Source of the DNA: Mycoplana rhizolycopersici
GTDB taxonomy: Bacteria > Pseudomonadota > Alphaproteobacteria > Rhizobiales > Rhizobiaceae
Reading direction: 5' to 3'
DNA: 64,000 nt
Assembly: GCF_013378445.1 (NCBI RefSeq)
Contig: NZ_JABXYK010000004.1
Coordinates: forward strand, 124,001-188,000
Position numbers and translations under genes: made by a program. The notes beneath the pieces are model-generated. The model had not been told where the DNA came from. It did not search any database and saw only the letters and a list, made by a program, of their open reading frames with translations. Of the stretch, positions 1 through 64,000 are shown piece by piece. Position 1 is the first letter of the stretch; each line of letters opens with the position of its first letter.

Positions 1-825
1 GTCCGCCAGGGCGGCAATCGCCGAAGCCTGTGCGATCGCGTTCGTATTGAACGGCGTTCGCGCACGATCGAAGAACGAGCACAGATCTGCGCCGCTGACG
101 ATCCCGTAGCCGATACGCAGGCCGGCAAGGCCGTAGGCCTTCGAGAAGGTGCGCAGGACGACCCAGTTGCCGCCGGTTTCGCGCAGCATGTCGACCGCGG
201 AGGGGTAGTCCTCGCCGGCCGCATATTCCGCATAGGCTTCGTCGACGACGAGAAGCGTTTCGTCGCCCAGTGCCTCGATGACCGTCTTGAGCGCCGCCGG
301 GGTCAGCCAGCTTCCGACGGGGTTCATCGGGTTTGAAAACATCAGCATGCGCGGCTTTCGGCGCGCGGCGGCGACCAGCGCGTCGAGATCGATTTCCAGA
401 TCGTCGGCGACGGTCACGCGTTCGACGATGCCGCCCATCAGCGTCGCATAGTCTTCGTGCAGCGGAAAGGATGGATAGAGCGTTGCAACCGTGTCGCCGG
501 GGCGCACGACCGAGCGGCAGACGACCGCAATCAGGTCCTCCGAGCCATTTCCCAAAATGACCTGCCCGGTGCCGACAGCGAAGTCCTCGGCGATCTTCGC
601 GCAAAGGGCGCGACCCTGCGGATCGGGGTAGAGGCGTGCGAGATCGCCGATGTCGGCAAAGAGCGTCCGCAGATGCGGCGAAGGGCCGAGGGGATTTTCA
701 TTGGACCCGAGTTTGGCGATACGATCCACTTGATAACGTGTGCGGACCTCTTCCAGCGTCAGCCCGGCATTGTATGGTGCGAGTGAACGGACTTCCGCGC
801 GGATGGTGCTCGAAACGTCGGCCAT
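1..825 (-). CDS. HisC-type (class I/II) aminotransferase, 3' part outside the window
   Basis: PLP-dependent aminotransferase of the histidinol-phosphate aminotransferase family. The first 275 codons are visible and the C-terminal part lies beyond position 1. The order seen is an N-terminal SNENPLGPSP motif, a GNGSEDLI cofactor-phosphate segment, the SNPMNPVG loop, a VDEAY segment, and TFSKAYGLAGLR containing the lysine expected to bind PLP. The start is the ATG at 825. It is divergent from an SDR gene with 126 bp between them. Its neighbours are a HisD-family dehydrogenase and a transport operon rather than his biosynthesis genes, so I infer a catabolic paralogue rather than the biosynthetic HisC. 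The substrate is unknown. Confidence 0.88.
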   Translation of the reverse strand, partial: MADVSSTIRAEVRSLAPYNAGLTLEEVRTRYQVDRIAKLGSNENPLGPSPHLRTLFADIGDLARLYPDPQGRALCAKIAEDFAVGTGQVILGNGSEDLIAVVCRSVVRPGDTVATLYPSFPLHEDYATLMGGIVERVTVADDLEIDLDALVAAARRKPRMLMFSNPMNPVGSWLTPAALKTVIEALGDETLLVVDEAYAEYAAGEDYPSAVDMLRETGGNWVVLRTFSKAYGLAGLRIGYGIVSGADLCSFFDRARTPFNTNAIAQASAIAALAD

Positions 826-851
826 ATTGCATACTCCATGGGATGCGATCT

Positions 852-870
852 TGCCCTAAGTCATAGGGCA
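852..870. promoter_or_regulatory. Perfect 7-bp inverted repeat in divergent promoter region
   Basis: TGCCCTA and TAGGGCA are separated by 5 bp, between the divergent aminotransferase (start 825) and SDR (start 952) genes. Position and symmetry suit a regulator operator. No regulator gene is visible in this part of the window, so the cognate protein is unknown. Confidence 0.35.
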
Positions 871-882
871 GGAATCGACCTC

Positions 883-899
883 TGTATATATGTATAGAC
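883..899. promoter_or_regulatory. AT-rich box resembling the palindrome at 1918-1929
   Basis: The segment contains TGTATATATGTATA, which shares the GTATATA core with the perfect palindrome over the -10 of the transporter operon. It lies between the divergent aminotransferase and SDR genes. It may be a second, weaker copy of the same operator; this is inference from similarity only. Confidence 0.25.
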
Positions 900-951
900 A
901 TTATTTCGAGAAAGTGTTGTCATCCCGTGGTGGATTTCAAAAGGAGCAGCC

Positions 952-1719
952 ATGACCCGACCCACCTTCGATCTGACCGGCCGTCTGGCTCTTGTCACCG
1001 GTGCCAGCCGCGGTATCGGTCAGTCGATTGCCGTTGCCCTGGCCGAAGCCGGCGCGGATGTTGCCGTCACGGCGCGCAAGGTCGAGAATCTTGCCGAAAC
1101 GGTGGCGCTGGTCGAGAAGGCGGGACGCAGAGGCATCGCGCTCGCCCAGGACGTGAGCGACGTGGAATCTTGCCGGTCGGTGACGGCCGCAGTCGCCGAT
1201 CAGTTGGGTGGGCTGGATATCCTCGTCAACAATGCCGGTTTTGAGAATGTGCAGCCGTCGCTGGACCTCGACGAGGCGATCTGGGACACGATCCTCTCGA
1301 TCAACCTGAAGGGTGCCTTCTTCTGCGCGCAGGCGGCCGGCCGCATCATGGCGACGCGGGGCGGCGGCGCGATGGTCAACCTCTGCTCGTTGACGTCCTA
1401 TGTGGGCGTGCCGACGGCAGTGCCTTACGGTGCATCCAAGTCCGGCCTGCTCGGCATGACAAGGGCGCTTGCGACGGAATGGGCTCCACACCGCATTCGG
1501 GTCAATGCGATCGCGCCCGGATATTTCCGTACCGCGATGACGGAGGTGTTCTATCGGGACGAGGATTGGCAGTCGCGGATGCTGGCAAGGATCCCGCAGG
1601 GCCGCTTCGGCGGGGAGGGGGACATAGGCGGTGTCGCCGTGTTCCTCTGCAGCGAGGCGGCAGCCTATGTGACTGGCCACTGCATACCCGTCGACGGCGG
1701 CTACCTTTCCTCGATCTAA
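952..1719 (+). CDS. SDR-family NAD(P)-dependent oxidoreductase
   Basis: Classical short-chain dehydrogenase/reductase, 255 aa, cytoplasmic. The nucleotide-binding motif TGASRGIG is at residues 16-23, NNAG follows, and the catalytic Y159-x3-K163 pair sits in YGASKSG. The C-terminal GHCIPVDGGY is typical of the family. The start has a strong ribosome site (AAGGAG) upstream. It is divergent from the HisC-type gene and is followed by a hairpin terminator and then the ABC importer operon, so it probably oxidises or reduces an alcohol/ketone intermediate of the same pathway. SDR sequence alone does not reveal the substrate. Confidence 0.9.
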   Translation: MTRPTFDLTGRLALVTGASRGIGQSIAVALAEAGADVAVTARKVENLAETVALVEKAGRRGIALAQDVSDVESCRSVTAAVADQLGGLDILVNNAGFENVQPSLDLDEAIWDTILSINLKGAFFCAQAAGRIMATRGGGAMVNLCSLTSYVGVPTAVPYGASKSGLLGMTRALATEWAPHRIRVNAIAPGYFRTAMTEVFYRDEDWQSRMLARIPQGRFGGEGDIGGVAVFLCSEAAAYVTGHCIPVDGGYLSSI

Positions 1720-1744
1720 AGTCATCACGATTTCGATATCCGGT

Positions 1745-1768
1745 GGCGCAGTTGCGGAAGACTGCGCC
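1745..1768 (+). terminator. Hairpin after SDR gene
   Basis: A perfect 8-bp stem (GGCGCAGT/ACTGCGCC) with an 8-nt loop starts 25 bp after the SDR stop. It is followed by a pyrimidine-rich stretch without a clean T run. It probably ends the SDR transcript before the downstream promoter at about 1900. Confidence 0.5.
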
Positions 1769-1897
1769 TTCACCCTTCCAGCGCGCTTGCCTTTTTTGCC
1801 TGCTGGGGCAAAGACAGAAGCTGGATTGATGGTGTATTTTGCATCTGCACAAATTGTGTGCGTTCTTTGCGCAAGTGCAATATTTACGCAATTGTCG

Positions 1898-1929
1898 TTG
1901 ACGGTAGTCGGCTCAATATGTATATACAT
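1898..1929 (+). promoter_or_regulatory. Sigma70-like promoter with palindromic operator over the -10
   Basis: The -35 hexamer TTGACG (1898-1903) is followed after 17 bp by TATATA (1921-1926). The perfect 12-bp palindrome ATGTATATACAT (1918-1929) covers the -10. Such AT-rich palindromes are common targets of GntR-type repressors, but no regulator is seen nearby. It lies about 105 bp upstream of the ATPase start and is the likely operon promoter. The rest of 1771-2032 shows nothing recognisable. Confidence 0.5.
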
Positions 1930-2032
1930 CATCCATCCCGCTGGCGGATGGGAGTGTCTGCCGGTCGGATGAAACGAGCCCTTGGCTTGGTGGCGCGATG
2001 CGCCCCGAAAGAGGGAAGAGCAGGGGAATGAC

Positions 2033-3163
2033 ATGGGCATTGTTTCCACCGATCTCCACAAGGCCGGCGCGATTGCCGTCTCCGTCAAGGACGTCGGAAT
2101 GGTCTTCGGGGATGTCCATGCCGTCAGAAGCGCGTCCTTCGATTTGCCGAAGGGAAAATTCCTGACGATCCTTGGGCCTTCCGGTTCCGGCAAGACTACG
2201 CTTCTGCGCATGATCGCAGGTTTCGACAATCCGACCAGCGGCGAGATTTTTATCAACGGCCAGCCGGTCAGCGCGGTGCCCCCGCACAGGCGTGCGATTG
2301 GCATGGTGTTCCAGAAGCTGGCGCTATTCCCCCATATGACGGCGGCCGAAAACGTCGCCTTTCCGCTGAAGATGCGCCGGCACGATGCCCGCACGATCGG
2401 TGAGAAGGTGGAACGCTACCTGGAGCTCGTCCGTCTCGGCGGCTATGGTGGCCGGCGGATCAACGAGTTGTCGGGCGGCCAGCAGCAGCGCGTCGCGATC
2501 GCGCGCGCCCTCGTTTTCGAGCCGGATCTGCTCCTCCTCGACGAGCCTCTGGCCGCACTCGACCGCAAGCTGCGCGAAGAGATGCAGCTCGAATTCCGTC
2601 GCATCCAGAAGGAGCTCGGGGTCACCACGATCAATGTCACCCACGACCAGCGCGAGGCGCTGGTGGTGTCGGACGAAGTCATCGTCATGGATGGCGGCGA
2701 GATCCAGCAGAAGGCCCAGCCCGTGCATACCTACCGTTCGCCGGCCAACGCCTTCGTCGCCAATTTCATCGGCGTCACGAATTTCATCGACGGCAAGGTG
2801 TCGGCGATTTCCGGCTCGACGGTGAGTGTCGAATCGAACGGCCAGCTTCTGTCAGGCGTCACTGCTGCCGATGGCGCGCCGCTCGTCCCCGGTACTGCCT
2901 GTTCCGGTGCCGTCCGCGCCGAACAGATCCGCATCGCGTCTGCGCGTGCCGGGCTCGAAGGTCTGGAAACGATTGTCGAGGGACAGGTCGCCGACTCCAT
3001 TTTCGAAGGCGAGCGGATCGTCTACGAGGTGACGGTGCCGGTGCTGGGTGGTGCCATCCTTCGCGTGTTCAACCACGATCCGGTATCGCACCTGCAGTTC
3101 GGTCCGGGCGAGAATGTCCGGCTCGGGTGGAATGCGAAAGACATGCATGTATTCAAGAAGTGA
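2033..3163 (+). CDS. ABC transporter ATP-binding protein, spermidine/putrescine (PotA) type
   Basis: Cytoplasmic ATPase of an importer, 376 aa. Walker A GPSGSGKTT is at residues 48-56, the Q-loop is in VFQK, the signature is LSGGQQQR, Walker B is LLLLDEP, and the switch histidine is in THDQ. A C-terminal TOBE-like region contains the GAVRAEQIRIA segment. The chosen start is the ATG at 2033, preceded by a purine-rich ribosome site; an in-frame TTG at 1982 would add 17 residues with no family similarity. It is the first gene of a run with binding protein, two permeases and three enzymes. Confidence 0.92.
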   Translation: MGIVSTDLHKAGAIAVSVKDVGMVFGDVHAVRSASFDLPKGKFLTILGPSGSGKTTLLRMIAGFDNPTSGEIFINGQPVSAVPPHRRAIGMVFQKLALFPHMTAAENVAFPLKMRRHDARTIGEKVERYLELVRLGGYGGRRINELSGGQQQRVAIARALVFEPDLLLLDEPLAALDRKLREEMQLEFRRIQKELGVTTINVTHDQREALVVSDEVIVMDGGEIQQKAQPVHTYRSPANAFVANFIGVTNFIDGKVSAISGSTVSVESNGQLLSGVTAADGAPLVPGTACSGAVRAEQIRIASARAGLEGLETIVEGQVADSIFEGERIVYEVTVPVLGGAILRVFNHDPVSHLQFGPGENVRLGWNAKDMHVFKK

Positions 3164-3193
3164 CCGCTGCACGGTCCATTCAGAGGAGAACAT

Positions 3194-4312
3194 ATGATGC
3201 CGAACGAGAAAATCCTGTCTGCTCAAATCCGCCGCCGCACGCTGCTCGGCTCCATGGCCGCCGTCGGCGCGTCGGCCGGCCTGTCGACGCTCGGCGTCAG
3301 CAAGGCCTTTGCGCAAGAGCCTGAGAAACCTTCCGAAATCATCGTGCGCGCCTGGGGCGGCAGTTGGGTCGACAGCCTGAAGGCCGGCGTTTCCGACAGC
3401 TTCACCAAGATGACCGGCATCGCCGTTCGCCACGACCTGACCGAGGACAACGAGATCCAGCCGAAGATCTGGGCCGCGGTTGCGCAGAAGCGCACGCCGC
3501 CGATCCACATCAACTGGGACACGACGACGAACGCGACCAAGTCGGCGCTGCGCGGCGTGACCGAAGATCTCTCCGACCTGCCGAACCTGAAGAACACAAC
3601 CGATCTCGCCAAGCCGGTCGGCCTCGACGGCTATCCAATCGTCAACACCTACGGCTACGTTTACGTTCTCGCCTATCGCCCGTCCGCTTTCCCGAACGGT
3701 GCGCCGAAGTCCTGGAAGGACCTGCTCGATCCCAAGCTGAAGGGCCGCATCGCGCTCTATAACGACGGCATCGGCTTCCATTTCCCGGCCCAGGTCGCTG
3801 GCGGCGGCAAGTTGGAGGACATTCCGGCCAACATGCAGCCGGCCTGGGACTTCATCGCCAAGATCAAGGAGCAGCAGCCGTTGCTCGGCGAAGACCCTGA
3901 TTTCACCACCTGGTTCCAGAAGGGCGAGATCGACGCCGCCTGCACCATCTCCACCAATGCGCGCGAAGCCAGGAAGAACGGCATCGAGCTTGCCTGGGTT
4001 GTGCCGGAGGAAGGCGCCAAGTTCGATACTGACGGTCTCTGGATTCCCAAGGGTCTGCCGGAGAACGAACTGTACTGGGCCAAGCAGTACATCAATCACG
4101 CGCTGACCAAGGAAGCCCAGCAGGTCTGGCTCGACGGCCTCGGTCTGCCGGGTGTGGTCCCGGGCCTGACGCCGCCGGCCGATCTCGTCGGCGATCCGTC
4201 CTATCCGACCACGGAAGAGGACTTCAAGCACCTCATCCGCATCTCGTCGAAGGTGCAGGTCGAGAACGAGAGCCAGTGGTTCGCCAAGTTCAAGGAAATC
4301 ATGCAGGGCTGA
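3194..4312 (+). CDS. ABC transporter substrate-binding protein, PotD/PotF type
   Basis: Periplasmic binding protein of 372 aa. The N-terminus has a twin-arginine-like segment (RRRTLLGSMAAVG) and a hydrophobic stretch ending near AFA, so export by Tat is likely. The body matches the polyamine/iron-type extracellular solute-binding family (segments IIVRAWGGSW, PKSWKDLLDPKLKG). AGAGGAGAA before the ATG at 3194 is a good ribosome site; the ATG at 3197 is an alternative. The ligand is inferred to be a small cationic or zwitterionic compound, but the family also binds other molecules. Confidence 0.9.
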   Translation: MMPNEKILSAQIRRRTLLGSMAAVGASAGLSTLGVSKAFAQEPEKPSEIIVRAWGGSWVDSLKAGVSDSFTKMTGIAVRHDLTEDNEIQPKIWAAVAQKRTPPIHINWDTTTNATKSALRGVTEDLSDLPNLKNTTDLAKPVGLDGYPIVNTYGYVYVLAYRPSAFPNGAPKSWKDLLDPKLKGRIALYNDGIGFHFPAQVAGGGKLEDIPANMQPAWDFIAKIKEQQPLLGEDPDFTTWFQKGEIDAACTISTNAREARKNGIELAWVVPEEGAKFDTDGLWIPKGLPENELYWAKQYINHALTKEAQQVWLDGLGLPGVVPGLTPPADLVGDPSYPTTEEDFKHLIRISSKVQVENESQWFAKFKEIMQG

Positions 4313-4322
4313 GGCTCCGCTT

Positions 4323-4350
4323 GCCCGTCGCTTCCCCTCTGGCGGCGGGC
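4323..4350 (+). other. Intra-operon hairpin after binding-protein gene
   Basis: A 9-bp stem (GCCCGTCGC with GCGGCGGGC, one G-T pair) and a 10-nt loop start 11 bp after the binding-protein stop and lie before the permease gene. It is followed by CTTCTGTTTG, so partial termination is possible. Such hairpins often protect the upstream mRNA and raise binding-protein dosage over permease. Confidence 0.45.
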
Positions 4351-4379
4351 CTTCTGTTTGCATTGCGAGGACCGGTACC

Positions 4380-5324
4380 ATGCGCCATTCCCGTGTCGCA
4401 TATCCGCTGACGTGGCGCGTCATGGATGTGTTCGAGCGCCTTGCGGCCGCCGTATGGCCGTCAAGTTTCCAGCGAGGCCTTCCCTATCTCATGCTGCTGC
4501 CGGCAGTCGTGCTTGTGGGACTTTTGGTTCTCGGGCTGATCCAGATCGGCGACTCGAGCCTGAGAACGCTGGACACCAGCACCTTCATGATGTCGGAGAA
4601 CTACACGCTCGCGAACTATCAGCGCGCGCTCAGCGAGAAGTTCTTCGCTACCGTCGCCGGGCGCAGCCTGATGGGGGCGGTGATTGTCACCGTGATCACG
4701 CTGATCTTCGCCTTTCCCTACGCGTATCTGATGGTGCGCACACCGTCTTCGGCCCTGCGCAAGTTCCTGCTTGTGGCGCTGTTCCTTCCCTTCTTCATCG
4801 GCCAGGTGGTACGTGCCTATGGCTGGCTGATCATTCTCGGCAACCAGGGAATGGTGAATGAGGCGCTCGGCCTCGTCGGCGTGCCGCCGATGCGCCTTCT
4901 CTACAACTACCCCGCCGTGCTGTTCGGTCTCGTCCAGTACATGCTTCCCTTCGCGGTGCTGATGCTGGCACCGGCGCTGACTGCGATACCGGCCGAACTG
5001 GAGTCGGCGGCAAGTTCGCTCGGTGCCGGCTGGGTGCGCACCTTCCGTCACATCGTGCTGCCGCTTGCCCGTCCCGGTCTCGTCGGTGCCGGTCTCGTGG
5101 TCGTCACGCTGTCGCTGACCGATTTCGCCATTCCGGCGATCCTGGGCGGCGGCTCGCAGGACTTCATCGCCAACGCCATCTACGACCAGTTCTTCCGGAC
5201 CTCGGACCAGGGGCTCGGCGCCACGTTGTCGCTTCTGCTGGTCGCCGTCGGCTCCATCCTGGTCGGCGTCGTCTTCATGCTGTTCGGCGCCGGCACGCTT
5301 GCCATGGGAGACGAACGCAAATGA
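4380..5324 (+). CDS. ABC transporter permease, PotB type
   Basis: Inner-membrane permease of 314 aa with about six hydrophobic segments, starting at LPYLMLLPAVVLVGLL near residue 37. The EAA-type cytoplasmic loop (residues about 200-225: ELESAASSLGAGWVRTFRH) is the expected contact with the ATPase. The next permease begins 4 bp before its stop (ATGA overlap). It forms the translocation channel with that second permease. Confidence 0.9.
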   Translation: MRHSRVAYPLTWRVMDVFERLAAAVWPSSFQRGLPYLMLLPAVVLVGLLVLGLIQIGDSSLRTLDTSTFMMSENYTLANYQRALSEKFFATVAGRSLMGAVIVTVITLIFAFPYAYLMVRTPSSALRKFLLVALFLPFFIGQVVRAYGWLIILGNQGMVNEALGLVGVPPMRLLYNYPAVLFGLVQYMLPFAVLMLAPALTAIPAELESAASSLGAGWVRTFRHIVLPLARPGLVGAGLVVVTLSLTDFAIPAILGGGSQDFIANAIYDQFFRTSDQGLGATLSLLLVAVGSILVGVVFMLFGAGTLAMGDERK

Positions 5325-6121
5325 CCGGGAGCCGCAGCAAGTCCATCGTCATCTGGGCGTTCGTCGTAACGGCCCTCCTCATGCTGTCTGCGCCGACCAT
5401 CGTCGTGTTGGGCGCGTCTTTCACGGCCGGAAACATCATCACCTTTCCGCCGGAAGGGCTGTCGTTGAAATGGTACGGCGCCATCGCGCAGGCGAGCGAC
5501 CTCCGGCAGGCCTTCTTCCGCTCGCTGATCGTCGCGACGATCTGCACGCTGATCTCGATCCCCGTCGGAACGCTGGCGGGCATCGCGCTTTCGAAATACC
5601 GCGTCCGCTTCGCCCGTACCATCCAGATCTACCTGCTGTTGCCGTTCACCATTCCGCTGATCGGATCGGGCATCGGCATGATGCTGGTGTTCGGTGAGAT
5701 GGGCGCGCTCGGCAAGCTGTGGCCCGTCGGGATCGCGACCTGCGTGATCAACCTGCCCTTCATGATCTGGGCCGTCACGGCCAGCGCCTCCAACCTCAGC
5801 CCCGACCTGGAACTGGCTGCCGCCAATTGCGGCGCCCCGCCGCTGCAGCGGTTTCTCTACATCACCCTCCCGGCTGTTCTGCCTGGCATCATCACCGGCT
5901 CGCTGTTGATGTTCATCCTGGCCCTCAACGAGTTCCTGGTCAGCCTGCTTCTGGTGGATGCGCGCAGCGTCACCCTGCCGGTGCAGATCTACAATTCGAT
6001 CCGCTCCATCATCACGCCGGACCTTGCCGCCATCTCGGTCGTCTTCATCGCCTGCGCAGGCGTTGCGATCGCGCTACTGGACCGCCTGGTCGGCCTCGAC
6101 ATCTTCCTCAAATCGAAATGA
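5321..6121 (+). CDS. ABC transporter permease, PotC type
   Basis: Second inner-membrane permease, 266 aa, overlapping the previous gene by 4 bp. It has the usual six membrane segments, and the EAA-type loop reads DLELAAANCGAPPLQRF near residues 163-180. It is translationally coupled with the PotB-type subunit and is 31 bp upstream of the HisD-family gene, consistent with one transcript for uptake and oxidation. Confidence 0.9.
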   Translation: MTGSRSKSIVIWAFVVTALLMLSAPTIVVLGASFTAGNIITFPPEGLSLKWYGAIAQASDLRQAFFRSLIVATICTLISIPVGTLAGIALSKYRVRFARTIQIYLLLPFTIPLIGSGIGMMLVFGEMGALGKLWPVGIATCVINLPFMIWAVTASASNLSPDLELAAANCGAPPLQRFLYITLPAVLPGIITGSLLMFILALNEFLVSLLLVDARSVTLPVQIYNSIRSIITPDLAAISVVFIACAGVAIALLDRLVGLDIFLKSK

Positions 6122-6152
6122 CCCCTTGGGGCCGCTCATCAAGGACACGACG

Positions 6153-7481
6153 ATGACTGACGTCTCTTTCTACGAATATTCCAAGCTCAACACCGAAGAG
6201 AAGGCCGCCCTGCTGCGCCGCTCGGAGACGGATATTTCCAGCTTCATCGAAAAGGTTGCACCCATTCTCGAGGCGGTGCGGACAGAGGGCGACAAGGCAC
6301 TGGCGCGTTTCGGCCGCGAGCTCGATAAGGCAGATGTCACCGAAGCGAACCTGAAGGTGACGGAGGCAGAGTTCGATGCAGCGTTCAAGCTTGTCGACGA
6401 CAGCGTTGTCGAGTCCATCAAGTTCGGCATCGACAACATCCGCCATTTCCACGAGGAGCAGAAGCCGGAGGCCATGTGGCTTAAGGAGATCCGCCCGGGT
6501 GCATTCGCGGGCGACCGCTTCACGCCCATCCAGTCGGTGGCGCTTTATGTGCCGCGCGGCAAGGGCTCGTTCCCTTCGGTGACGATGATGACGTCCGTGC
6601 CGGCCGTCGTTGCCGGCGTGCCCAACCTTGCGATCGTCACGCCGCCGGCGCCGGACGGCACGGTCGATGCGGCAACGCTGGTCGCAGCCCGTCTCGCCGG
6701 CGTTGAGACCGTTTACAAGGTCGGTGGCGCACAGGCCGTCGCGGCGGTCGCCTATGGCACGGAGACCGTCAAGCCGGCGCTGAAGATCGTGGGCCCGGGC
6801 AGCCCCTGGGTTGTCGCTGCCAAGCGTTCGCTTTCGGGCGTCATCGATACCGGCCTGCCTGCCGGCCCTTCGGAAGTGATGATCCTTGCCGATGATACGG
6901 TGCATGGCGGGCTCGCCGCGCTCGATCTCCTGATCGAGGCCGAGCACGGCCCGGATTCGTCGGCCTACCTCGTGACGCACAGCCGCCGCGTTGCCGAAGA
7001 GGCGATTGCCGCGCTTCCCGAACACTGGAGCAAGATGACGGAGCAGCGCGTCGGCTTCTCCAAGGCCGTGCTCACCGGAAAGACGGGCGGCGTGGTGCTG
7101 ACCTCGTCGATCGAGGAGAGCTATGAATTTGTCAACGCCTACGCGCCCGAGCACCTTGAACTGCTCTCGACCGAGCCCTTCATCCATCTCGGCCACATCA
7201 CCGAGGCGTCCGAGATCCTGATGGGAACGCATACGCCGGTCAGCATCGCCAACTTCTCGCTGGGACCGAACGCCGTCCTGCCGACCAGCCGCTGGGCACG
7301 GACGTTCGGGCCGCTTTCCGTCACAGACTTCGTCAAGCGCAGCTCGATCGGATACGTCACCGCTCCGGCCTATCCGGAATTCGCGAAGCACTCCCATAAT
7401 CTCGCGCTCTACGAAGGCTTCTCGTCGCATGCGCTGGCGGTTTCGCCGGTGCGCGACGCCTATCTCAAGAAGGGCGCGTGA
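6153..7481 (+). CDS. Histidinol-dehydrogenase-family NAD-dependent alcohol dehydrogenase (HisD paralogue)
   Basis: 442 aa, HisD family, which oxidises an alcohol through an aldehyde to an acid with NAD and zinc. The ATG at 6153 was chosen over upstream in-frame codons because those lie inside the permease gene. The general base pair E333-H334 (APEHLEL) is intact, as are H265 and H426, which align with zinc ligands of E. coli HisD. The other two ligands differ: E262 stands where HisD has Gln259, and N367 where HisD has Asp360. With a transporter operon around it, it is probably a catabolic paralogue, for example of the HpsN (sulfopropanediol dehydrogenase) kind, rather than biosynthetic HisD. 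The substrate is not shown. Confidence 0.85.
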   Translation: MTDVSFYEYSKLNTEEKAALLRRSETDISSFIEKVAPILEAVRTEGDKALARFGRELDKADVTEANLKVTEAEFDAAFKLVDDSVVESIKFGIDNIRHFHEEQKPEAMWLKEIRPGAFAGDRFTPIQSVALYVPRGKGSFPSVTMMTSVPAVVAGVPNLAIVTPPAPDGTVDAATLVAARLAGVETVYKVGGAQAVAAVAYGTETVKPALKIVGPGSPWVVAAKRSLSGVIDTGLPAGPSEVMILADDTVHGGLAALDLLIEAEHGPDSSAYLVTHSRRVAEEAIAALPEHWSKMTEQRVGFSKAVLTGKTGGVVLTSSIEESYEFVNAYAPEHLELLSTEPFIHLGHITEASEILMGTHTPVSIANFSLGPNAVLPTSRWARTFGPLSVTDFVKRSSIGYVTAPAYPEFAKHSHNLALYEGFSSHALAVSPVRDAYLKKGA

Positions 7482-7484
7482 CCG

Positions 7485-8498
7485 ATGAAGGCCGTGCGGC
7501 TGCATGATGCGCTGGACCTGCGGGTGGAGACGGTGGACGCTCCATCGCCGCCGCCGCCGGGCCATGTCAACCTCCGGGTGCGGGCGGCCGGCATCTGCGG
7601 CTCCGACCTTCACAACTATCGCACCGGCCAGTGGATCAGCCGGCGCCCGTCGACGGCCGGGCATGAATTTTGCGGCCGCGTCACCGCGATCGGCGAAGGG
7701 GTGAGCCACCTTGCGATCGGCGACGTCGTCGCAGCTGACTCGCGGATGTGGTGCGGTGAATGTGCCGCATGCCGCAGTGGTCTCAGCAACGTCTGCGAAA
7801 AGCTGGGCTTCGTTGGCGAGGTCTGCGACGGCGGCTTCGCCGAGGAGGTCCAACTGCCGGCCCGCCTGCTTGTCCGCCACGACGCCGGTCTTCCGCCACG
7901 GGTTGCTGCCATGGCGGAGCCGCTCGCCGTCGCGCTTCACGCCGTCCGGCGGCTCAGTGCGCCCGAGGGCGAGCCGGTGCTGGTTGTCGGATGCGGCACC
8001 ATCGGCGGGCTTAGCGCGCTTCTGCTTTCGCAACTGCGCAAGGGGCCTCTGCTGCTCGCCGATCTCAATGCCGAGCGCGTCGAGATGGTGGCGGACGTGA
8101 CCGGTGGCGTTCCGGTGAAACTCGATGCCGCTGCCATCGACGCCGTCCTCGATGGTAAACGGCTGCGCTATGCGATCGATGCGACCGGAAGCATCCATGC
8201 CATCGCCAAGGCGATCGACCTTCTCTCCGGCGGCGGCGCGCTGGCGCTGGTCGGCATCAGTCACGGCAAGCTCGATTTCGATCCGAACATTCTGGTCGAG
8301 CGCGAGATTTCCCTGGTCGGATGCCACGCGTTCATCGACGAGTTGCCGGAAGCTGTTGCGATGCTGCCGGGTCTCGAACCTGCGCTCACGCGCTTCTCCG
8401 AGGTGCTGGATACGCTGGACGCGGTGCCGGAGGCCTATGAACGTCTGCTCAAGGGCGGTGGTTCCAGGCTGAAGACCATTGTCGAGATATCGGACTGA
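7485..8498 (+). CDS. Zinc-dependent alcohol dehydrogenase (MDR family)
   Basis: 337-aa medium-chain dehydrogenase/reductase. Catalytic zinc ligands C38 (GICGSDLH) and H60-E61 (AGHEF) are present. The structural zinc site is complete with C90, C93, C96 and C104. The Rossmann segment VLVVGCGTIGGLSALL lies near residues 164-179. It starts 3 bp after the HisD-family stop, so the two dehydrogenases are almost certainly cotranscribed and may handle sequential or stereoisomeric steps. Confidence 0.9.
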   Translation: MKAVRLHDALDLRVETVDAPSPPPPGHVNLRVRAAGICGSDLHNYRTGQWISRRPSTAGHEFCGRVTAIGEGVSHLAIGDVVAADSRMWCGECAACRSGLSNVCEKLGFVGEVCDGGFAEEVQLPARLLVRHDAGLPPRVAAMAEPLAVALHAVRRLSAPEGEPVLVVGCGTIGGLSALLLSQLRKGPLLLADLNAERVEMVADVTGGVPVKLDAAAIDAVLDGKRLRYAIDATGSIHAIAKAIDLLSGGGALALVGISHGKLDFDPNILVEREISLVGCHAFIDELPEAVAMLPGLEPALTRFSEVLDTLDAVPEAYERLLKGGGSRLKTIVEISD

Positions 8499-8539
8499 CG
8501 CGGCCATATGCACCGAAATACCAAGACTGGAGCTCCAGC

Positions 8540-9832
8540 ATGAACCAGCCTGCCAGCCGTACCGCGGAGATCAGGAAGCACGCGAAGAACGGGGATGGTG
8601 CTGCCGAGGCACTGCTCGCCGACCTGTTGCGCGATCTGTTCAAGATCGAGCCGGTAAACCTTGCCATCAACCATGACCAGTACAGCCTGAATTCGCTGAA
8701 CGGCTTCTTCGATACCGCCGCCGGGCAGCTCTTCTTCAAGTTCCATCAGGAGGAGGGCGAGGAGGCGATGACTGGCGAATATTACCGCGCGGACATCCTG
8801 GCGCGCGCGGGCCTGCCGGTTGACCAGCCGGTGCTGATGTCCGTCCTGCCGGGCGAACAGATCCTCGTCTACAAGCGTCGCACCGACCCGCGGTTTTCCG
8901 ACGTGTTGCGGGCTCTCGACCTGGAACATGACGGGCAGAAGGCCGCCCGCGCGATCGCCGCCGAGCGAAAGCTCAACGAGGCGGTGCTCGACGTCTATCT
9001 GAAGACGCTGCATCCGGTGACGGCGCAGCAGGTTTCCGCCGAACCTGTCCATCGGTTGTTCTTCGAGCGGCTCATCGATCCGCCGGCAGGACGTTATCCG
9101 GGCGGCCGGTTCGCAAGCTTCTATGTCGGGAAGGACTTTGCCTTTCCCGGTGTCAGGCTGGGCTGGGAGGCGCTTTCCACCAGCCGCTTCGTCGTCAACG
9201 GGGTGGAGTATCGCGATACCGTCGGCCAGTTGTTCGACGAGGCTTTCGAGCGCCTGCGGCCTTCGCGGCTTGCCGATGCCGGTGGCGTCACGGCGCATGG
9301 CGATGCGCACAACGCCAATGTCTGGTACCGGGAGCAGGGCGATGCGGCGGCGCTTTCCTTCTTCGACCCGGCCTTTGCCGGCGAACACATTCCGACCCTT
9401 CTGGCCGAGGTGAAGACGACCTTCCACAACATCCTCGCGCACCCGCTGTGGCTCTACGACCCGGCGCTGGCCGCCGAGCGGTACGAGGCGACCGCGAATT
9501 ATTCCGACGGCGTTCTTCGCGTGTCGAGTTCGTGGGAGCCAAGCCCGGTCCGCCGGCAACTGCTGGACGTCAAGGCGCAGGCCATGTGGCGGCCCCTGCT
9601 TGCGGAACTGGCGCGCCGCGGCATGTTGCCGGCCGACTGGCGGCGCGTGATCCGGCTCGGTCTGTTTCTATGCCCGACGCTGGTCATGAACCTTCGCGCC
9701 TCGGCCACCACGCACAATCCCGTGTCCTCGATCATCGGCCTGTCGATGGCGGTGATGGCCGGGAGCGAGCCTGTCGCGGGCGAGGACATGCTTTCGCGCT
9801 TCTTCGATGCAATCGATCCCGGTCGCGCCTGA
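8540..9832 (+). CDS. APH-fold small-molecule phosphotransferase (kinase)
   Basis: 430 aa, kinase fold related to aminoglycoside/choline kinases. The catalytic loop HGDAHNANVW is at residues 253-262, with D255 as the expected base and N260 as a metal ligand. The metal-binding aspartate follows at D276 in FFDPAFAG, replacing DFG/DxD. It is 41 bp after the alcohol dehydrogenase and closes the operon. The presumed substrate is a small hydroxylated or amino compound handled by the neighbouring dehydrogenases; nothing in the sequence names it. A resistance role is unlikely from context. Confidence 0.75.
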   Translation: MNQPASRTAEIRKHAKNGDGAAEALLADLLRDLFKIEPVNLAINHDQYSLNSLNGFFDTAAGQLFFKFHQEEGEEAMTGEYYRADILARAGLPVDQPVLMSVLPGEQILVYKRRTDPRFSDVLRALDLEHDGQKAARAIAAERKLNEAVLDVYLKTLHPVTAQQVSAEPVHRLFFERLIDPPAGRYPGGRFASFYVGKDFAFPGVRLGWEALSTSRFVVNGVEYRDTVGQLFDEAFERLRPSRLADAGGVTAHGDAHNANVWYREQGDAAALSFFDPAFAGEHIPTLLAEVKTTFHNILAHPLWLYDPALAAERYEATANYSDGVLRVSSSWEPSPVRRQLLDVKAQAMWRPLLAELARRGMLPADWRRVIRLGLFLCPTLVMNLRASATTHNPVSSIIGLSMAVMAGSEPVAGEDMLSRFFDAIDPGRA

Positions 9833-10027
9833 GTGCGAAATGCCGGTGTCCCCGTACCGGTTGGGAGAATGGTGAACGGTGTCATGTGGGCATCGCCCCA
9901 TCCCGTTCTCATTCTTTTTCCATCGTCGATCGCCAGTGTGACGAGGCTTCAACCTCGATTTACCTATTGAGGATAAGAAGGGACACCGCCATAGATGGCG
10001 TAGCACTTCCCCAAGCCCGGGTGATCC

Positions 10028-11497
10028 ATGTCAGAGACGTTTGATTCCGATATCTTCAATCTTGCCCCGACGGCAATGTGGATCGAGGATTTCAGCGAGG
10101 TCCAGGCCCTCTTCGACCTATGGCGCTCGCAGGGCGTCACGGACATCAGGGCGTTTCTGGGGGAAGACCAGAGTCGCGTCGCTGAGTGCTCCCGGCGCAT
10201 CAGGGTGCTGGACGTGAACAGAAAGACCCTGGAGCTCTTCGAGGCCGATGACATCGATCATCTGCGCGCCAATCTTTCGACCATCTTTCGCGACGACATG
10301 CTCAAGACGCATGTGATTGAACTCGCGAGGCTGTTCGATGGTGAACTCGTCTTCGAGAGCACGACGTCGAACTATACGATCTCCGGCCGACGCCTCGACA
10401 TCCAGCTTCGCGGGGCCGTCATGCCCGGCTACGAGGCGTCGCTTGGCAAGCTTCTCCTGACTACCGAGGACATCACGGCGCGCGAAGATGCGCGGCGTGC
10501 GGAGGCCGTGCAGCGGCGACATGCGGAGGGCATTTTCGAACATTCGCCGGTCTCCTTGTGGATCGAGGATTTCAGCCGGATCAGGGCGCTGATCGAAGAC
10601 ATTAGAGCCCGCGGCATCGTCGATTTTCGCACCTTCATGGACGTCCATCCGGAATTCGTGCGCCAGTGCATGAGCGAAATCCGCGTCATCGACGTCAATC
10701 GCGCAACGCTCGAGCTGTTTTGCGCCACCGAGCGCAACGAACTGCTGCAACGTCTGCGCGATGTCTTTCGCGACGATATGGAAAAGCCTTTCCGGGAGCA
10801 GCTCATGGAGCTCTGGAACGGAAACCTCCATCATCATCGCGAAGTAGTGAACTACGCGCTCGATGGTACCGTGCGGCACATCCTGCTGCATTTCTCCGTA
10901 TTTCCCGGGCACGAACGCGACTGGACGCGCGTACAGGTGGCGCTCACCGATATTACGGCGCGCAAGAAGGCGGAGGCTTATCTCGAGTATCTCGGCAAGC
11001 ATGATGTCCTGACCAAGCTCTATAACCGCGCCTTCTATGCCGAGGAGATCAATCGCCTTGAACGGAAGCTTCTGCGCCCCGTCTCGGTGATCATATACGA
11101 CTTGAACGGCCTGAAGGAGGCCAACGATCGGCTGGGCCACGATGCGGGTGACGCATTGCTGCGTCGGTTCGGCGAGATCCTGAATGGCGCCGTGTCCCAT
11201 CCCGACTATGCCTGCCGCATCGGCGGCGACGAATTCGCTGTCCTGATGCCTGGTGCGGATGCGAAGGGGGTGGCGACAATGACCGAGACCATCAACGAAC
11301 TGCTCAAGATCAACAACCAGTTCTATTCAAGCGCTCCGTTGCGCATGTCCTACGGAGCGGCGACCAGCGAGCCTGGCGAGGCGATCGAGAACGTCATAAA
11401 GCGAGCGGATATGCAGATGTATGAGCGCAAGCGGGAATACTACGAGGCCGATAACGCCGACGGGATTGCCGAGGGTCGGTCGGCGCGGCGCGCCTGA
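10028..11497 (+). CDS. Diguanylate cyclase with duplicated PAS-like sensor domain
   Basis: 489 aa, soluble. Two tandem PAS-like modules, about residues 10-155 and 170-315, each open with a WIEDFS motif and carry VxDVNRxTLELF, so they look like an internal duplication. The C-terminal GGDEF domain has the intact active-site motif GGDEF at 399-403, which predicts synthesis of cyclic di-GMP. The position of the inhibitory RxxD site reads SHPD (390-393), so the arginine for product inhibition is missing. It is a single gene with no clear partner. Confidence 0.9.
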   Translation: MSETFDSDIFNLAPTAMWIEDFSEVQALFDLWRSQGVTDIRAFLGEDQSRVAECSRRIRVLDVNRKTLELFEADDIDHLRANLSTIFRDDMLKTHVIELARLFDGELVFESTTSNYTISGRRLDIQLRGAVMPGYEASLGKLLLTTEDITAREDARRAEAVQRRHAEGIFEHSPVSLWIEDFSRIRALIEDIRARGIVDFRTFMDVHPEFVRQCMSEIRVIDVNRATLELFCATERNELLQRLRDVFRDDMEKPFREQLMELWNGNLHHHREVVNYALDGTVRHILLHFSVFPGHERDWTRVQVALTDITARKKAEAYLEYLGKHDVLTKLYNRAFYAEEINRLERKLLRPVSVIIYDLNGLKEANDRLGHDAGDALLRRFGEILNGAVSHPDYACRIGGDEFAVLMPGADAKGVATMTETINELLKINNQFYSSAPLRMSYGAATSEPGEAIENVIKRADMQMYERKREYYEADNADGIAEGRSARRA

Positions 11498-11604
11498 TCG
11501 CCCGCGAGGGTATCCGGCAAACGTCCAGCCCTTGAACTGCCGTCATCCAACCGATATCCGACGTGCACGATCCGACACGTAAAGCTATCGACAGGTTGAG
11601 CAGC

Positions 11605-12552
11605 ATGGCCCCAGACTTTCTCGTAACGCATTCCGGCGGCTTCCATGCCGATGAGCTGCTGTCCAGCGTCATCCTCACGCGCCTGTTTCCATCTGCGCGC
11701 ATCGTCCGCAGCCGCGCGCCCGAGTGGATTACGCCGGGCAGCGACAGGATCATCTACGATGTCGGCGGCGCCTATGATCCCGGTGCCGGAATTTTCGATC
11801 ACCACCAGCGCGGAGCGCCGCTGCGCGACGACGGCCAGCCGTTCAGTTCCTTTGGTTTGATCTGGCGCCAGTTCGGGCGGGACTACCTGGAGGCCCATGG
11901 CGTGCCCGCCGCAGACATCGAGGCCCTCCATCTGAGCTTCGACATGGGCTTCGTCCTGCCCGTCGACCTGATGGACAACGGAGCCGTGAGCCCATCGGAC
12001 GCCGGTGTGATGGGCAAGCTCACGCTGCCTGTCCTTCTTGAGACGCTCAAGCCCGTATTCGACGACGAGGAGCCGGATGCCGGCGACCGCGCATTCCATG
12101 GCGCGCTGTCGATCGCGCGCAGTTTCGTGGAGGCGAACATAAGGCAAGGTGCTGCGAAACTGCGTGCCGAAGCGATCGTAATGGATGCAATTGCGAAGAC
12201 GGGAAACGGTTACGTGCTGGAGCTTCCGATGGGCATGCCCTTCCGGCCGGCGATCGTGAAGGCCGGCGCCGATCACCTGTTGTTCGTCGTCCACCCCCGG
12301 GAGACCGACTGGTGCCTGACCGGTATCCGACGGTCGAGCGAAGGATTTGAGCTGCGCGCCGATTTGCCGTCCGCATGGGCAGGTTTGACCGGCCAGGATC
12401 TGGCGGCAGCCTGCGGAGTGGCTGAGGCCACATTCTGCCACAACGGTCGCTTCATTGCCGCGGCAAGGACGCGCGAAGCTGCACTGGAAATGGCAGAGAT
12501 CGCGGTCGCGGAAGCGCTGCCGGCTCAATCACCACCAGTTCTCACAGCATGA
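11605..12552 (+). CDS. MYG1-family (UPF0160) protein, DHH-like metal hydrolase
   Basis: 315 aa from the ATG at 11605; a GTG at 11563 would add 14 residues. N-terminal THSGGFHADE and later FDHHQRG are the metal-binding signatures of the MYG1 family, whose eukaryotic member acts as an RNA exonuclease. Bacterial members are little studied. It stands alone between the diguanylate cyclase and the sulfide module. A phosphoesterase activity on nucleic acid or nucleotides is inferred from the family. Confidence 0.85.
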   Translation: MAPDFLVTHSGGFHADELLSSVILTRLFPSARIVRSRAPEWITPGSDRIIYDVGGAYDPGAGIFDHHQRGAPLRDDGQPFSSFGLIWRQFGRDYLEAHGVPAADIEALHLSFDMGFVLPVDLMDNGAVSPSDAGVMGKLTLPVLLETLKPVFDDEEPDAGDRAFHGALSIARSFVEANIRQGAAKLRAEAIVMDAIAKTGNGYVLELPMGMPFRPAIVKAGADHLLFVVHPRETDWCLTGIRRSSEGFELRADLPSAWAGLTGQDLAAACGVAEATFCHNGRFIAAARTREAALEMAEIAVAEALPAQSPPVLTA

Positions 12553-12694
12553 ACCTATCCTAATTCCATAGCGTTATGTTTAGGCATCGGAGAGCGGCGC
12601 ACAGGCGGCTGCGCGGGCTATGCGCCTCGGCGAGCTGAGCGGCTTGCTCGTGCGCAAATAGTCGGCCTGTGGAACGTTTCGGGCCTTTGCGCAA

Positions 12695-12734
12695 TTGACA
12701 TATAGTAAATATATAATATATTTAAATGTATATT
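12695..12734 (+). promoter_or_regulatory. BigR-type promoter/operator
   Basis: The -35 TTGACA (12695-12700) and -10 TATATT (12717-12722) are 16 bp apart. An AT-rich imperfect palindrome (AATATATA at 12708-12715, TGTATATT at 12727-12734) straddles the -10. BigR repressors are known to bind AT-rich palindromes over the -10 of their own operon, and a bigR gene is the second gene here. Start of blh is 23 bp downstream. Confidence 0.7.
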
Positions 12735-12756
12735 GATGTGAGCAAGGGGAATACCG

Positions 12757-14052
12757 ATGAAGATCGTAGCAGTCAGCGACAAGCTCTCGGTCGCATCCCA
12801 GCCGGAAATTTCTGACTTCGCCGATTTGAAGGCGAACGGATTCGGTGCCGTCGTCAACCTTCGGCCGGACCGGGAAGAGCAGGATCAGGCCGGCAATGAT
12901 GCGGAGGCCGAGGCGGCCAGACGTGGCGGCATGGCCTATGCGTTCATACCCGTGACAACGGCTACGATTTCCGACGCCGATGTTCGCGCCTTCCAAAAGG
13001 TCGTGCATACCGCCGGGGCTCCGGTCCTTGCCCATTGTAAATCCGGCACGCGCGCGCTGTCGCTGCACGCGATCGGAGAGGTTTTCGACGGCCGCATGAA
13101 GGCGGACGAGGTCGTGGCCTACGGCAAGAGCCTGGGCTTCGATCTGTCGGCAGCCGAAGCGTGGCTGGTCCGACAGTCGGCGCGGCGCCCGCAGGTAAAG
13201 GGCTTTTTCGATCCCCGCACTTACAGCGTGCAATACGTGGTTTCCGATCCCGAAACGGGAAAATGTGCCATCATCGATCCGGTGCTGGATTTCGACGAGA
13301 AATCCGGCTCGACCGCGACCGCCAGTGCCGACGCGATCCTCGCCCATGTCAAGGAGCAGGGGCTCAGCGTCGAATGGATCCTCGATACTCATCCGCATGC
13401 CGACCACTTCTCCGCGGCCCATTACCTGAAGGAAAAGACCGGCGCGCCCACCGCGATCGGCGAGCGTGTCGTCGACGTGCAGGGCCTCTGGAAGGCCATC
13501 TACAACTGGCCGGATTTTGCCGCCGACGGATCGCAGTGGGATCGGTTGTTTGCCGACGGTGATACCTTCAAGGTCGGCTCGATCGATGCGCGCGTGATCT
13601 TCTCGCCGGGCCACACGCTGGCCTCGATTACCTATGTTGTGGGTGATGCCGCCTTTATCCACGACACGCTGTTCATGCCGGACAGTGGCACGGCGCGGGC
13701 AGATTTTCCAGGCGGAGATCCCCGCGTCCTCTGGAAATCGATCACGCAGATCCTGGCCTTGCCGGACGAAACGCGGCTGTTCACCGGTCACGACTACCAG
13801 CCAGGTGGCCGCAAGCCGCACTGGGAAAGCACCGTTTCCGAACAGAAGCGCGCCAATTCGCACGTGGCCGGCATTTCGGAGGAAGAGTTCGTCACGCTGA
13901 GAGTGGCGCGCGACCGGACCCTGCCGATGCCCAAGCTCATCCTGCACGCCCTGCAGGTCAATATCCGCGGCGGGCGGCTGCCGGAGCCGGAGGCGAACGG
14001 CAAGCGCTATCTGAAATTTCCCCTCAACGCGCTGGGCGGGGCGGCATGGTGA
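12757..14052 (+). CDS. blh: Blh, bifunctional sulfurtransferase/persulfide dioxygenase
   Basis: 431 aa with two domains. The first (residues about 1-135) is of the DUF442 phosphatase/rhodanese-like type with the loop AHCKSGTRA. The second is a metallo-beta-lactamase-fold dioxygenase with the metal motif THPHADH and later GHTLAS and TGHDYQPGG. In Agrobacterium and Xylella this protein oxidises persulfide formed from hydrogen sulfide under BigR control. Here it precedes bigR and overlaps it by 7 bp. The operator upstream supports sulfide- or persulfide-induced expression. Confidence 0.9.
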   Translation: MKIVAVSDKLSVASQPEISDFADLKANGFGAVVNLRPDREEQDQAGNDAEAEAARRGGMAYAFIPVTTATISDADVRAFQKVVHTAGAPVLAHCKSGTRALSLHAIGEVFDGRMKADEVVAYGKSLGFDLSAAEAWLVRQSARRPQVKGFFDPRTYSVQYVVSDPETGKCAIIDPVLDFDEKSGSTATASADAILAHVKEQGLSVEWILDTHPHADHFSAAHYLKEKTGAPTAIGERVVDVQGLWKAIYNWPDFAADGSQWDRLFADGDTFKVGSIDARVIFSPGHTLASITYVVGDAAFIHDTLFMPDSGTARADFPGGDPRVLWKSITQILALPDETRLFTGHDYQPGGRKPHWESTVSEQKRANSHVAGISEEEFVTLRVARDRTLPMPKLILHALQVNIRGGRLPEPEANGKRYLKFPLNALGGAAW

Positions 14053-14390
14053 TGGACACGCTGGCCACGCGGGCAGAAACCGGAATATCGCCCGCCGCAA
14101 TGGGCGCGCGGGCGGAAGAGGTCGCCGCACTGCTCAAGACACTCGCCCATCCGGCTCGACTGATGCTGGTCTGCATGCTTGTCGAGGGCGAGCATTCCGT
14201 GGGCGAGTTGGAAGAGAGGCTCGACCTGCACCAGCCGCACCTGTCACAGCAACTGACTGTGTTGAGGGGGGCGGGTGTCGTTGCGACAAGGCGCGAGGGA
14301 AAGCAGATCTTCTACAGCCTTGCCGAGGCGAAGGCCGGCCGGCTGATCGCGGCGCTGCATTCGATCTTCTGCGCGGAGGCGATGCAATGA
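14046..14390 (+). CDS. bigR: BigR-type ArsR-family repressor
   Basis: 114-aa winged-helix repressor. The recognition region LHQPHLSQQLTVLRGAG is typical ArsR. Two cysteines, C43 (LVCML) and C109 (SIFCAE), occupy the positions of the redox pair that forms a disulfide or tetrasulfide in BigR/SqrR-type persulfide sensors. It overlaps the end of blh, so the repressor autoregulates its operon. The assignment rests on the cysteine pair, the AT-rich operator and the blh neighbour together. Confidence 0.9.
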   Translation: MVMDTLATRAETGISPAAMGARAEEVAALLKTLAHPARLMLVCMLVEGEHSVGELEERLDLHQPHLSQQLTVLRGAGVVATRREGKQIFYSLAEAKAGRLIAALHSIFCAEAMQ

Positions 14391-14599
14391 CGGTCCACCC
14401 GACATCTCACCTGGGCGGCATGATGAGCGGACTGGCGGCGACGTTGCTGCGTTTGCTCAACGGGCGCATCGCCGGGGTCAGCGGCATCGTCGGACGACTG
14501 GCGCTCGGGATCGACCGTGCAACCAACCTGGCCTTCGTGCTCGGCTTGTGCGTCTCTGCGTGCGCTCGATGGCTGCGGCAAATTCGCCGGCGACCATAA
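14387..14599 (+). pseudogene. Truncated YeeE/YedE (PmpA/B-like) sulfur transporter remnant
   Basis: A 70-codon frame overlapping bigR by 4 bp. Residues about 9-35 contain GLAATLLRLLNGRIAGVSGI, which matches my memory of the first membrane segment of YeeE/YedE transporters, followed by LAFVLGL. Intact half-proteins are about 140 aa; here the frame stops after about half of that, and arginines interrupt hydrophobic stretches. These transporters normally accompany blh and bigR. I therefore read it as a decayed third gene of the operon, though a short expressed peptide cannot be excluded. Confidence 0.55.
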
Positions 14600-14695
14600 G
14601 ATTAACGAAGTTCTAAGCAATCGGTCTGAACCTCGTGGTGGTATTGCGCCGATTCTCGCAAACGACACAGCAGGAAATTGCACCGACTGATCCGC

Positions 14696-15751
14696 ATGAT
14701 GACCGATTTTCTTTTTCGCCGCCTTCGCGGCACGATTTCATCGCCGGCTGCTTTGGCAGCTCGCCTGGCGGCCGTGGCGGTTGCCGGCGCGCTGCTGTCC
14801 GGCTGTCTCGCCATGGACTACGATTCCCTCGCGAAGGTGGAGCCGAAGCTGTCCTCCAAGGTCGCCGCCGAAATGTCGCGAAAGGGAATGAAGCCTGAAA
14901 GTCCCGTTCTGGTCCGCATCTTCAAGCAGGAGAGCGAGCTGGAGGTATGGAAAATGGACAAGAGCGGCAACTATGCGCTGTTCAAGACCTATCCGATGTG
15001 CCGCTGGTCCGGGAAACTGGGGCCTAAGACCAAGAGCGGCGACCGGCAGGCGCCGGAAGGCTTCTATCATGTCTCGGCAGGCATGCTGAACCCGAACTCG
15101 CAGTACTACGTGTCCTTCAATCTCGGCTATCCCAATCGTCTGGAATCCGCGCTTGGCTATAGCGGCGAGGCGCTGATGGTGCACGGCGCCTGTTCCTCCG
15201 CGGGATGCTACGCCATGACCGACCAGGGCGTCGGTGAGATCTACGCCATCGTCAAGGCGGCGCTGAAGGGCGGGCAGGAGCGGTTCCAGGTGCAGGCCTA
15301 TCCGTTCCGCATGTCGGCGCAGAACATGGCGTTGCACCGTGATGATCGGAACATGTCGTTCTGGCGGACGCTCAAGGAAGGCTACGACACGTTTGCCTTC
15401 ACGAAAAAGCAGCCGAAGGTATCGGTATGCGGCGGGCGATACGTCTTCAACACCGAATTCGAAGGTGGAGAGCCAACTGATCCGCTTGCCCCATGCCCGC
15501 CCGTGGCCGCCCAGCCGGCGGCGGAACTGACGGCGCGGATGCAGACCGAGCGGCTTAAGATCGATGCCGCTATTGCCGACGCCACTTCGTCGCCTATCTC
15601 AGCCTATGTGGATGGCGGCATGCATCCGAGCTTCCGTGCGCTGCTCGAGCAGCAGGGCCCGAAGAGGATGGCGGCCAAGGTCTCGGGCACCAAATATCCC
15701 GTCAGCCGTCCGGAGGCAGCGCTGGCCGATCCCTACGCCAGCACCAGGTAG
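14696..15751 (+). CDS. YafK-type L,D-transpeptidase lipoprotein
   Basis: 351 aa from the ATG at 14696; an in-frame TTG at 14678 with a closer ribosome site is possible. A signal peptide ends in the lipobox LLSGC. The YkuD catalytic motif is present in the YafK-like form VHGACSSAGCYAMTD, with the nucleophile cysteine in AGCYA. It acts in the periplasm on peptidoglycan or peptidoglycan-protein links. The tail beyond about residue 240 is low-conservation and Ala/Pro-rich. A second transpeptidase gene starts 3 bp after its stop. Confidence 0.88.
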   Translation: MMTDFLFRRLRGTISSPAALAARLAAVAVAGALLSGCLAMDYDSLAKVEPKLSSKVAAEMSRKGMKPESPVLVRIFKQESELEVWKMDKSGNYALFKTYPMCRWSGKLGPKTKSGDRQAPEGFYHVSAGMLNPNSQYYVSFNLGYPNRLESALGYSGEALMVHGACSSAGCYAMTDQGVGEIYAIVKAALKGGQERFQVQAYPFRMSAQNMALHRDDRNMSFWRTLKEGYDTFAFTKKQPKVSVCGGRYVFNTEFEGGEPTDPLAPCPPVAAQPAAELTARMQTERLKIDAAIADATSSPISAYVDGGMHPSFRALLEQQGPKRMAAKVSGTKYPVSRPEAALADPYASTR

Positions 15752-15754
15752 AGG

Positions 15755-16474
15755 ATGATGAGCATGGCCCTTGTGCACGCGAGAGTGACCCGGCGGTCCT
15801 TCCTTCTCGGTAGCGCGGGGGTGGCGACCGGGATGCTCGCAGGCTGCTCGACGGCGCCGCGCCCGACGCTTGCGGTTGCCCCGCAGCCGGTGGAAACCTC
15901 GATCTTCGCCAGCATGTACGGCGAAAAGCCGGACGAGCTCTATCCGCTGCCGGCCATCCCCTATGAGAGGATCGAACCGCGGTTCCGGCGGCAGATGGTA
16001 CCCAACCCGACCGGTGAGCGGCCGGGCATCCTCGTCGTGGATACCGCCAACCATTTTCTCTACCTCACCTATGACGGCGGCCAGGCGATGCGTTACGGCG
16101 TCGGCCTCGGCCGTGCAGGCTTCGAATGGGAGGGCAGGGGCGAGATCCAGTACAAGCGGCAGTGGCCGCGTTGGACGCCACCGGACGAGATGGTTGCCCG
16201 CCAGCCGGAGCTCGACCCCTACAGCATCGCCAACGGCGGCATGGAGCCGGGACTGAACAATCCGCTGGGCGCCCGGGCGCTCTACATCTTCCAGAACGGC
16301 GAGGACACGCTCTATCGCATCCACGGCTCGCCGGAATGGTGGACCATCGGAAAGTCGGTGTCGTCGGGCTGCGTGCGGATGATCAATCAGGATGTGGTCG
16401 ATCTCTATGATCGCGTGCCCAACGGCACGCCGATCGTCGTCACGAACTTGCTCGGTCCGAGACCCGTTGTCTGA
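15755..16474 (+). CDS. YkuD-family L,D-transpeptidase
   Basis: 239 aa. The N-terminus has TRRSFLLGSAGVATG, a twin-arginine-like signal, ending in the lipobox LAGC. The catalytic motif is canonical: HGSPEWW followed by SVSSGCVRM, with the nucleophile cysteine in SGCVRM. It makes 3-3 cross-links or anchors proteins to peptidoglycan in the periplasm. Tandem placement with the YafK-type gene suggests a single transcript. A 7-bp-stem hairpin follows at 16483. Confidence 0.92.
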   Translation: MMSMALVHARVTRRSFLLGSAGVATGMLAGCSTAPRPTLAVAPQPVETSIFASMYGEKPDELYPLPAIPYERIEPRFRRQMVPNPTGERPGILVVDTANHFLYLTYDGGQAMRYGVGLGRAGFEWEGRGEIQYKRQWPRWTPPDEMVARQPELDPYSIANGGMEPGLNNPLGARALYIFQNGEDTLYRIHGSPEWWTIGKSVSSGCVRMINQDVVDLYDRVPNGTPIVVTNLLGPRPVV

Positions 16475-16482
16475 TTGCAGGT

Positions 16483-16500
16483 GGCGGCGCAAACGCCGCC
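16483..16500. terminator. Hairpin between convergent genes
   Basis: Perfect stem GGCGGCG/CGCCGCC with a CAAA loop, located in the 39-bp gap between the convergent transpeptidase and LacI-family genes. It could serve both directions. T runs are poor. Confidence 0.45.
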
Positions 16501-16513
16501 TTCGGCAGTCAAC

Positions 16514-17530
16514 TCAGGTCTCCGGAATGTTCTCGCGGAAGATGACCTGCAGGCGCGGCGGATGATAGTCGATCGGGCGCCCTTTCGCCGTGAGGCCCAG
16601 CATCGACAGCGCCTCGCGCGCTTCCACCCGCGGGTTCTGGTCGATCACCGCATCCATCACCCCGCTCAGAAGCAGCGTCTTGGTATGTTCGGTCAGTTCG
16701 TGGCCAACGAAAATGAGGTCCCTGGCAAGGCCGGATTCGACCAGCGCGCGGCCTATGCCGGAATTTCCGGCGCCGATATTGTATATGCCGGCGAGGTCAG
16801 GATGGCGACGAAAGAGGGCGGTTGCCTCTTCGAAGGCGCGATCGCGGTCGTCGCGGATTTCGCGTAGTTCCACCACCTCGAGATCGGGAAACTCATCGGC
16901 GATGATGTGGCGAAAACCCATCTCGCGTTCCTCGTGTCCGCGGTAGGAGAGGGAACCGGCAAACAGCGCGACCTTGCGCTTCACGCCATGCCCGAGGAAG
17001 CGCCCCAGCAGATAGCCCCCGAGCCGTCCTGCCGCACGGTTATCAATGCCGATGTAGCCGATGCGCGGGACGTGCAGGATGTCGGAGACGAGGGTGACGA
17101 TCGGAACGCCGGCGGCCGAAAGCGAGCGCATCGCCTCGCGCACGGTCGGATGGTCGAGTGCGATGACACCCACGCCCATCGTCTGCCCGTGCAGCTCGCG
17201 CAGGGTGCGCGCCAGGGTGTCCGGATTGAAGCCCTCGATGGAATGGATGCGCACATCGAGATCAGGTCGGGCGGCAGCCTGGCTTTCCAGTTGCTGCAAC
17301 AGGTTGGCAATGAAGGTGTTGGTGCCGGCGGGCAGGACGAAATCGAGCCGCACGCGGCTGTCGACCAAGCCGGCGGGGGAACCGGCGCTGACGTAGCCAA
17401 GCCGGCGCGCCGCTTCCATCACCACTTCTCGGGTCCGTTCCTTGACGCCGTTGCGGTTGTTCAGGACGCGATCGACCGTGGCGCTGGAAACGCCAGCCTC
17501 CCGGGCGATGTCAATCAGAGTCGATCGCAC
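16514..17530 (-). CDS. LacI-family transcriptional regulator
   Basis: 338 aa. The N-terminal helix-turn-helix reads STLIDIAREAGVSSATVDRVLN, followed by the hinge and a periplasmic-binding-like sugar-sensing domain. The GTG at 17530 is chosen because AAGGGA lies just upstream and the HTH starts at residue 4; an ATG at 17590 would add an unlikely 20 residues. It is divergent from the binding-protein gene of a fifteen-gene catabolic array, so it is the likely local repressor, with repeated TGATGT boxes between them as candidate sites. Confidence 0.92.
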   Translation of the reverse strand: MRSTLIDIAREAGVSSATVDRVLNNRNGVKERTREVVMEAARRLGYVSAGSPAGLVDSRVRLDFVLPAGTNTFIANLLQQLESQAAARPDLDVRIHSIEGFNPDTLARTLRELHGQTMGVGVIALDHPTVREAMRSLSAAGVPIVTLVSDILHVPRIGYIGIDNRAAGRLGGYLLGRFLGHGVKRKVALFAGSLSYRGHEEREMGFRHIIADEFPDLEVVELREIRDDRDRAFEEATALFRRHPDLAGIYNIGAGNSGIGRALVESGLARDLIFVGHELTEHTKTLLLSGVMDAVIDQNPRVEAREALSMLGLTAKGRPIDYHPPRLQVIFRENIPET

Positions 17531-17551
17531 TGCGAATCCCTTTCTGGCGAA

Positions 17552-17752
17552 TGATGTAATTTGATGTAAATCGCTGCAGGAAAGATGCAAGCCCTCTATT
17601 GTCTTTTTCTACAAAATCCGGCGATTTGTCGCCCATTTTCATGCGCTGATCTTGCGAATTGCAAATTAAATCAGAAAAATGATGTCATAGATTGGATTTT
17701 GTGCATCGTTGATGTCGAAGTAAATGATGTAAAATGATTATTTATGATGTTG
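17552..17752. repeat. Six TGATGT repeats in LacI/ABC intergenic region
   Basis: TGATGT begins at 17552, 17562, 17680, 17710, 17725 and 17745; three of the six extend to TGATGTAA. All are in the same orientation. The first two are exactly one helical turn apart. A separate TTGC-N5-GCAA inverted repeat is at 17652-17664, and a -35-like TTGACA at 17750-17755 overlaps the last copy. The region holds no gene. It probably controls the divergent regulator and transport operon. Confidence 0.55.
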
Positions 17753-17828
17753 ACAATGATGCCTCTGACGGTCAGTATCGCCGCAATTCGGCAGCGGAGG
17801 AGTAAGTCTGCCGAGGGGGAGGAACATC

Positions 17829-19445
17829 ATGTCAGACATTTTCCGCATGTCGCGGCGCCGGCTTCTTGCTGGTGGCGGGAAGGTGGTCGCATTGACCGCC
17901 GCAGCCGGCATCGCGCCGCAGTTCATTCGTCCGGGCCGCGCGTTCGCATCCGACGCGCTCGCGCCGGGCATGGTCGGAGGGCCGACCGGCTTCGATGGCG
18001 CCGAGCGCTACCAGTACGGACCCGATACGCCTGAGGGGCGCGCCATCGAGGCAGTCAAGTCGCTGAAGGGCGCCGGCAAGGCGCCTGATCGCATCGTCCT
18101 CGGCCTGTCCGACGGATCGATCGGCCAGCTTACGCAGCCGTTCCCGGCCGGAGCCCCATCCATCAAGGAGCTCTGGGAGAAGGAGACGGGCATCACGCTC
18201 GACATCGTCGGCGTGCCGAATGGCCAGGAATTCACCAAGACCATGCAGGACATTTCCACCAAGGGTGGAGCGTTCGACATCTATGCCGTCGAATGGAACC
18301 GTCTGGGCGACCTCGCCGAAACCGGCGGCATCGTCGCACTCGACGACTATGTCGCACAGCACAAGCCGGAGTGGGACGATCCCGAGCGCGGCTATGTGAA
18401 CGGCCAGAAGGGCGTTTCGCTGCTCAACGTGTATCGCGGCTCGACTTACGGCGTCTCGCTCGACGGCGACTTCCAGACATGGAATTTTCGCACCGACCTC
18501 TTCAGCGACGAAGCGGAAAAGAAGGCCTTCGCGGACAAGCACGGCTATGCGCTGGCTCCGCCGACGACCTGGAAGCAGCTCGACGAGGTTGCCGCCTACT
18601 TCCATCGTCCGGACAAGGGGCTGTTCGGCTGCACCGACCTGCGCAACCAGGGCTGGGGCTATACCAACTGGTACCAGCGTTTCGTCTCGATGGCCTCGCC
18701 CAACCAGTTCCTGTTCGACGACGACGGCAAGCCGCTGATCAACGCAGAGGCCGGTTTCCAGGCAACGCGGGAATATGTCGGCTCGCTGTCCTACCATTCG
18801 CCGGACGCGATCTCCTGGGGCTGGCCCGAACAGTACGGCAACTTCGCCAGCGGCGGGGCGGCGATGACCTGCGCCTTCTCGAACCTGCCGAAGTTCCTCG
18901 ACAATCCCGGCAACCAGGGCTCCAAGATCACCGGCAAGGTGGGTTCCATGCTGCCGCCGGGCCGCGAGATCGACGGCCAGCTCGTTCGGCGCTCGGTCCT
19001 GTGGCTGAACCTGTCGGCCTCGGTATCATCGCAGAGCAAGCACCCGGAGGCCTGCTACCTGCTTCTGCAATGGCTCGGTTCCAGCCGCATCTATTCCTGG
19101 ATGACGGCCAATCCCGGTGGCTATTTCGATCCCTTCCAGCTGTCGAACTTTGCCGATCCGCTGGTGCGCCAGACCTATCACGACTACCACATGGATGTCG
19201 TCCGCGAGACGGTGGCACGCACTGTGCCGACCATCAACTATCCCGGCGCCACGGCCTTCCACAACGCGCTCGACGAAAACCTCGTCGCAGCGCTGACGAA
19301 GACCAAGACCCCGGAAGAGGCGATGGCCGATACCGAGCGCCAGTGGAACCGCATCGCCCGCCGCATCGGCGAGGACAAGCTGGTGGCCGCCATCAAATCC
19401 AACAAGGAGGCGTGGCCGACCGTGCTCGATCCGGTGACCGGCTGA
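17829..19445 (+). CDS. ABC transporter substrate-binding protein, Tat-type signal, large family 1 type
   Basis: 538 aa, larger than the usual 400-440 of sugar binding proteins. The signal peptide carries [10 protein letters not shown] and ends near GRAFA. The mature part has family 1 solute-binding features ([20 protein letters not shown], then [16 protein letters not shown]). The start has GGGAGGAA close upstream. It heads the array controlled by the divergent LacI-type regulator. Size and the two-ATPase layout recall the rhizobial glycerol importer GlpSTPQV, but the surrounding enzymes point to a sugar or polyol. The ligand is unknown. Confidence 0.88.
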
Positions 19446-19462
19446 TTGGCCGGTCCACTCGA

Positions 19463-19498
19463 CGGAACTGGAGCGGGAGCGATCCCGTCTCCGTTCCG
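19463..19498 (+). other. Strong hairpin between binding-protein and permease genes
   Basis: A stem of about 14 pairs (outer CGGAAC with GTTCCG, then GGAG/CTCC, then GGGA/TCCC, with one bulge and one internal loop) closes on a GCGA loop. It starts 17 bp after the binding-protein stop. No T run follows, so mRNA protection or partial attenuation is more likely than full termination. Confidence 0.55.
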
Positions 19499-19524
19499 CA
19501 TGCGTGCACAGATGCTGCAGTGAT

Positions 19525-20388
19525 ATGATGAACCGCTCCGTCTCCTTTGAAATCTTCCGCTATGCGGCGATCTTGCTGGCGCTGGCTATCACGCTGGTGC
19601 CGACGCTCTGGATGGCCTCGATGGCCTTCAAGCCGATCGCCGAATGGTCCGCCGCGGGCGCCGACCTGACGTGGTGGCCGAAGAACCCCACGCTCGACAA
19701 TTTCCGCTTCATCTTCGGTACCTCGACCAGCGACCTGATCGTCGCGCTCGACCGCACCGCGGGCAAGCCGATCCTTTCGTCGTTGCTGTCGGCCGTCTTC
19801 GGCACGCTGGTTGCCATGAGCTGCGGCACGGCCGCGGCTTACGGCCTGTCGCGCTTTGGCTCGGGCCAGAACCTGCCGCTGGCGCTGATCCAGCTCAGGC
19901 TTTTCCCGCCGATGGCCGTCATGATCCCGGTCATGATCATGTGGGCCTTTCTCGGTCTGGTCGATAGCTGGTGGGGACTGGCGCTGATCTACGGCATCGT
20001 CACGCTACCCTTCGCCTTCTGGCTGATGAAGACCTTCTTCGACGACATGCCGCGCGAGATCGAGGACGCGGCACTCGTCGAAGGCTGCTCGCGCACCCGC
20101 GTCTTCATGAAGATCACGCTGCCGATGATGCGCCCCGCGCTCGCAAGCTCTGCCCTCTTCGTCTTCATTCTCAACTGGTCCGACTATCTGATCGCACTGC
20201 TTCTGACGACGCGCGAATGGGTTACGATCCCCGTCTACATGGCCTCGCTGTCGTCCTCGATGACCGGCCAGCTCTACGGCGCGAAAGCAGCACTCGGCCT
20301 CATTGCCGCCGTTCCTCCCGTTGTCATGGGTATCGCCATCCAGCGCCATCTCGTGCGCGGCCTGACATTCGGAGCGTTGAAGCAATGA
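19525..20388 (+). CDS. ABC transporter permease, MalG type
   Basis: 287 aa inner-membrane permease from the ATG at 19525; an adjacent ATG at 19528 and a GTG at 19504 are alternatives. The EAA loop reads [17 protein letters not shown] near residues 182-198. Six membrane segments are apparent. It overlaps the next permease by 4 bp. In maltose-type operons the MalF-type gene usually comes first, so the order here is reversed. Confidence 0.9.
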
Positions 20389-21341
20389 CCAGCCTCGCAA
20401 CCCGGGAGAAAATGCCCATGGCGGATGCGGCCCTCAACCAGGGCGTTGCGACTGCGGACGACGGCCGTCGCCTCGGCTTCGCACTCACGCTGCCGGCCCA
20501 GTTGCTGGTACTGTTCATCGCCGTCTTCCCGCTGCTCATGCAGCTCTACATCAGCCTGACGGACTGGTCACCGCTGGACGGCATCGGCTGGTGGCAGGCC
20601 TATGAGCTCTGGAACAGCTTTGCCAATTATACCGACCTGATGGCGGATACGCGTTTCTGGGGCGCGCTGGGGCGCACGGCGCTCGTCATGCTGATCTGCG
20701 TGCCTGCCGAATTCCTGCTCGGCCTCGGACTTGCCATCCTGTTCATGGACGACTTCGTCGGCAAGCGCGTGTTCTATTCGATCATGCTGATCCCGATGAT
20801 GGTGGTGCCTGCGGTCGCCGGCTACATGTTCTTCATGCTGTTCCAGTCGGGCGGTCCCGTGAACGACATCCTCTCCGGCCTCACCGGGATGAACGTCTCC
20901 ATCGCCTGGCTTTCGGATCCGACGACCGCGCTGATCGCGGTGATGATCGCCGATATCTGGCAGTGGACGCCGCTGATGTTTCTGATCCTGCTTGCCGGCC
21001 TCGTCGGCGTGCCGGAAGATCAGGTCCGCGCGGCAACCCTGCTGGGGGCTTCCTGGTGGCAGCGCTTCCGCACGATCGTGTTGCCGAAGATGAAGACCAT
21101 CATCATCATCGCGCTCGCCATCCGCATCATCGAGAATTTCAAGATCTTCGACACCCTTTACATCATGACCGGCGGCGGGCCGGGCGTGGCGACCGAAACA
21201 ATCTCCGTCTACATCTACAAGGTGACGCAACAGGACCTGATCTGGGGTTATGTGGCTGCGATCGCGCTCGTCATCCTCATCTCCCTCTCCATCCTCGTCT
21301 CGCTGGCCATCAGCCGCATGAACAAGAAGAAGGAAGCCTGA
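20385..21341 (+). CDS. ABC transporter permease, MalF type
   Basis: 318 aa, start chosen at the ATG that overlaps the previous stop (ATGA). About the first 30 residues are cytoplasmic, then [19 protein letters not shown] is the first membrane segment. The loop [18 protein letters not shown] is the ATPase contact. With the MalG-type subunit it forms the membrane channel of the first importer in this array. Confidence 0.9.
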
Positions 21342-21343
21342 GC

Positions 21344-22438
21344 GTGACTGCCATTCACCTTGAAAACCTGGTCAAGAGGTTCGGGGCCTTCACAGCCCTG
21401 AAGACGATGGACCTGGAGATCCGCGACGGCGAGTTCATGGCGCTGCTCGGGCCCTCCGGTTGCGGCAAGTCGACGACGATGAACATGATCGCCGGCATGG
21501 AAAGCCCGTCAAAAGGCCGCATCCTGTTCGACGGACGGGACATGAACGGCGTCGCGATGGGGCGCCGCGGCGTCGGCTTCGTCTTCCAGAACTACGCGAT
21601 CTTCACCCACATGAACGTCTACGACAACCTCGCATACGGCCTCCGGGTCCGCGGGCTGCCGGAACGCGAGGTCGACGGCAGGGTCAGGAAGATCGCCGAT
21701 TTCCTGCAGTTGACGCCCCTGTTGAAGCAGCCATCCGCCAAGCTGTCGGTGAATATCCTGCAGCGCCTGGCGATCGGCCGGTCGGCCATCGTCGAGCCGG
21801 CGATCTTCCTGCTCGACGAGCCGCTGTCGAACGTCGATGCGGCGTTCCGTGCGGTGATGCGCACCGAACTCAAGCATCTTCAGCGTCAGTTTCGCCAGAC
21901 CATGGTCTATGTGACCCATGACCAGCTGGAGGCGATGACGATGGCCGACAGGATCGCGGTGATGGACCATGGCGTCCTGCAGCAGGTGGGAACGCCGCTG
22001 GAGGTCTACAACGATCCCGTCAATCTGTTCGTCGCCGGCTTCATCGGTTCGCCGGGCATGAACCTTCTGAAGGGAAGCCTTGCAGACAGTGATCGCGGCC
22101 TCGTCGTCGATCTCGGCGAACTCGGCCGAACCGCGCCGCTCCCGCCGCAACTGGCAGCCGCGGCGCGTTCAAATGCTGGCCGCGACGTCGTCTACGGCTT
22201 CCGGCCCGAGCGCGTCTCGCTTTCGGAGACGGGGGAGGGAATGCCGATGCCGGTGACGTTCATCGAGCGCATCGGCGCGCGCACCATCGCCCATCTCGGT
22301 ACCGGCGAGCAGCGGGTCAAGGCGGTTTTCGACAACGATGTCGCGGCCGAAAGCGCCTCCACCGTCGCCGTCGCAATCGAACCAGCGTCCGTCCGGCTCT
22401 TCGATGCCGCAACGGGCGTCGCCATCAGGGAGGCGTGA
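21344..22438 (+). CDS. ABC transporter ATP-binding protein with degenerate signature motif
   Basis: 364 aa, start GTG at 21344 after a purine-rich site. Walker A GPSGCGKST is at 36-44, the Q-loop is VFQN, Walker B LLDEP has the catalytic E159, and the switch histidine is in YVTHDQ. The signature that should read LSGGQ is LSVNI at 134-138. A TOBE-like C-terminal domain is present (GFRPERV). Adjacent to it is a second ATPase with the opposite defect, so the two probably form a heterodimer with one normal and one degenerate ATP site. Confidence 0.92.
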   Translation: MTAIHLENLVKRFGAFTALKTMDLEIRDGEFMALLGPSGCGKSTTMNMIAGMESPSKGRILFDGRDMNGVAMGRRGVGFVFQNYAIFTHMNVYDNLAYGLRVRGLPEREVDGRVRKIADFLQLTPLLKQPSAKLSVNILQRLAIGRSAIVEPAIFLLDEPLSNVDAAFRAVMRTELKHLQRQFRQTMVYVTHDQLEAMTMADRIAVMDHGVLQQVGTPLEVYNDPVNLFVAGFIGSPGMNLLKGSLADSDRGLVVDLGELGRTAPLPPQLAAAARSNAGRDVVYGFRPERVSLSETGEGMPMPVTFIERIGARTIAHLGTGEQRVKAVFDNDVAAESASTVAVAIEPASVRLFDAATGVAIREA

Positions 22439-22440
22439 AG

Positions 22441-23496
22441 ATGGCCGGTATCTCCTTCCGCAATGTCACCAAGCGCTACGGCAAGACGGTCGCGGTCAAA
22501 AATGCGAGCTACGATATCCAGCCCGGCGAGTTTTTCTGCTTCTTCGGCCCGCCGCTTTCCGGCAAGTCGACGATCCTGAAGCTGATTCTCGGGCTTGAGA
22601 CGCCGGACGAGGGCGAGGTGCTGATCGGCGGCAAGCCCGTCAATCACGTTTCGCCGGCGAGCCGCAACGTTGCGATGGTGTTCCAGAACCTGGCGCTCTT
22701 TCCGCACATGACGGCAGTACAGAACATTCGCTTCCCGCTGGTCGAACGGAAGGTTCCGGAGGTGGCGATCAAGGCGCGCGTCGATGAAGTGGCGGCGAAA
22801 CTTCATATCGCGCATCTGCTGCACAAGCCGCCGGCACAGCTCTCGGGCGGGGAGCGCCAGCGCGTGGCCATCGCCCGTGCACTGGTGCGCGATCCGGTCG
22901 CCTACCTGATGGACGATCCGATTTCGGCGCTCGATGCGCGACTACGCGAGGAAACGCGTGTCGAACTCAAGCGCATCCAGCGCGATCTCGGCCAGACCCT
23001 GATCTACGTGACCCACGATCAGGAAGAGGCGATGTCGGTGGCGGACCGCATGGCGATCATGGAAGACGGCGAGATCCGCCAGATCGGCACGCCGGTCGAG
23101 ATCTACGACCGGCCCGCAAGCCGCTATGTGGCCCAGCTTCTCGGCGCGCCGATGATGAACCTGATGCCGGTCGGCGCTTCCGGACGGGAGGCGGGCGAGG
23201 GTACGATCGTCCTGCCGGCCAGGGCGATGCCGCAGGACGTTGTCGGAGTCGGCATCCGGCCGGAAGACCTCAAGGTGGAGCCATGGGCCGAAAACCATCC
23301 GAACCGGCCGGCAACCGTCTACGAGGTCGAACCGCTTGGCGGCTACACCGTCGTCACGCTCGACACGGGCGGCCAGAAGCTGCGGGCCCTCATGCGCGGC
23401 CAGCCGGATATTCGCATCGAAAGTGTCGTGGCGCTGAGCTGCAACCCCGAGCGGATACACTTCTTCGGTGCGGCGGGAGAGGCGCTGCGTCCATGA
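22441..23496 (+). CDS. ABC transporter ATP-binding protein with Walker B Glu-to-Asp change
   Basis: 351 aa, ATG at 22441 two bases after the previous stop. Walker A is GPPLSGKST at 36-44, the signature LSGGE at 134-138 is normal, but Walker B reads LMDDP, so the catalytic glutamate is D159. The switch histidine (YVTHDQ) and a TOBE region (GIRPEDL) are intact. Motifs align residue for residue with the preceding ATPase. It is likely the partner subunit that supplies the good signature to the other protein's active site. Confidence 0.92.
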   Translation: MAGISFRNVTKRYGKTVAVKNASYDIQPGEFFCFFGPPLSGKSTILKLILGLETPDEGEVLIGGKPVNHVSPASRNVAMVFQNLALFPHMTAVQNIRFPLVERKVPEVAIKARVDEVAAKLHIAHLLHKPPAQLSGGERQRVAIARALVRDPVAYLMDDPISALDARLREETRVELKRIQRDLGQTLIYVTHDQEEAMSVADRMAIMEDGEIRQIGTPVEIYDRPASRYVAQLLGAPMMNLMPVGASGREAGEGTIVLPARAMPQDVVGVGIRPEDLKVEPWAENHPNRPATVYEVEPLGGYTVVTLDTGGQKLRALMRGQPDIRIESVVALSCNPERIHFFGAAGEALRP

Positions 23497-23522
23497 ACAG
23501 ACAGATGAAATGGGAGGAACGA

Positions 23523-24614
23523 ATGAGCGACACGAATGGCTTCGTGCCTGATCCACCGGTGCGGGTGAAGGACTACAGGATCGGCTGTATCGGGGCCGGC
23601 ATGATCATGGCCGAATGCCATCTGGCCGCCTACAAGGAGGCCGGTTTCCCGGTCGTCGCCATCGCCTCGCGCACGACGGACAAGGCAAGGGCTGTCGCCG
23701 AGCGCTGGGGCATCGCAAGGGTGCACGACACGCCATCGGCGCTGATCGCCGATCCGCAGGTTGAGATCCTCGACATCGCCTATCCGCCGGATCAGCAGCC
23801 GGCACTGATCCGCGAGGCGCTCGGCAAGCCGCACATCAGGGCAATTTTGGCGCAGAAGCCGCTGGCGCTCACGCTGGAGGAAGCCCGCGCTCTGCGCGAC
23901 GAAGCGGCCAGAGCCGGGAAGATCCTCTCGGTCAACCAGAACATGCGCTACGACCAGTCGATGCGGGTGCTGAAGCAGATTCTCGACCGGGGCGAGCTCG
24001 GGACCCCGGTCATGGCGACGATCGAGATGCGCGCCATTCCACACTGGCAGACCTTCCTTGAGGACTACGATCGGCTGACGCTTTCCAACATGAGCGTGCA
24101 CCACCTCGACGTGCTGCGCTTCCTGTTCGGCGATCCAGACGCGATCACGACGGTTACGCGCACGGACCCGCGCACGAAATTTGCTCACAAGGACGGCATT
24201 ACCGTTTCCACCCTGACGTTCCCGAGCGGTGTCCTCGCCGTGTCGATGGAGGACGTCTGGTCGGGACCGCGCGAAGAAGGTTTCGATAGCGACATCTACA
24301 TCAAGTGGCGCGTCGAGGGCACCGACGGCGTCGCGCAGGGCACCATCGGCTGGCCGGACGGGTCGCCTTCGACGCTCTCCTACGCTTCGAGGAAGACCAC
24401 AGGCGGCAAGTGGGTCTCGCCCCAATGGGAAACCATGTGGTTCCCGCATGCCTTCGTCGGCGTGATGGAACAGCTGCAGTACGCGGTGAAATCCGGCGAA
24501 CCGCCGGCGCTTTCCGTCGCAGACAACGTCAAGACCGTGGCGCTCGTGGAGGCGGGATACCGCTCCATCGAGGAAGGGCGCACGGTCAGGCTTTCAGAAA
24601 TCGCAATCAACTGA
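23523..24614 (+). CDS. Gfo/Idh/MocA-family NAD(P)-dependent oxidoreductase
   Basis: 363 aa from the ATG at 23523, which has GGGAGGAA six bases upstream; an earlier ATG at 23493 is also in frame. The Rossmann motif is IGCIGAGMIMAECH. The usual EKP motif reads QKP (ILAQKPLALT), keeping the lysine. The family oxidises sugar or cyclitol hydroxyls, often at C2 or C3. It follows the importer directly, so it likely performs an early oxidation of the imported compound. Confidence 0.9.
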   Translation: MSDTNGFVPDPPVRVKDYRIGCIGAGMIMAECHLAAYKEAGFPVVAIASRTTDKARAVAERWGIARVHDTPSALIADPQVEILDIAYPPDQQPALIREALGKPHIRAILAQKPLALTLEEARALRDEAARAGKILSVNQNMRYDQSMRVLKQILDRGELGTPVMATIEMRAIPHWQTFLEDYDRLTLSNMSVHHLDVLRFLFGDPDAITTVTRTDPRTKFAHKDGITVSTLTFPSGVLAVSMEDVWSGPREEGFDSDIYIKWRVEGTDGVAQGTIGWPDGSPSTLSYASRKTTGGKWVSPQWETMWFPHAFVGVMEQLQYAVKSGEPPALSVADNVKTVALVEAGYRSIEEGRTVRLSEIAIN

Positions 24615-24636
24615 ATTCCAAGGGAGGATTTTCACC

Positions 24637-25551
24637 ATGATGCAAACCGGCATTTTTTCCGGCTATTTCCCCTACGGCCTCGAGGAGACCGCCCAGAAGA
24701 TCAGGGCGCTCGGCTTCAATACCGTCCAGCTCGACATGCACTTCAAGGACATCGACCTTTCGGCGGGCCAGATCACCAAGGACAAGTGCGTTCGCATCCG
24801 CGAGACGTTCCGCGATCACAACCTGCCGATCTCTTGCATCTCGGGCTACACGAACATCATCCATCCCGACAAGGCCGAACGCGAACGCCGCGTGGGCTAC
24901 CTGAAGGAAATAATCCGCTACGCCCAGCACCTCGGCACGCCCTACGTGATTTCCGAGACCGGTACCTTCAACACCGAGTCCGACTGGGTGCATCATCCGA
25001 AGAACAAGACCGAAGAAGGCTTCGAGGAGTGCCGCAAGGTCATCGCCGACCTGTCGCAGCATGCCTACGACCATGGCGCGGTCTTCCTGCTCGAGACCTA
25101 CGTCAACAACGTCGTCGGCTCGGTCGAGGAGACGGTGAAGATGTTCGCGCAGGTCGATCATCCCGGCCTCGGGCTGTTGATGGACCCGACCAACTATTTC
25201 GAAAGCCACAACATCGACCGCATGGACGAGATCCTGAACCAGGTGTTCGACACGCTGTCGGACAAGATCAAGATCGCCCACGCCAAGGACGTGAAGCGCT
25301 CGGGCGACGACAAGACGGAGAAGCACGCCGATATCGGCGATGCGGAGGCGCTCGAAAGCCACACCTTCCGTGGCGTCGGTGAAATCGAGCTGCCGGCACC
25401 GGGGCTCGGTTCGCTGAACTACGACCTCTACCTGCAGCGGCTTTCGAAGAAGCACCCGAACATTCCGATCATCATCGAGCATCTCGATGAGAGCGACGTT
25501 CCGCGCGCCAAGAAATTCCTCGACGGAAAGCTGCGCGCCAACGGCCTCTAA
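24637..25551 (+). CDS. Sugar phosphate isomerase/epimerase-like TIM-barrel protein
   Basis: 304 aa of the xylose-isomerase-like (AP endonuclease 2) superfamily. Conserved metal-ligand-type segments are visible: ISETGTFN, FLLETYVNNV, LLMDPTNYF, IKIAHAKDV and IIIEHLDES. AGGGAGGA precedes the ATG. Family members isomerise, epimerise or dehydrate keto-sugars and cyclitols, and often work next to a Gfo/Idh/MocA enzyme, as here. The exact reaction is unknown. Confidence 0.88.
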   Translation: MMQTGIFSGYFPYGLEETAQKIRALGFNTVQLDMHFKDIDLSAGQITKDKCVRIRETFRDHNLPISCISGYTNIIHPDKAERERRVGYLKEIIRYAQHLGTPYVISETGTFNTESDWVHHPKNKTEEGFEECRKVIADLSQHAYDHGAVFLLETYVNNVVGSVEETVKMFAQVDHPGLGLLMDPTNYFESHNIDRMDEILNQVFDTLSDKIKIAHAKDVKRSGDDKTEKHADIGDAEALESHTFRGVGEIELPAPGLGSLNYDLYLQRLSKKHPNIPIIIEHLDESDVPRAKKFLDGKLRANGL

Positions 25552-25640
25552 ACGCCAATCCGGCGGCCGGGCCTTGGTCCGGCCGCCTCAACCGAAGACA
25601 GGACAGTCCGCAACACCGGGCTCACAACAGGAATACTCTC

Positions 25641-26819
25641 ATGGTCGAACTCTACGGGAGGGCGATGTCGCGCCGCGACGTTGCCGCCAGCGCCGGATCC
25701 TTTTCGCAATTTGCCGGCGTGCGCCTGATGACGCTCGGGGACGGTGTCGAGCGCGGCATCCGCATGCTGGAGTTTCGCAGCGGTACGGGGCTGCGCTTCA
25801 CCGTTCTCATCGACCGTGCCTTCGACATTGCCGACTGCGAATATCGCGGCATGGCGATCGGCTGGAATTCGCCGGCCGGCTTCAAGCATCCGGGCCTTGC
25901 CGAATATGAGGGCGAGGGCGGGCTCGCGTGGCTGCGTTCCTTCTCGGGCCTGATGGTCACCTGCGGCCTCGACCATATCCTGTTCATGAACGACGAGCCG
26001 GGCGACAGCTACGTCTACGGCCCGCGCAAGACCATCAGCCATTCGCTGCACGGCCGCATCGGCACCATTCCGGGCAAGCTTAGCGGTTACGGCGAAGACT
26101 GGCAGGGCGACGAATGTACCCTCTGGTGCGAGGGCGTCGTGACGCAAGGGACGGTGTTCGGCGAGCATCTCGAACTCGTCCGCCGCATCGAGATCAAGGC
26201 CGGCACCAACGACATCCGACTGACCGACCGCGTCGTCAACCGCGGCTTCTACCGCACGCCGCACATGTACTGCTACCACATCAATGTCGGCCATCCGGTC
26301 TTGGCGGAAAAGTCGCGCTATCTCGCGCCTCTCAAGGAGGTGGTCTGGGCCGCCCATGCCGGCGCCGACTATCGCAAGCAGGAAGTCGGCTACCGCACCA
26401 TGCCGGCGCCGCAGATGAACTTCCACGAGCAGGTATGGCAACACGAGATGATAGCGGACGCCAACGGTGAAGTGCCGGTTGCACTGGTCAACGACGCGCT
26501 CGGCATCGGTTTCGAAGTCGTCACGCGCAAGGACCAGTTCCCTTGTATGTACGAGTGGCAGAACCTGCAGTCCGGCCAATATGCGCTGGGCATCGAGCCG
26601 TCGACCAATCACGTGCTTGGTCACACCGCGGCGCGCGAACGGGGTGAACTGATCTGGCTCGAACATGGCGAGGAGCGCCGTTACCACACGACCTTCCGCA
26701 TCCTGCCCGACGCCGGCGCCATCGCCGCGAGCGAGCAGAGAATCCGGGGTCTTTCGGGGCAGCCGTCCGAAGAGTTTCCCGAGCCCACCGGCAATCACGT
26801 GGCGATCGGAGGCCGGTGA
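25641..26819 (+). CDS. DUF4432-family aldose-epimerase-like protein
   Basis: 392 aa. Segments RFTVLIDRAFDIADCEYRG and GLMVTCGLDHILF, with HGRIGTIPGK, are typical of DUF4432, a galactose-mutarotase-like fold of uncertain biochemistry found in sugar operons. No signal peptide is seen, so it is cytoplasmic. It probably acts on an anomeric or keto form of the imported compound. Its stop overlaps the following SDR start. Confidence 0.85.
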   Translation: MVELYGRAMSRRDVAASAGSFSQFAGVRLMTLGDGVERGIRMLEFRSGTGLRFTVLIDRAFDIADCEYRGMAIGWNSPAGFKHPGLAEYEGEGGLAWLRSFSGLMVTCGLDHILFMNDEPGDSYVYGPRKTISHSLHGRIGTIPGKLSGYGEDWQGDECTLWCEGVVTQGTVFGEHLELVRRIEIKAGTNDIRLTDRVVNRGFYRTPHMYCYHINVGHPVLAEKSRYLAPLKEVVWAAHAGADYRKQEVGYRTMPAPQMNFHEQVWQHEMIADANGEVPVALVNDALGIGFEVVTRKDQFPCMYEWQNLQSGQYALGIEPSTNHVLGHTAARERGELIWLEHGEERRYHTTFRILPDAGAIAASEQRIRGLSGQPSEEFPEPTGNHVAIGGR

Positions 26820-27613
26820 TGAACGTCCAGTTTTCCCCAGCCCAGGAGACGAAACCCGCCATGTCGATTTCAGGCAAGGTCATACTTTACACGGGGGCGG
26901 CCGGCGGCCTTGGCACCGAGACGACGCTGAGCTTCCTGCGTGCCGGTGCCAGGGTCGTCGCCATCGACAACGACGAGCGCAAGACCGGCGCATTGCTTGA
27001 TGCGGCGACGAGAGAGGGATTGAAGGGTCTCACGGTTCGGGTGATCGATCTCTCCGATCTTGCAGGCCTGCGAGCGGAACTCGACCGCGTCGCCGGCGAA
27101 GTCGGGGGCATCGACGTCGTCATCAACAACGCCGCCATCTATCCTTCGAAGCCCTTCGAGGAATACGGCATCGAGGATTTCCAGGCGGTTCAAAGGGTGA
27201 ATGTCGATGCGGGCATTGTCTGCGTCCAGGCGGCGCTGCCGCATATGCGCAAACAGGGTTGGGGGCGGATCGTCAACATTTCCAGCGTTACCGTTTATGG
27301 CGGGTGGGCGAACCTTGCACCCTACGTGCAGTCCAAGGGCGCGCTCATCGGGCTGACGCGAGCCTGGGCGCGCGAGTTCGGTGCCTACGGCATTACCGTC
27401 AATGCCGTCGCGCCCGGTGCCTTCCCGACGGATGCCGAGAAGATCCACCCGGATCCGGAAGGCTACACGCGCTTCGTGCTGGAGCATCAGGCCGTCAAGC
27501 GGCGCGGTAGCCCTGCCGATATCGCCGCCGCCCTGACGTTCCTGATCTCCGATGCCTCAGGTTTCATCACCGGCCAGACGCTGAACGTCGATGGCGGCTG
27601 GGTGATGCACTGA
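26819..27613 (+). CDS. SDR-family NAD(P)-dependent oxidoreductase
   Basis: 264 aa if started at the ATG 26819, which overlaps the previous stop and has GGAGG upstream; the ATG at 26861 gives a more usual short N-terminus. Motifs are TGAAGGLG, NNAA, the catalytic YVQSK and the C-terminal QTLNVDGGWV. It is a cytoplasmic dehydrogenase, likely acting after the Gfo/Idh enzyme and the epimerase-like proteins. Confidence 0.9.
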   Translation: MNVQFSPAQETKPAMSISGKVILYTGAAGGLGTETTLSFLRAGARVVAIDNDERKTGALLDAATREGLKGLTVRVIDLSDLAGLRAELDRVAGEVGGIDVVINNAAIYPSKPFEEYGIEDFQAVQRVNVDAGIVCVQAALPHMRKQGWGRIVNISSVTVYGGWANLAPYVQSKGALIGLTRAWAREFGAYGITVNAVAPGAFPTDAEKIHPDPEGYTRFVLEHQAVKRRGSPADIAAALTFLISDASGFITGQTLNVDGGWVMH

Positions 27614-27644
27614 CCCCTTTGTTACACTCAAGGAACTGAAAGAA

Positions 27645-28838
27645 ATGGGAATTCTTAGCGGATTTCGCGTCCTCGACTGCTCGATCGCCATGGCCGGACC
27701 GTTTGCCGCGCAAAGGCTCGGCGACCTCGGGGCCGATGTGATCAAGGTGGAGCCGGTCACCGGTGAGTGGCAGCGGCATGTCTCTGCGGGCGGGGCCGGC
27801 GGAAACAAGATCAACGTCTCGTTCCTGTCGTTGAACCGCAACAAGCGCTCGCTTGCCGTCGATCTGAAGTCGTCCGAGGGCAAGCAGGTGCTGCTGGACC
27901 TGGTGAAGACGGCGGACGTCTTCCTGCAGAACTATCGCCCGGGCGTGGCGAAGCGTCTTGGCGTCGACTACGAAACTCTTTCGAAGATCAACCCGCGCCT
28001 CGTCTATGTCTCCATGTCCGGCTATGGCGAGGACGGTCCCTATATCGACCGTCCCGGACAGGACCTCGTGCTGCAGGGTATGTCCGGCGCCATGCTGTCG
28101 GCCGGGCGGGTCGATGAAGCGCCGACGGCGGCCGGCCAGTATCTCGTCGATGCGATCACGGCCTACAACGCCTTCGAAGGCGCACTGGCGGCGCTCTTCC
28201 ACAGGGAGCGCACGGGAGAAGGCCAGCTGGTGCAGGTCAACATGCTGGACGCGATCGCGACGATCCAGATGCAGGAACTGTCGGTCTTCACCATTGGCAA
28301 CAAGCCGCAGACGCGCTCGGCGGAGCCGCACGCGCATGTCTATATCCGCGCGCCCTATGGCGCCTTTGCGACCAGCGACGGCTTCATCATCGTCGCCTTC
28401 CCCAAGCTGAAGACGCTGGGCGAGGTGATCGGCGAGGAGAGCTTCCTGTCGATGGAGGACGAAGTCGACAGCTGGGCCAAGCGCGACGAAATCTTCGCCA
28501 AGACCCGCGAGCGGCTGAAGACCCGAACCTCGGCCGAATGGCTGGAGCGGATGCGCGCCGCCGACATCTGGTGCGGCCCGGTCTACGGCTATGCGGATCT
28601 CGTCGAGGATGCGCAGATCAAGCACAATGGCACCTTCGTCGAATATGACCATCCGACCGAGGGGCGGGTGAAGACGCCCGGCTTCCCGATCAAGTTCTCC
28701 AGTACGCCGTCGACGATCGACCGGGGTGCTCCGATCGTGGGTCAGCATACGCGGGAGGTTCTCAAGGAAGCCGGCTACGATGATGCCCGCATCGCCGGCC
28801 TGGAGCAGGCCGGCGCCATCGCGGCCGGGGAGCTTTGA
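27645..28838 (+). CDS. Class III CoA-transferase (CaiB/BaiF family)
   Basis: 397 aa. N-terminal GFRVLDCSIAMAGPFAAQ and LGADVIKVEPVTG are family signatures, and the catalytic aspartate is D140 in RPGQDLVLQG. It transfers CoA between carboxylic acids without phosphate intermediates. It is followed within 2 bp by a binding-protein-like gene and then an enoyl-CoA hydratase, so a CoA-bound acid is expected in the pathway. The acid substrate is unknown. Confidence 0.92.
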   Translation: MGILSGFRVLDCSIAMAGPFAAQRLGDLGADVIKVEPVTGEWQRHVSAGGAGGNKINVSFLSLNRNKRSLAVDLKSSEGKQVLLDLVKTADVFLQNYRPGVAKRLGVDYETLSKINPRLVYVSMSGYGEDGPYIDRPGQDLVLQGMSGAMLSAGRVDEAPTAAGQYLVDAITAYNAFEGALAALFHRERTGEGQLVQVNMLDAIATIQMQELSVFTIGNKPQTRSAEPHAHVYIRAPYGAFATSDGFIIVAFPKLKTLGEVIGEESFLSMEDEVDSWAKRDEIFAKTRERLKTRTSAEWLERMRAADIWCGPVYGYADLVEDAQIKHNGTFVEYDHPTEGRVKTPGFPIKFSSTPSTIDRGAPIVGQHTREVLKEAGYDDARIAGLEQAGAIAAGEL

Positions 28839-28840
28839 CC

Positions 28841-29989
28841 ATGCAGCGTCTGAAAGGGCTGACGTGGGACCACCCGCGCGGCTACAACGCGCTCGCTGCA
28901 GCAGCAAGACTCCCGGAGCTTGCCGAAAGCGGCCTTGCAATTGAATGGGAGAAGCAGCCGCTCGAAGGCTTCGAGTCCCATCCGATCGCCGACCTCTGCG
29001 CCCGCTACGACCTCGTCGTGCTCGACCATCCGCATGTCGGCGAGGCACTGGCCGGGGATTGCCTGCGGTCGCTGGAGGACGTGTTCGGCGAGGCGACCGT
29101 GCGGGCGATCGAGGCGGACAGCATCGGCCCGTCCTTGCGCAGCTATCGCTACGCGGGCGCCCACTGGGCGCTGCCGCTCGATGCTGCAACGCAGGTATTG
29201 GCCGCGCGGACGGATCTTCTGTCCGGTCCCGTACCGGAGTCGTGGGAAGCGGTTGTGGCGCTCTCGAGAGAGACGGGCAAGGTGGCGCTTTCGCTCGCCG
29301 GCCCCCATGCCGCGCTCTCGTTCCTGTCGATCGCGGCCGCCTTTGGCGAGCCGCCGGCGGAAAGGGATCCCGATATCCTGGTCTCTGCCGAGACGGGTAA
29401 AGTCGTCTACGACCTGATGTCCGATCTGGCCTCGCGCAGCCCGCGGTCTGTCAGGGACAAGAATCCCATCGGCATCCTCGGCCACATGGCTGAGAACGAC
29501 GACGTGATCCTTTGCCCGCTGATCTACGGCTATGTGAACTATGCCGCCCCCGACAGCGGCCGGGTGATCGCCTTCCACAATGCACCGCGGGCTGTCGCTG
29601 GCGGCCGGCCGGGCTCTACGCTCGGCGGCACGGGCATCGGTATTTCGAAGCGATGCGAAGTCACCCCCGCCCTGAAGCAGCATCTTCTCTGGCTGATGGG
29701 AGCGGAGGCGCAAGCCGGCTTCATCCCCGCCCACGACGGCCAGCCATCACGCCGCGAGGCCTGGCACGACGCCGCGGTGAACGCCCGGTGGGGCAGCTTC
29801 TACGAAAACACCGCCGACACGCTGGAGCAGGCCTATGTGCGTCCGCGCCACGACGGCTACATCGCTTTCCAGGGAAGGGCGTCGGCGCTGCTGCGCCAGG
29901 CCTTCGAAGAAGGAGCAGCGGCCGAGAGCGTGCTCGACCATCTGCAGACCCTTTACGCAAGCCACCGCGCAGCCGGCGGCGAAAGGTAG
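28841..29989 (+). CDS. Solute-binding-protein-like protein without signal peptide
   Basis: 382 aa. It resembles family 1 extracellular solute-binding proteins (LKGLTWDHPRGYNAL at the start, DLVVLDHPHVG, GAHWALPLDAATQVLAAR), yet the first residues are already part of the fold and no hydrophobic signal or Tat motif exists. The ATG at 28841 is 2 bp after the CoA-transferase stop and no upstream start adds a signal. It is therefore expected in the cytoplasm. Placed between CoA-transferase and enoyl-CoA hydratase genes, it may carry or sense the acid or be an accessory subunit; the function is unknown. Confidence 0.75.
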   Translation: MQRLKGLTWDHPRGYNALAAAARLPELAESGLAIEWEKQPLEGFESHPIADLCARYDLVVLDHPHVGEALAGDCLRSLEDVFGEATVRAIEADSIGPSLRSYRYAGAHWALPLDAATQVLAARTDLLSGPVPESWEAVVALSRETGKVALSLAGPHAALSFLSIAAAFGEPPAERDPDILVSAETGKVVYDLMSDLASRSPRSVRDKNPIGILGHMAENDDVILCPLIYGYVNYAAPDSGRVIAFHNAPRAVAGGRPGSTLGGTGIGISKRCEVTPALKQHLLWLMGAEAQAGFIPAHDGQPSRREAWHDAAVNARWGSFYENTADTLEQAYVRPRHDGYIAFQGRASALLRQAFEEGAAAESVLDHLQTLYASHRAAGGER

Positions 29990-29996
29990 GAATGAC

Positions 29997-30767
29997 ATGA
30001 CCGAAGATATTCTCTTCACCGTAGACGGCGCGATTGCCACCATTACGCTCAACCGTCCGCAAAAGCTCAACGCCGTGACGCCGGAAATGGCCGATGCGAT
30101 CGTGGCCGCAGTCGAGGAATGCAACGACAGCGACACCATCCGCTGCGTCATCCTGACGGGCGCGGGCGAACGTGCCTTCTGCGCCGGCTCCGACATCCGC
30201 GAGCTCGACACCTACGAGACGCCGTGGCAGTTCCGCAACCGACCCGACTATTGCGACGCTTTCCGCGCGCTGCTGAAGCCGACGATCTGCGCCGTCAACG
30301 GCTATGCGCTGGGCGGCGGCCTCGAGACGGCGATGTCCTGCGATATCCGCATCGCTTCGGACAACGCCCAGTTCGCCGCTCCCGAGATCAAGCTCGGCTG
30401 GATCGGTGGCGGTGGCATGGCCGCCCATCTCATGCATTCGATCGGCGCCTCCAACGCCGCGCTGATGCTGATGACGGGCGATGCCATCCCGGCGGAAAAG
30501 GCGTTGGCCTGGGGCCTTGTGAGCGAAGTCGTTCCGCAGGTCGAGCTTCTGCCGCGTGCCCACGCGATCGCAGAAGTCATCGCCTCGCGGGCGCCGATCG
30601 CCGCCGAGACGGCCAAGGCCAATCTGAAGGCCGCAGTATCGATGCCGCTCGACAAGGCGATCGAATACGAGCGTGACCTGCAGACGATCTGCTTTGCTAC
30701 GCAGGACGCAACCGAAGGACGGGCCGCGTTCAAGGAAAAGCGCCCGCCCGCCTTCAGGCGTCGGTGA
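29997..30767 (+). CDS. Enoyl-CoA hydratase/isomerase family protein
   Basis: 256 aa crotonase-fold enzyme. Oxyanion-hole segments are AFCAGSDIREL and NGYALGGGLETAMSCD, and PEIKLGWIGGGG carries a glutamate at an active-site position. It probably hydrates or eliminates on the CoA ester made by the upstream transferase. Start at 29997 was chosen because the upstream in-frame codon lies within the preceding gene. It overlaps the following permease start (TGATG). Confidence 0.9.
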   Translation: MTEDILFTVDGAIATITLNRPQKLNAVTPEMADAIVAAVEECNDSDTIRCVILTGAGERAFCAGSDIRELDTYETPWQFRNRPDYCDAFRALLKPTICAVNGYALGGGLETAMSCDIRIASDNAQFAAPEIKLGWIGGGGMAAHLMHSIGASNAALMLMTGDAIPAEKALAWGLVSEVVPQVELLPRAHAIAEVIASRAPIAAETAKANLKAAVSMPLDKAIEYERDLQTICFATQDATEGRAAFKEKRPPAFRRR

Positions 30768-31729
30768 TGGCCATGCATTCGGGTCTGACATTCGTGCGCG
30801 GCCTTGGCCGGCATCGTGAAGCCTCCGTCTTCGCGATGCTTGCCGCCGTCGCCATCTATCTCTCGTTTGCAAGCGACTATTTTCTCGAGCCGCGCAACCT
30901 TTTGAACGTCGGGCGCCAGGCCTCGGTCGTCGCCATCGTCGCGCTCGGCCAGGCGCTTGTGATCATCGCGCGCGGCATCGACCTGTCGGTCGGCTCGGTG
31001 ATCGGCCTGTCGGCGGTGGTGGCCGCCGTGCTGATGCGGGACACGGGGAGCGAGGCCATTGGCCTCACGGCGGGCCTGCTGACGGGGCTGGTCTGCGGCC
31101 TCGTCAACGGCGTCCTCTACACCCGCTTTCGCATCAATCCGTTCATCGCCACGCTCGGCACGCTTTCGATCGCGCGCGGCATCGCGCTTCTGATGACCGG
31201 CGGTATTCCGGTGCCGTTCGGCGGCTTTGCCGAGTTCGTCGGAGCCGGCCGCATCTTCGATATTCCGGTGTCCTTCCTGCTGATGATCGTGCTGGCCGTC
31301 GTCGTGCACGTCTTCGCCAGCCGGACGGTCATCGGTCGGGAAATCTACGCGATCGGCGACAATCCGAAGGCATCGCGGCTCGCCGGCGTGAACCTGCGCG
31401 CCATCCGGCTGTTCGTCTTCGCGTTCTGCGGGCTGCTTGCCGGTCTCGGCGGACTGATCCTGGCCGGCAATCTTGCCAGCGCCGACCCGAACCTCGGCAT
31501 GGGCTACGAGCTCGACGTCATCGCCGCGGTCATCCTGGGCGGCACCGCGCTCAGCGGCGGTCGCGGCTCGATCCTGGGTGTCGTCATCGGCGCACTTTTG
31601 ATGGCGCTTCTCAACAACGCTTTCGTGCTGCTCGGCATCTCCGCCTACTGGCAGGTGGTGACGAAGGGTCTGGTGATCATCTTTGCAGTCGGCCTGGACG
31701 GGCTCCAGCGCGGCAGCGACGACGACTGA
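30767..31729 (+). CDS. Ribose-type (RbsC-like) ABC transporter permease
   Basis: 320 aa, about eight or more membrane segments. The family hallmarks are ALGQALVIIARGIDLSVGSVIGL and VILGGTALSGGRGS. It overlaps the hydratase stop by one base. It begins a second importer of a different class from the one at 17.8-23.5 kb. With the downstream binding protein and ATPase it forms a complete CUT2-type system. Confidence 0.92.
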   Translation: MAMHSGLTFVRGLGRHREASVFAMLAAVAIYLSFASDYFLEPRNLLNVGRQASVVAIVALGQALVIIARGIDLSVGSVIGLSAVVAAVLMRDTGSEAIGLTAGLLTGLVCGLVNGVLYTRFRINPFIATLGTLSIARGIALLMTGGIPVPFGGFAEFVGAGRIFDIPVSFLLMIVLAVVVHVFASRTVIGREIYAIGDNPKASRLAGVNLRAIRLFVFAFCGLLAGLGGLILAGNLASADPNLGMGYELDVIAAVILGGTALSGGRGSILGVVIGALLMALLNNAFVLLGISAYWQVVTKGLVIIFAVGLDGLQRGSDDD

Positions 31730-31754
31730 TACATATTTGATGGAGGAGACGAAC

Positions 31755-32729
31755 ATGTTGCTCAAGACACTCAGAAACATGGCGCTTGCGGCGGTTGCCG
31801 TAACGGCCATGTCGCTTCCCGCACTTGCAGCCGAGGCGCCGCAGGGCGGCAGCGTCGCCGCGGTCGAAAACACCAAGGGACCGGTCCGGATCGCGTTTTT
31901 GTCGTTCCAGAACAACCCGTTCTGGACGCCGGTGACGGAGGGGGCCAAGGCTGCGAACGATTATCTTTCGAAGTTCGATGCGACGGTCGATTTCGTCGAT
32001 CTCGGCGACGAGCTTTCCGCGGAAGCCGTCGTTGCCGGCATCGAGGGGGCGCTCGCCAAGAAATACGACGGCATCGTCGTGGTGCCGATCTTCGACGGCA
32101 CGGCGCGCATCATCAACGAGGCGACCGATGAGGGTGTTCCGGTCTTCAACATCGTCGCCGAGGGCGCCACGGAATCCAGGCGCCTTGCCTTCATCGGCCA
32201 GGACGCGACCTCGGCGGGCAAGCAGATCGGCGAGTTCATTGCCGAGAAGATGGACGGCAAGGGCAAGCTCGGCGTCATCACCGGCTACTTCGGCGCCACC
32301 CAGCACACGCAACGCATGAGCGGCGCGCTGGATTATCTGAAGGCAAGCTTCCCGGATATCCAGATCGTCGGTCCGTTCGAGAACAAGGACAAGGCCGAAT
32401 CCGCCTATTCCCTGGTGCAGGACATGATGACCGCCAATCCCGATCTTTCCATGGTGTATATGACGGCAGGCGGGCCTTTCGGCGCGGCGAAGGCAGTCAA
32501 GGACCTCAACCTCACCGGCAAGGTCGGCGTCGTCGGGTTCGACCATACGCCCGACAACATGCAATACCTTAAGTCCGGCGAGATGGTCGGCCTCCTCGAC
32601 CAGGCTCCGTACCAGCAGGCGCTCGATTCCAGCGTGATGCTGTACAACTACATCGTCGCCGGCCAGGAACCGCCCGCCAAGGTCATTCCCGTCACCGGAA
32701 AGCTGCTGACGCCTGATGATGCAAAGTGA
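31755..32729 (+). CDS. Ribose-type (RbsB-like) sugar-binding protein
   Basis: 324 aa, with a Sec signal peptide (LRNMALAAVAVTAMSLPALA). The mature protein opens with VRIAFLSFQNNPFW and has GVPVFNIVAEG and VGVVGFDHTPDNM, features of periplasmic-binding protein type 1 domains. GGAGGAG precedes the ATG at 31755. The ligand is a sugar or sugar-like compound by family; which one cannot be read. Confidence 0.92.
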   Translation: MLLKTLRNMALAAVAVTAMSLPALAAEAPQGGSVAAVENTKGPVRIAFLSFQNNPFWTPVTEGAKAANDYLSKFDATVDFVDLGDELSAEAVVAGIEGALAKKYDGIVVVPIFDGTARIINEATDEGVPVFNIVAEGATESRRLAFIGQDATSAGKQIGEFIAEKMDGKGKLGVITGYFGATQHTQRMSGALDYLKASFPDIQIVGPFENKDKAESAYSLVQDMMTANPDLSMVYMTAGGPFGAAKAVKDLNLTGKVGVVGFDHTPDNMQYLKSGEMVGLLDQAPYQQALDSSVMLYNYIVAGQEPPAKVIPVTGKLLTPDDAK

Positions 32730-34266
32730 CCGCATGAACGAGGCGGCTGCGCCGGACGCAGCCGCCGCTTCGGCGCAGCCGCTGCTCATCCGGGCGCGCG
32801 GCATCGCCAAGGGTTTCTCCGGCAACGCAGTGCTCCATTCCGTCGATCTTGATCTTCATGCAGGCGAGGTCGTCGGGCTTCTGGGAGAGAACGGCGCCGG
32901 CAAGTCGACGCTGATGCACATCCTGTCCGGCGGCCTGCAGGCCGATACTGGAACGATCGAGATGGAGGGGGCGCCCGTCCGTTTCGGCTCGGTCGCCGAG
33001 GGCATAGCGGCAGGCGTCAGCTTCGTGCACCAGGAACTGTCGGTCATCGGCGCGCTCAGCGTGGCCGAGAACCTTCATCTCGGCCGGATGGCGAAGACTG
33101 CCGCCGGGCTGGTAAATTTCAGCCTGATGCAGAAGGCTTCCCGCGCGCTCCTCGAACGGGTAGGTGCCGGCCATATCGACCCGCGCAAGGAAGCCGGGGC
33201 GCTTCGTGCCGGCGAGCAGCAACTGATCGAGATTGCGAAGGCTGCGGCTCGCAAGCCGCGGCTGCTGATCCTCGACGAGCCGACGTCGTCGCTGACGCCG
33301 CACGAGGTCGGTGGCTTCTTTTCCTATGTTCGCGAGGCACGCGCGGCGGGTGCCGCGATCATCTTCATCACCCATCGCCTGGAAGAGGCGATGTCGCTTT
33401 GCGACCGCGTCGTCGTCTTGCGCAACGGCGCGATCGTCAGCGAGCGCCGGCCCGCCGAGACGACGCGGCAGCAGCTGATTGCCGACATGACCGGCAAGCC
33501 TGCGATCTACGAGCACAGGCCCCGATCCGTGAACGGCGGCGAGATTGCGCTGTCGCTGCGAGGCGTATCCGACGATCGCCTGCTCGATGGCATCGACCTC
33601 GACATCCGCAAGGGCGAGATCTTCGGCCTGTTCGGGCTTGTCGGCGCGGGACGGACGGAACTGCTGGACCTTATCCACGGCGTCCATCGCCATAAGGCCG
33701 GCACGATCAAGCTGTTCGGCAAAGAGCTGTCGCTGCTCGATCCGAGCCAAGCGGTGAGGGCGGGGATCGCCCTCGTTCCCGAGGGACGCAAGACGGCGGG
33801 CATCCTGCCGCAGCATTCCGTGCGCGACAATGCGGCGATCAGCAGCCTCAGGCGCTTCGCCAGGGGCGTATTTTCCGATCGCGCAGGAGATGCCGGTCGC
33901 GTGGAGCGCCACCGCCAGAGCCTCGGCATCCGCATGGCGTCGGATACGCAGGCGATCTCGACGCTTTCTGGCGGAAACCAGCAGAAGGTTATCTTCGCGC
34001 GCGCCCTGATGGCCGAACCGCGACTGCTTCTGCTGGATGAGCCGACCCACGGCGTCGATGTCGGCGCCAAGTCCGATCTCTACGGCATCGTGACTCGGGA
34101 GGCGGACAAGGGATTGACGGTCATCGTCGCCTCCTCGGAGGTTCCGGAAATCCTGGCGCTGTGCGATCGCGTCGCGATCCTCTCCAAGGGAAGGCTTGCG
34201 GGGGTTCTCGAACGCGCCGAGATGACCGAAGATCGAATTCTGACCATGGCATTCAAGGAGCACTGA
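32716..34266 (+). CDS. Ribose-type (RbsA-like) tandem ABC ATPase
   Basis: 516 aa with two nucleotide-binding domains. The N-terminal half has GENGAGKST and LDEPTSSLT with a degenerate signature (LRAGEQQ). The C-terminal half has the weak Walker A GLVGAGRTE, normal LSGGNQQ and LDEPTHGVD, as usual in this class. The ATG at 32716 overlaps the rbsB-like gene by 14 bp; an ATG at 32734 is an alternative start. It completes the CUT2-type importer. Confidence 0.92.
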   Translation: MMQSDRMNEAAAPDAAAASAQPLLIRARGIAKGFSGNAVLHSVDLDLHAGEVVGLLGENGAGKSTLMHILSGGLQADTGTIEMEGAPVRFGSVAEGIAAGVSFVHQELSVIGALSVAENLHLGRMAKTAAGLVNFSLMQKASRALLERVGAGHIDPRKEAGALRAGEQQLIEIAKAAARKPRLLILDEPTSSLTPHEVGGFFSYVREARAAGAAIIFITHRLEEAMSLCDRVVVLRNGAIVSERRPAETTRQQLIADMTGKPAIYEHRPRSVNGGEIALSLRGVSDDRLLDGIDLDIRKGEIFGLFGLVGAGRTELLDLIHGVHRHKAGTIKLFGKELSLLDPSQAVRAGIALVPEGRKTAGILPQHSVRDNAAISSLRRFARGVFSDRAGDAGRVERHRQSLGIRMASDTQAISTLSGGNQQKVIFARALMAEPRLLLLDEPTHGVDVGAKSDLYGIVTREADKGLTVIVASSEVPEILALCDRVAILSKGRLAGVLERAEMTEDRILTMAFKEH

Positions 34267-34268
34267 AC

Positions 34269-35423
34269 GTGAGCACGAACCAGGAAGTATTTGCGACCGG
34301 GGTCTTTGTCGGCAGGGTGTGGAACCCCGCCGTGGCTGGCCCCTGTGTGGTGGTCGTGCGGGACGGAAACGTGATCGACATCACCTCGAAAATGGCGCCG
34401 ACGATGTATGACCTGCTGGAGCGCGAAGACGCTGCGGCCTATGCGGCGAAAGCCGAAGGGCCGGTGCTTGCCGATCTCGAGGGTCTCCTTGCACGGGGCG
34501 TCGGCACGCCCGATACGAACTGCGTCCATCTTCTTGCGCCGAATGACCTTCAGGCGGTCAAGGCCTGCGGCGTGACGTTCGCGCGCTCGATGATCGAACG
34601 CGTCATCGAGGAACGCGCGGCAGGAAATCCCGATATCGCCCAGAAGATCCGCGAGAAGGTGAGCGCCATCATCGGTGACAGCCTGCGCGACCTGAAAGCC
34701 GGCTCACCCGCGGCCCTGAAGGTCAAGGAAGCGCTGATCGAAGAAGGCGTCTGGTCGCAATATCTCGAAGTCGGCATCGGGCCGGATGCGGAAGTCTTCT
34801 CCAAGGCGCAGGTGCTTTCGTCCGTCGGCTACGCCGCCGATGTCGGCCTGCACCCGATTTCCAAGTGGAACAATCCGGAGCCGGAAATCGTGCTCGCGGT
34901 CAATTCCCGTGGCGACGTCCAGGGTGCAACGCTCGGCAACGACGTCAATCTTCGCGACGTGGAGGGACGTTCGGCGCTTCTGCTGGGCAAGGCGAAGGAC
35001 AACAACGCCTCCTGCTCCATCGGTCCCTTCATTCGCCTGTTCGATGCGACCTACACGATCGATGACGTGCGAAACGCCGAGCTGACGCTGCGCGTCGAGG
35101 GCGAGGACGGCTTCGTTCTCGACGGACGCAGTTCGATGAAGGAAATCAGCCGCGACCCGCTCGAGCTGGTCGGCCAGACGATCGGCCGCCATCATCAGTA
35201 TCCGGACGGCTTCATGCTCTTCATGGGAACCCTGTTCGCACCGACGGAAGACCGGGACGCACCGGGGCAGGGCTTCACCCACAAGATTGGCGACATCGTC
35301 ACGATCGCCAATGACAGGCTCGGCGCGCTGACGAACCGGGTCAAGCTCTCGACCGAGTGCGCGCCCTGGACGTTCGGCGCCTCGCATCTGATGCGCAACC
35401 TTGCGGCACGCCAACTGCTTTGA
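34269..35423 (+). CDS. Fumarylacetoacetate hydrolase-family protein
   Basis: 384 aa from the GTG at 34269, preceded by AAGGAG; upstream in-frame codons lie within the ATPase gene. The metal-binding core shows EPEIVLAVNS, GNDVNLRDVEG and KAKDNNASCSIGPF. Family members hydrolyse C-C bonds of beta-diketo acids or dehydrate 2-keto-3-deoxy sugar acids such as 2-keto-3-deoxy-arabinonate. The latter fits the sugar context. It ends the fifteen-gene array and is followed by a terminator. Confidence 0.88.
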   Translation: MSTNQEVFATGVFVGRVWNPAVAGPCVVVVRDGNVIDITSKMAPTMYDLLEREDAAAYAAKAEGPVLADLEGLLARGVGTPDTNCVHLLAPNDLQAVKACGVTFARSMIERVIEERAAGNPDIAQKIREKVSAIIGDSLRDLKAGSPAALKVKEALIEEGVWSQYLEVGIGPDAEVFSKAQVLSSVGYAADVGLHPISKWNNPEPEIVLAVNSRGDVQGATLGNDVNLRDVEGRSALLLGKAKDNNASCSIGPFIRLFDATYTIDDVRNAELTLRVEGEDGFVLDGRSSMKEISRDPLELVGQTIGRHHQYPDGFMLFMGTLFAPTEDRDAPGQGFTHKIGDIVTIANDRLGALTNRVKLSTECAPWTFGASHLMRNLAARQLL

Positions 35424-35436
35424 CGAACCTCAGGGA

Positions 35437-35467
35437 GGCCGGCGGGATCTTCCGCCGGCCTTCCCTT
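35437..35467 (+). terminator. Rho-independent-type terminator closing the catabolic array
   Basis: A perfect 9-bp stem GGCCGGCGG/CCGCCGGCC with a 6-nt loop is followed by TTCCCTT. It starts 13 bp after the FAH-family stop. Confidence 0.75.
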
Positions 35468-35562
35468 GCCTGAAGGTTACGGAGATTTAATGCGGGCGGT
35501 CGTTGACCTCCGGTGGTCGATTAAATAACGGTACCGAATAGTTCCGTTAATAGTGTCGATCC

Positions 35563-36774
35563 ATGAAGCTCAGATATCCAATCATTCTACTATGCCTGCT
35601 CGCCGCAGGTGCCGCCTTCTTCCTGAAGGACGGTATGTCCGCCGCGCAATCGACCAGCTATCTCACCGCGTCGGTCGAAAAGGGCGACGTCGAGGAGACC
35701 GTGCTGGCGAGCGGCACATTGAAGCCGTCGCGGCTGGTCGCGGTCGGATCTCAGGTGTCGGGCCGCATTACCGCGCTGAAGGTCAAGCTCGGCGACACCG
35801 TGCGCGAAGGCGATCTCATCGCCGAGATCGATTCCACAACGCAGGACAACGCCCTGCGCAAGTCGAAGGCAGCCCTTGCAAACGTGCAGGCGCAGCGCAG
35901 CGAAAAGGTGGCCGAGCTCGAAAATGCGCGGCTGACGCTTAGCCGGCAACAGACCATTTTCTCCAAGCACGTCGGATCAGAGGCCGATCTCCAGTCGGCT
36001 GAAGCGGACGTCAAGATGGTGGCGGCACAGATCGAGGCGCTGGAAGCGCAGATCGCCGAGGCCGAGGTGGCCGTGGAGACCGCCAAGGCCGACGTCGGCT
36101 ATACGCGCATCACCGCGCCGATGAACGGGACCGTCCTTGCGATCGTCAACCAGGAAGGCCGTACCGTCAACGCGACCCAGTCGGCGCCGACGATCGTCAT
36201 CCTCGGTGACCTGACGACGATGACCGTGCGGGCTGAAATCTCCGAAGCCGACATCACGCGCGTCAAGGAAGGTCAGCCGGTCCGCTTCAGCCTGATCGGC
36301 GACCGGACGACGGCCTACGACGCGGTCCTCGCTTCGATCGAACCCGCACCGGAATCGATTACGAGCGACAGCAGCGTCCAGACATCCACCTCGACGTCGC
36401 AGACTTCGTCTTCGTCCTCCTCGTCCGCGATCTACTATATCGGCGTATTCGACGTCCCGAATGACGACGGTCGCTTCCGGACCTACATGTCCGTGGAGGT
36501 CAGCGTCGTGCTCGGCGCGGCGAAGGGCGCATTGACGATCCCGTCCTCGGCGCTGGGAGCGGCAGAAGGTTCGGGACACTACCGTGTCCTGGTCGTGGCC
36601 GCCGATGGCACGGTTGGCGAGCGAAGCGTCGAGATCGGTCTGAACAACAAGATCACCGCCGAGGTCCGCTCCGGGCTTAAGGAGGGCGAACGCGTCGTCA
36701 TCAGCACGGCGAGCGCAAGCACTTCGACCAGCAGATCCGGTGGCCCTGGTGGCCGGCCGCCGATGGGACTCTGA
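35563..36774 (+). CDS. MacA-type periplasmic adaptor (HlyD family)
   Basis: 403 aa membrane-fusion protein with one N-terminal membrane anchor (PIILLCLLAAGAAFF). A lipoyl-like half (VAVGSQVSGRI), an alpha-hairpin (about residues 100-175) and the second lipoyl half (TRITAPMNGTVLAIV) follow in order. Residues about 264-289 form a Ser/Thr-rich insert with a run of seven serines. It starts 139 bp after the previous array and is 3 bp upstream of the MacB-type gene. It links the inner-membrane pump to an outer-membrane channel. Confidence 0.9.
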   Translation: MKLRYPIILLCLLAAGAAFFLKDGMSAAQSTSYLTASVEKGDVEETVLASGTLKPSRLVAVGSQVSGRITALKVKLGDTVREGDLIAEIDSTTQDNALRKSKAALANVQAQRSEKVAELENARLTLSRQQTIFSKHVGSEADLQSAEADVKMVAAQIEALEAQIAEAEVAVETAKADVGYTRITAPMNGTVLAIVNQEGRTVNATQSAPTIVILGDLTTMTVRAEISEADITRVKEGQPVRFSLIGDRTTAYDAVLASIEPAPESITSDSSVQTSTSTSQTSSSSSSSAIYYIGVFDVPNDDGRFRTYMSVEVSVVLGAAKGALTIPSSALGAAEGSGHYRVLVVAADGTVGERSVEIGLNNKITAEVRSGLKEGERVVISTASASTSTSRSGGPGGRPPMGL

Positions 36775-36777
36775 TCT

Positions 36778-38724
36778 ATGACGCCGCTGATAACCGTTGA
36801 AAAGCTGAGGCGTGAGTATCCGTCGGGCGAGGGCACGATCGCCGTCCTCAAGGACATCGACCTGACCATCGAAAAGGGTGAGATGGTCGCGATCGTCGGT
36901 TCCTCCGGGTCCGGCAAGTCCACACTGATGAACATTCTGGGCCTGCTCGACCGGCCGACATCTGGAACCTATTGCATTTCCGGGCAGGAAACTTCCACGC
37001 TCGACAATGACGAGCGGTCGGCGTTGCGCCGCGAGCACTTCGGCTTCATCTTTCAGCGCTACCATCTGCTCGCCGAGCTGTCTGCGCTTGGCAATGTCGA
37101 GATACCCGCCGTCTATGCCGGTCGTGCCCGCGCGCCAAGGCGCGAACGTGCTGCGGCCCTGCTCGGGCGTCTTGGAATGGCAGAGCGCACGGAGCATCTG
37201 CCGGGGCAGCTTTCAGGCGGCCAGCAGCAGCGGGTCTCGATTGCCCGTGCGCTGATGAACGACGCAGAGGTCATTCTGGCGGACGAGCCTACCGGCGCGC
37301 TCGACAAGGTCAGTGGCGACGAGGTGCTGCGCATCCTAGACGAGTTGCACGCCGAGGGGCGTACCATCATCATCGTCACTCACGATCCCGGCGTGGCTGC
37401 GCGCGCCGAGCGCATCATCGAGATTTCTGACGGCCGCATCGTCTCAGACCGCCATTCGCAGAAGGATGCCACCGAGGTCGCGGTACCGGCAACACCACGT
37501 GCACAGTCCCCCTCGCAGATCGGCGCGCGGGTCGACCGCTTCCGCGAAGCCTTCCTCATGGCGATCAAGGCGCTACGCGCCCACCGCATGCGCAGTTTCC
37601 TGACGATGCTCGGCATCATCATCGGCATCGCCTCGGTCATCTCGGTCGTCGCGCTCGGCACCGGCAGCCAGCAGAAGGTGCTGGCGAACATATCCAGTCT
37701 TGGCACCAACACCCTGGAAATATTTCCCGGTACCGGCTTCGGCGACGTTCGTGCCGCAAGGGTCAAGACGCTGGTCGTGTCCGACGCAGACGCGCTGTCG
37801 CAGCTCTCCTATGTCGATGCGGTCACGCCGACCGTCTCCACTGCCGAGACCGTCCGTTTCGGCGCGGTCGAGGCCAATGCGCTCGTCAACGGTGTCGGCA
37901 GCGAGTACTTCGTCGTCAAGGGCTCCTCTCTCGTCAAAGGCCGGCTTTTCAACGCGGACAGTGTTTCGTCGATCTCGCAGGATGCCGTGATCGACGAGAA
38001 TGCCGCCAAGGCGCTCTTCGGCGACAGCGGGCTCGATCCGATCGGCCAGGTCATCATGGTGGGCAGTGTTCCCTGCCGGGTTATTGGCGTGATCTCGTCG
38101 CAGCAGGGCGGGTTCGGCTCCAGCGACAACCTCTCGATCTTCTTGCCCTATACCAGCGTGCAGGCGCGTTTCATCGGCGACATGTCGCTCAGGAGCGTTA
38201 CCGTCCGCGTGGATGACAGCGTTGATACGGCCGTGGCCGAACAGGCGGTCACGGAGTTTCTCACGCGCCGCCACGGCACGAGGGATTTCTTCGTTCTCAA
38301 TACGGACGACATTCGCCAGACGATCACCAGCACGACGCAGGCGCTGACGCTGCTTGTGAGTGCCATCGCCGTCATCTCGCTTGTTGTCGGCGGGATCGGG
38401 GTGATGAATATCATGCTGGTCTCCGTTTCGGAGCGGGTCAGCGAGATCGGCGTGCGGATGGCGGTCGGGGCCAGACGTCACGATATCCTGCAGCAATTCC
38501 TGATCGAAGCGGTGCTCGTCTGCCTCATCGGCGGTGTCGTGGGAATAGCGGTGGCATTGGCCTTCGGACTTGCCTTCAATGCCGCCGGTACCAGCTTCAC
38601 GCTGGTCTTCTCGATGACACCCATGCTGATGGCGTTCGTCTGCTCCTGCTTCATCGGTATCGTCTTCGGCTATCTTCCGGCCCGGAACGCTTCCCGCCTC
38701 GATCCGGTGGCGGCGTTGTCGTGA
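36778..38724 (+). CDS. MacB-type ABC exporter (fused ATPase and permease)
   Basis: 648 aa. The N-terminal ATPase has [17 protein letters not shown] and [11 protein letters not shown] membrane segment near residues 265-290 is followed by a large periplasmic domain, then three C-terminal membrane segments with the family motif [18 protein letters not shown]. The end [13 protein letters not shown] is typical of MacB. It exports macrolide-like compounds, lipopeptides or toxins in known cases; the substrate here is unknown. Confidence 0.92.
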
Positions 38725-38740
38725 CCCGCCCGGAGGAACA

Positions 38741-39421
38741 ATGTATCATCCGGCAGACAGGGGTAGCCTGAGACCAAAAATGGCCGAACTCGAAGAAAAG
38801 CCACAAGAAACAGACACGGCCCGGAAGCGGGGGCGCCCGAAGACGCACAGCGACGACGAGCGTCGCGCCTTCATCGCCGACGTAGCCCGGCGCACATTCG
38901 TTGACCTCGGCTACGCCGGGACGACGACGGATATCGTCGCGACCTACTGTCGGATTTCGAAGCAGACGCTCTACCGGCTCTTTTCGACAAAATCCGCACT
39001 CTTCCTCGCCGCCGTCGCCTCGCACCGGCAGATGATGCTCGCGCTGCCGAGGCCGGAGAAGGAGGAGGGGAGCCTGCAGGACGTGCTCGAGCGCATTTTC
39101 ATGATCGACCTGGACGATGAGGGATACCGCGAGCGGGAGGCGTTCATCCATGTCGTCATGCGGGATTCGGCACGCGTGCCGGAACTGGCAGAGATTTTGC
39201 GGAAGGAAGGCATCGAGCGATCACGCGACAGTCTCGCGGACTGGCTGAAGGGGCAGGCTGCGGCCGGTCGCCTTGTCCTGGACGACCCGCAGAGCGGCGC
39301 AAGGATGCTGATGGACATGATCTTTGGCGGGATGCGGCCCGGCTGGCTCAGTCGGGAGGCCCGGCGCGATCATCTTCGGCGATGCATCCGGATCTTCGCG
39401 CGCGGCGTCTCGCCAACCTGA
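38741..39421 (+). CDS. TetR-family transcriptional regulator
   Basis: 226 aa. An Arg/Lys-rich leader (KRGRPKTHSDDERR) precedes the HTH (YAGTTTDIVATYCRISKQTLY, RLFSTKSALF). The C-terminal domain is of the AefR-like type found with efflux pumps. CGGAGGAAC directly before the ATG sets the start. It lies 16 bp after the macB-like gene and is probably cotranscribed as the pump's repressor. Confidence 0.9.
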   Translation: MYHPADRGSLRPKMAELEEKPQETDTARKRGRPKTHSDDERRAFIADVARRTFVDLGYAGTTTDIVATYCRISKQTLYRLFSTKSALFLAAVASHRQMMLALPRPEKEEGSLQDVLERIFMIDLDDEGYREREAFIHVVMRDSARVPELAEILRKEGIERSRDSLADWLKGQAAAGRLVLDDPQSGARMLMDMIFGGMRPGWLSREARRDHLRRCIRIFARGVSPT

Positions 39422-39437
39422 CGTCGAGCAACCGCGT

Positions 39438-39743
39438 TCAGCGCAGGCGGTGATCCATCCGGCTCAATCGGATGACGTTGGCTTCGCTGAGGGCGTATTC
39501 GATCTCGGCAAACAGGCCCTCGATCAGGTCGATGAATTCGGTGCGCCGCCGATCGCGCAACTCTGCGGGCAGTCTGTCGACGGTGGCGAGGGCACGTTCG
39601 GCGGCTGCCAGATCATCGCACAGGGAGCGGAAGTCGTCGTCGCGCCAGATCAGCGCGCGTATCCGTTCGGCCTGCATCGGAAAGCGACGAACGGCCGAAG
39701 GCATGCCATCGCTCAAGCTGAAATCGTCAGTTGCCCTGCCCAC
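39438..39743 (-). CDS. Hypothetical protein, 101 aa
   Basis: A short, charged, all-alpha-looking protein (ALIWRDDDFRSLCDDLAAAERALATV). The GTG start at 39743 has GGGAGGGG upstream, which supports translation. No domain is recognised and there is no signal peptide or membrane segment. It is convergent with the TetR gene and divergent from the TPR protein gene. Function unknown. Confidence 0.6.
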   Translation of the reverse strand: MGRATDDFSLSDGMPSAVRRFPMQAERIRALIWRDDDFRSLCDDLAAAERALATVDRLPAELRDRRRTEFIDLIEGLFAEIEYALSEANVIRLSRMDHRLR

Positions 39744-39791
39744 GTGCCCCTCCCGTCAGGAGTGGGTTAATCATCTCTTGTGATGATATTG

Positions 39792-39811
39792 GATAACGCC
39801 ACGAGATAACG
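39792..39811. repeat. Direct repeat GATAACG, 13-bp period
   Basis: Two copies of GATAACG at 39792-39798 and 39805-39811 lie in the 133-bp divergent gap between the 101-aa gene and the TPR gene. A tandem activator or regulator site is possible; nothing identifies the protein. Confidence 0.25.
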
Positions 39812-39876
39812 TAAGATACCGGAATATACAGGCGTGGGCGCCTGTGGCCTCGCGTTCTGTGGCCTTGGGGGAAGCT

Positions 39877-41652
39877 ATGAGCCTCGTACACCAGGGAGCA
39901 CTGCTGGCGGAGGCGGAGACGCCGCCGTCAGATCGCGAAGTCAGGGCGCAACTGGCCAAGATTCAGGGCAGCTCAGCCTTCGAAGCGCCGGAACGGGCGC
40001 GACGGTTTCTTTCCTACGTCGTGGACGAAACGCTGCAAGGCCGCTCCGACCGGATCAAGGCCTTTTCCATCGCGGTCGAAGTGTTCGGCCGTGACGCTTC
40101 CTTCGACGCCCAGAACGATCCCGTCGTCCGCATCGAGGCCGGCCGCGTTCGTCGGTCGCTGGAGCGATACTACCTGCTGGCCGGGCAGAACGACCCTATT
40201 ATCATTACTATGCCGAAAGGCGGATATGTGCCGGTGTTCACCCGCTTCGGGGAGGCGGTCGCAAGATCGCAGCCCGACGAGGGACGCCGTACCAAGGCAG
40301 GGGTCCTGGCTTCGCGCGAGCTGGCCTGGGCGATCGTCGGTGTCGCCGCATTGGTTGTCGCCGTGCTCGTCGTCTACACGACGCTGGCGCGACCGGCGGC
40401 GGATCTCGCCATGCCGCAAAACTCCACTCTAGGCAAACCGGACGTTGCGACGGTGCTTATCGAGCCGTTCGAGGACCTGACGGATACAAGGAGTTCCTCG
40501 GCACTGGCGAGAGGGCTCACGGATGAAGTTATCGGTCAGATGGCGCGCTTTCGCGAGATTACCGTCGTAACCAAGCAGATGGACCAGGCCGGGAGCCAGA
40601 ATGCCTCCCAACCGCATGGCGGGCTGCCTTTTTACGCGCTCGAGGGAAGCGTGCGTACCGACGACCGGAAGATCCGGTTGAGCGTGAGGCTGCTCGATCG
40701 CACCGACAGCTCCGTCATCTGGTCGAAGAGCTACGACCGCGAACTGCAGGTCTCCGACGTATTGGCCATCGAGACCGATATTGCGCGCGCCGTGGTGACA
40801 GCCTTGGCGCAGCCTTACGGCGTGATCTTCCAGACGGATGCCGCCAAGTTGCGATCGCCGCCGGACGATTGGGAGGCCTATGCGTGCACGCTGTCGTACT
40901 ACGGTTATCGGGTAAATCTCGACGGCAGATCGCACGCCGCCGTTCAGAATTGTCTGTTGCGCGCGGCGGAAAAATATCCGGACTATGCCACTGCCTGGGC
41001 GCTGCTTTCGCTCACCTATCTCGATGAATACCGCTTCCGCTATCACCTGCGTTCGCCGGCGGTCGCATCGATTGACAAGGCGGCGGAGACGGCGAAGCGT
41101 GCCGTCGAACTCGATCCGGAAAATCTTCGCGCCCTGGAAGCGGAGATGCTCGCCTATTTCTTCCAGGGCCATGTCGATACGGCGCTCGCCATAGGAGCGC
41201 GGGGCGTTGCGATCAATCCGAACGATACGGAGTTTGCAGCGGAATACGGCTTTCGGCTGGCCCTTGCAGGCGAATGGGAGCGGGGATGCGCGATGGTTTC
41301 CGATGCGCTCGGCGCAAATCCCGGGCCGCTCGGCTATTTCGAGGCGGCTCTCGCGGTGTGCGCCTATATCAAGGGCGATTACGTGACGGCGGAAAGATGG
41401 GCGCGCATGTCGGACCTTGCCAGCAATCCGATCTACCGCATCATCATGATCGCCATCCTCGGCCAGCGTGGTCAGACGGAAGAAGCTGCGAAGCAGATGC
41501 GCTGGCTGGAAGCCAACGCGCCGGAATTCGTCAAGGATCCCGGGCGGGAAGTCCGCACCCGGATCCATCGCCCCGAAGATCAGGCGCATTTCATCGATGG
41601 ATTGAAGAAGGCGGGCATGGCCTTGCCTTCACCCACAGACGTGCTTGATTGA
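39877..41652 (+). CDS. Membrane-anchored TolB-like/TPR protein (adenylate-cyclase-associated type)
   Basis: 591 aa from the ATG at 39877 with GGGGGAAG upstream; a GTG at 39844 would add 11 residues. Residues 20-125 form a cytoplasmic domain (DPVVRIEAGRVRRSLERYY, then IITMPKGGYVP) often found at the start of rhizobial cyclase-like proteins. A single membrane segment spans 150-171. A TolB-N-like domain follows (VLIEPFEDLTDT, ARGLTDEVI), then TPR-type repeats to the end. No catalytic cyclase domain is present. The role is probably signalling or scaffolding, and is otherwise unknown. Confidence 0.8.
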   Translation: MSLVHQGALLAEAETPPSDREVRAQLAKIQGSSAFEAPERARRFLSYVVDETLQGRSDRIKAFSIAVEVFGRDASFDAQNDPVVRIEAGRVRRSLERYYLLAGQNDPIIITMPKGGYVPVFTRFGEAVARSQPDEGRRTKAGVLASRELAWAIVGVAALVVAVLVVYTTLARPAADLAMPQNSTLGKPDVATVLIEPFEDLTDTRSSSALARGLTDEVIGQMARFREITVVTKQMDQAGSQNASQPHGGLPFYALEGSVRTDDRKIRLSVRLLDRTDSSVIWSKSYDRELQVSDVLAIETDIARAVVTALAQPYGVIFQTDAAKLRSPPDDWEAYACTLSYYGYRVNLDGRSHAAVQNCLLRAAEKYPDYATAWALLSLTYLDEYRFRYHLRSPAVASIDKAAETAKRAVELDPENLRALEAEMLAYFFQGHVDTALAIGARGVAINPNDTEFAAEYGFRLALAGEWERGCAMVSDALGANPGPLGYFEAALAVCAYIKGDYVTAERWARMSDLASNPIYRIIMIAILGQRGQTEEAAKQMRWLEANAPEFVKDPGREVRTRIHRPEDQAHFIDGLKKAGMALPSPTDVLD

Positions 41653-41817
41653 TCGGCTGCGCCGACATCGGTGGGGTCGATAGCGGTGGAGATAAGGATA
41701 CGCGGTGCCGCGACAGATAGATGACGCCTCCAACGGTTCGACCCGTGCTTGTCGCCCGGCTCGTATGCGACTTATTATGCATTGGAAATACAAGTGACGG
41801 AGCCGGTCGACGACGAT

Positions 41818-42564
41818 ATGCCTGCCCCTTCTCAGAGCACCCTGCAAGCAGTTTTGGAGCCCGTTTTCGTGCTGGCCGCGCGCGTTGATGCCGTGCTTGC
41901 GGAACTCCCGCATGATGTCCTGGATACGGCCGAACGCCGGCAAGCGGACAGATTTGTTCGGCTGGAGGATCGGAAGCGGTACCGGGCAGGCCATGTTCTG
42001 GTTCGCCATGCGATTGCAGCCGTGACCGGTCTGTCCGCCTCCGCACTTGCCTTCGTGTCCGGTCCGAATGGTAAGCCCGCGGCAGTTTCGCCGAAGGGGT
42101 TCGACTTCAACCTGACGCATAGCGGTCAATGGGTCGCGGTCGGTCTGTCGAGGTCCGGAGCCGTCGGTGTCGATGTCGAGGCAGATCGACCCGAGGCTTT
42201 CTGGCGCGAAATAGCGGCTTCCTTCCTGTCGCCGAGGGAAATACGGGACCTGCCATCGGCAGGAACGGCGCGATATCTGAGGGTCTGGACCGCGAAGGAG
42301 GCGGCTCTGAAAGCTTGCGGGGCCGGCTTTTCCATCGCGCCCGAAAGCATTTCCGTCGCTGTTCAAGCCGGCGGCTTTTCGGTCGATATTGCCGACAGGC
42401 GCGTCGTCGGCACGTGGCATCTGCTGGACGACGAGCACTTGCTTGCGGAGGCCAGGGATGCCGCGAGCGCGTCGATCGTCGTGTGCCGAACGTCAAATGA
42501 GCTCAAGGGGGAATTGCAGCGCCTCGCAATGGCACAGGAAAACTGGTTGCGCGGCGCCTTTTGA
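41818..42564 (+). CDS. 4'-phosphopantetheinyl transferase (Sfp/HetI type)
   Basis: 248 aa from the ATG at 41818; a GTG at 41794 and TTG at 41749 are in-frame alternatives. The two family motifs are GVDVEADRP (magnesium-binding) and WTAKEAALKACG. It moves the phosphopantetheine arm from CoA to carrier proteins. No polyketide, peptide-synthetase or acyl-carrier gene is in the window, so its target lies elsewhere. Confidence 0.9.
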   Translation: MPAPSQSTLQAVLEPVFVLAARVDAVLAELPHDVLDTAERRQADRFVRLEDRKRYRAGHVLVRHAIAAVTGLSASALAFVSGPNGKPAAVSPKGFDFNLTHSGQWVAVGLSRSGAVGVDVEADRPEAFWREIAASFLSPREIRDLPSAGTARYLRVWTAKEAALKACGAGFSIAPESISVAVQAGGFSVDIADRRVVGTWHLLDDEHLLAEARDAASASIVVCRTSNELKGELQRLAMAQENWLRGAF

Positions 42565-43118
42565 CGCGAGCGCATGTTTATCTGGCGCCGAAGAGCCTGA
42601 AGATGACGATCGTCAAGCATTTGTAATATTTTGTAGTATTTTCATGTCGAAAGTATTGTGCCATATCTCTGCTAATTGCGGGGCGGGGTTGCCCGTCCTC
42701 AGATGGTAAATACATATTGGGCGGACGCTTTTTGGCGTTTTCTCCGTGAGGGGCGGGTTTGTCTTGGCTCGCTCCGTTGAAATTACAGTGCATTGCATGA
42801 ATCTTCCACCTCGGGAGATTTTCCATACATGGAGCGTCACTATGTTTCACCGTCTCATGCGTGGGTCATTTGTCCCAGTTTCTCCCACCTCCTTCTACTT
42901 CCCGAAATAGGCTAAGATCGGCCAGTCACCGCAAGTTTATCTCGCGGCGGCGGTCGTGCAGATCCCTGCCACCGCGCTCACACGTGGAGGCAAGCGCATG
43001 TCCTGCAGAAACCGGGCCGAACGCCTGAGGCGTTCAGGCCGGCGGACCTGTCGGCTTCGGTGTTCCGGACCCTTCAGGAAATGCCGCGCCACCGGAATTT
43101 GCCAATGGGAGTTTCGTT
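42565..43118. other. 554-bp non-coding stretch before AraC-type gene
   Basis: More AT-rich than its surroundings at 42620-42900. No convincing open frame with a ribosome site was found. The only structure seen is the 17-bp inverted repeat at 43019-43035. It may hold promoters for the AraC-type gene. Confidence 0.5.
43019..43035. promoter_or_regulatory. Perfect inverted repeat upstream of AraC-type gene
   Basis: GAACGCC and GGCGTTC are separated by TGA, 84 bp upstream of the AraC-type start. It could be a short hairpin in the leader or a protein-binding site. Confidence 0.3.
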
Positions 43119-44279
43119 ATGAATACAAACGTTGGAATGCTCACCGGACGAGAAGCCGACCTGAATTTCAATCCCGCCGTCGCTCATGTCGCCGAGCAGG
43201 TGACGCGCGGACGTAGCGTAACGACACAGCCGACCGAGACCGCCTCGCTCGTTTCGACCTATGCATTCTCGACGGATGCTCTCCCCGTCGCTGACCGCTT
43301 CGACGCCTGGCGCCGCAGTTTTGCGCCGATGATCGATCTTTCTCGCGAGACGCGCGGAACTTTCAACGGAAGCCAGGATCTTTGGGATCTCGGTGGGCTC
43401 GCCTTTTCCCGGATCAGGACCGGGGCGTTTCGCTATTCCTGCAGGCCTGCGCAGGCGCAGAGCCACCCGCTCGATCATTGGGTAATGACGCTGCTGCTTA
43501 GCGGCCACTCTTCTACGACGACTTCCAACGGAAATTTCGCCGGGCGGCCTGGCGTGGTTCAGATCCACACGCTCGGCCGGAAGTTCCAAGGCACGATGTC
43601 GGACAGCGAAATGCTGATGCTGTGGGTGCCGCGCGATTTCTGCCGCGACATGGCCGGGGTTCTCGATGCGGCCGAGTTCACGACGCTTGATACCGCGATG
43701 GGCCGCATGTTCACGACGTTCATGATCGGCCTCGCCCATCAGGTAACGTGCATGCGCGTGGACGAGCTGCCGAGGCTGATGTCGGCGGCGCGGGAAATGA
43801 TCCTGGCTTGCGTGGCGCCCGACGCCGACCGGCTGGATGAAGCGCAGGGCACTCTCGTTACACTCCGCCTGGAAAAGGCGCGGCAATTCATTCAGAAGAA
43901 CCTCTACAATCCGAAGCTCGGGCCGGAGATGCTGATACGGGAACTGGCAATTTCGCGCACGCGTCTCTACCGGCTTTTCGAACCCGCCGGCGGCGTCAAC
44001 CGCTACATCCAGCACCGCCGGCTGCTCGACGCTCACTCCGCGCTCGCCGATCCAAACGAGCAAAGGCGCATCCTGGAGATTGCCGAACAGCGCGGTTTCG
44101 ACGGTGCCGAGTTCAGCCGGGCTTTCAAGCGTGAGTTTGGCTACAGCCCGAGTGACGTTCGCCGGGGAGAGCGCATCGGCCGGCCGAGCTATGCGTCGGA
44201 AAGCATCTCCAGCCTTCCCCCCGAAGAGTGGCTGGGCGCACTTCTTTGGCGCTTGCAGAACGACAGGAAGGCCGACTGA
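43119..44279 (+). CDS. AraC-family transcriptional regulator
   Basis: 386 aa. The N-terminal region (VADRFDAWRRSFAPMIDLS onward) is of the AraC-binding-like type seen in FeaR-like regulators. The C-terminal DNA-binding domain contains two HTH units, with EIAEQRGFDGAEFSRAFKRE and FGYSPSDVRRG near the end. It is a single gene. The signal and targets are unknown; neither flank gives a clear partner. Confidence 0.9.
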   Translation: MNTNVGMLTGREADLNFNPAVAHVAEQVTRGRSVTTQPTETASLVSTYAFSTDALPVADRFDAWRRSFAPMIDLSRETRGTFNGSQDLWDLGGLAFSRIRTGAFRYSCRPAQAQSHPLDHWVMTLLLSGHSSTTTSNGNFAGRPGVVQIHTLGRKFQGTMSDSEMLMLWVPRDFCRDMAGVLDAAEFTTLDTAMGRMFTTFMIGLAHQVTCMRVDELPRLMSAAREMILACVAPDADRLDEAQGTLVTLRLEKARQFIQKNLYNPKLGPEMLIRELAISRTRLYRLFEPAGGVNRYIQHRRLLDAHSALADPNEQRRILEIAEQRGFDGAEFSRAFKREFGYSPSDVRRGERIGRPSYASESISSLPPEEWLGALLWRLQNDRKAD

Positions 44280-44412
44280 ACTGTCTGGCGGCAAGCCCGT
44301 CCGGTGGTGCAGGTGCGGAGTTCATTACCAGGATGTCGCCGGGCGTCGCTGACAATTTTTTCGCGTACCCCGCTTGCCGGGCCGCATGTCTGGCTGACAT
44401 CCCTTTGCCTCG

Positions 44413-45075
44413 TCAGGCGCCGGTGTGGCCCTCGGGATCATAGAACCTCAAACGGATGTCCGCCACCGCGAGGCGCTCGAAAAGCTTGCGTTCCTTTGCG
44501 ATCGGCCACCACTCGTACAGGAAGATTTCCAACGGACGCCACAGCGCTACCCAGCCAACGATCACGAGACCTTCTTCGACGAAAACGACGATGCCGTTCT
44601 CCGGCATGAAGGCGGCGAAGGCCTGTGCCAGGATCAGGCAGGCGCCGAGGATCAGGCAGCCGATAAGGAGGGTTCTGCGACCGGTGCTGAACAACTCGCG
44701 CAACTCCCTGTTCGTGACGGCCGCGCGCTGGCGAAAGAAGGTGGCGATCGAGGCGCGCAGATCGCGCGACGCTTCCTGCTCGCCTGTCCCTTCCGGAAGA
44801 TAGACCACGAGCTCGAACGGCCTGTCGCGCGGCATCTCTCGGGCGCTGTCGGTAATGTATTCCTCGGCATGCGTGGCGAGATCGCGCGCACGGAAGGGCA
44901 GCGGGTCCAGCGTCTCGAACAACTGCGACAGGTCGCGCAGCTTGATTTCGATCCGATTGACCGCATCGCCATTGCTCATCGTTTCCTCGTCGCGGCGCAG
45001 CGTATCGGGCGCTGGGTCGCCCGATGTCACGACGTTGGTCGCCGGCTGCGTTGCAGCATCCATCCGGGCGCTCAC
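44413..45075 (-). CDS. Small membrane protein at 3' end of RND operon
   Basis: 220 aa. The N-terminal half is soluble and charged (NRIEIKLRDLSQLFETLD); two membrane segments follow near residues 132-155 and 160-180 (TLLIGCLILGACLILAQAF, IVVFVEEGLVIVGWVALW). The C-terminus is cytoplasmic (ERLAVADIRLRFYD). The GTG at 45075 overlaps the RND gene stop by 4 bp, so it is translationally coupled; the ATG at 44979 could give a shorter form. No family function is recognised; an accessory role with the pump is inferred only from linkage. Confidence 0.7.
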   Translation of the reverse strand: MSARMDAATQPATNVVTSGDPAPDTLRRDEETMSNGDAVNRIEIKLRDLSQLFETLDPLPFRARDLATHAEEYITDSAREMPRDRPFELVVYLPEGTGEQEASRDLRASIATFFRQRAAVTNRELRELFSTGRRTLLIGCLILGACLILAQAFAAFMPENGIVVFVEEGLVIVGWVALWRPLEIFLYEWWPIAKERKLFERLAVADIRLRFYDPEGHTGA

Positions 45076-48000
45076 GGGCCGGCCGGTACCAGGTCCGGCT
45101 GCTGGGTGCCGGTTGGCTCAGGCTCATCCTTCGCCTGCGGCGGTACACGGAACCAGAGCACGTAGAGCGCCGGCAGGAAGATCAGCGTCAGCACCGCCGC
45201 CACGATCAGGCCGCCTATGACCGTGAAGGCCAGCGGCTTCCAGAACGGATCGCGGATGATCGGCAGCATGCCGAGAATGGTCGAACCGGCGGTGAGGAAG
45301 ATCGGTCGGACGCGGTCTGCCGTTGCATCGATCACGCTTTGCCAGGATCGCCCGTGCTGCTCGATCCGCTTGTCGATCTGGTCGATCAGCACGACCGAAT
45401 TTCGGATGATCATGCCGATCAGGGCGATCATGCCGAGCACGGCGATGAAGCCGACAGGCGTATTGGTGAGAAGCATGATCGCAACGACGCCGATCAAACC
45501 CAGAGGCACCACGCTGAGGACGAGCAGCAGGCGCTGGAAGCTCTGCAACTGGAACATCAGAATGATGATCATGATGATGGCCATGACCGGCAGCATCGAC
45601 GTGACGGACGCCATACCGGTCTCGGCCCCCTCGACGGAGCCGCCGATCTCGATCGTGTAGTTCGGGTTGTCGCGGCGTAGCTGCTCGATGGCGGGCTCGG
45701 CCTGTTCGACCACAGATGCCGCCAGTACGCCCTCGGTCATGTCGGCCTGGACGGTGATCGTGGGGATCCGATCCCGGCGCCAGATCAGCGGCTGGGTGGT
45801 ACGGTACTCGATCGTGGCGATGCTGGAGAGCGGGACCGTACGGTTGGGACCGATCGGGATCTGCAGCGAGCGCAGGGTCTCGATATTGGCGCGCTCCTCG
45901 GGAGCTGAGCGGGCAACCACGTTGACGAGGTAGATGGAATCCCTCACCTGGGTGACGGGCAGGCCCGACGTCGTGGCGAACAGCGTCCGCGCAATCACCG
46001 AGGAATTGAGCCCCACCAGGCGGGCGCGGTCCTGATCGACTTCTATGACGATCTTGCGGATCGGCTCGTTCCAGTCGAGGTTGGGGCTGATCACGCCGCG
46101 GATGTTGCCGAGAACGTCGGCGACCTTCCAGGAGAGGTCGCGAACGCCTGCGACGTCGTTGCCGCTGATGCGGTACTGCACCGGCCAGCCGACGGGCGGT
46201 CCCATCTCAAGCGGAGAAAGTCTTGCGATGACGTTCGGAAACTTCTCGTCCAGAACCTCCTGCAACCGCGCCTGCAGCCCGTCGCGGGCGGCAACGCTGC
46301 TGGCGATCACCACGGCCTGTGCCCGGAACGGCGCCGGCGGCTGGATGTCCATCGGCAGATAGAAGCGGATGGCGTCGGAACCGACATAGAAGCTCCAGTC
46401 GACCACGTCGGTGTCTGCGGCAAGGATCTGCTCGACTTCCTTCGCAGCGGCTTCCGTCGCATGGATCGAGGAGTTCTGCGGCAGGACGAGCTGCAGCATC
46501 AGTTCCGGCCGGTCGGAAGGCGGGAAGAACTGCCGGTTCATCAGGCCGGAGGCCAGAACGGAGACGACAAAGAGGCCGACGGTTCCCGCGACCACGACGA
46601 GCCGCATGCGGACGCAGGTGCGCAGGATCCCGCGGAAGGTGGAGATCAGCCGGCTTTCCGGCTTCGTCGCGCCCGACGTGCCGGATTTCAACACCGCAAG
46701 CCCCACGATTGGGATCAGCAGCACGGCGATCAGCCAGGAGATGATCAGCGCATAGGCGATGACGAGGAAGAGGGAGCGGGCATATTCGCCCGACACGCTC
46801 TGGGCGAAGCCGACCGGGATGAAGCCGGCGATGGTGACGAGCGTGCCGGCGAGCATGGGAAAGGCGGTCGAGGTGTAGGCGAACGACGCCGCCTTGACGC
46901 GTTCCATGCCCTCTTCCAGCTTCGCCAGCATGATTTCGACGGCGACCATGGCGTCGTCGATCATCAGCGTGAGGGCGATGATGAGTGCGCCGAGCGAGAC
47001 ACGCTGCAGCGCAATTCCCGTCAGTTCCATCATCAGGAAGGTCATGGCCATGACGAGCGGAATGGAAACGGCGACGGCCAGGCCGGCGCGCACCCCCAGC
47101 GCCACCAGGCTGCAGCCGAGGACGATCAGGATCGCCTGCATCAGCGAGATGGTGAAGCCCTGGATGGCGTTGGTGACCACCTCGGGTTGGTCTGCAACCT
47201 TCGTCAACTCGATGCCGATGGGCAGGTCGTGCTGGAAGCGGTCCATGACCACGTCGATGTTGCGGCCAAGCGCCAGGATGTCGCCGCCGGCCGCCATGGA
47301 CACGGCAATGCCGATGGCGGGCTTGCCCTTGACGCGCAACAGCGGCTGGGGCGGGTCGACCGTCCCACGAACGACGCTCGCGATGTCGCCGAGCCGGACG
47401 AAGCCCGAGGATGTCGGTATGTTCAGGTTGCGGATGTCGTTTTCGTCCTTCAGGTCGCCGGAAACCTCCAGCACAGTGCGGTCGGATTCGGTCGTCACGA
47501 GGCCTGCGGGCAGGACGGCGTTCTGCGCCTGGATCGTGCTGATGATCGTTGCGGCGCTAAGGCCGAGGCTGGCAAGCCGCTGGGTGGAGAATTCGATGAA
47601 TATCGTTTCGTCCTGCGTCCCCAGCATTTCCACCTTGCCGATGTTCTCGACGCCGAGCAGGCGGTTGCGTGCCTCGTAGGCCCAGTCGCGCAGTTCCCGG
47701 TCGCTGAAATCCTCGGAGGTGAGGCTGTAGATGATGCCGAAGGTGTCGCCGAATTCGTCGTTGAAGAACGGGCCGACGACGCCGGGCGGCAAGGTGTGGC
47801 GAATGTCGGCCACCTTCTTGCGTACCTGGTACCAGACTTCGCCGACGTCGTCCGGCGGCGTGGAGTCGTCGAGCACCACGTAGATCACCGACTGGCCGGC
47901 GGTCGTCAGGCTGCGCAGCGAATCGAAGAACGGCACCTGTTGCAGCGTGCGCTCCAGGCGATCCGTCACCTGGTCCGACTGCTGCTCGATGGTCGCGCCC

Positions 48001-48167
48001 GGCCAGGCGGCCGAGACCAGCATCGTCTTGACGGTGAAGTCCGGATCCTCGCTGCGGCCGAGGTTCCAGAAGGACAGGGCGCCGGCAATCGCGCCGAGAA
48101 TCATCAGGAAGACGATCAGGCCCTGGCGCTTGATCGCCCATTCGGAGAGGTTGAAGCTGCCATTCAT
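45072..48167 (-). CDS. RND-family efflux transporter, inner-membrane subunit
   Basis: 1031 aa proton-driven pump of the AcrB/MexB-like superfamily. Twelve membrane segments, with two large periplasmic loops after the first and seventh, are apparent. It opens with QGLIVFLMILGAIAGAL, and LMIDDAMVAVEIMLAKLEEG matches the conserved TM4 region carrying the proton-relay aspartates. The ATG overlaps the stop of the adaptor gene (ATGA). No outer-membrane channel gene is adjacent, so a TolC-type partner elsewhere is expected. Confidence 0.93.
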   Translation of the reverse strand: MNGSFNLSEWAIKRQGLIVFLMILGAIAGALSFWNLGRSEDPDFTVKTMLVSAAWPGATIEQQSDQVTDRLERTLQQVPFFDSLRSLTTAGQSVIYVVLDDSTPPDDVGEVWYQVRKKVADIRHTLPPGVVGPFFNDEFGDTFGIIYSLTSEDFSDRELRDWAYEARNRLLGVENIGKVEMLGTQDETIFIEFSTQRLASLGLSAATIISTIQAQNAVLPAGLVTTESDRTVLEVSGDLKDENDIRNLNIPTSSGFVRLGDIASVVRGTVDPPQPLLRVKGKPAIGIAVSMAAGGDILALGRNIDVVMDRFQHDLPIGIELTKVADQPEVVTNAIQGFTISLMQAILIVLGCSLVALGVRAGLAVAVSIPLVMAMTFLMMELTGIALQRVSLGALIIALTLMIDDAMVAVEIMLAKLEEGMERVKAASFAYTSTAFPMLAGTLVTIAGFIPVGFAQSVSGEYARSLFLVIAYALIISWLIAVLLIPIVGLAVLKSGTSGATKPESRLISTFRGILRTCVRMRLVVVAGTVGLFVVSVLASGLMNRQFFPPSDRPELMLQLVLPQNSSIHATEAAAKEVEQILAADTDVVDWSFYVGSDAIRFYLPMDIQPPAPFRAQAVVIASSVAARDGLQARLQEVLDEKFPNVIARLSPLEMGPPVGWPVQYRISGNDVAGVRDLSWKVADVLGNIRGVISPNLDWNEPIRKIVIEVDQDRARLVGLNSSVIARTLFATTSGLPVTQVRDSIYLVNVVARSAPEERANIETLRSLQIPIGPNRTVPLSSIATIEYRTTQPLIWRRDRIPTITVQADMTEGVLAASVVEQAEPAIEQLRRDNPNYTIEIGGSVEGAETGMASVTSMLPVMAIIMIIILMFQLQSFQRLLLVLSVVPLGLIGVVAIMLLTNTPVGFIAVLGMIALIGMIIRNSVVLIDQIDKRIEQHGRSWQSVIDATADRVRPIFLTAGSTILGMLPIIRDPFWKPLAFTVIGGLIVAAVLTLIFLPALYVLWFRVPPQAKDEPEPTGTQQPDLVPAGP

Positions 48168-49267
48168 TGCAGGCTTCCTTCGAGCAGGCGGACCGGCATG
48201 TCGGGACGCAGTTGCTGCGCACCGGCGACGACGACGTGATCGCCGGTGGCGATCCCCTGCGTCACGAGGAAATCCTGCGTCTCGAAGCGCAGCACGGTGA
48301 CGGGGACGAGCTTCGTCGTGCTGCTGGCGGGGTCAACGAGCCACACTGCAGGCCCGCTTCCCTGATTGAAGAGAGCGGTCATCGGCAGGCGGGCGACCGG
48401 ATCGCCGGAAAGCCGGATACTGCCGCGCACCGCGCTGCCGAAGCGGAAGTCTTCCGGCGGATTGTCGAGTGCGACGCGGACGGTGAAGTTGCGCGTAATC
48501 GGATCGGCGACCGGCGAAATCTCGCGAACCCTGCCGCCCGTCGTGCTCTGTGGATTGCTGAGCAGGCGGACTTCGATCCGCATGTCGCGGCTGGCCGCCT
48601 GGATCGCGCTCTCCGGAACCTGGAACACGGCGTCCTTGTCTTCCATCCGCGCGACCCGGACGACCATCTGGCCGCCGCCGACGATCTGGCCGATTTCGGC
48701 GCCGACCGCCGTCACCACCCCGTCTGCATTCGCCTTCACCGTACGGTTGTCGAGGTTATTGTGGGCCACGCGCAGGGCCGCCTCGGCGGCATCCGCGCTT
48801 GCCTGCGCCATGTTGGCCTGGGCGATCGCGGCGTCAAGCGCCTGCCGTGTCGCGGTGCGCGGATAGAGCGACTGCGTGCGGTCGCGGTTCAGGGTCGCGT
48901 TCTCGAGGCTTGCCTTGGCTGAGAACACATTGGCCTCCGCCTTGCGCACGGCGTCCTGCTGGTCCTCGGAGTCAAGTCTCGCCAGAACGTCGCCGTTCTT
49001 GACGAGTTCGCCGACCTCGACGGCGCGTTCGCGCACCTCGCCGCCCTGGCGGAAGCTGAAATTGGTCTCGAAGCGCGGCTGCACCTCGCCGACGAGCGAG
49101 CCGAAGGTATCGTCCGGATTGAAGGATACGGTGACAGTCTTCACCGGCCGCGGGGGCAGCTCCGTCTTTTCCTCCTCGTTCTGGCAACCGGTTACGAGAA
49201 ACAATGCGGCGGCCAGACACAGGCCGCGCACGGCCACCTGTCGTGTGAGGAAAAGCTTGAGCGTCAT
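48164..49267 (-). CDS. RND efflux periplasmic adaptor lipoprotein
   Basis: 367 aa membrane-fusion protein. The signal peptide ends in the lipobox VTGCQ. An HlyD-like alpha-hairpin (EANVFSAKASLENATLNRDR) is flanked by lipoyl halves (GEVQPRFETNFSFRQGGEV), followed by a beta-barrel region. It is the first gene of the adaptor-pump-small membrane protein operon. It connects the RND pump with the outer-membrane channel. Confidence 0.92.
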   Translation of the reverse strand: MTLKLFLTRQVAVRGLCLAAALFLVTGCQNEEEKTELPPRPVKTVTVSFNPDDTFGSLVGEVQPRFETNFSFRQGGEVRERAVEVGELVKNGDVLARLDSEDQQDAVRKAEANVFSAKASLENATLNRDRTQSLYPRTATRQALDAAIAQANMAQASADAAEAALRVAHNNLDNRTVKANADGVVTAVGAEIGQIVGGGQMVVRVARMEDKDAVFQVPESAIQAASRDMRIEVRLLSNPQSTTGGRVREISPVADPITRNFTVRVALDNPPEDFRFGSAVRGSIRLSGDPVARLPMTALFNQGSGPAVWLVDPASSTTKLVPVTVLRFETQDFLVTQGIATGDHVVVAGAQQLRPDMPVRLLEGSLQ

Positions 49268-49287
49268 GAGAACCTCTTATGGCGGAC

Positions 49288-49326
49288 GTGGCGGCGCGCG
49301 ACCTTCGCCGCGCACCGTTTTTCTTT
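49288..49326 (+). terminator. Intrinsic terminator oriented on the plus strand
   Basis: A stem of nine pairs with one bulge (GTGGCGGCG with CGCCGC-g-CAC) is followed by CGTTTTTCTTTT on the plus strand. Both neighbours are on the minus strand, where the hairpin lacks a U run. It may still act weakly after arcA, or stop antisense transcription. Confidence 0.5.
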
Positions 49327-49333
49327 TAAGTCG

Positions 49334-50572
49334 TCAGTAATCGACTGCATCGCGGATGATCGGGCAGGTCATGCAGTGACCGCCGCCGCGTCCGCGGCCC
49401 AGTTCGGCACCCGTGATCGTGATGACCTCGATGCCTTCCTTGCGCAGCAGCGTGTTGGTGTAGGTGTTGCGATCGTAGGCATAGACGACGCCAGGCGACG
49501 CGCAGACGAGGTTGGCGCCGCTGTCCCACTGGGTGCGTTCGCGCATATAGTCGTTGCCGCCGGTTTCCACGACGCGCATCTTCTTGAGGCCAAGCGCATC
49601 GCGCACGGTTTCGACGAAGGTGCCCTTGTCCTTGTGCAGCTCGACGCCACCCTTGCCGTCCGGACGGTACGAGAAGGCGTCGATGCCGTTGACGATATCG
49701 GGATAGAGCAGCACGCAGTCGCGGTCGGCGAAGGTGAAGACGGTGTCCAGGTGCATGGCTGCGCGCAGCTTCGGCATGGCTGCGACGATGACGCGCTCCG
49801 CTGCGCCCTTTTCGAAGAGGGCGGCGGCCACCTGGCTGATCGCCTGGCGCGACGTGCGCTCGCTCATGCCGATCAGCACGTTGCCCTTGCCGATCGGCAT
49901 CACGTCGCCACCCTCGATCGTGGCAAGGCCCCAGTCCTTGGTCGGATCGCCCCACCAGACGTTCACCTTGCCGGCGAAATCGGGGTGGAACTTGTAGATC
50001 GAGGAGGTGAGGATCGTCTCTTCGTGCCGCGCCGGCCAATAGAGAGAATTCAGCGTCACGCCGCCATAGATCCAGCAGGTCGTATCGCGGGTGTAGAGCG
50101 TGTTCGGCAGGGGCGGCAGGAGGTATTCGTTGACGCCGGCCGCATCGCGGATCAGCGTCAGCTGGTCGCCGCCGACGGTTTCCGGGAACTCAAAGGTCGA
50201 AAGGCCGCCGATCAGTGTTTCGGCGAGTTCCCGGTTGGACAGGCCTTCGAGATAGGAGCGGACCTCGTCCAGCAAGCCGAGGCCGATCTGGTTCGGCACG
50301 ACCTGGTTATCGAGGATCCACTTCTTTGCTTCGGGGATGGCAACGGTTTCCGCCAGCAGGTTGTGCATCTCCACCACCTCGATGCCGCGGTCGCGCATCT
50401 TGGTCATGAAGTCGAAATGATCCCGCTTGGCATTGTCGACCCAGAGGACATCGTCGAACAGCAGGTCATCGCAGTTGGAGGGAGTGAGACGCTGGTGGGC
50501 GCGGCCGGGCGCGCACACCATGACCTTGCGCAACTGGCCGACCTCGGAATGCACGCCGAAATTGGTTTCCAT
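49334..50572 (-). CDS. arcA: Arginine deiminase
   Basis: 412 aa, converts arginine to citrulline and ammonia in the cytoplasm. Family segments are [30 protein letters not shown], and a C-terminal [13 protein letters not shown] with the catalytic cysteine. Length is normal. A basic-amino-acid antiporter gene lies immediately upstream with 24 bp between, and a second antiporter further upstream, as in arc operons. The ornithine carbamoyltransferase and carbamate kinase genes (arcB, arcC) are not in the window. Confidence 0.96.
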
Positions 50573-50596
50573 CTTGGGACTCCCGTACGTTTCTCG

Positions 50597-52030
50597 TTAG
50601 TGGGTAATGGTGCCTGTCAGCAGGCCGTAGGTGCCGATTGCGCCGGCCACGACCGTGACGGCGAAGATGCCGAGTTCCACCGGCGTGAAGATCTGCGCGT
50701 TCTGCTCGCGGCGGGCCCAGAAGTAGAGAATGGTGCCGGGCACGAAGAGCACTGCGACCAGAAGCACATACTTCAGACCGGCGGCGACGAACATGAACAG
50801 CGTGTAGACCACCGCGATCCAGGCGAAGATCTGGTCTCGCCCGCGCTCCTGCGGCGTCGTCTCGTAGCCCTCGCCGCTCCGCGCGATCAGCACGCCGTAA
50901 CCGGCGACGAGAAGATAGGGCAGCAGCGCCGTCACGCTCGTCATGTCGAGCATGAAGTTGAAGGCGTCGCGCGACCAGTATGTGGAGATCACGAAGAGCG
51001 AGACGACGATATTCGTCAGCCACAGCGCATTGGCCGGCACGCGGTTGCGGTTCTGCGCTGCGAACATCCGGGGCATGTCCTTGGAGTTCGCCGCGGCGAA
51101 CAGCACTTCGGCGCAGATCAGCGACCAGGCGAGATAGGCGCCGAGCACCGATATCAGCACGCCGATGGAGATCATCACCGCGCCCCAATGGCCGACCGCG
51201 AGTTCCAGCGCACCGGCCAGCGACGGGTTCTGAACACCGGCGATTTCAAGTCGCGGCGCAGTCGCATAGGGCAGCAGTGTGACGGCCACCATCAGGCCGG
51301 TCACGGCGACGAAGCCCAGAATGGTGGCAGAGCCGACGTCGGAACGCTTTTTTGCAAAGCGCGAGTAGACGCTTGCGCCCTCGATGCCGAGGAAGACGAA
51401 GACGGTGATCAGCATGGTGTCGCGCACCTGCGCCACCAGCGACTTCTCGTACATGCCGACGCCGCCGAAGAAGTTCTCGGCGAACTGCGAATAGTTGAAG
51501 ACGAAGACGAAGGCGATGATCGCCACGATCAGCGGCACAATCTTGGCGATGGTGACGACCGTGTTGATGAAGGTCGCCTGTTCGACGCCGCGCAGGATCA
51601 TGAAGTGGAACGACCAGATGCCGATCAGGGAGACGACGATCGCAGTCAGCGTGCTGCCGTCGCCGAACACGTCGGGAAAGAAGCGCCCCAGTGTCGAACC
51701 GATCAGAACCCAGTAGAACACGTTGCCGAGGCAGCTTCCCAGCCAGTAGCCGAAGGCCGAGAGGAAGCCCATGTAGTCGCCGAACCCTGCCTTGGCGTAG
51801 GCGAAGACACCCGAATCGATGTCCGGTTTCTTTTCCGCCAGGGCCTGGAACACCCGTGCCAGCATGTACATGCCGGTACCGGCGATCAGCCAGGCGATGA
51901 TGGCGCCGAACGGTCCGGTGGCGCTGGCAAAACGGCCAGGCAGGTTAAAGATGCCCGCGCCGACCATGGAGCCGACCACCATGCCCGTCAGTGCGAACAG
52001 TGAGAATTTCTGCGTCGTCTCCGTAGCCAT
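50597..52030 (-). CDS. Basic amino acid/polyamine antiporter (ArcD-like, APC family)
   Basis: 477 aa with about twelve membrane segments. The start is the ATG at 52030; a longer frame from 52087 is less likely. The first membrane segment ALTGMVVGSMVGAGIFNLP is typical of arginine/ornithine-type antiporters. It lies directly upstream of arcA, so arginine import in exchange for ornithine or citrulline is the likely role. It is closely similar in its N-terminus to the next gene upstream. Confidence 0.9.
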   Translation of the reverse strand: MATETTQKFSLFALTGMVVGSMVGAGIFNLPGRFASATGPFGAIIAWLIAGTGMYMLARVFQALAEKKPDIDSGVFAYAKAGFGDYMGFLSAFGYWLGSCLGNVFYWVLIGSTLGRFFPDVFGDGSTLTAIVVSLIGIWSFHFMILRGVEQATFINTVVTIAKIVPLIVAIIAFVFVFNYSQFAENFFGGVGMYEKSLVAQVRDTMLITVFVFLGIEGASVYSRFAKKRSDVGSATILGFVAVTGLMVAVTLLPYATAPRLEIAGVQNPSLAGALELAVGHWGAVMISIGVLISVLGAYLAWSLICAEVLFAAANSKDMPRMFAAQNRNRVPANALWLTNIVVSLFVISTYWSRDAFNFMLDMTSVTALLPYLLVAGYGVLIARSGEGYETTPQERGRDQIFAWIAVVYTLFMFVAAGLKYVLLVAVLFVPGTILYFWARREQNAQIFTPVELGIFAVTVVAGAIGTYGLLTGTITH

Positions 52031-52272
52031 CTCGCCCCCGATAAGTGCCTTAAAACTACTGATGATTTTCGTTGGATGCCGTCGCATCGGCCCAAACTAT
52101 AATGCGGAACAACAAGGGCTGTGATCAGCACAGAATCCCAAAACTATGCTTTGCGTTCACAATTCCACCCCCTCGCCATCCGCGAAAAAAGCGCAACCGC
52201 TTGCCTGCCGTGATCGGCGTTACTTCCCCTTGCCCCTTAATTTTGTGCGGCCGGCTTTCGCGCAGCGGCGGG

Positions 52273-53712
52273 TCACGCCGTGATTGCACCTGTCGCGATC
52301 AGGTAGATGGCGAGGCAGGCGCCGAGGACCGCGAGGATGAAGAGCCCGAGCTCCAGCGGCGTGAAGGCCCGTTTTGCCTGTTCCCGGCGCGCGATCAGAT
52401 AAAGGATGGTGCCGGGCGCATAGATCACAGTGGTCAGCAGCAGGTGCTCGGAGCCTGCGGCATAGATCAGTCCGGCGGTGTAGAGCGTGGCAATGCCGGC
52501 GCGAAGGAGATCGCCGCGGCGGGATGCGGGTTCGCCGCCGTAGGTTTCCCCGCTCCAGGCGAGCTTCAGACCGTAGGCCGCGACGAGAAAATACGGGATG
52601 AGAATCATCGAGCTGGTGAGCTCGAGGGCCAGGCGAAAGGCATACTGCGTGAACAACGTGACGATCAGGAAGATCTGGACGACGATGTTGGTCAGCCACA
52701 GCGCGTTCGAGGGAACGCCCTGTGCGTTCTCGTGGGAGAGAAAACGCGGCATGGTCTCGTATTTCGAGGCCGAATAGAGGATCTCGGCTGCGAGCAGCAC
52801 CCAGGAGAGATAGGCCCCGGCAACCGAGATCAGCAGGCCAACGCTGACAAAGACGGCACCCCACGGGCCCACGACTGCTTGCAGCACACCCGCCATCGAC
52901 GGGTTGCGCAGGCCGGCGAGCTCGGCCCGCGGCAGTACGCCATAGGAGAGCAGCGTGACCAGGATCAGCAGGCACAGCACGCCGGCAAAGCCCATCAGGG
53001 TCGCTATGCCCACATCCTCTCGCCTGCGGGCATAGCGCGAATAGACGCTCGCGCCCTCGATGCCGACGAATACGAAGACGGTGACGAGCATCGTCGCGCG
53101 AACCTGGCTGGCAATGTCCGACAGGCCGGCATCCTCACCGCCCCAGAAACTCGCGGCGAACAGCGAGGCATCGAAGTTCAGGGCGACGATGACGATGAAG
53201 AGCAGGATGGGAATGATCTTGGCGAAAGTGACGATGTTGTTCAGCGCGGTCGCCTGCTTGATGCCGCGCAGGATCAGCGCGTGCATGCACCAAAGCAGCA
53301 CCGACGACACGGCGACTGCCGCGATCGTGTTTCCGTCGCCGAAGATGGGAAAGAAGAGGCCGAGCGTGGACTTGATGAGGACGAAGTAGGACACGTTGCC
53401 GAGGAGGGCTGCAGACCAGTAGCCGAGTGCTGACAGAAAACCCGGATAGTTGCCGAAGCCTGCCTTGGCGTAGGCATAGATGCCGGCATCGAGATCGGGC
53501 TTGCGGCGCGACAGCGTCTGGAAGATGAGCGCCAGCATCAGCATGCCGACGCCGGCTATGGTCCAGGCGATCAGCGCGCCGAAGGGACCTGTGGCGCGAC
53601 CGAAGGCCTGCGGTAGCGAGAAGATGCCGGCACCGACCATCGAGCCGACCACCATTGCGGTCAGCGTCCAGAGCGTGAATTTCTGCGGCGTGACCGGCGC
53701 CATGTCTCTCAT
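52273..53712 (-). CDS. Second basic amino acid/polyamine antiporter (APC family)
   Basis: 479 aa, about twelve membrane segments. The N-terminus (ALTAMVVGSMVGAGIFSLP region; ATG at 53712 or 53703) and the segment TVFVFVGIEGASVYSRYA closely parallel the neighbouring ArcD-like protein, pointing to a tandem duplication. A 242-bp gap separates it from that gene, so it may have its own regulation. Substrate is likely arginine, ornithine, agmatine or a related amine. Confidence 0.88.
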   Translation of the reverse strand: MRDMAPVTPQKFTLWTLTAMVVGSMVGAGIFSLPQAFGRATGPFGALIAWTIAGVGMLMLALIFQTLSRRKPDLDAGIYAYAKAGFGNYPGFLSALGYWSAALLGNVSYFVLIKSTLGLFFPIFGDGNTIAAVAVSSVLLWCMHALILRGIKQATALNNIVTFAKIIPILLFIVIVALNFDASLFAASFWGGEDAGLSDIASQVRATMLVTVFVFVGIEGASVYSRYARRREDVGIATLMGFAGVLCLLILVTLLSYGVLPRAELAGLRNPSMAGVLQAVVGPWGAVFVSVGLLISVAGAYLSWVLLAAEILYSASKYETMPRFLSHENAQGVPSNALWLTNIVVQIFLIVTLFTQYAFRLALELTSSMILIPYFLVAAYGLKLAWSGETYGGEPASRRGDLLRAGIATLYTAGLIYAAGSEHLLLTTVIYAPGTILYLIARREQAKRAFTPLELGLFILAVLGACLAIYLIATGAITA

Positions 53713-54038
53713 CCGTCCCTTGCAATATCAGTCCCTGATTCCCTCAGGGTTCCGGTGATCCTGCACAATCGACGGCGCTCTGTAATCGGCTGCGAATCCC
53801 AAGACTTGGCAGAGCGTCCCGTTTGCCGCCGGGCACTGCCGCCGATGTCCCCATGCGATCAGGAACCGGCGGCCTGTTGCCGTCGGGCGAATCCGGTGAT
53901 CTATTGCAGCCGCATTCGTCAAGTGATTGAGATGATGCGGGAACACATTGAAGCATCGCATGCTCCGGACGTTCGACCCCGCTGTCCTTCCGGCATTCAT
54001 GCGTTTCATGGGCCGGGCAAGACCCGAACGGGGCGACA
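53713..54038. other. 326-bp divergent intergenic region
   Basis: It separates the antiporter/arcA genes from the hydrolase gene. No gene is supported. A palindromic TCAAGTGATTGA occurs, but its half-sites are in the reverse order to an FNR/ANR box, so no anaerobic control site was identified. Confidence 0.5.
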
Positions 54039-55181
54039 TTGACCAATCGATTGGTACTCCTGCTGACGATGCTTGCGGTTCTTTCCGGCTGCGGGGGGCG
54101 TGCGGTGACCGGGCTTCAGGCCGGGGTCTCCAGTGAGAAAACCGCCGCCGTCGTGCCGATCTTCCTTGCCACCAACCGTGCGCGCTCCGACAATCCGGCA
54201 CTGCCCTATTCGGCCGAACGGTCTCAGGCGCTCAACTTTGCCGAATTCGACGTCGGCATACCCGGAAACCACACGCCCGGCCGGGTGGAGACGAGTTCCC
54301 GCGTTCCTGATCCCGCCCGCCAGTTTGCCGCCGTCGACTACCGCCCGATCGAGGACCGCAGGCGCTTCGTCGCCGCGCTGAACGCGGCCCTGGCCAAGCG
54401 CGCGCCGGCGGATCGGGAGATCTTCATTTTCGTCCACGGCTACAACAACAACATTGCCGAAAGCCTGTTCCGCAACGCCCAGATCACCCATGACTACGGC
54501 ATCAATTCGGTTTCCCTTCACTACGCCTGGCCGTCCGGCGGTGCGATCCCGCTCTATGTCTTCGATCGCGACAGCGTCATCGTCGGCCGCCGCGGGCTGG
54601 CAGAGACGATCGAACTCGCCGCACAGACCAATGCGACGAACGTCGTTCTCGTCGGCCATTCGATGGGGGCTTACGTGGTGATGGAGGCGCTGCGGGACCT
54701 CGCGCTCAGCGGCGGGCAGCGTTACCTGCGCCGGCTCGGCGGGGTGGTTCTCGCCGCACCCGATATCGACATCGACGCCTTCCAAAGCCAGGCGGACGAT
54801 ATCGGCAAGCTGCCGCAGCCCTTCACCATCATCGTTTCGCGACGCGACCGCGCGCTGGGTTTCTCGCGGAGGATCGCCGGCGGCCATCCGCGGGTCGGCA
54901 GCGGCGCCGACATCGCGCTGCTGCAATCGCGCGGCATCACCGTGCTCGACGTCTCGGAACTCGATGGCGGTACGCACAGCGTCTTTGCCAGTTCACAGAC
55001 GCTGATGAAACTGATCGACAACAGCCGCCTGATGCGGGCGACGCTGGACGACGAGAAGGCCTCTACGGAACCGTCGGCCCTTGCCGCAAGCGCCGCCGCC
55101 GTTGAGGGGGCCACCTCCTTGACGCTGTTCCTGCCCGCACGCCTGATCGGCCGAATGGCGACTGCCGCGCCCACCCAATAG
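54039..55181 (+). CDS. DUF900-type alpha/beta hydrolase lipoprotein
   Basis: 380 aa. TTG start at 54039 with GGGG upstream. A signal peptide ends at the lipobox VLSGC. The mature domain has FVHGYNNNIAES (oxyanion region) and the nucleophile elbow VGHSMG with S208; an Asp and His late in the sequence could complete the triad. It is exported to the envelope. The physiological substrate is unknown. A Mrp-like operon starts 145 bp downstream. Confidence 0.85.
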   Translation: MTNRLVLLLTMLAVLSGCGGRAVTGLQAGVSSEKTAAVVPIFLATNRARSDNPALPYSAERSQALNFAEFDVGIPGNHTPGRVETSSRVPDPARQFAAVDYRPIEDRRRFVAALNAALAKRAPADREIFIFVHGYNNNIAESLFRNAQITHDYGINSVSLHYAWPSGGAIPLYVFDRDSVIVGRRGLAETIELAAQTNATNVVLVGHSMGAYVVMEALRDLALSGGQRYLRRLGGVVLAAPDIDIDAFQSQADDIGKLPQPFTIIVSRRDRALGFSRRIAGGHPRVGSGADIALLQSRGITVLDVSELDGGTHSVFASSQTLMKLIDNSRLMRATLDDEKASTEPSALAASAAAVEGATSLTLFLPARLIGRMATAAPTQ

Positions 55182-55326
55182 CGCCCCGGAAGCGCGAAAG
55201 TGGCGACCGTTCGCCGGCCTGTCGAATGGGACGCAGTGCCATGTACAATTGCCGGCGCTCGTGCATCATGACCCGGAAGTGAGCCTGCCGTGTCCGTTCT
55301 GGGGCACATTTCCGGAGCGCCTGCCC

Positions 55327-55860
55327 GTGCCATCGGCCGAAGAAAAACGACAGCGAACGGGGCTTGTCCTGCCTACGGGTTTCGCCGGCCTGTGGCTGCT
55401 CCTGTTCTGCCTGTGGCTGATCTTCAACAGTTCGCTCGCCCTGCCGATCCTTGCGACCGGCGTCGTTGCCGCAACCGCGCTGGCCTGGATCTTCACGACA
55501 CGCAGCACGGTCTGGCACTATGTCCGGCTGACGCCGCGCACGCTCTATCACTTTCTCGCCTACACCGGCGTCTTTTTCGTGGAGCTGGTGAAGGCCAACG
55601 TCAATATGCTGCGCTACGTTTATTCGCCGCGCATCGACATTCGCCCGGGCATCGTCAAGATCCGCATGCGGTTGCGCTCGCCGATCGGCCGGCTGGCGCT
55701 TGCCAATTCCATCGCGCTGACGCCGGGCTCGCTCGTGATGGATGTCGAGGACGATGCTCTTTACGTCCACTGGCTGGATGTCAGGACGACGGATATCGAT
55801 GAGGCAAGCGAGATGATTGCCGGGCCGTTCGAAAAGCATCTGGGGAGGGTTTTTGGCTGA
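55327..55860 (+). CDS. mrpE: Mrp/Mnh antiporter subunit E
   Basis: 177 aa from the GTG at 55327, giving the usual MrpE length; a TTG at 55249 would add 26 residues. Two or three membrane segments (GLWLLLFCLWLIF, LPILATGVVAATAL) precede the conserved VELVKANVNMLRYV and NSIALTPGSL segments. It is the first gene of a seven-gene cation/proton antiporter operon. The next gene overlaps its stop. Confidence 0.88.
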   Translation: MPSAEEKRQRTGLVLPTGFAGLWLLLFCLWLIFNSSLALPILATGVVAATALAWIFTTRSTVWHYVRLTPRTLYHFLAYTGVFFVELVKANVNMLRYVYSPRIDIRPGIVKIRMRLRSPIGRLALANSIALTPGSLVMDVEDDALYVHWLDVRTTDIDEASEMIAGPFEKHLGRVFG

Positions 55861-56113
55861 CACGATCCTCCTGTTTGCCGGCTTGCTGATCCTGCTGAGC
55901 ATAGTCTTGTCCGTGCTGAGGCTTGTTCTCGGTCCGACGATGGTTGATCGGGTGGTCGCAATCGACACGCTGACTGTGATCTCGCTGTCGCTGGTGGCGC
56001 TCTATGCCCACCTGTCGGGGCGCTTCGTCTATCTCGACGTGGCCCTTGTCTACGGACTCCTCAGCTTCCTGGCGGTGCTCGCGCTGGCGCGCTTCCTGGA
56101 AAAGGGGCGCTAG
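55853..56113 (+). CDS. mrpF: Mrp/Mnh antiporter subunit F
   Basis: 86 aa with three membrane segments. The TTG start at 55853 has GGGGAGGG just upstream and overlaps the mrpE stop by 8 bp. Family features are LRLVLGPTMVDRVVAIDTL and FVYLDVALVYGLLSFLAVLA. It is a small membrane subunit of the antiporter complex. Confidence 0.9.
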   Translation: MADTILLFAGLLILLSIVLSVLRLVLGPTMVDRVVAIDTLTVISLSLVALYAHLSGRFVYLDVALVYGLLSFLAVLALARFLEKGR

Positions 56114-56115
56114 CG

Positions 56116-56361
56116 ATGCTGGCCGAGCTCTTCATCCTGGTCATCTGCGCCAGCATCCTCGTCAGCGGCATCCTCGCGGTCTCCCTGCGCGGCCTGATGG
56201 CGGCGATGATCAGCGCCGGACTGGCGAGCCTCTTTGCCGCGGTATCCTATGTCCTGCTTGCCGCACCCGATGTCGCGATGGCGGAGGCTGCTATCGGCGC
56301 CGGGCTGTCGACGCTGGTTTTCCTCTACGCCATTCGCAAGACGAACGCCGGAAAGGAGTGA
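56116..56361 (+). CDS. DUF4040/MbhD-like subunit (detached MrpA C-terminal domain)
   Basis: 81 aa, three membrane segments. The segment LAAPDVAMAEAAIGAGLSTL is the hallmark of the MbhD/DUF4040 domain, which in canonical Mrp complexes is fused to the C-terminal side of MrpA. Here it is a free protein, 2 bp after mrpF. That arrangement is shared with Mbh-type complexes of archaea. Confidence 0.85.
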   Translation: MLAELFILVICASILVSGILAVSLRGLMAAMISAGLASLFAAVSYVLLAAPDVAMAEAAIGAGLSTLVFLYAIRKTNAGKE

Positions 56362-56363
56362 CG

Positions 56364-56708
56364 ATGGAACTGATCGGCAGCATCGTCATCCTCGTCGGCG
56401 CGTTTTTTCTGTTCTCGGCAGGCCTTGGGCTTCTGCGCATGCCCGATGCGTTTACCCGCATACAGGCGGGTACCAAGGCGTCCACGCTCGGCAACATCCT
56501 CGTTCTTGTGGGCCTGGGCTTCTATCATCCCGACTGGGCGCTCAAGCTGCTGGTCATCGCCTATTTCGTCATCCTGACGAACCCCATGTCCTCGCACGCG
56601 ATTTCGCGCGCCGCGCATTCCATTCGCACGCCGATGGCGACGGGTACGGTCGTCGACGCGCTGGCCGAACGGGACAGCGAGGCGAAGCAGGAAAGGATAC
56701 GCCGATGA
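56364..56708 (+). CDS. mrpG: Mrp/Mnh antiporter subunit G
   Basis: 114 aa with three membrane segments. The family motif GLLRMPDAFTRIQAGTKAS is present. AAGGAG lies upstream of the ATG at 56364, 2 bp after the preceding stop. The charged C-terminal tail (ERDSEAKQERIRR) overlaps the next gene by 4 bp. Confidence 0.92.
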   Translation: MELIGSIVILVGAFFLFSAGLGLLRMPDAFTRIQAGTKASTLGNILVLVGLGFYHPDWALKLLVIAYFVILTNPMSSHAISRAAHSIRTPMATGTVVDALAERDSEAKQERIRR

Positions 56709-57394
56709 AGCGGTTCTTCGGTGCCGTTGCGGTCCTTCTCTTCGGTGTCGTTCTGTGGGGCGTGGCGACGGGCTATGCCGAGCGCGGCGCTCCATCGGAA
56801 CTCGCCATGCGCTATCTGGCCGAGGTCCCGGCCGATCTTGGCGCCGCAAACGTCGTCACCGGCATCCTGATCACCTATCGAGGCTTCGATACGCTGGGCG
56901 AAGTCGCCGTGCTGTTCATGGTGGCGGCGACGGTCGGCCTTCTGTTGGGTGGCGAAAGCCGAGGCACTTCCGCCGCTTCCCGGCCTGCATCGCGGCCGCC
57001 GAGCGAACTTGTCAGCAATGGCGCCGAGGTCGTGCTTCCCGTCATCTTCCTGTTCGGCACCTATGTCATCGTCAACGGGCACCTGTCCGCCGGCGGCGGC
57101 TTTCAGGGCGGTGCGGTCGTCGCGTCCGCCGTAGGCCTAATGGTGCTGGCGCGACCGTCGGCCGTGCTTGACCACGGGTTTCTCAGCATCGCCGAATCCC
57201 TTGCCGGCGTGTTGTACGTCGCGACCGGCATTCTTGGCCTGATCCTCGCAGGTGGCTTCCTGGACAGCCGGTTCCTGCCGCCCGGCGTGTTCGGCGCCTT
57301 TGTCAGCGCCGGCGCCATTCCGCTGATCTCCGCACTCCTCGGCATCAAGGTCGGAGCGGAGCTCAGTGTCATCATCGATCGTTTCCGAAGCTGA
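56705..57394 (+). CDS. mrpB: MrpB subunit with N-terminal MbhE-like extension
   Basis: 229 aa, longer than the usual 140 or so for MrpB. Residues 1-85 resemble the MbhE domain (GAANVVTGILITYRGFDTLG), normally part of MrpA. A Ser/Pro linker follows, then the MrpB domain (LPVIFLFGTYVIVNGHLSAG, GGFQGGAV). So MrpA's last domain is attached to MrpB here. It starts at the ATG overlapping the mrpG stop. Confidence 0.88.
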   Translation: MKRFFGAVAVLLFGVVLWGVATGYAERGAPSELAMRYLAEVPADLGAANVVTGILITYRGFDTLGEVAVLFMVAATVGLLLGGESRGTSAASRPASRPPSELVSNGAEVVLPVIFLFGTYVIVNGHLSAGGGFQGGAVVASAVGLMVLARPSAVLDHGFLSIAESLAGVLYVATGILGLILAGGFLDSRFLPPGVFGAFVSAGAIPLISALLGIKVGAELSVIIDRFRS

Positions 57395-57404
57395 CGGGGG
57401 CAGG

Positions 57405-57773
57405 ATGGGACTGCCGATTTCGCATGTGCTTCTGGTGACGGGTCTGCTGCTGATGCTGGTCGGGCTGTGGGGCGTCTTCGCGCACAGGAACATCCTGCGC
57501 ATCATCATCGGCTTTTCGATCCTCAACACCGGTATCCACATCGTCATGGTCGCGACCGGCTATGTGACGGACGGCACCGCGCCGATCATAGACAAGGCGC
57601 TGCCCGTGGGGGAGGCCGTCCGCAGCGCCGTCGATCCGATCCCGGCCGCCCTTGTTGTGACGGCAATCGTCATCGGCTTTTCCGTCACCGCTGTCATGCT
57701 CTCCTATGCCGTCAGGCTCCATCAGGCCCGCAAGACACTCAGTATCGACGCCTTCACGGAGTCGAAATGGTAG
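57405..57773 (+). CDS. mrpC: Mrp/Mnh antiporter subunit C (NuoK-like)
   Basis: 122 aa, three membrane segments, homologous to NuoK. The ATG at 57405 is preceded by GGGGGCAGG. Conserved stretches are NILRIIIGFSILNTGIH and DPIPAALVVTAIVIGFS. It overlaps the next gene by 7 bp. It helps form the proton path between the large ND-like domains. Confidence 0.92.
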   Translation: MGLPISHVLLVTGLLLMLVGLWGVFAHRNILRIIIGFSILNTGIHIVMVATGYVTDGTAPIIDKALPVGEAVRSAVDPIPAALVVTAIVIGFSVTAVMLSYAVRLHQARKTLSIDAFTESKW

Positions 57774-60700
57774 AGGGGCTCATCCATCCGCTGAACATCT
57801 TCCTGCTGGGGCTTGGCGGCGGCTTCCTGATACCGCTGCTCTATCGCCTGTCGAAGCGGCTGCCGGCGGTCGCCTTCTGGGCGGCGCTCGCAGGCATTGC
57901 AGCGCTGTCGGCGATTTGTTTCTGGCGCGTTCTCGAAGGGGGAGACGCGATCGAAATCGAGACGGCGGGCAGCCTGCCTCCGCTGGCGATCAGCCTGCGC
58001 TTCGGGGTCGCCGAGGGTTATTTTGCCTTTCTCGTCAATCTTGTTGCGGTGCTCGGCGCCTGGCAACTGTGGCGCGCCTTGCGGGAAAGCTACACGACCC
58101 TGCTTCTCTACCTGATCCTCGTCATGGGCATCAACGGCATGATCATGACGCGGGATCTGTTCAATCTCTTCGTCTTCCTGGAAATCGTCTCCGTCGCAAC
58201 CTACGGCCTGTTCGGGCTGGGGCGGTCGCCGGCGGCGCTTGCGGCGAGCTTCAAGTACATCATGGCGACGGTACTGGCCTCGTCCCTTTTCCTTCTCGGT
58301 GCAGCGCTTCTCTATCACGTCACCGGGACGCTCAGCATCGACGAGATGATTGTCCGGCGCGAGCTGATCGCGGGGCCGGTCGGGGCGACGGCGCTGATAC
58401 TGGTGTTGGCCTGCCTCGTCATCGAGTTGAAACCATACCCCGCCAATGGCTGGGGCCTGGACGTCTATGAGACCGCGCCCGCAGGCGTTGCCGCGATCGT
58501 TTCGGTCGGCGTCTCTGCCGGCGTGTTCTTCGCGCTGCTGAAGCTTCTGCCGCTGTTCGAACCGCATCTGACGCTGATCGCCGTTTCGGCGGCGATCACA
58601 TTCCTCGCTGCCAATCTGATCGGGCTGCGGCAGGCGAACGTGCAGCGGATGCTGGGATGTTCCTCAGTCGCGCAGATGGGGCTCCTGACGATGGCGCTTG
58701 CGCTGCTGTCACAGTCTGGAGTCGCCGAACTGCATATGGCGTTCGTGATCGGTGGGCTTTTCGCCAATCACCTGTTCGCCAAGGCGGGATTGTTCTGGCT
58801 GGCAGGCGCTCTCGGCCGCGAGCGGATCCGCGACTGGAACGTACTGTCCACCGGCGCGCCTTTCGTGATGGTCTTTGCAGCACTGCTCGTGGCGATCGCA
58901 GGGCTGCCGCCGTTCCCCGGCTTCTGGGCCAAGTGGGAACTGGTGATGCGGCTGGCGGCGAGCGGGGACCACGTGTGGATCGCCGTCGTGCTGCTCGGCT
59001 CGCTGCTCGAAGCCGCCTACATGTTCCGGTGGTTCTGCCGGGCGGTGGGCGGCCAAAGAAGCGAGGATGCCACGGTTCCGGCATTGATGCGCTGGCGCCG
59101 CGGTCTGATGCCTCCTGCTGCATGTGTGGCGCTGCTTCTGGCTGGCGGTGTTGTTGCGGCAGGGGAGGCGGGGGCGGCCTCGGCATGGCTGTTTGCCCCG
59201 CTGGCGGCCGGTGCGGTTTTGCTCGCTGCCGAAGGCCTCCCCGGCAGGGGGAAATGCGTTCTGATGCTGCTCTTGGTATCCGCCGTGGGGTTCTGGCTGC
59301 TCCAGGGCGTCGGCGGCATCAGCGGGCTGTTCGGCGCGCTTTTTCTGGCAGGCGGCGTCGTGATCGCTTCGGCGGCACTTTATCGCGACGATGCGCGGCA
59401 CGGCTACTACCCGCTGATGGCCGTCTTGCTGCTGTCGATGATCGCACTGTTGCGGGCAACAACAAGCCTTGAGTTCTTCTTCTGCTGGGAAATGGTGACG
59501 CTCGCCTCTTCGTTTTTGCTTGCCCTTTCTCCGCCGGCGCGCCGATATGTCCTGCAGTTCTTTCTCTTTTCGCTCGCTGCCGCCTTCCTCCTGCTGGCCG
59601 GCTTTGGACTTGTCGCAGCCACACTCGGAACGACCAGCCTTTCCGCCTACGCAACGGCCGGGCCTGCTGCGGCACCCGCCTTTGTGCTGCTTGCGATCGG
59701 CTGCTTGATCAAGATCGGCGTCATCGGCGTGCATGTGTGGTTGCCCAACGCACATGCGACGGCCGACGGCGACCTGTCGGCCATATTCTCCCCGCTCGTC
59801 ACCAAGGTTCCGGCTTTCGGACTGTTCATGGTAGCCTATCTGGCCACCCGCTCGCAGGTCGGGCTCGAGCTGGCACACGTTGTCGGATGGATCGGCATGC
59901 TGACGGCTGCCGGAGCCGCGCTGCTGGCGCTGCACGAGACAGACATGAAGCGGATGCTTGCCTATTCGAGCCTGAGCCAGACCGGATATATCGTCGCCGC
60001 CATAGCGCTGATGAGCCACCTTGGCTGGGTCACTGCGCTCTATCTCGTCGCAAACCACCTGATGGTGAAAGGCATACTGTTCCTGACAGCGACAGCGATC
60101 ATCTATCGCACGGGCCTGCGACGGCTGGAGGACTGCGGCGGCCTTGCGCGCAGGATGCCGCTCACCTTCGTCGTGTCGGTCGCCGCCCTGGTGTCGATGT
60201 CAGGGCTGCCGCCGCTGGCGGGCTTCGGCGGCAAGTGGCTGCTTCTGACAGCCATGCTGCAGAAGGAGTGGTACGGCCCGCTTGCGCTTGGGGCCTTCGC
60301 CACGCTGATCGGCCTTCTCTACATGTTCCGTTTCGGCCATGCGCTGTTTCTGGGGCCGCCCAAACGCGAGCTTACGGACGTGCGTGAAGCGCCAGCCGCC
60401 CTTCTCGTTCCGCAGTTCGTGCTGCTTGCGGGCATCCTGTTGCTGTCGTTCTTCCCGAAGCTCTTCATGGTTCCGGTGTCTGCCGCGATCGACCCGCAAT
60501 TCGCGTCTACGCTTGTCTGGCAAGGCATGTCGCTCGAACTGATCTACGCCTACTGGGATCCGACCAGGGCGATTGTCATCGCCGTCGTGATCGCAGCACT
60601 CGGCTGGCTTGCCCTTTGGCTGATCTACCGTGGAGGCCGCCGCCCCGGGCAGGTGCCGGGTGTGGCCCGCTTCTATCAATTCTACCGGGCGATGCTGGCC

Positions 60701-60874
60701 CCGCTGCAGAAGGCCCCCGTCGAGCGCTTCTGGGGCGGAGTGGCAATCGCCGTGGAGCGGGGGGCTGGGGCGGCGCGTCGCGTGTACACTGGCGACGGCC
60801 AGACCTATGCGCTTCAAGTCCTGTACTATGTCATAGCGCTTTATTTCGTGGCGATCGAAATCCCAAAATGGTGA
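57767..60874 (+). CDS. Double ND-type (MrpD-like x2) fusion subunit
   Basis: 1035 aa, about twice the length of MrpD. Two proton-translocating ND2/ND4/ND5-like modules are fused. The first has YETAPAGVAAIVS, a membrane lysine in ASFKYIMATV, and QRMLGCSSVAQMG near residues 293-305. The second has GVHVWLPNAHATADG and KRMLAYSSLSQTG near 728-740. No MrpA-type ND5 gene is present elsewhere in the operon. I infer that this one protein supplies both ND modules of an Mrp/Mbh-like complex. Frame is continuous, so the fusion is not an assembly join visible from here. Confidence 0.88.
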   Translation: MVEGLIHPLNIFLLGLGGGFLIPLLYRLSKRLPAVAFWAALAGIAALSAICFWRVLEGGDAIEIETAGSLPPLAISLRFGVAEGYFAFLVNLVAVLGAWQLWRALRESYTTLLLYLILVMGINGMIMTRDLFNLFVFLEIVSVATYGLFGLGRSPAALAASFKYIMATVLASSLFLLGAALLYHVTGTLSIDEMIVRRELIAGPVGATALILVLACLVIELKPYPANGWGLDVYETAPAGVAAIVSVGVSAGVFFALLKLLPLFEPHLTLIAVSAAITFLAANLIGLRQANVQRMLGCSSVAQMGLLTMALALLSQSGVAELHMAFVIGGLFANHLFAKAGLFWLAGALGRERIRDWNVLSTGAPFVMVFAALLVAIAGLPPFPGFWAKWELVMRLAASGDHVWIAVVLLGSLLEAAYMFRWFCRAVGGQRSEDATVPALMRWRRGLMPPAACVALLLAGGVVAAGEAGAASAWLFAPLAAGAVLLAAEGLPGRGKCVLMLLLVSAVGFWLLQGVGGISGLFGALFLAGGVVIASAALYRDDARHGYYPLMAVLLLSMIALLRATTSLEFFFCWEMVTLASSFLLALSPPARRYVLQFFLFSLAAAFLLLAGFGLVAATLGTTSLSAYATAGPAAAPAFVLLAIGCLIKIGVIGVHVWLPNAHATADGDLSAIFSPLVTKVPAFGLFMVAYLATRSQVGLELAHVVGWIGMLTAAGAALLALHETDMKRMLAYSSLSQTGYIVAAIALMSHLGWVTALYLVANHLMVKGILFLTATAIIYRTGLRRLEDCGGLARRMPLTFVVSVAALVSMSGLPPLAGFGGKWLLLTAMLQKEWYGPLALGAFATLIGLLYMFRFGHALFLGPPKRELTDVREAPAALLVPQFVLLAGILLLSFFPKLFMVPVSAAIDPQFASTLVWQGMSLELIYAYWDPTRAIVIAVVIAALGWLALWLIYRGGRRPGQVPGVARFYQFYRAMLAPLQKAPVERFWGGVAIAVERGAGAARRVYTGDGQTYALQVLYYVIALYFVAIEIPKW

Positions 60875-60920
60875 AGTCGATCGATGAGCAGCATCTTCAA
60901 AGGGAAGGAAAGGAAAGAAC

Positions 60921-61181
60921 ATGCGAAACGCTTGCTTGATACTTGCCTTGGTCGGAATCGTCGCCTCGGGCTGCACGGCAACTGAAAGAGGTGCCGGCAT
61001 CGGTGCAGCTACCGGCGCGGTGGTGGGCGGTGCCATCACAAACGACGTCCGGGGCGCTGCAGTGGGCGCAGCCATCGGCGGCGTTTCCGGCGCGGTGATC
61101 GGGAACGTCGCCGGACGCCCCGGCCAGTGCTACTACCGTGACCGCTACGGCCGTCGCTACGTCGCCGCCTGCCCGCGATAA
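60921..61181 (+). CDS. Small glycine-zipper lipoprotein
   Basis: 86 aa. A signal peptide ends in the lipobox VASGC. A Gly/Ala-rich glycine-zipper region follows (GIGAATGAVVGGAITND and GAAVGAAIGGVSG), then a basic, Tyr-containing tail (YYRDRYGRRYVA). Strong AGGAAAGGAAAG ribosome site. It is likely outer-membrane-associated; function unknown. Confidence 0.85.
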   Translation: MRNACLILALVGIVASGCTATERGAGIGAATGAVVGGAITNDVRGAAVGAAIGGVSGAVIGNVAGRPGQCYYRDRYGRRYVAACPR

Positions 61182-61235
61182 CGGATTGCCTCTGTCGCCG
61201 GCTTTCGGCTGGCCGATACCCGGCAGTGGAAATGC

Positions 61236-61267
61236 TTCCCTCCGCGCGTAATCACACGCGGAGGGAA
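61236..61267. other. Perfect 11-bp-stem hairpin
   Basis: TTCCCTCCGCG and CGCGGAGGGAA are separated by 10 nt, 54 bp after the glycine-zipper stop. No T run follows on either strand, so termination would be Rho-assisted at best. It might be a protein site or an mRNA-stabilising structure. Confidence 0.4.
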
Positions 61268-61335
61268 AAATGGCCGTAGCGCCGCGTGTCGGCACGGCGG
61301 CGATCAAATGGAAATATTTGTGAAGGAGCGTTTCT

Positions 61336-61641
61336 TTGCACAGAGCAATTATTGCATCCCTGCTTGCGGTCCTCGTCGCGACGCCGCCGGTGCTGGTACC
61401 GGCTCCGGCAGAGGCCGTGACGGTCAACATTCAGATCGGCACCAATGTCAGCGGCGGCCGCTCGATTTCCTGTGAGGAGGGCAGGCGGAGGCTGCGTAAC
61501 CGGGGGTTCCGGGATGTGCGGGCGATCGATTGCCGCGGCCGTTTCTTCGTCTATCGCGCATGGCGCGGCGGCAGCCGCTTCGAGATCGCGATCAACCGGC
61601 ACACCGGGCGCGTCGTCGACGTACGCCGCCTGCGGCGATAG
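61336..61641 (+). CDS. Small secreted Arg-rich protein
   Basis: 101 aa. TTG start at 61336 with AAGGAG eight bases upstream. A Sec signal peptide (IIASLLAVLVATPPVLVPAPAEA) precedes a mature domain with two cysteines and a highly basic end (RVVDVRRLRR). It resembles no enzyme; the ISCEEGRRRLRNRGF start of the mature part looks like small rhizobial periplasmic proteins. Function unknown. Confidence 0.7.
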   Translation: MHRAIIASLLAVLVATPPVLVPAPAEAVTVNIQIGTNVSGGRSISCEEGRRRLRNRGFRDVRAIDCRGRFFVYRAWRGGSRFEIAINRHTGRVVDVRRLRR

Positions 61642-61664
61642 CGCCGGTAATCCGAGCTTGCGGT

Positions 61665-62756
61665 TTACGGAGCGGTGTCTGATGCCGCTCCGTGTGCCTT
61701 CTTGGAGCTTGCCACGGAGGATACGGGAGCGGACTTTTCGTCGTCTCCCGACAGCAGCACGGCGATCCAGCGTGTGGTTTCCACCCGCCGACCATACTCG
61801 ATGAGGCAAATGAGGATCGGCACGCCGATAAAGGCGCCCGGAAGTCCCCACATGAAGCTCCAGAAGAACACGGCGAAGATCACAGCAAAGGGCGAAATCG
61901 CGAGCGAGGCTCCCGTCAGCCGCGGCTCGAAATAGCTGCCGATGATGAACTGGATGATGTTCAACCCGACGAACACCATGATCGCCGACTGCCAGGTGTC
62001 GAACTGCGCTATGGCGAAGAGTGTCGGGAACGCCGTTGCGATGAACGGCCCGAGGAAGGGGATATAGTTGAGCGCAAAGGCGATCGCGCCCCAGGCGGCG
62101 GCCAGTTCCAGCCCCACGAAAAGCGCAAAGATCCAGACCACAAGCCCGGTCAGCAAGCTTGCAAACGTCCGCACGGCCATGAACCGCCGGAGCTTCGCGG
62201 CGATCGTCAGGTTAGCGTCGAGTATCAGCGCGCCCTGCGGCTGAACGCTTGGCAGCATCAGCCGCCGCTTGAAATCTTCGACCTCCAGAAGGCCGAGCAG
62301 GACGGAGATGAAGACGACGAGCGTGAGCCCGGCAAAGCTGTTCATGCGGCCGGCGACGCTTTGCAGCATGCTCACCAGCCATCCGACGTTGAACTGCTCT
62401 GCGAGCGGGCCGGCGATCGCAATCCCATGGTCTTCCAGCCAATTCGTCCAGTCCAGATAGATGGTCTGGAAGCGGCTGGCGTTGAGAAACAGCCAGTGCC
62501 CGAGAACGCTCATGCCCCAGGCAATGGAAGACGCAACGGCAACGACGACGAGAATGGTGACGATGAGGGTGACCAGCAGGGCGAGCATGCGCGGCATGAG
62601 CCGCTGCAGCATCGCCTGCAGCGGCCATACCAGTGCAATCACCAGGATTGAAAATGTCAGCGGTACGAAGACCGCATGTGCGACGTACAGAAGTGCCAGC
62701 ACGAGCACGCCGGCGACCACCAGCATTGCCATGCGCCCGTCTTCGATTTTCATCAT
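61665..62756 (-). CDS. AI-2E family (UPF0118) transporter
   Basis: 363 aa with about eight membrane segments. The region ALNYIPFLGPFIATAFP and the C-terminal GLPGAFIGVPILICLIEY are family signatures. Members export AI-2, other small molecules or act as sodium/proton exchangers. It is convergent with the small secreted protein. Substrate unknown. Confidence 0.9.
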   Translation of the reverse strand: MMKIEDGRMAMLVVAGVLVLALLYVAHAVFVPLTFSILVIALVWPLQAMLQRLMPRMLALLVTLIVTILVVVAVASSIAWGMSVLGHWLFLNASRFQTIYLDWTNWLEDHGIAIAGPLAEQFNVGWLVSMLQSVAGRMNSFAGLTLVVFISVLLGLLEVEDFKRRLMLPSVQPQGALILDANLTIAAKLRRFMAVRTFASLLTGLVVWIFALFVGLELAAAWGAIAFALNYIPFLGPFIATAFPTLFAIAQFDTWQSAIMVFVGLNIIQFIIGSYFEPRLTGASLAISPFAVIFAVFFWSFMWGLPGAFIGVPILICLIEYGRRVETTRWIAVLLSGDDEKSAPVSSVASSKKAHGAASDTAP

Positions 62757-62804
62757 GCGCGATCCCCGTCGAACGCGGCCGTTACCGCTGCGGCCAAGGC
62801 AAGC

Positions 62805-63302
62805 TTACGCGGGGTTGGACGCAGACTGCAATGCGTCGCGCAGGACCTTTTCCTTCGTTTCGTCCAGCGAGCTCCGCAGGACTTCGCCGCCAAAACCGGA
62901 AATTTCCTTGAGGACCTTGTCGGCCGTCATTTCGCGGACCAGCACGAAAAGCGCCGCACTTCCGGGCTTAAGCTTCGTCGCCAGTTGCTTCATGAAGTCG
63001 TCGTTGATCCCGACATCGGTCAGCGCGCCGCCGACTGCACCCGATGCGGCACCGACGGCGACGCCGAGCAAGGGATTGAGGAAGATGACGCCCACGAGCA
63101 GACCCCAGAAGCTGCCGGACAGCGCACCTGCGGCCGTCGTATGCAGCATCTGGTTCAGCCGGACCTTGCCGCTGTCGTCGCGCGTGGCGATCACCGCGTC
63201 GGCCAGCGTGATCAGGTATTCCTTCTGTAGGTCGATCAGGCGCTGGCGAACTTCCTCCGCCTTGGCTTCGGTCGGATAGACGATGGCGATCAGGTCGGAC
63301 AT
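62805..63302 (-). CDS. DUF1269-type membrane protein with glycine-rich core
   Basis: 165 aa from the ATG at 63302, which has AGGAG upstream. The first part is a soluble ferredoxin-like domain (DLIAIVYPTEAKAEEVRQRL). The middle is Gly/Ala-rich and hydrophobic (GLLVGVIFLNPLLGVAVGAA). The end is charged. It is upstream of and probably cotranscribed with the AI-2E-type gene (48-bp gap). Function unknown; proteins of this type are common in stress-linked sets. Confidence 0.82.
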   Translation of the reverse strand: MSDLIAIVYPTEAKAEEVRQRLIDLQKEYLITLADAVIATRDDSGKVRLNQMLHTTAAGALSGSFWGLLVGVIFLNPLLGVAVGAASGAVGGALTDVGINDDFMKQLATKLKPGSAALFVLVREMTADKVLKEISGFGGEVLRSSLDETKEKVLRDALQSASNPA

Positions 63303-63444
63303 GACAACTCCTGGCAATGGGTTCCGCATTGATTCGCGCGGACGATAGCCTGCCCCTTTCGGGTTTGAACTAGCATCCAGTCCCGAAGTTAGGCATCCAG
63401 TCTCTTTCTGCCAGCGCGTCGTCCAGACTGTGCCGGCCGCGACG

Positions 63445-64000
63445 CTACTCCACGTAGTAGCGCGTGTAGTTCTTGCGGAATTTCTCCGAGCCACCGCTGT
63501 CGCCATAGGCCGGCAACTGCTCCATGTCGGTCTTGTTCAGAACCACGCCCAGAACCTTTGAATTGATATCGATCTCGGCCTCCAGGATGTCGCGTACCAG
63601 TCGTGACGGCGTCTTGCCCCATTCGAGAACGAGGATGAAACCGTCGGCATGCTGGGCAAAGGCCTTGGCATCGACGACCGGGCCGAACGGCGCCAGATCG
63701 ACGACGGTGTAATCAAACGTCTTTCGCGCATTTTCCATCAACGTGCCCATGCCGGGAGAGGCGAAGATTTCGTTGGTATAGTGGAATTGTTCGGTTGCCC
63801 CGTCCGGTACGTTCGGCAGGATCGCAAGCCGGGTCTGCTGGTCGATTTTGATCGCGGATGCCCAGGGCACGTCGCCCAGCACCGCTTCCACCAGCCCCGC
63901 CTTGGGCGCGGGTTTCAGCATGCGGCTGAGGCTTGGATTGCGCAGATCGGCATCCACCAGCAGGGTGCGCTTGCCCGCCGAGGCGAGCAGCAGCGCGAAG
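63445..64000 (-). CDS. Exopolysaccharide chain-length/tyrosine kinase (ExoP/Wzc-type), C-terminal part
   Basis: The last 184 codons before the stop at 63445; the start is beyond the window. This is the BY-kinase domain. Walker A' is LVDADLRNPSL, and Walker B-like DYTVVDLAPFGP follows. The tail KNYTRYYVE has a short tyrosine cluster expected to be autophosphorylated. Such proteins control polymerisation of exported polysaccharide at the inner membrane. Confidence 0.88.
   Translation of the reverse strand, partial: FALLLASAGKRTLLVDADLRNPSLSRMLKPAPKAGLVEAVLGDVPWASAIKIDQQTRLAILPNVPDGATEQFHYTNEIFASPGMGTLMENARKTFDYTVVDLAPFGPVVDAKAFAQHADGFILVLEWGKTPSRLVRDILEAEIDINSKVLGVVLNKTDMEQLPAYGDSGGSEKFRKNYTRYYVE

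Follow-up and report, generated by a model that had tools for sequence, protein, structure and literature searches.

What kind of complex is encoded by an operon that has the other Mrp subunit genes and no mrpA, and which protein occupies the place of the missing subunit? The question is raised by seven reading frames, all on the + strand, in a stretch of 64,000 nucleotides from Mycoplana rhizolycopersici (the window). The initial annotation regarded them as an Mrp/Mbh-like operon with rearranged domains, in which an ND duplication replaces the ND part of MrpA, and which is intermediate between Mrp antiporters and Mbh-type modules.

Seven genes and no MrpA

The genes are arranged in the order MrpE, MrpF, free MbhD, MrpG, MbhE-MrpB fusion, MrpC and double-ND protein, and the products have the expected domains, each Pfam match being over its own gathering score. 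The frame of MrpE (MbsA-like; 55327..55860; 177 aa, GTG start; MNHE, 127 bits) is overlapped by 8 bases by that of MrpF (MbsB-like; 55853..56113; 86 aa, TTG start; MrpF_PhaF). They are followed by a free MbhD (MbsD-like; 56116..56361; 81 aa; MbhD), which is the counterpart of one part of the MrpA tail, by MrpG (MbsC-like; 56364..56708; 114 aa; PhaG_MnhG_YufB), by an MbsE-like protein uniting MbhE and MnhB domains (the MbhE-MrpB fusion; 56705..57394; 229 aa) and by MrpC (MbsG-like; 57405..57773; 122 aa; Oxidored_q2). The last gene (57767..60874) encodes a double antiporter subunit of 1035 aa, an MbsH-MbsH' fusion with two Proton_antipo_M stretches. The MrpA tail is split over two genes and MrpA itself is absent from the operon, both as initially described; the same genome has Nuo and two other Mrp loci, each with its MrpA, on other contigs, none near the operon, and no MrpA belonging to the operon was found.

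Adjacent genes are separated by 2-10 bases or overlap by 4-8 bases, and the dN/dS values of all seven (0.05-0.21 against the locus L056 and 0.11-0.22 against L059) indicate purifying selection. The order E-F-MbhD-G-[MbhE-B]-C-[ND-ND], which was sought in other genomes as the initial annotation had proposed, is found in 83 of 101 loci, E-F-G-MbhD-... being found in 11 and the remaining 7 being cut; such recurrence cannot be an effect of chance or assembly. Once nine repeats had been taken out, the fused gene was represented by 92 distinct loci. Since the fused gene is a single open frame in 89 of these, chance, frameshift and assembly artefact have been ruled out as its source; in the three exceptions it stops at a contig end (L083 and L129) or is interrupted (L120). 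Among the distinct loci, the relative order of MbhD and G is readable in 86: MbhD comes first in 75 and second in the other 11. The order in the window, with MbhD before G, is unlike that of the mbs genes. The flanks of the 92 loci gave no steady neighbor of the bare operon, that is, the form without redox genes; an RND pump-like group, the most frequent one in the flanks, occurs close to 31 of them without a fixed side or strand, and a DUF900 hydrolase close to 21.

Kinship to the membrane arm of MBS

For all seven parts compared (F, MbhD, G, MbhE-B, C, ND1 and ND2; MrpE was left out), the best sequence match in PDB is a chain of P. furiosus MBS: MbsB for MrpF (6u8y_B, 5.8e-16), 6u8y_D for free MbhD (1.6e-14), 6u8y_C for MrpG (3.1e-23), 6u8y_G for MrpC (1.1e-22), and MbsH (9.1e-45) and MbsH' (1.1e-43) for the first and second halves of the double-ND protein. 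The MbhE-MrpB fusion matches MbsE (6u8y_E, 1.1e-36) almost end to end, residues 5-226 aligning with 6-227. The set typical of the MBS membrane arm (free MbsD, MbsE as an MbhE-MrpB fusion, MbsG, MbsH and MbsH') is therefore present, in line with the kinship to Mbh-type modules that had been proposed. The published membrane arm of P. furiosus MBS (PDB 6U8Y; PMC7684303) likewise consists of E, F, G, MbhD, a fused MbhE-MrpB, C and two antiporter units, the second of which has a lateral helix and TM16 as in the window. It differs in that MbsH and MbsH' are separate rather than one chain, and in having the redox arm MbsJ-N, which the window lacks; Loop 1 is also shorter in the window.

How are the two antiporter units related? 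In an AlphaFold2 model of the double-ND protein (pLDDT 85.3, pTM 0.89), the MbsH/MrpD-like ND1 half (residues 1-470, 57767..59176) forms 14 helices, with E139, K222, K259, H335 and K389, and its fold matches MrpD (7qru_D, Z 41.1). The MbsH'/MrpA-N-like ND2 half (residues 471-1035, 59177..60871) forms 14+2 helices, with E575, K649, K680, H764 and K823, and matches 6u8y_X over model residues 472-1032 (VIA-align, Z 38.8). This second unit has TM15 (60560..60637, model helix 932-957), a shortened Loop 1 with the lateral helix (residues 958-1006, 60638..60784, model helices 966-980 and 983-1005) and TM16 (60797..60868, model helix 1011-1034). In a tree that also took in MrpA, MrpD, NuoL/M/N and Hyf subunits, ND1 is the sister of MbsH (support 96) and ND2 that of MbsH' (97). 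The halves group with different partners, which rules out an origin of ND2 by recent duplication of ND1. Thus, the initial annotation was right in seeing two ND units in one protein, whereas the replacement of the ND part of MrpA by a duplicated MrpD does not hold: the second unit is MbsH'-like and not MrpA-like in trees. In a published table, TM1-14 of MbsH' are paired with TM1-16 of MrpA (PMC8415708). The complex accordingly retains two antiporter units, like Mrp.

To find unfused forms, 398 genomes of the phylum were searched with the ND2 half as the sole query (E up to 1e-40), and the same 6 fused loci only were returned; among the 52 genomes of the phylum of G734, a match at 1e-45 was obtained in G734 itself only. 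The loci were collected with fused queries, so that distant unfused relatives may be under-sampled.

The residues of the cation and proton paths are nearly invariant across 86-93 aligned rows: D32, R33 and D38 of MrpF are identical in 86/86, and E57 of MbhD and P74 of MrpG in 87/87 each. The window has N41 of MrpC at the site of the acidic E37 of MbsG. Acidity at this site was considered as a marker of redox versus stand-alone complexes and was dropped, because D is the commonest residue in both states (redox rows: D 15, S 5, N 2; rows without the arm: D 49, G 16, N 3, S 1).

Where does the operon stand among Mrp groups? Canonical Mrp of Groups 1 and 2 (PDB 6Z16, 7QRU, 7D3U) shares with it two antiporter units, one lateral helix, the logic of a cation/H+ exchanger, and the conserved Glu/Lys/His and cation-path residues; however, MrpA-N and MrpA-C are there joined in MrpA, while here they are in separate genes. 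The window has neither an MrpA with an ND5-like part and an MbhD/MbhE tail (in Group 2 fused to MrpB) nor a separate single MrpD. Group 3 has been defined by the lack of a canonical mrpA and the presence of one or more mrpD (PMC8415708), and the window has no mrpA, at least one mrpD unit and the remaining Mrp subunits. Group 3 members include P. furiosus mrpEFGBB'CD (PMC8415708), cyanobacterial mrpCD1D2EFGAB and Microbacterium mrpFGBCDDAE (PMC5703873), and a multi-subunit MrpEFGBBCDD has been described in the Solemya velum symbiont (PMC4287430). Like the operon, Group 3 Mrp is stand-alone and lacks a canonical mrpA as defined in PMC8415708; the operon differs by the fusion of its two D units and by its specific MbsH/MbsH' kinship, and in P. 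furiosus Mrp MbhE is fused to MbhD instead of MrpB. Hence the layout is not intermediate between Mrp and Mbh: its subunit set is that of the MBS membrane arm, and it largely matches a known Mrp group.

A fused double-ND protein (1096 aa) is also found in a Halobaculum plasmid Mrp locus (L146) of the order E-F-G-DUF4040-B-C-D without MrpA. Unlike the window, this locus has three ND units in total, and the halves of its fusion, on long branches, joined neither ND1 nor ND2 in the tree, so that the fusion may be independent. No description of the fused operon or of its loss history was recognised in a literature search that covered mostly openly accessible papers; the available text of PMC12361115 treats complex I fusions, not this double-ND fusion.

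Relatives with and without a redox arm

Downstream of the double-ND gene, 23 of the 92 distinct loci have a NuoH-like gene, and 19 of these 23 have all five redox genes, NuoH-B-C-D and a NuoI-GltD fusion (in L122 the NuoI-GltD part is absent within 8 kb downstream). By their gene content, such loci would encode an MBS-like respiratory complex. In 68 loci, each with at least 1.7 kb of downstream sequence, no NuoH-like gene is present there; one more (L129) ends within the double-ND gene. The redox-bearing relatives (e.g., L116, L051 and L134) share the membrane genes of the operon; their fused double-ND protein is 34-49% identical to that of the window (41-49% outside a divergent branch). They differ from the window by the redox genes downstream and by a conserved Loop 1 of 67 residues. 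Bare loci are mainly from Hyphomicrobiales and Burkholderiales, and the arm is found in gammaproteobacterial and other relatives. A divergent NuoD is absent in 12/12 bare genomes and present in 9/9 redox genomes. Among the frames 3' of the operon in the window, no NuoB-, NuoC-, NuoD-, NuoH- or NuoI-like gene, as would make up the peripheral arm of MBS/MBH/Ehr-type complexes, was found. The arm-bearing relatives and this split are new here.

In MBS, Loop 1 touches the redox arm. All 22 full-length redox rows have a Loop 1 interval of 67 residues, and MbsH' has one of 65, in contrast to 47-58 in 68/68 bare rows, including the window with 50 (957-1006), which thus lacks the long conserved Loop 1 of MBS/MBH/Ehr-type complexes. 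Its pairwise identity is 0.71 and 0.81 in two redox groups and 0.33 in the bare one, while that of the ND1 and ND2 cores is 0.58-0.78 in all three. MbhD precedes G in the bare loci and 8 redox loci, and G precedes MbhD in 10 other redox loci and Halobaculum; G is also first in P. furiosus Mrp (PMC8415708).

Origin and probable function

Was the arm lost or gained? We consider it probable that a redox-driven respiratory complex has reverted to a stand-alone secondary antiporter through loss of the arm. The ancestor would have had an electron-transfer arm (NuoH-B-C-D and NuoI-GltD) that one lineage lost, and the Loop 1 in contact with it would have shrunk; purifying selection would have preserved the cation module and the two proton units, which form a single chain, and the arm-less lineage would then have spread patchily in Hyphomicrobiales, Burkholderiales and a few Rhodobacterales. 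In the textbook direction, the ancestral form would instead be the stand-alone fused antiporter, and the gammaproteobacterial and divergent relatives would have acquired the arm, in agreement with published accounts in which an Mrp-like module and a hydrogenase module gave rise to MBH, MBS and complex I (PMC7419157, PMC7684303). The bare rows form one clade placed among redox-bearing rows in four trees, which speaks against gain, although the MBS outgroup branch is long, three tree runs gave long-branch warnings and several key forks are below 95 (94 in two trees). AU tests do not reject a redox-bearing clade apart from the bare rows (p 0.24, 0.218, 0.289 and 0.118), so that rooting by itself is not decisive. 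Other grounds favor loss: MBS, the outgroup and sister group, already has an arm, so that under gain a similar module must have been acquired on two occasions; as to gene order, gain also calls for a reversal of the MbhD/G swap or a second swap; and the length of Loop 1 in the redox relatives (67) resembles that in MbsH' (65), not that in the bare form. Gain of the arm therefore seems unlikely.

It is far less likely still that the product works with an MrpA, complex I or a redox arm encoded elsewhere. Potential partners do exist in the genome, namely two MrpA proteins and the complete complement of Nuo antiporter units, but each MrpA is within its own Mrp locus, the place of MrpA-N is already taken by ND2, and the contact site, Loop 1, is shortened. 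Moreover, PF00346 and PF00146 have one genome match each, both in Nuo only, and PF00374, the [NiFe] large subunit expected of an energy-converting hydrogenase (Mbh), has none at E up to 0.001.

The product of the operon is probably a stand-alone antiporter belonging to Group 3 Mrp, driven by the proton motive force and exchanging a monovalent cation, most likely Na+, for H+. In this architecture of an MBS-type membrane arm, the cation module would consist of MrpE, F, G and the MrpB half, and the coupling layer of MbhD, the MbhE half and MrpC. ND1 (MbsH) and ND2 (MbsH', in the place of MrpA), which are joined covalently, would each conduct protons and be clamped by the lateral helix of ND2, presumably lying across ND1; H+ may enter via ND1/ND2, and charge coupling may expel the cation via the MbhD/MbhE/C/F/G path. 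The direction may differ, as P. furiosus stand-alone Mrp, which likewise lacks an energy-input module, is reported to bring Na+ in and H+ out as pH falls (PMC8415708). Another task for the same complex, such as K+ or Ca2+ specificity, H+ export driven by Na+ entry, or pH sensing, is a minor possibility, slightly less remote than gain of the arm. Mrp complexes with K+ or Ca2+ specificity have been reviewed (PMC5703873), the Group 3 Mrp of P. furiosus is reported to act at dropping pH (PMC8415708), and two further Mrp loci are already in the genome. Against this, the Na+-handling residues of Mrp are retained and no sequence feature favoring another ion was seen; the different ion specificity suggested initially is likewise unsupported, given the conserved cation- and proton-path residues.

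If loss of the arm is the true course, it reverses the accepted direction from Mrp to MBH, MBS and complex I. A stand-alone Mrp-like module could then no longer be assumed to be the ancestral state, with consequences for phylogenies in which Mrp serves to root complex I. The matched relatives, some having the arm and some lacking it, are also of use for the coupling of redox and antiporter arms in complex I-like enzymes: as they differ by the whole arm and the Loop 1 block, the role of Loop 1 can be tested by swaps and the behavior of an orphan arm can be measured. The MbhE-MrpB gene of one relative is labeled 'hydrogen gas-evolving membrane-bound hydrogenase subunit E' by NCBI, a misleading name where no hydrogenase gene adjoins it.

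The operon and its kinship with MBS

Seven closely packed genes at 55327-60874 (+) encode MrpE, MrpF, a free MbhD, MrpG, an MbhE-MrpB fusion, MrpC and a 1035-residue double-antiporter (double-ND) protein with an MrpD-like first half (ND1) and a second half like the N-terminal part of MrpA (ND2). The order and domains proposed in the initial annotation are borne out by Pfam and NCBIfam, which support the domain of each gene. Because the genes overlap (E/F by 8 bases, G/MbhE-B by 4 and C/double-ND by 7) or are separated by 2, 2 and 10 bases at the remaining junctions, their spacing suggests a single transcript. All seven are under purifying selection (dN/dS 0.05-0.22 against two relatives). A DUF900 alpha/beta hydrolase lies directly upstream (54039-55178, +), with homologues flanking the operon on either side in 21 loci, and an APC-family amino acid permease lies two genes upstream (52276-53712, -); permeases alike by eye occur near the operon in five loci, including Paraburkholderia locus L095.

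In a PDB sequence comparison of seven parts, each had as its top match a chain of MBS, the respiratory complex of Pyrococcus furiosus (6U8Y): MrpF matched MbsB (5.8e-16), MrpG MbsC (3.1e-23), MbhD MbsD (1.6e-14), the MbhE/B fusion MbsE (1.1e-36, nearly end to end), MrpC MbsG (1.1e-22), ND1 MbsH (9.1e-45) and ND2 MbsH' (1.1e-43). ND1 grouped with MbsH and ND2 with MbsH' with supports of 89 and 96 in an initial 43-row tree, and of 96 and 97 in a 60-row tree including MrpA, MrpD, NuoL/M/N, Hyf and MbhH. The AlphaFold2 model of the double-ND protein (pLDDT 85.3, pTM 0.89) has 14+16 membrane helices by our count, with an interfacial helix pair (966-980, 983-1005) plus TM16; the lateral helix presumably lies over ND1. 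In VIA-align, ND1 was superimposed on MrpD (7qru_D; Z 41.1, 456 residues, 2.3 A) and ND2 on MbsH' (6u8y_X; Z 38.8, 513 residues, 2.9 A), but numerous complex I chains come within a few Z units of these top matches, so that the fold alone cannot choose the family.

The layout, which the initial annotation had taken as intermediate between Mrp and Mbh-type modules, belongs to an already described group. In PMC8415708, as excerpted, Group 3 Mrp is the kind without mrpA and with one or more mrpD, members inside larger respiratory complexes included; the same paper describes MbsE as a fusion of MbhE with MbhF and places TM1-14 of MbsH' alongside TM1-16 of MrpA. An excerpt of PMC5703873 gives two D genes for cyanobacterial and Microbacterium Mrp clusters. 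Unlike in MBS, MbsH and MbsH' are joined in one chain, and no description of such a chain was recognised in our literature searches. The operon is genuine and conserved: a stand-alone Mrp of Group 3 that has MBS architecture and in which MbsH is fused to MbsH'.

In the genome itself (78 contigs, 5.6 Mb), PF00361 matches nine stretches, of which three belong to Nuo, four to two other Mrp loci (two each) and two to the operon. Searched with the window proteins, both other loci (MrpA open frames of 1000 and 799 residues) yielded A, C, D, F and G, and only one of them E. PF00346 and PF00146 each match once genome-wide, inside Nuo, and PF00374 has no match in this genome.

Ion-path residues

Cation-path residues have been reported (PMC7419157, PMC9568556, excerpts). 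Residues that matter in Bacillus pseudofirmus Mrp (PMC5703873, PMC9568556, excerpts) are retained by our alignment: MrpD E137/K219 corresponds to ND1 E139/K222, MrpA E140/K223 to ND2 E575/K649, MrpA E687 to MbhD E57, MrpA R773/E780 and MrpB F41 to R59/E66 and F133 of the MbhE-MrpB fusion, MrpE T113-P114 to T132-P133 and MrpG P81 to P74, while MrpF D32/R33/D38 keep their numbers. Each is identical in all rows counted (86-93), gaps aside. K222 is a lysine as in MrpD, unlike E219 of MbsH. With these residues kept, proton-driven cation export via two proton units would be expected.

Relatives with and without a redox arm

At E up to 1e-60 the operon occurs in 5/7 genomes of the genus, 0/30 others of the family and 1/24 sampled from the rest of the order; with the cut-off at 1e-90 it was found in 13/347 genomes of the order and 6/398 of the phylum, own genome included. 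The nearest relative is in Rhizobium subbaraonis, the next in Mycoplana azooxidifex. The named-genome scan kept the best 80 of 458 tblastn relatives, the 458 being similarity matches unscreened for the fusion. Nine of the 101 loci read duplicate a contig, leaving 92 distinct loci. Redox genes are absent and MbhD precedes G in 67 (bare loci): 48 from Hyphomicrobiales, 15 from Burkholderiales, two from Rhodobacterales and two from other genomes of the window's order; L102 and L084 among the bare loci have only 1.7-1.8 kb downstream, a length in which NuoH but no further redox gene would have been visible. L083 also lacks redox genes, its gene order being cut, and L129 has G first and ends within the double-ND gene. 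The other 23 carry redox genes, with G first in ten, MbhD first in eight and the order cut in five. Every redox locus whose class is named is gammaproteobacterial, L113 (assigned to phylum only) and L126 standing outside this tally; ten form a divergent branch (34-37% identity to the window), of which six are in the window's order and four in the rest of its phylum. L126 (genome G734) lies in a phylum of which 52 genomes were examined, the other 51 giving no match at 1e-45; this may reflect faulty binning or an inter-phylum transfer.

What follows the double-ND gene in these relatives? A NuoH-like gene comes after it in 23/23, and all five genes (NuoH-, NuoB-, NuoC- and NuoD-like and a NuoI-GltD fusion) are present in 19; the arm runs past the contig end in L113, L126 and L128. 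In L122 some 3 kb separate NuoH from what follows; B, C and D are present, but NuoI-GltD is absent from the 8 kb downstream. Such MBS-like respiratory operons of gammaproteobacterial and divergent relatives lie, for example, at L116:6521-11819 and L051:1-4973. Their final gene joins a NuoI-like ferredoxin domain to a GltD-like NAD(P)H oxidoreductase; that of L116 scores 674 bits against PRK13984, under the model cut-off of 946. The NuoD-like proteins have a single CxxC (CRIC/CRVC) in 10/10 divergent-branch rows (L042-L052) and none in ten other rows read (L114-L135), so that, judged from sequence, they are unlikely to be [NiFe] hydrogenases; the split may mark different acceptors. The NCBI name of the MbhE-MrpB gene at L144:7843-8541, 'hydrogen gas-evolving membrane-bound hydrogenase subunit E', is misleading where no hydrogenase gene adjoins. 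Across 23 genomes, PF00346 copies were only of the high-scoring Nuo type in 12/12 bare-operon genomes and Nuo-type only in two genus genomes without the operon, and 9/9 redox-operon genomes had an additional divergent copy beside the operon.

Loss or gain of the redox arm

Is the arm lost from bare operons or gained by the others? Bare rows form one clade (100) placed among redox-bearing rows in four trees, built from the double-ND proteins (28 bare and 23 redox rows), the small subunits (26 and 16), the two halves (9 and 11) and the concatenation (13 and 12). In the double-ND tree bare plus eight redox rows have 99, with 94 at the base; the nesting forks have 94 in the small-subunit tree, 96 (ND2) and 92 (ND1) in the two-half tree and 99 in the concatenated tree. 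Constraining the redox rows together cost only 5.4-11.4 log units, and the AU test did not reject this constraint (p 0.24, 0.218, 0.289, 0.118); in all sets but the two-half one, the outgroup is a single long branch. Two arguments are independent of that rooting. Since MBS, the sister, has the arm, loss takes one step under either topology and gain two. The mbs operon presumably has G before MbsD, going by its lettering. MbhD-first order is common to bare loci and eight redox loci, and looks derived because G is ahead of MbhD in both a Halobaculum locus and P. furiosus Mrp (PMC8415708, excerpt). In the likeliest reading, the window operon is the membrane arm of a respiratory complex whose redox half has been lost; the accepted evolutionary direction, given in PMC7419157 (excerpt), runs the other way, from Mrp to MBH, MBS and complex I. 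Beside a separate, third ND gene, the Halobaculum plasmid locus (L146:6856-10146) has a 1096-aa double-ND protein, possibly an independent archaeal ND-ND fusion.

PMC7684303 (excerpt) describes helix HL of MbsH' and its Loop 1, which in MBS contributes to the redox-site chamber. Measured from the TM15 end to the YTG motif, the Loop 1 interval is 67 residues in 22/22 full-length redox-bearing proteins, 65 in P. furiosus MbsH' and 47-58 in 68/68 bare rows (67 loci and the window), excluding L120 (interrupted) and L083 and L129 (cut). Pairwise identity of Loop 1 is 0.81 in the divergent branch (10 rows), 0.71 in other redox rows (12) and 0.33 in bare rows; the corresponding values are 0.62, 0.58 and 0.65 for ND1 and 0.78, 0.64 and 0.65 for the ND2 core. 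TM15 (0.40 vs 0.53-0.59) and the lateral helix (0.37 vs 0.50-0.59) are also less alike among bare rows, but TM16 is not (0.63 vs 0.60-0.65). Downstream of the operon, the L135 genome has another stretch resembling the C-terminal 104 residues of the double-ND protein (G736:C40:73971-74279); it is 43% identical to the C-terminal part of the L126 double-ND protein and is perhaps a separate TM15-TM16 piece.
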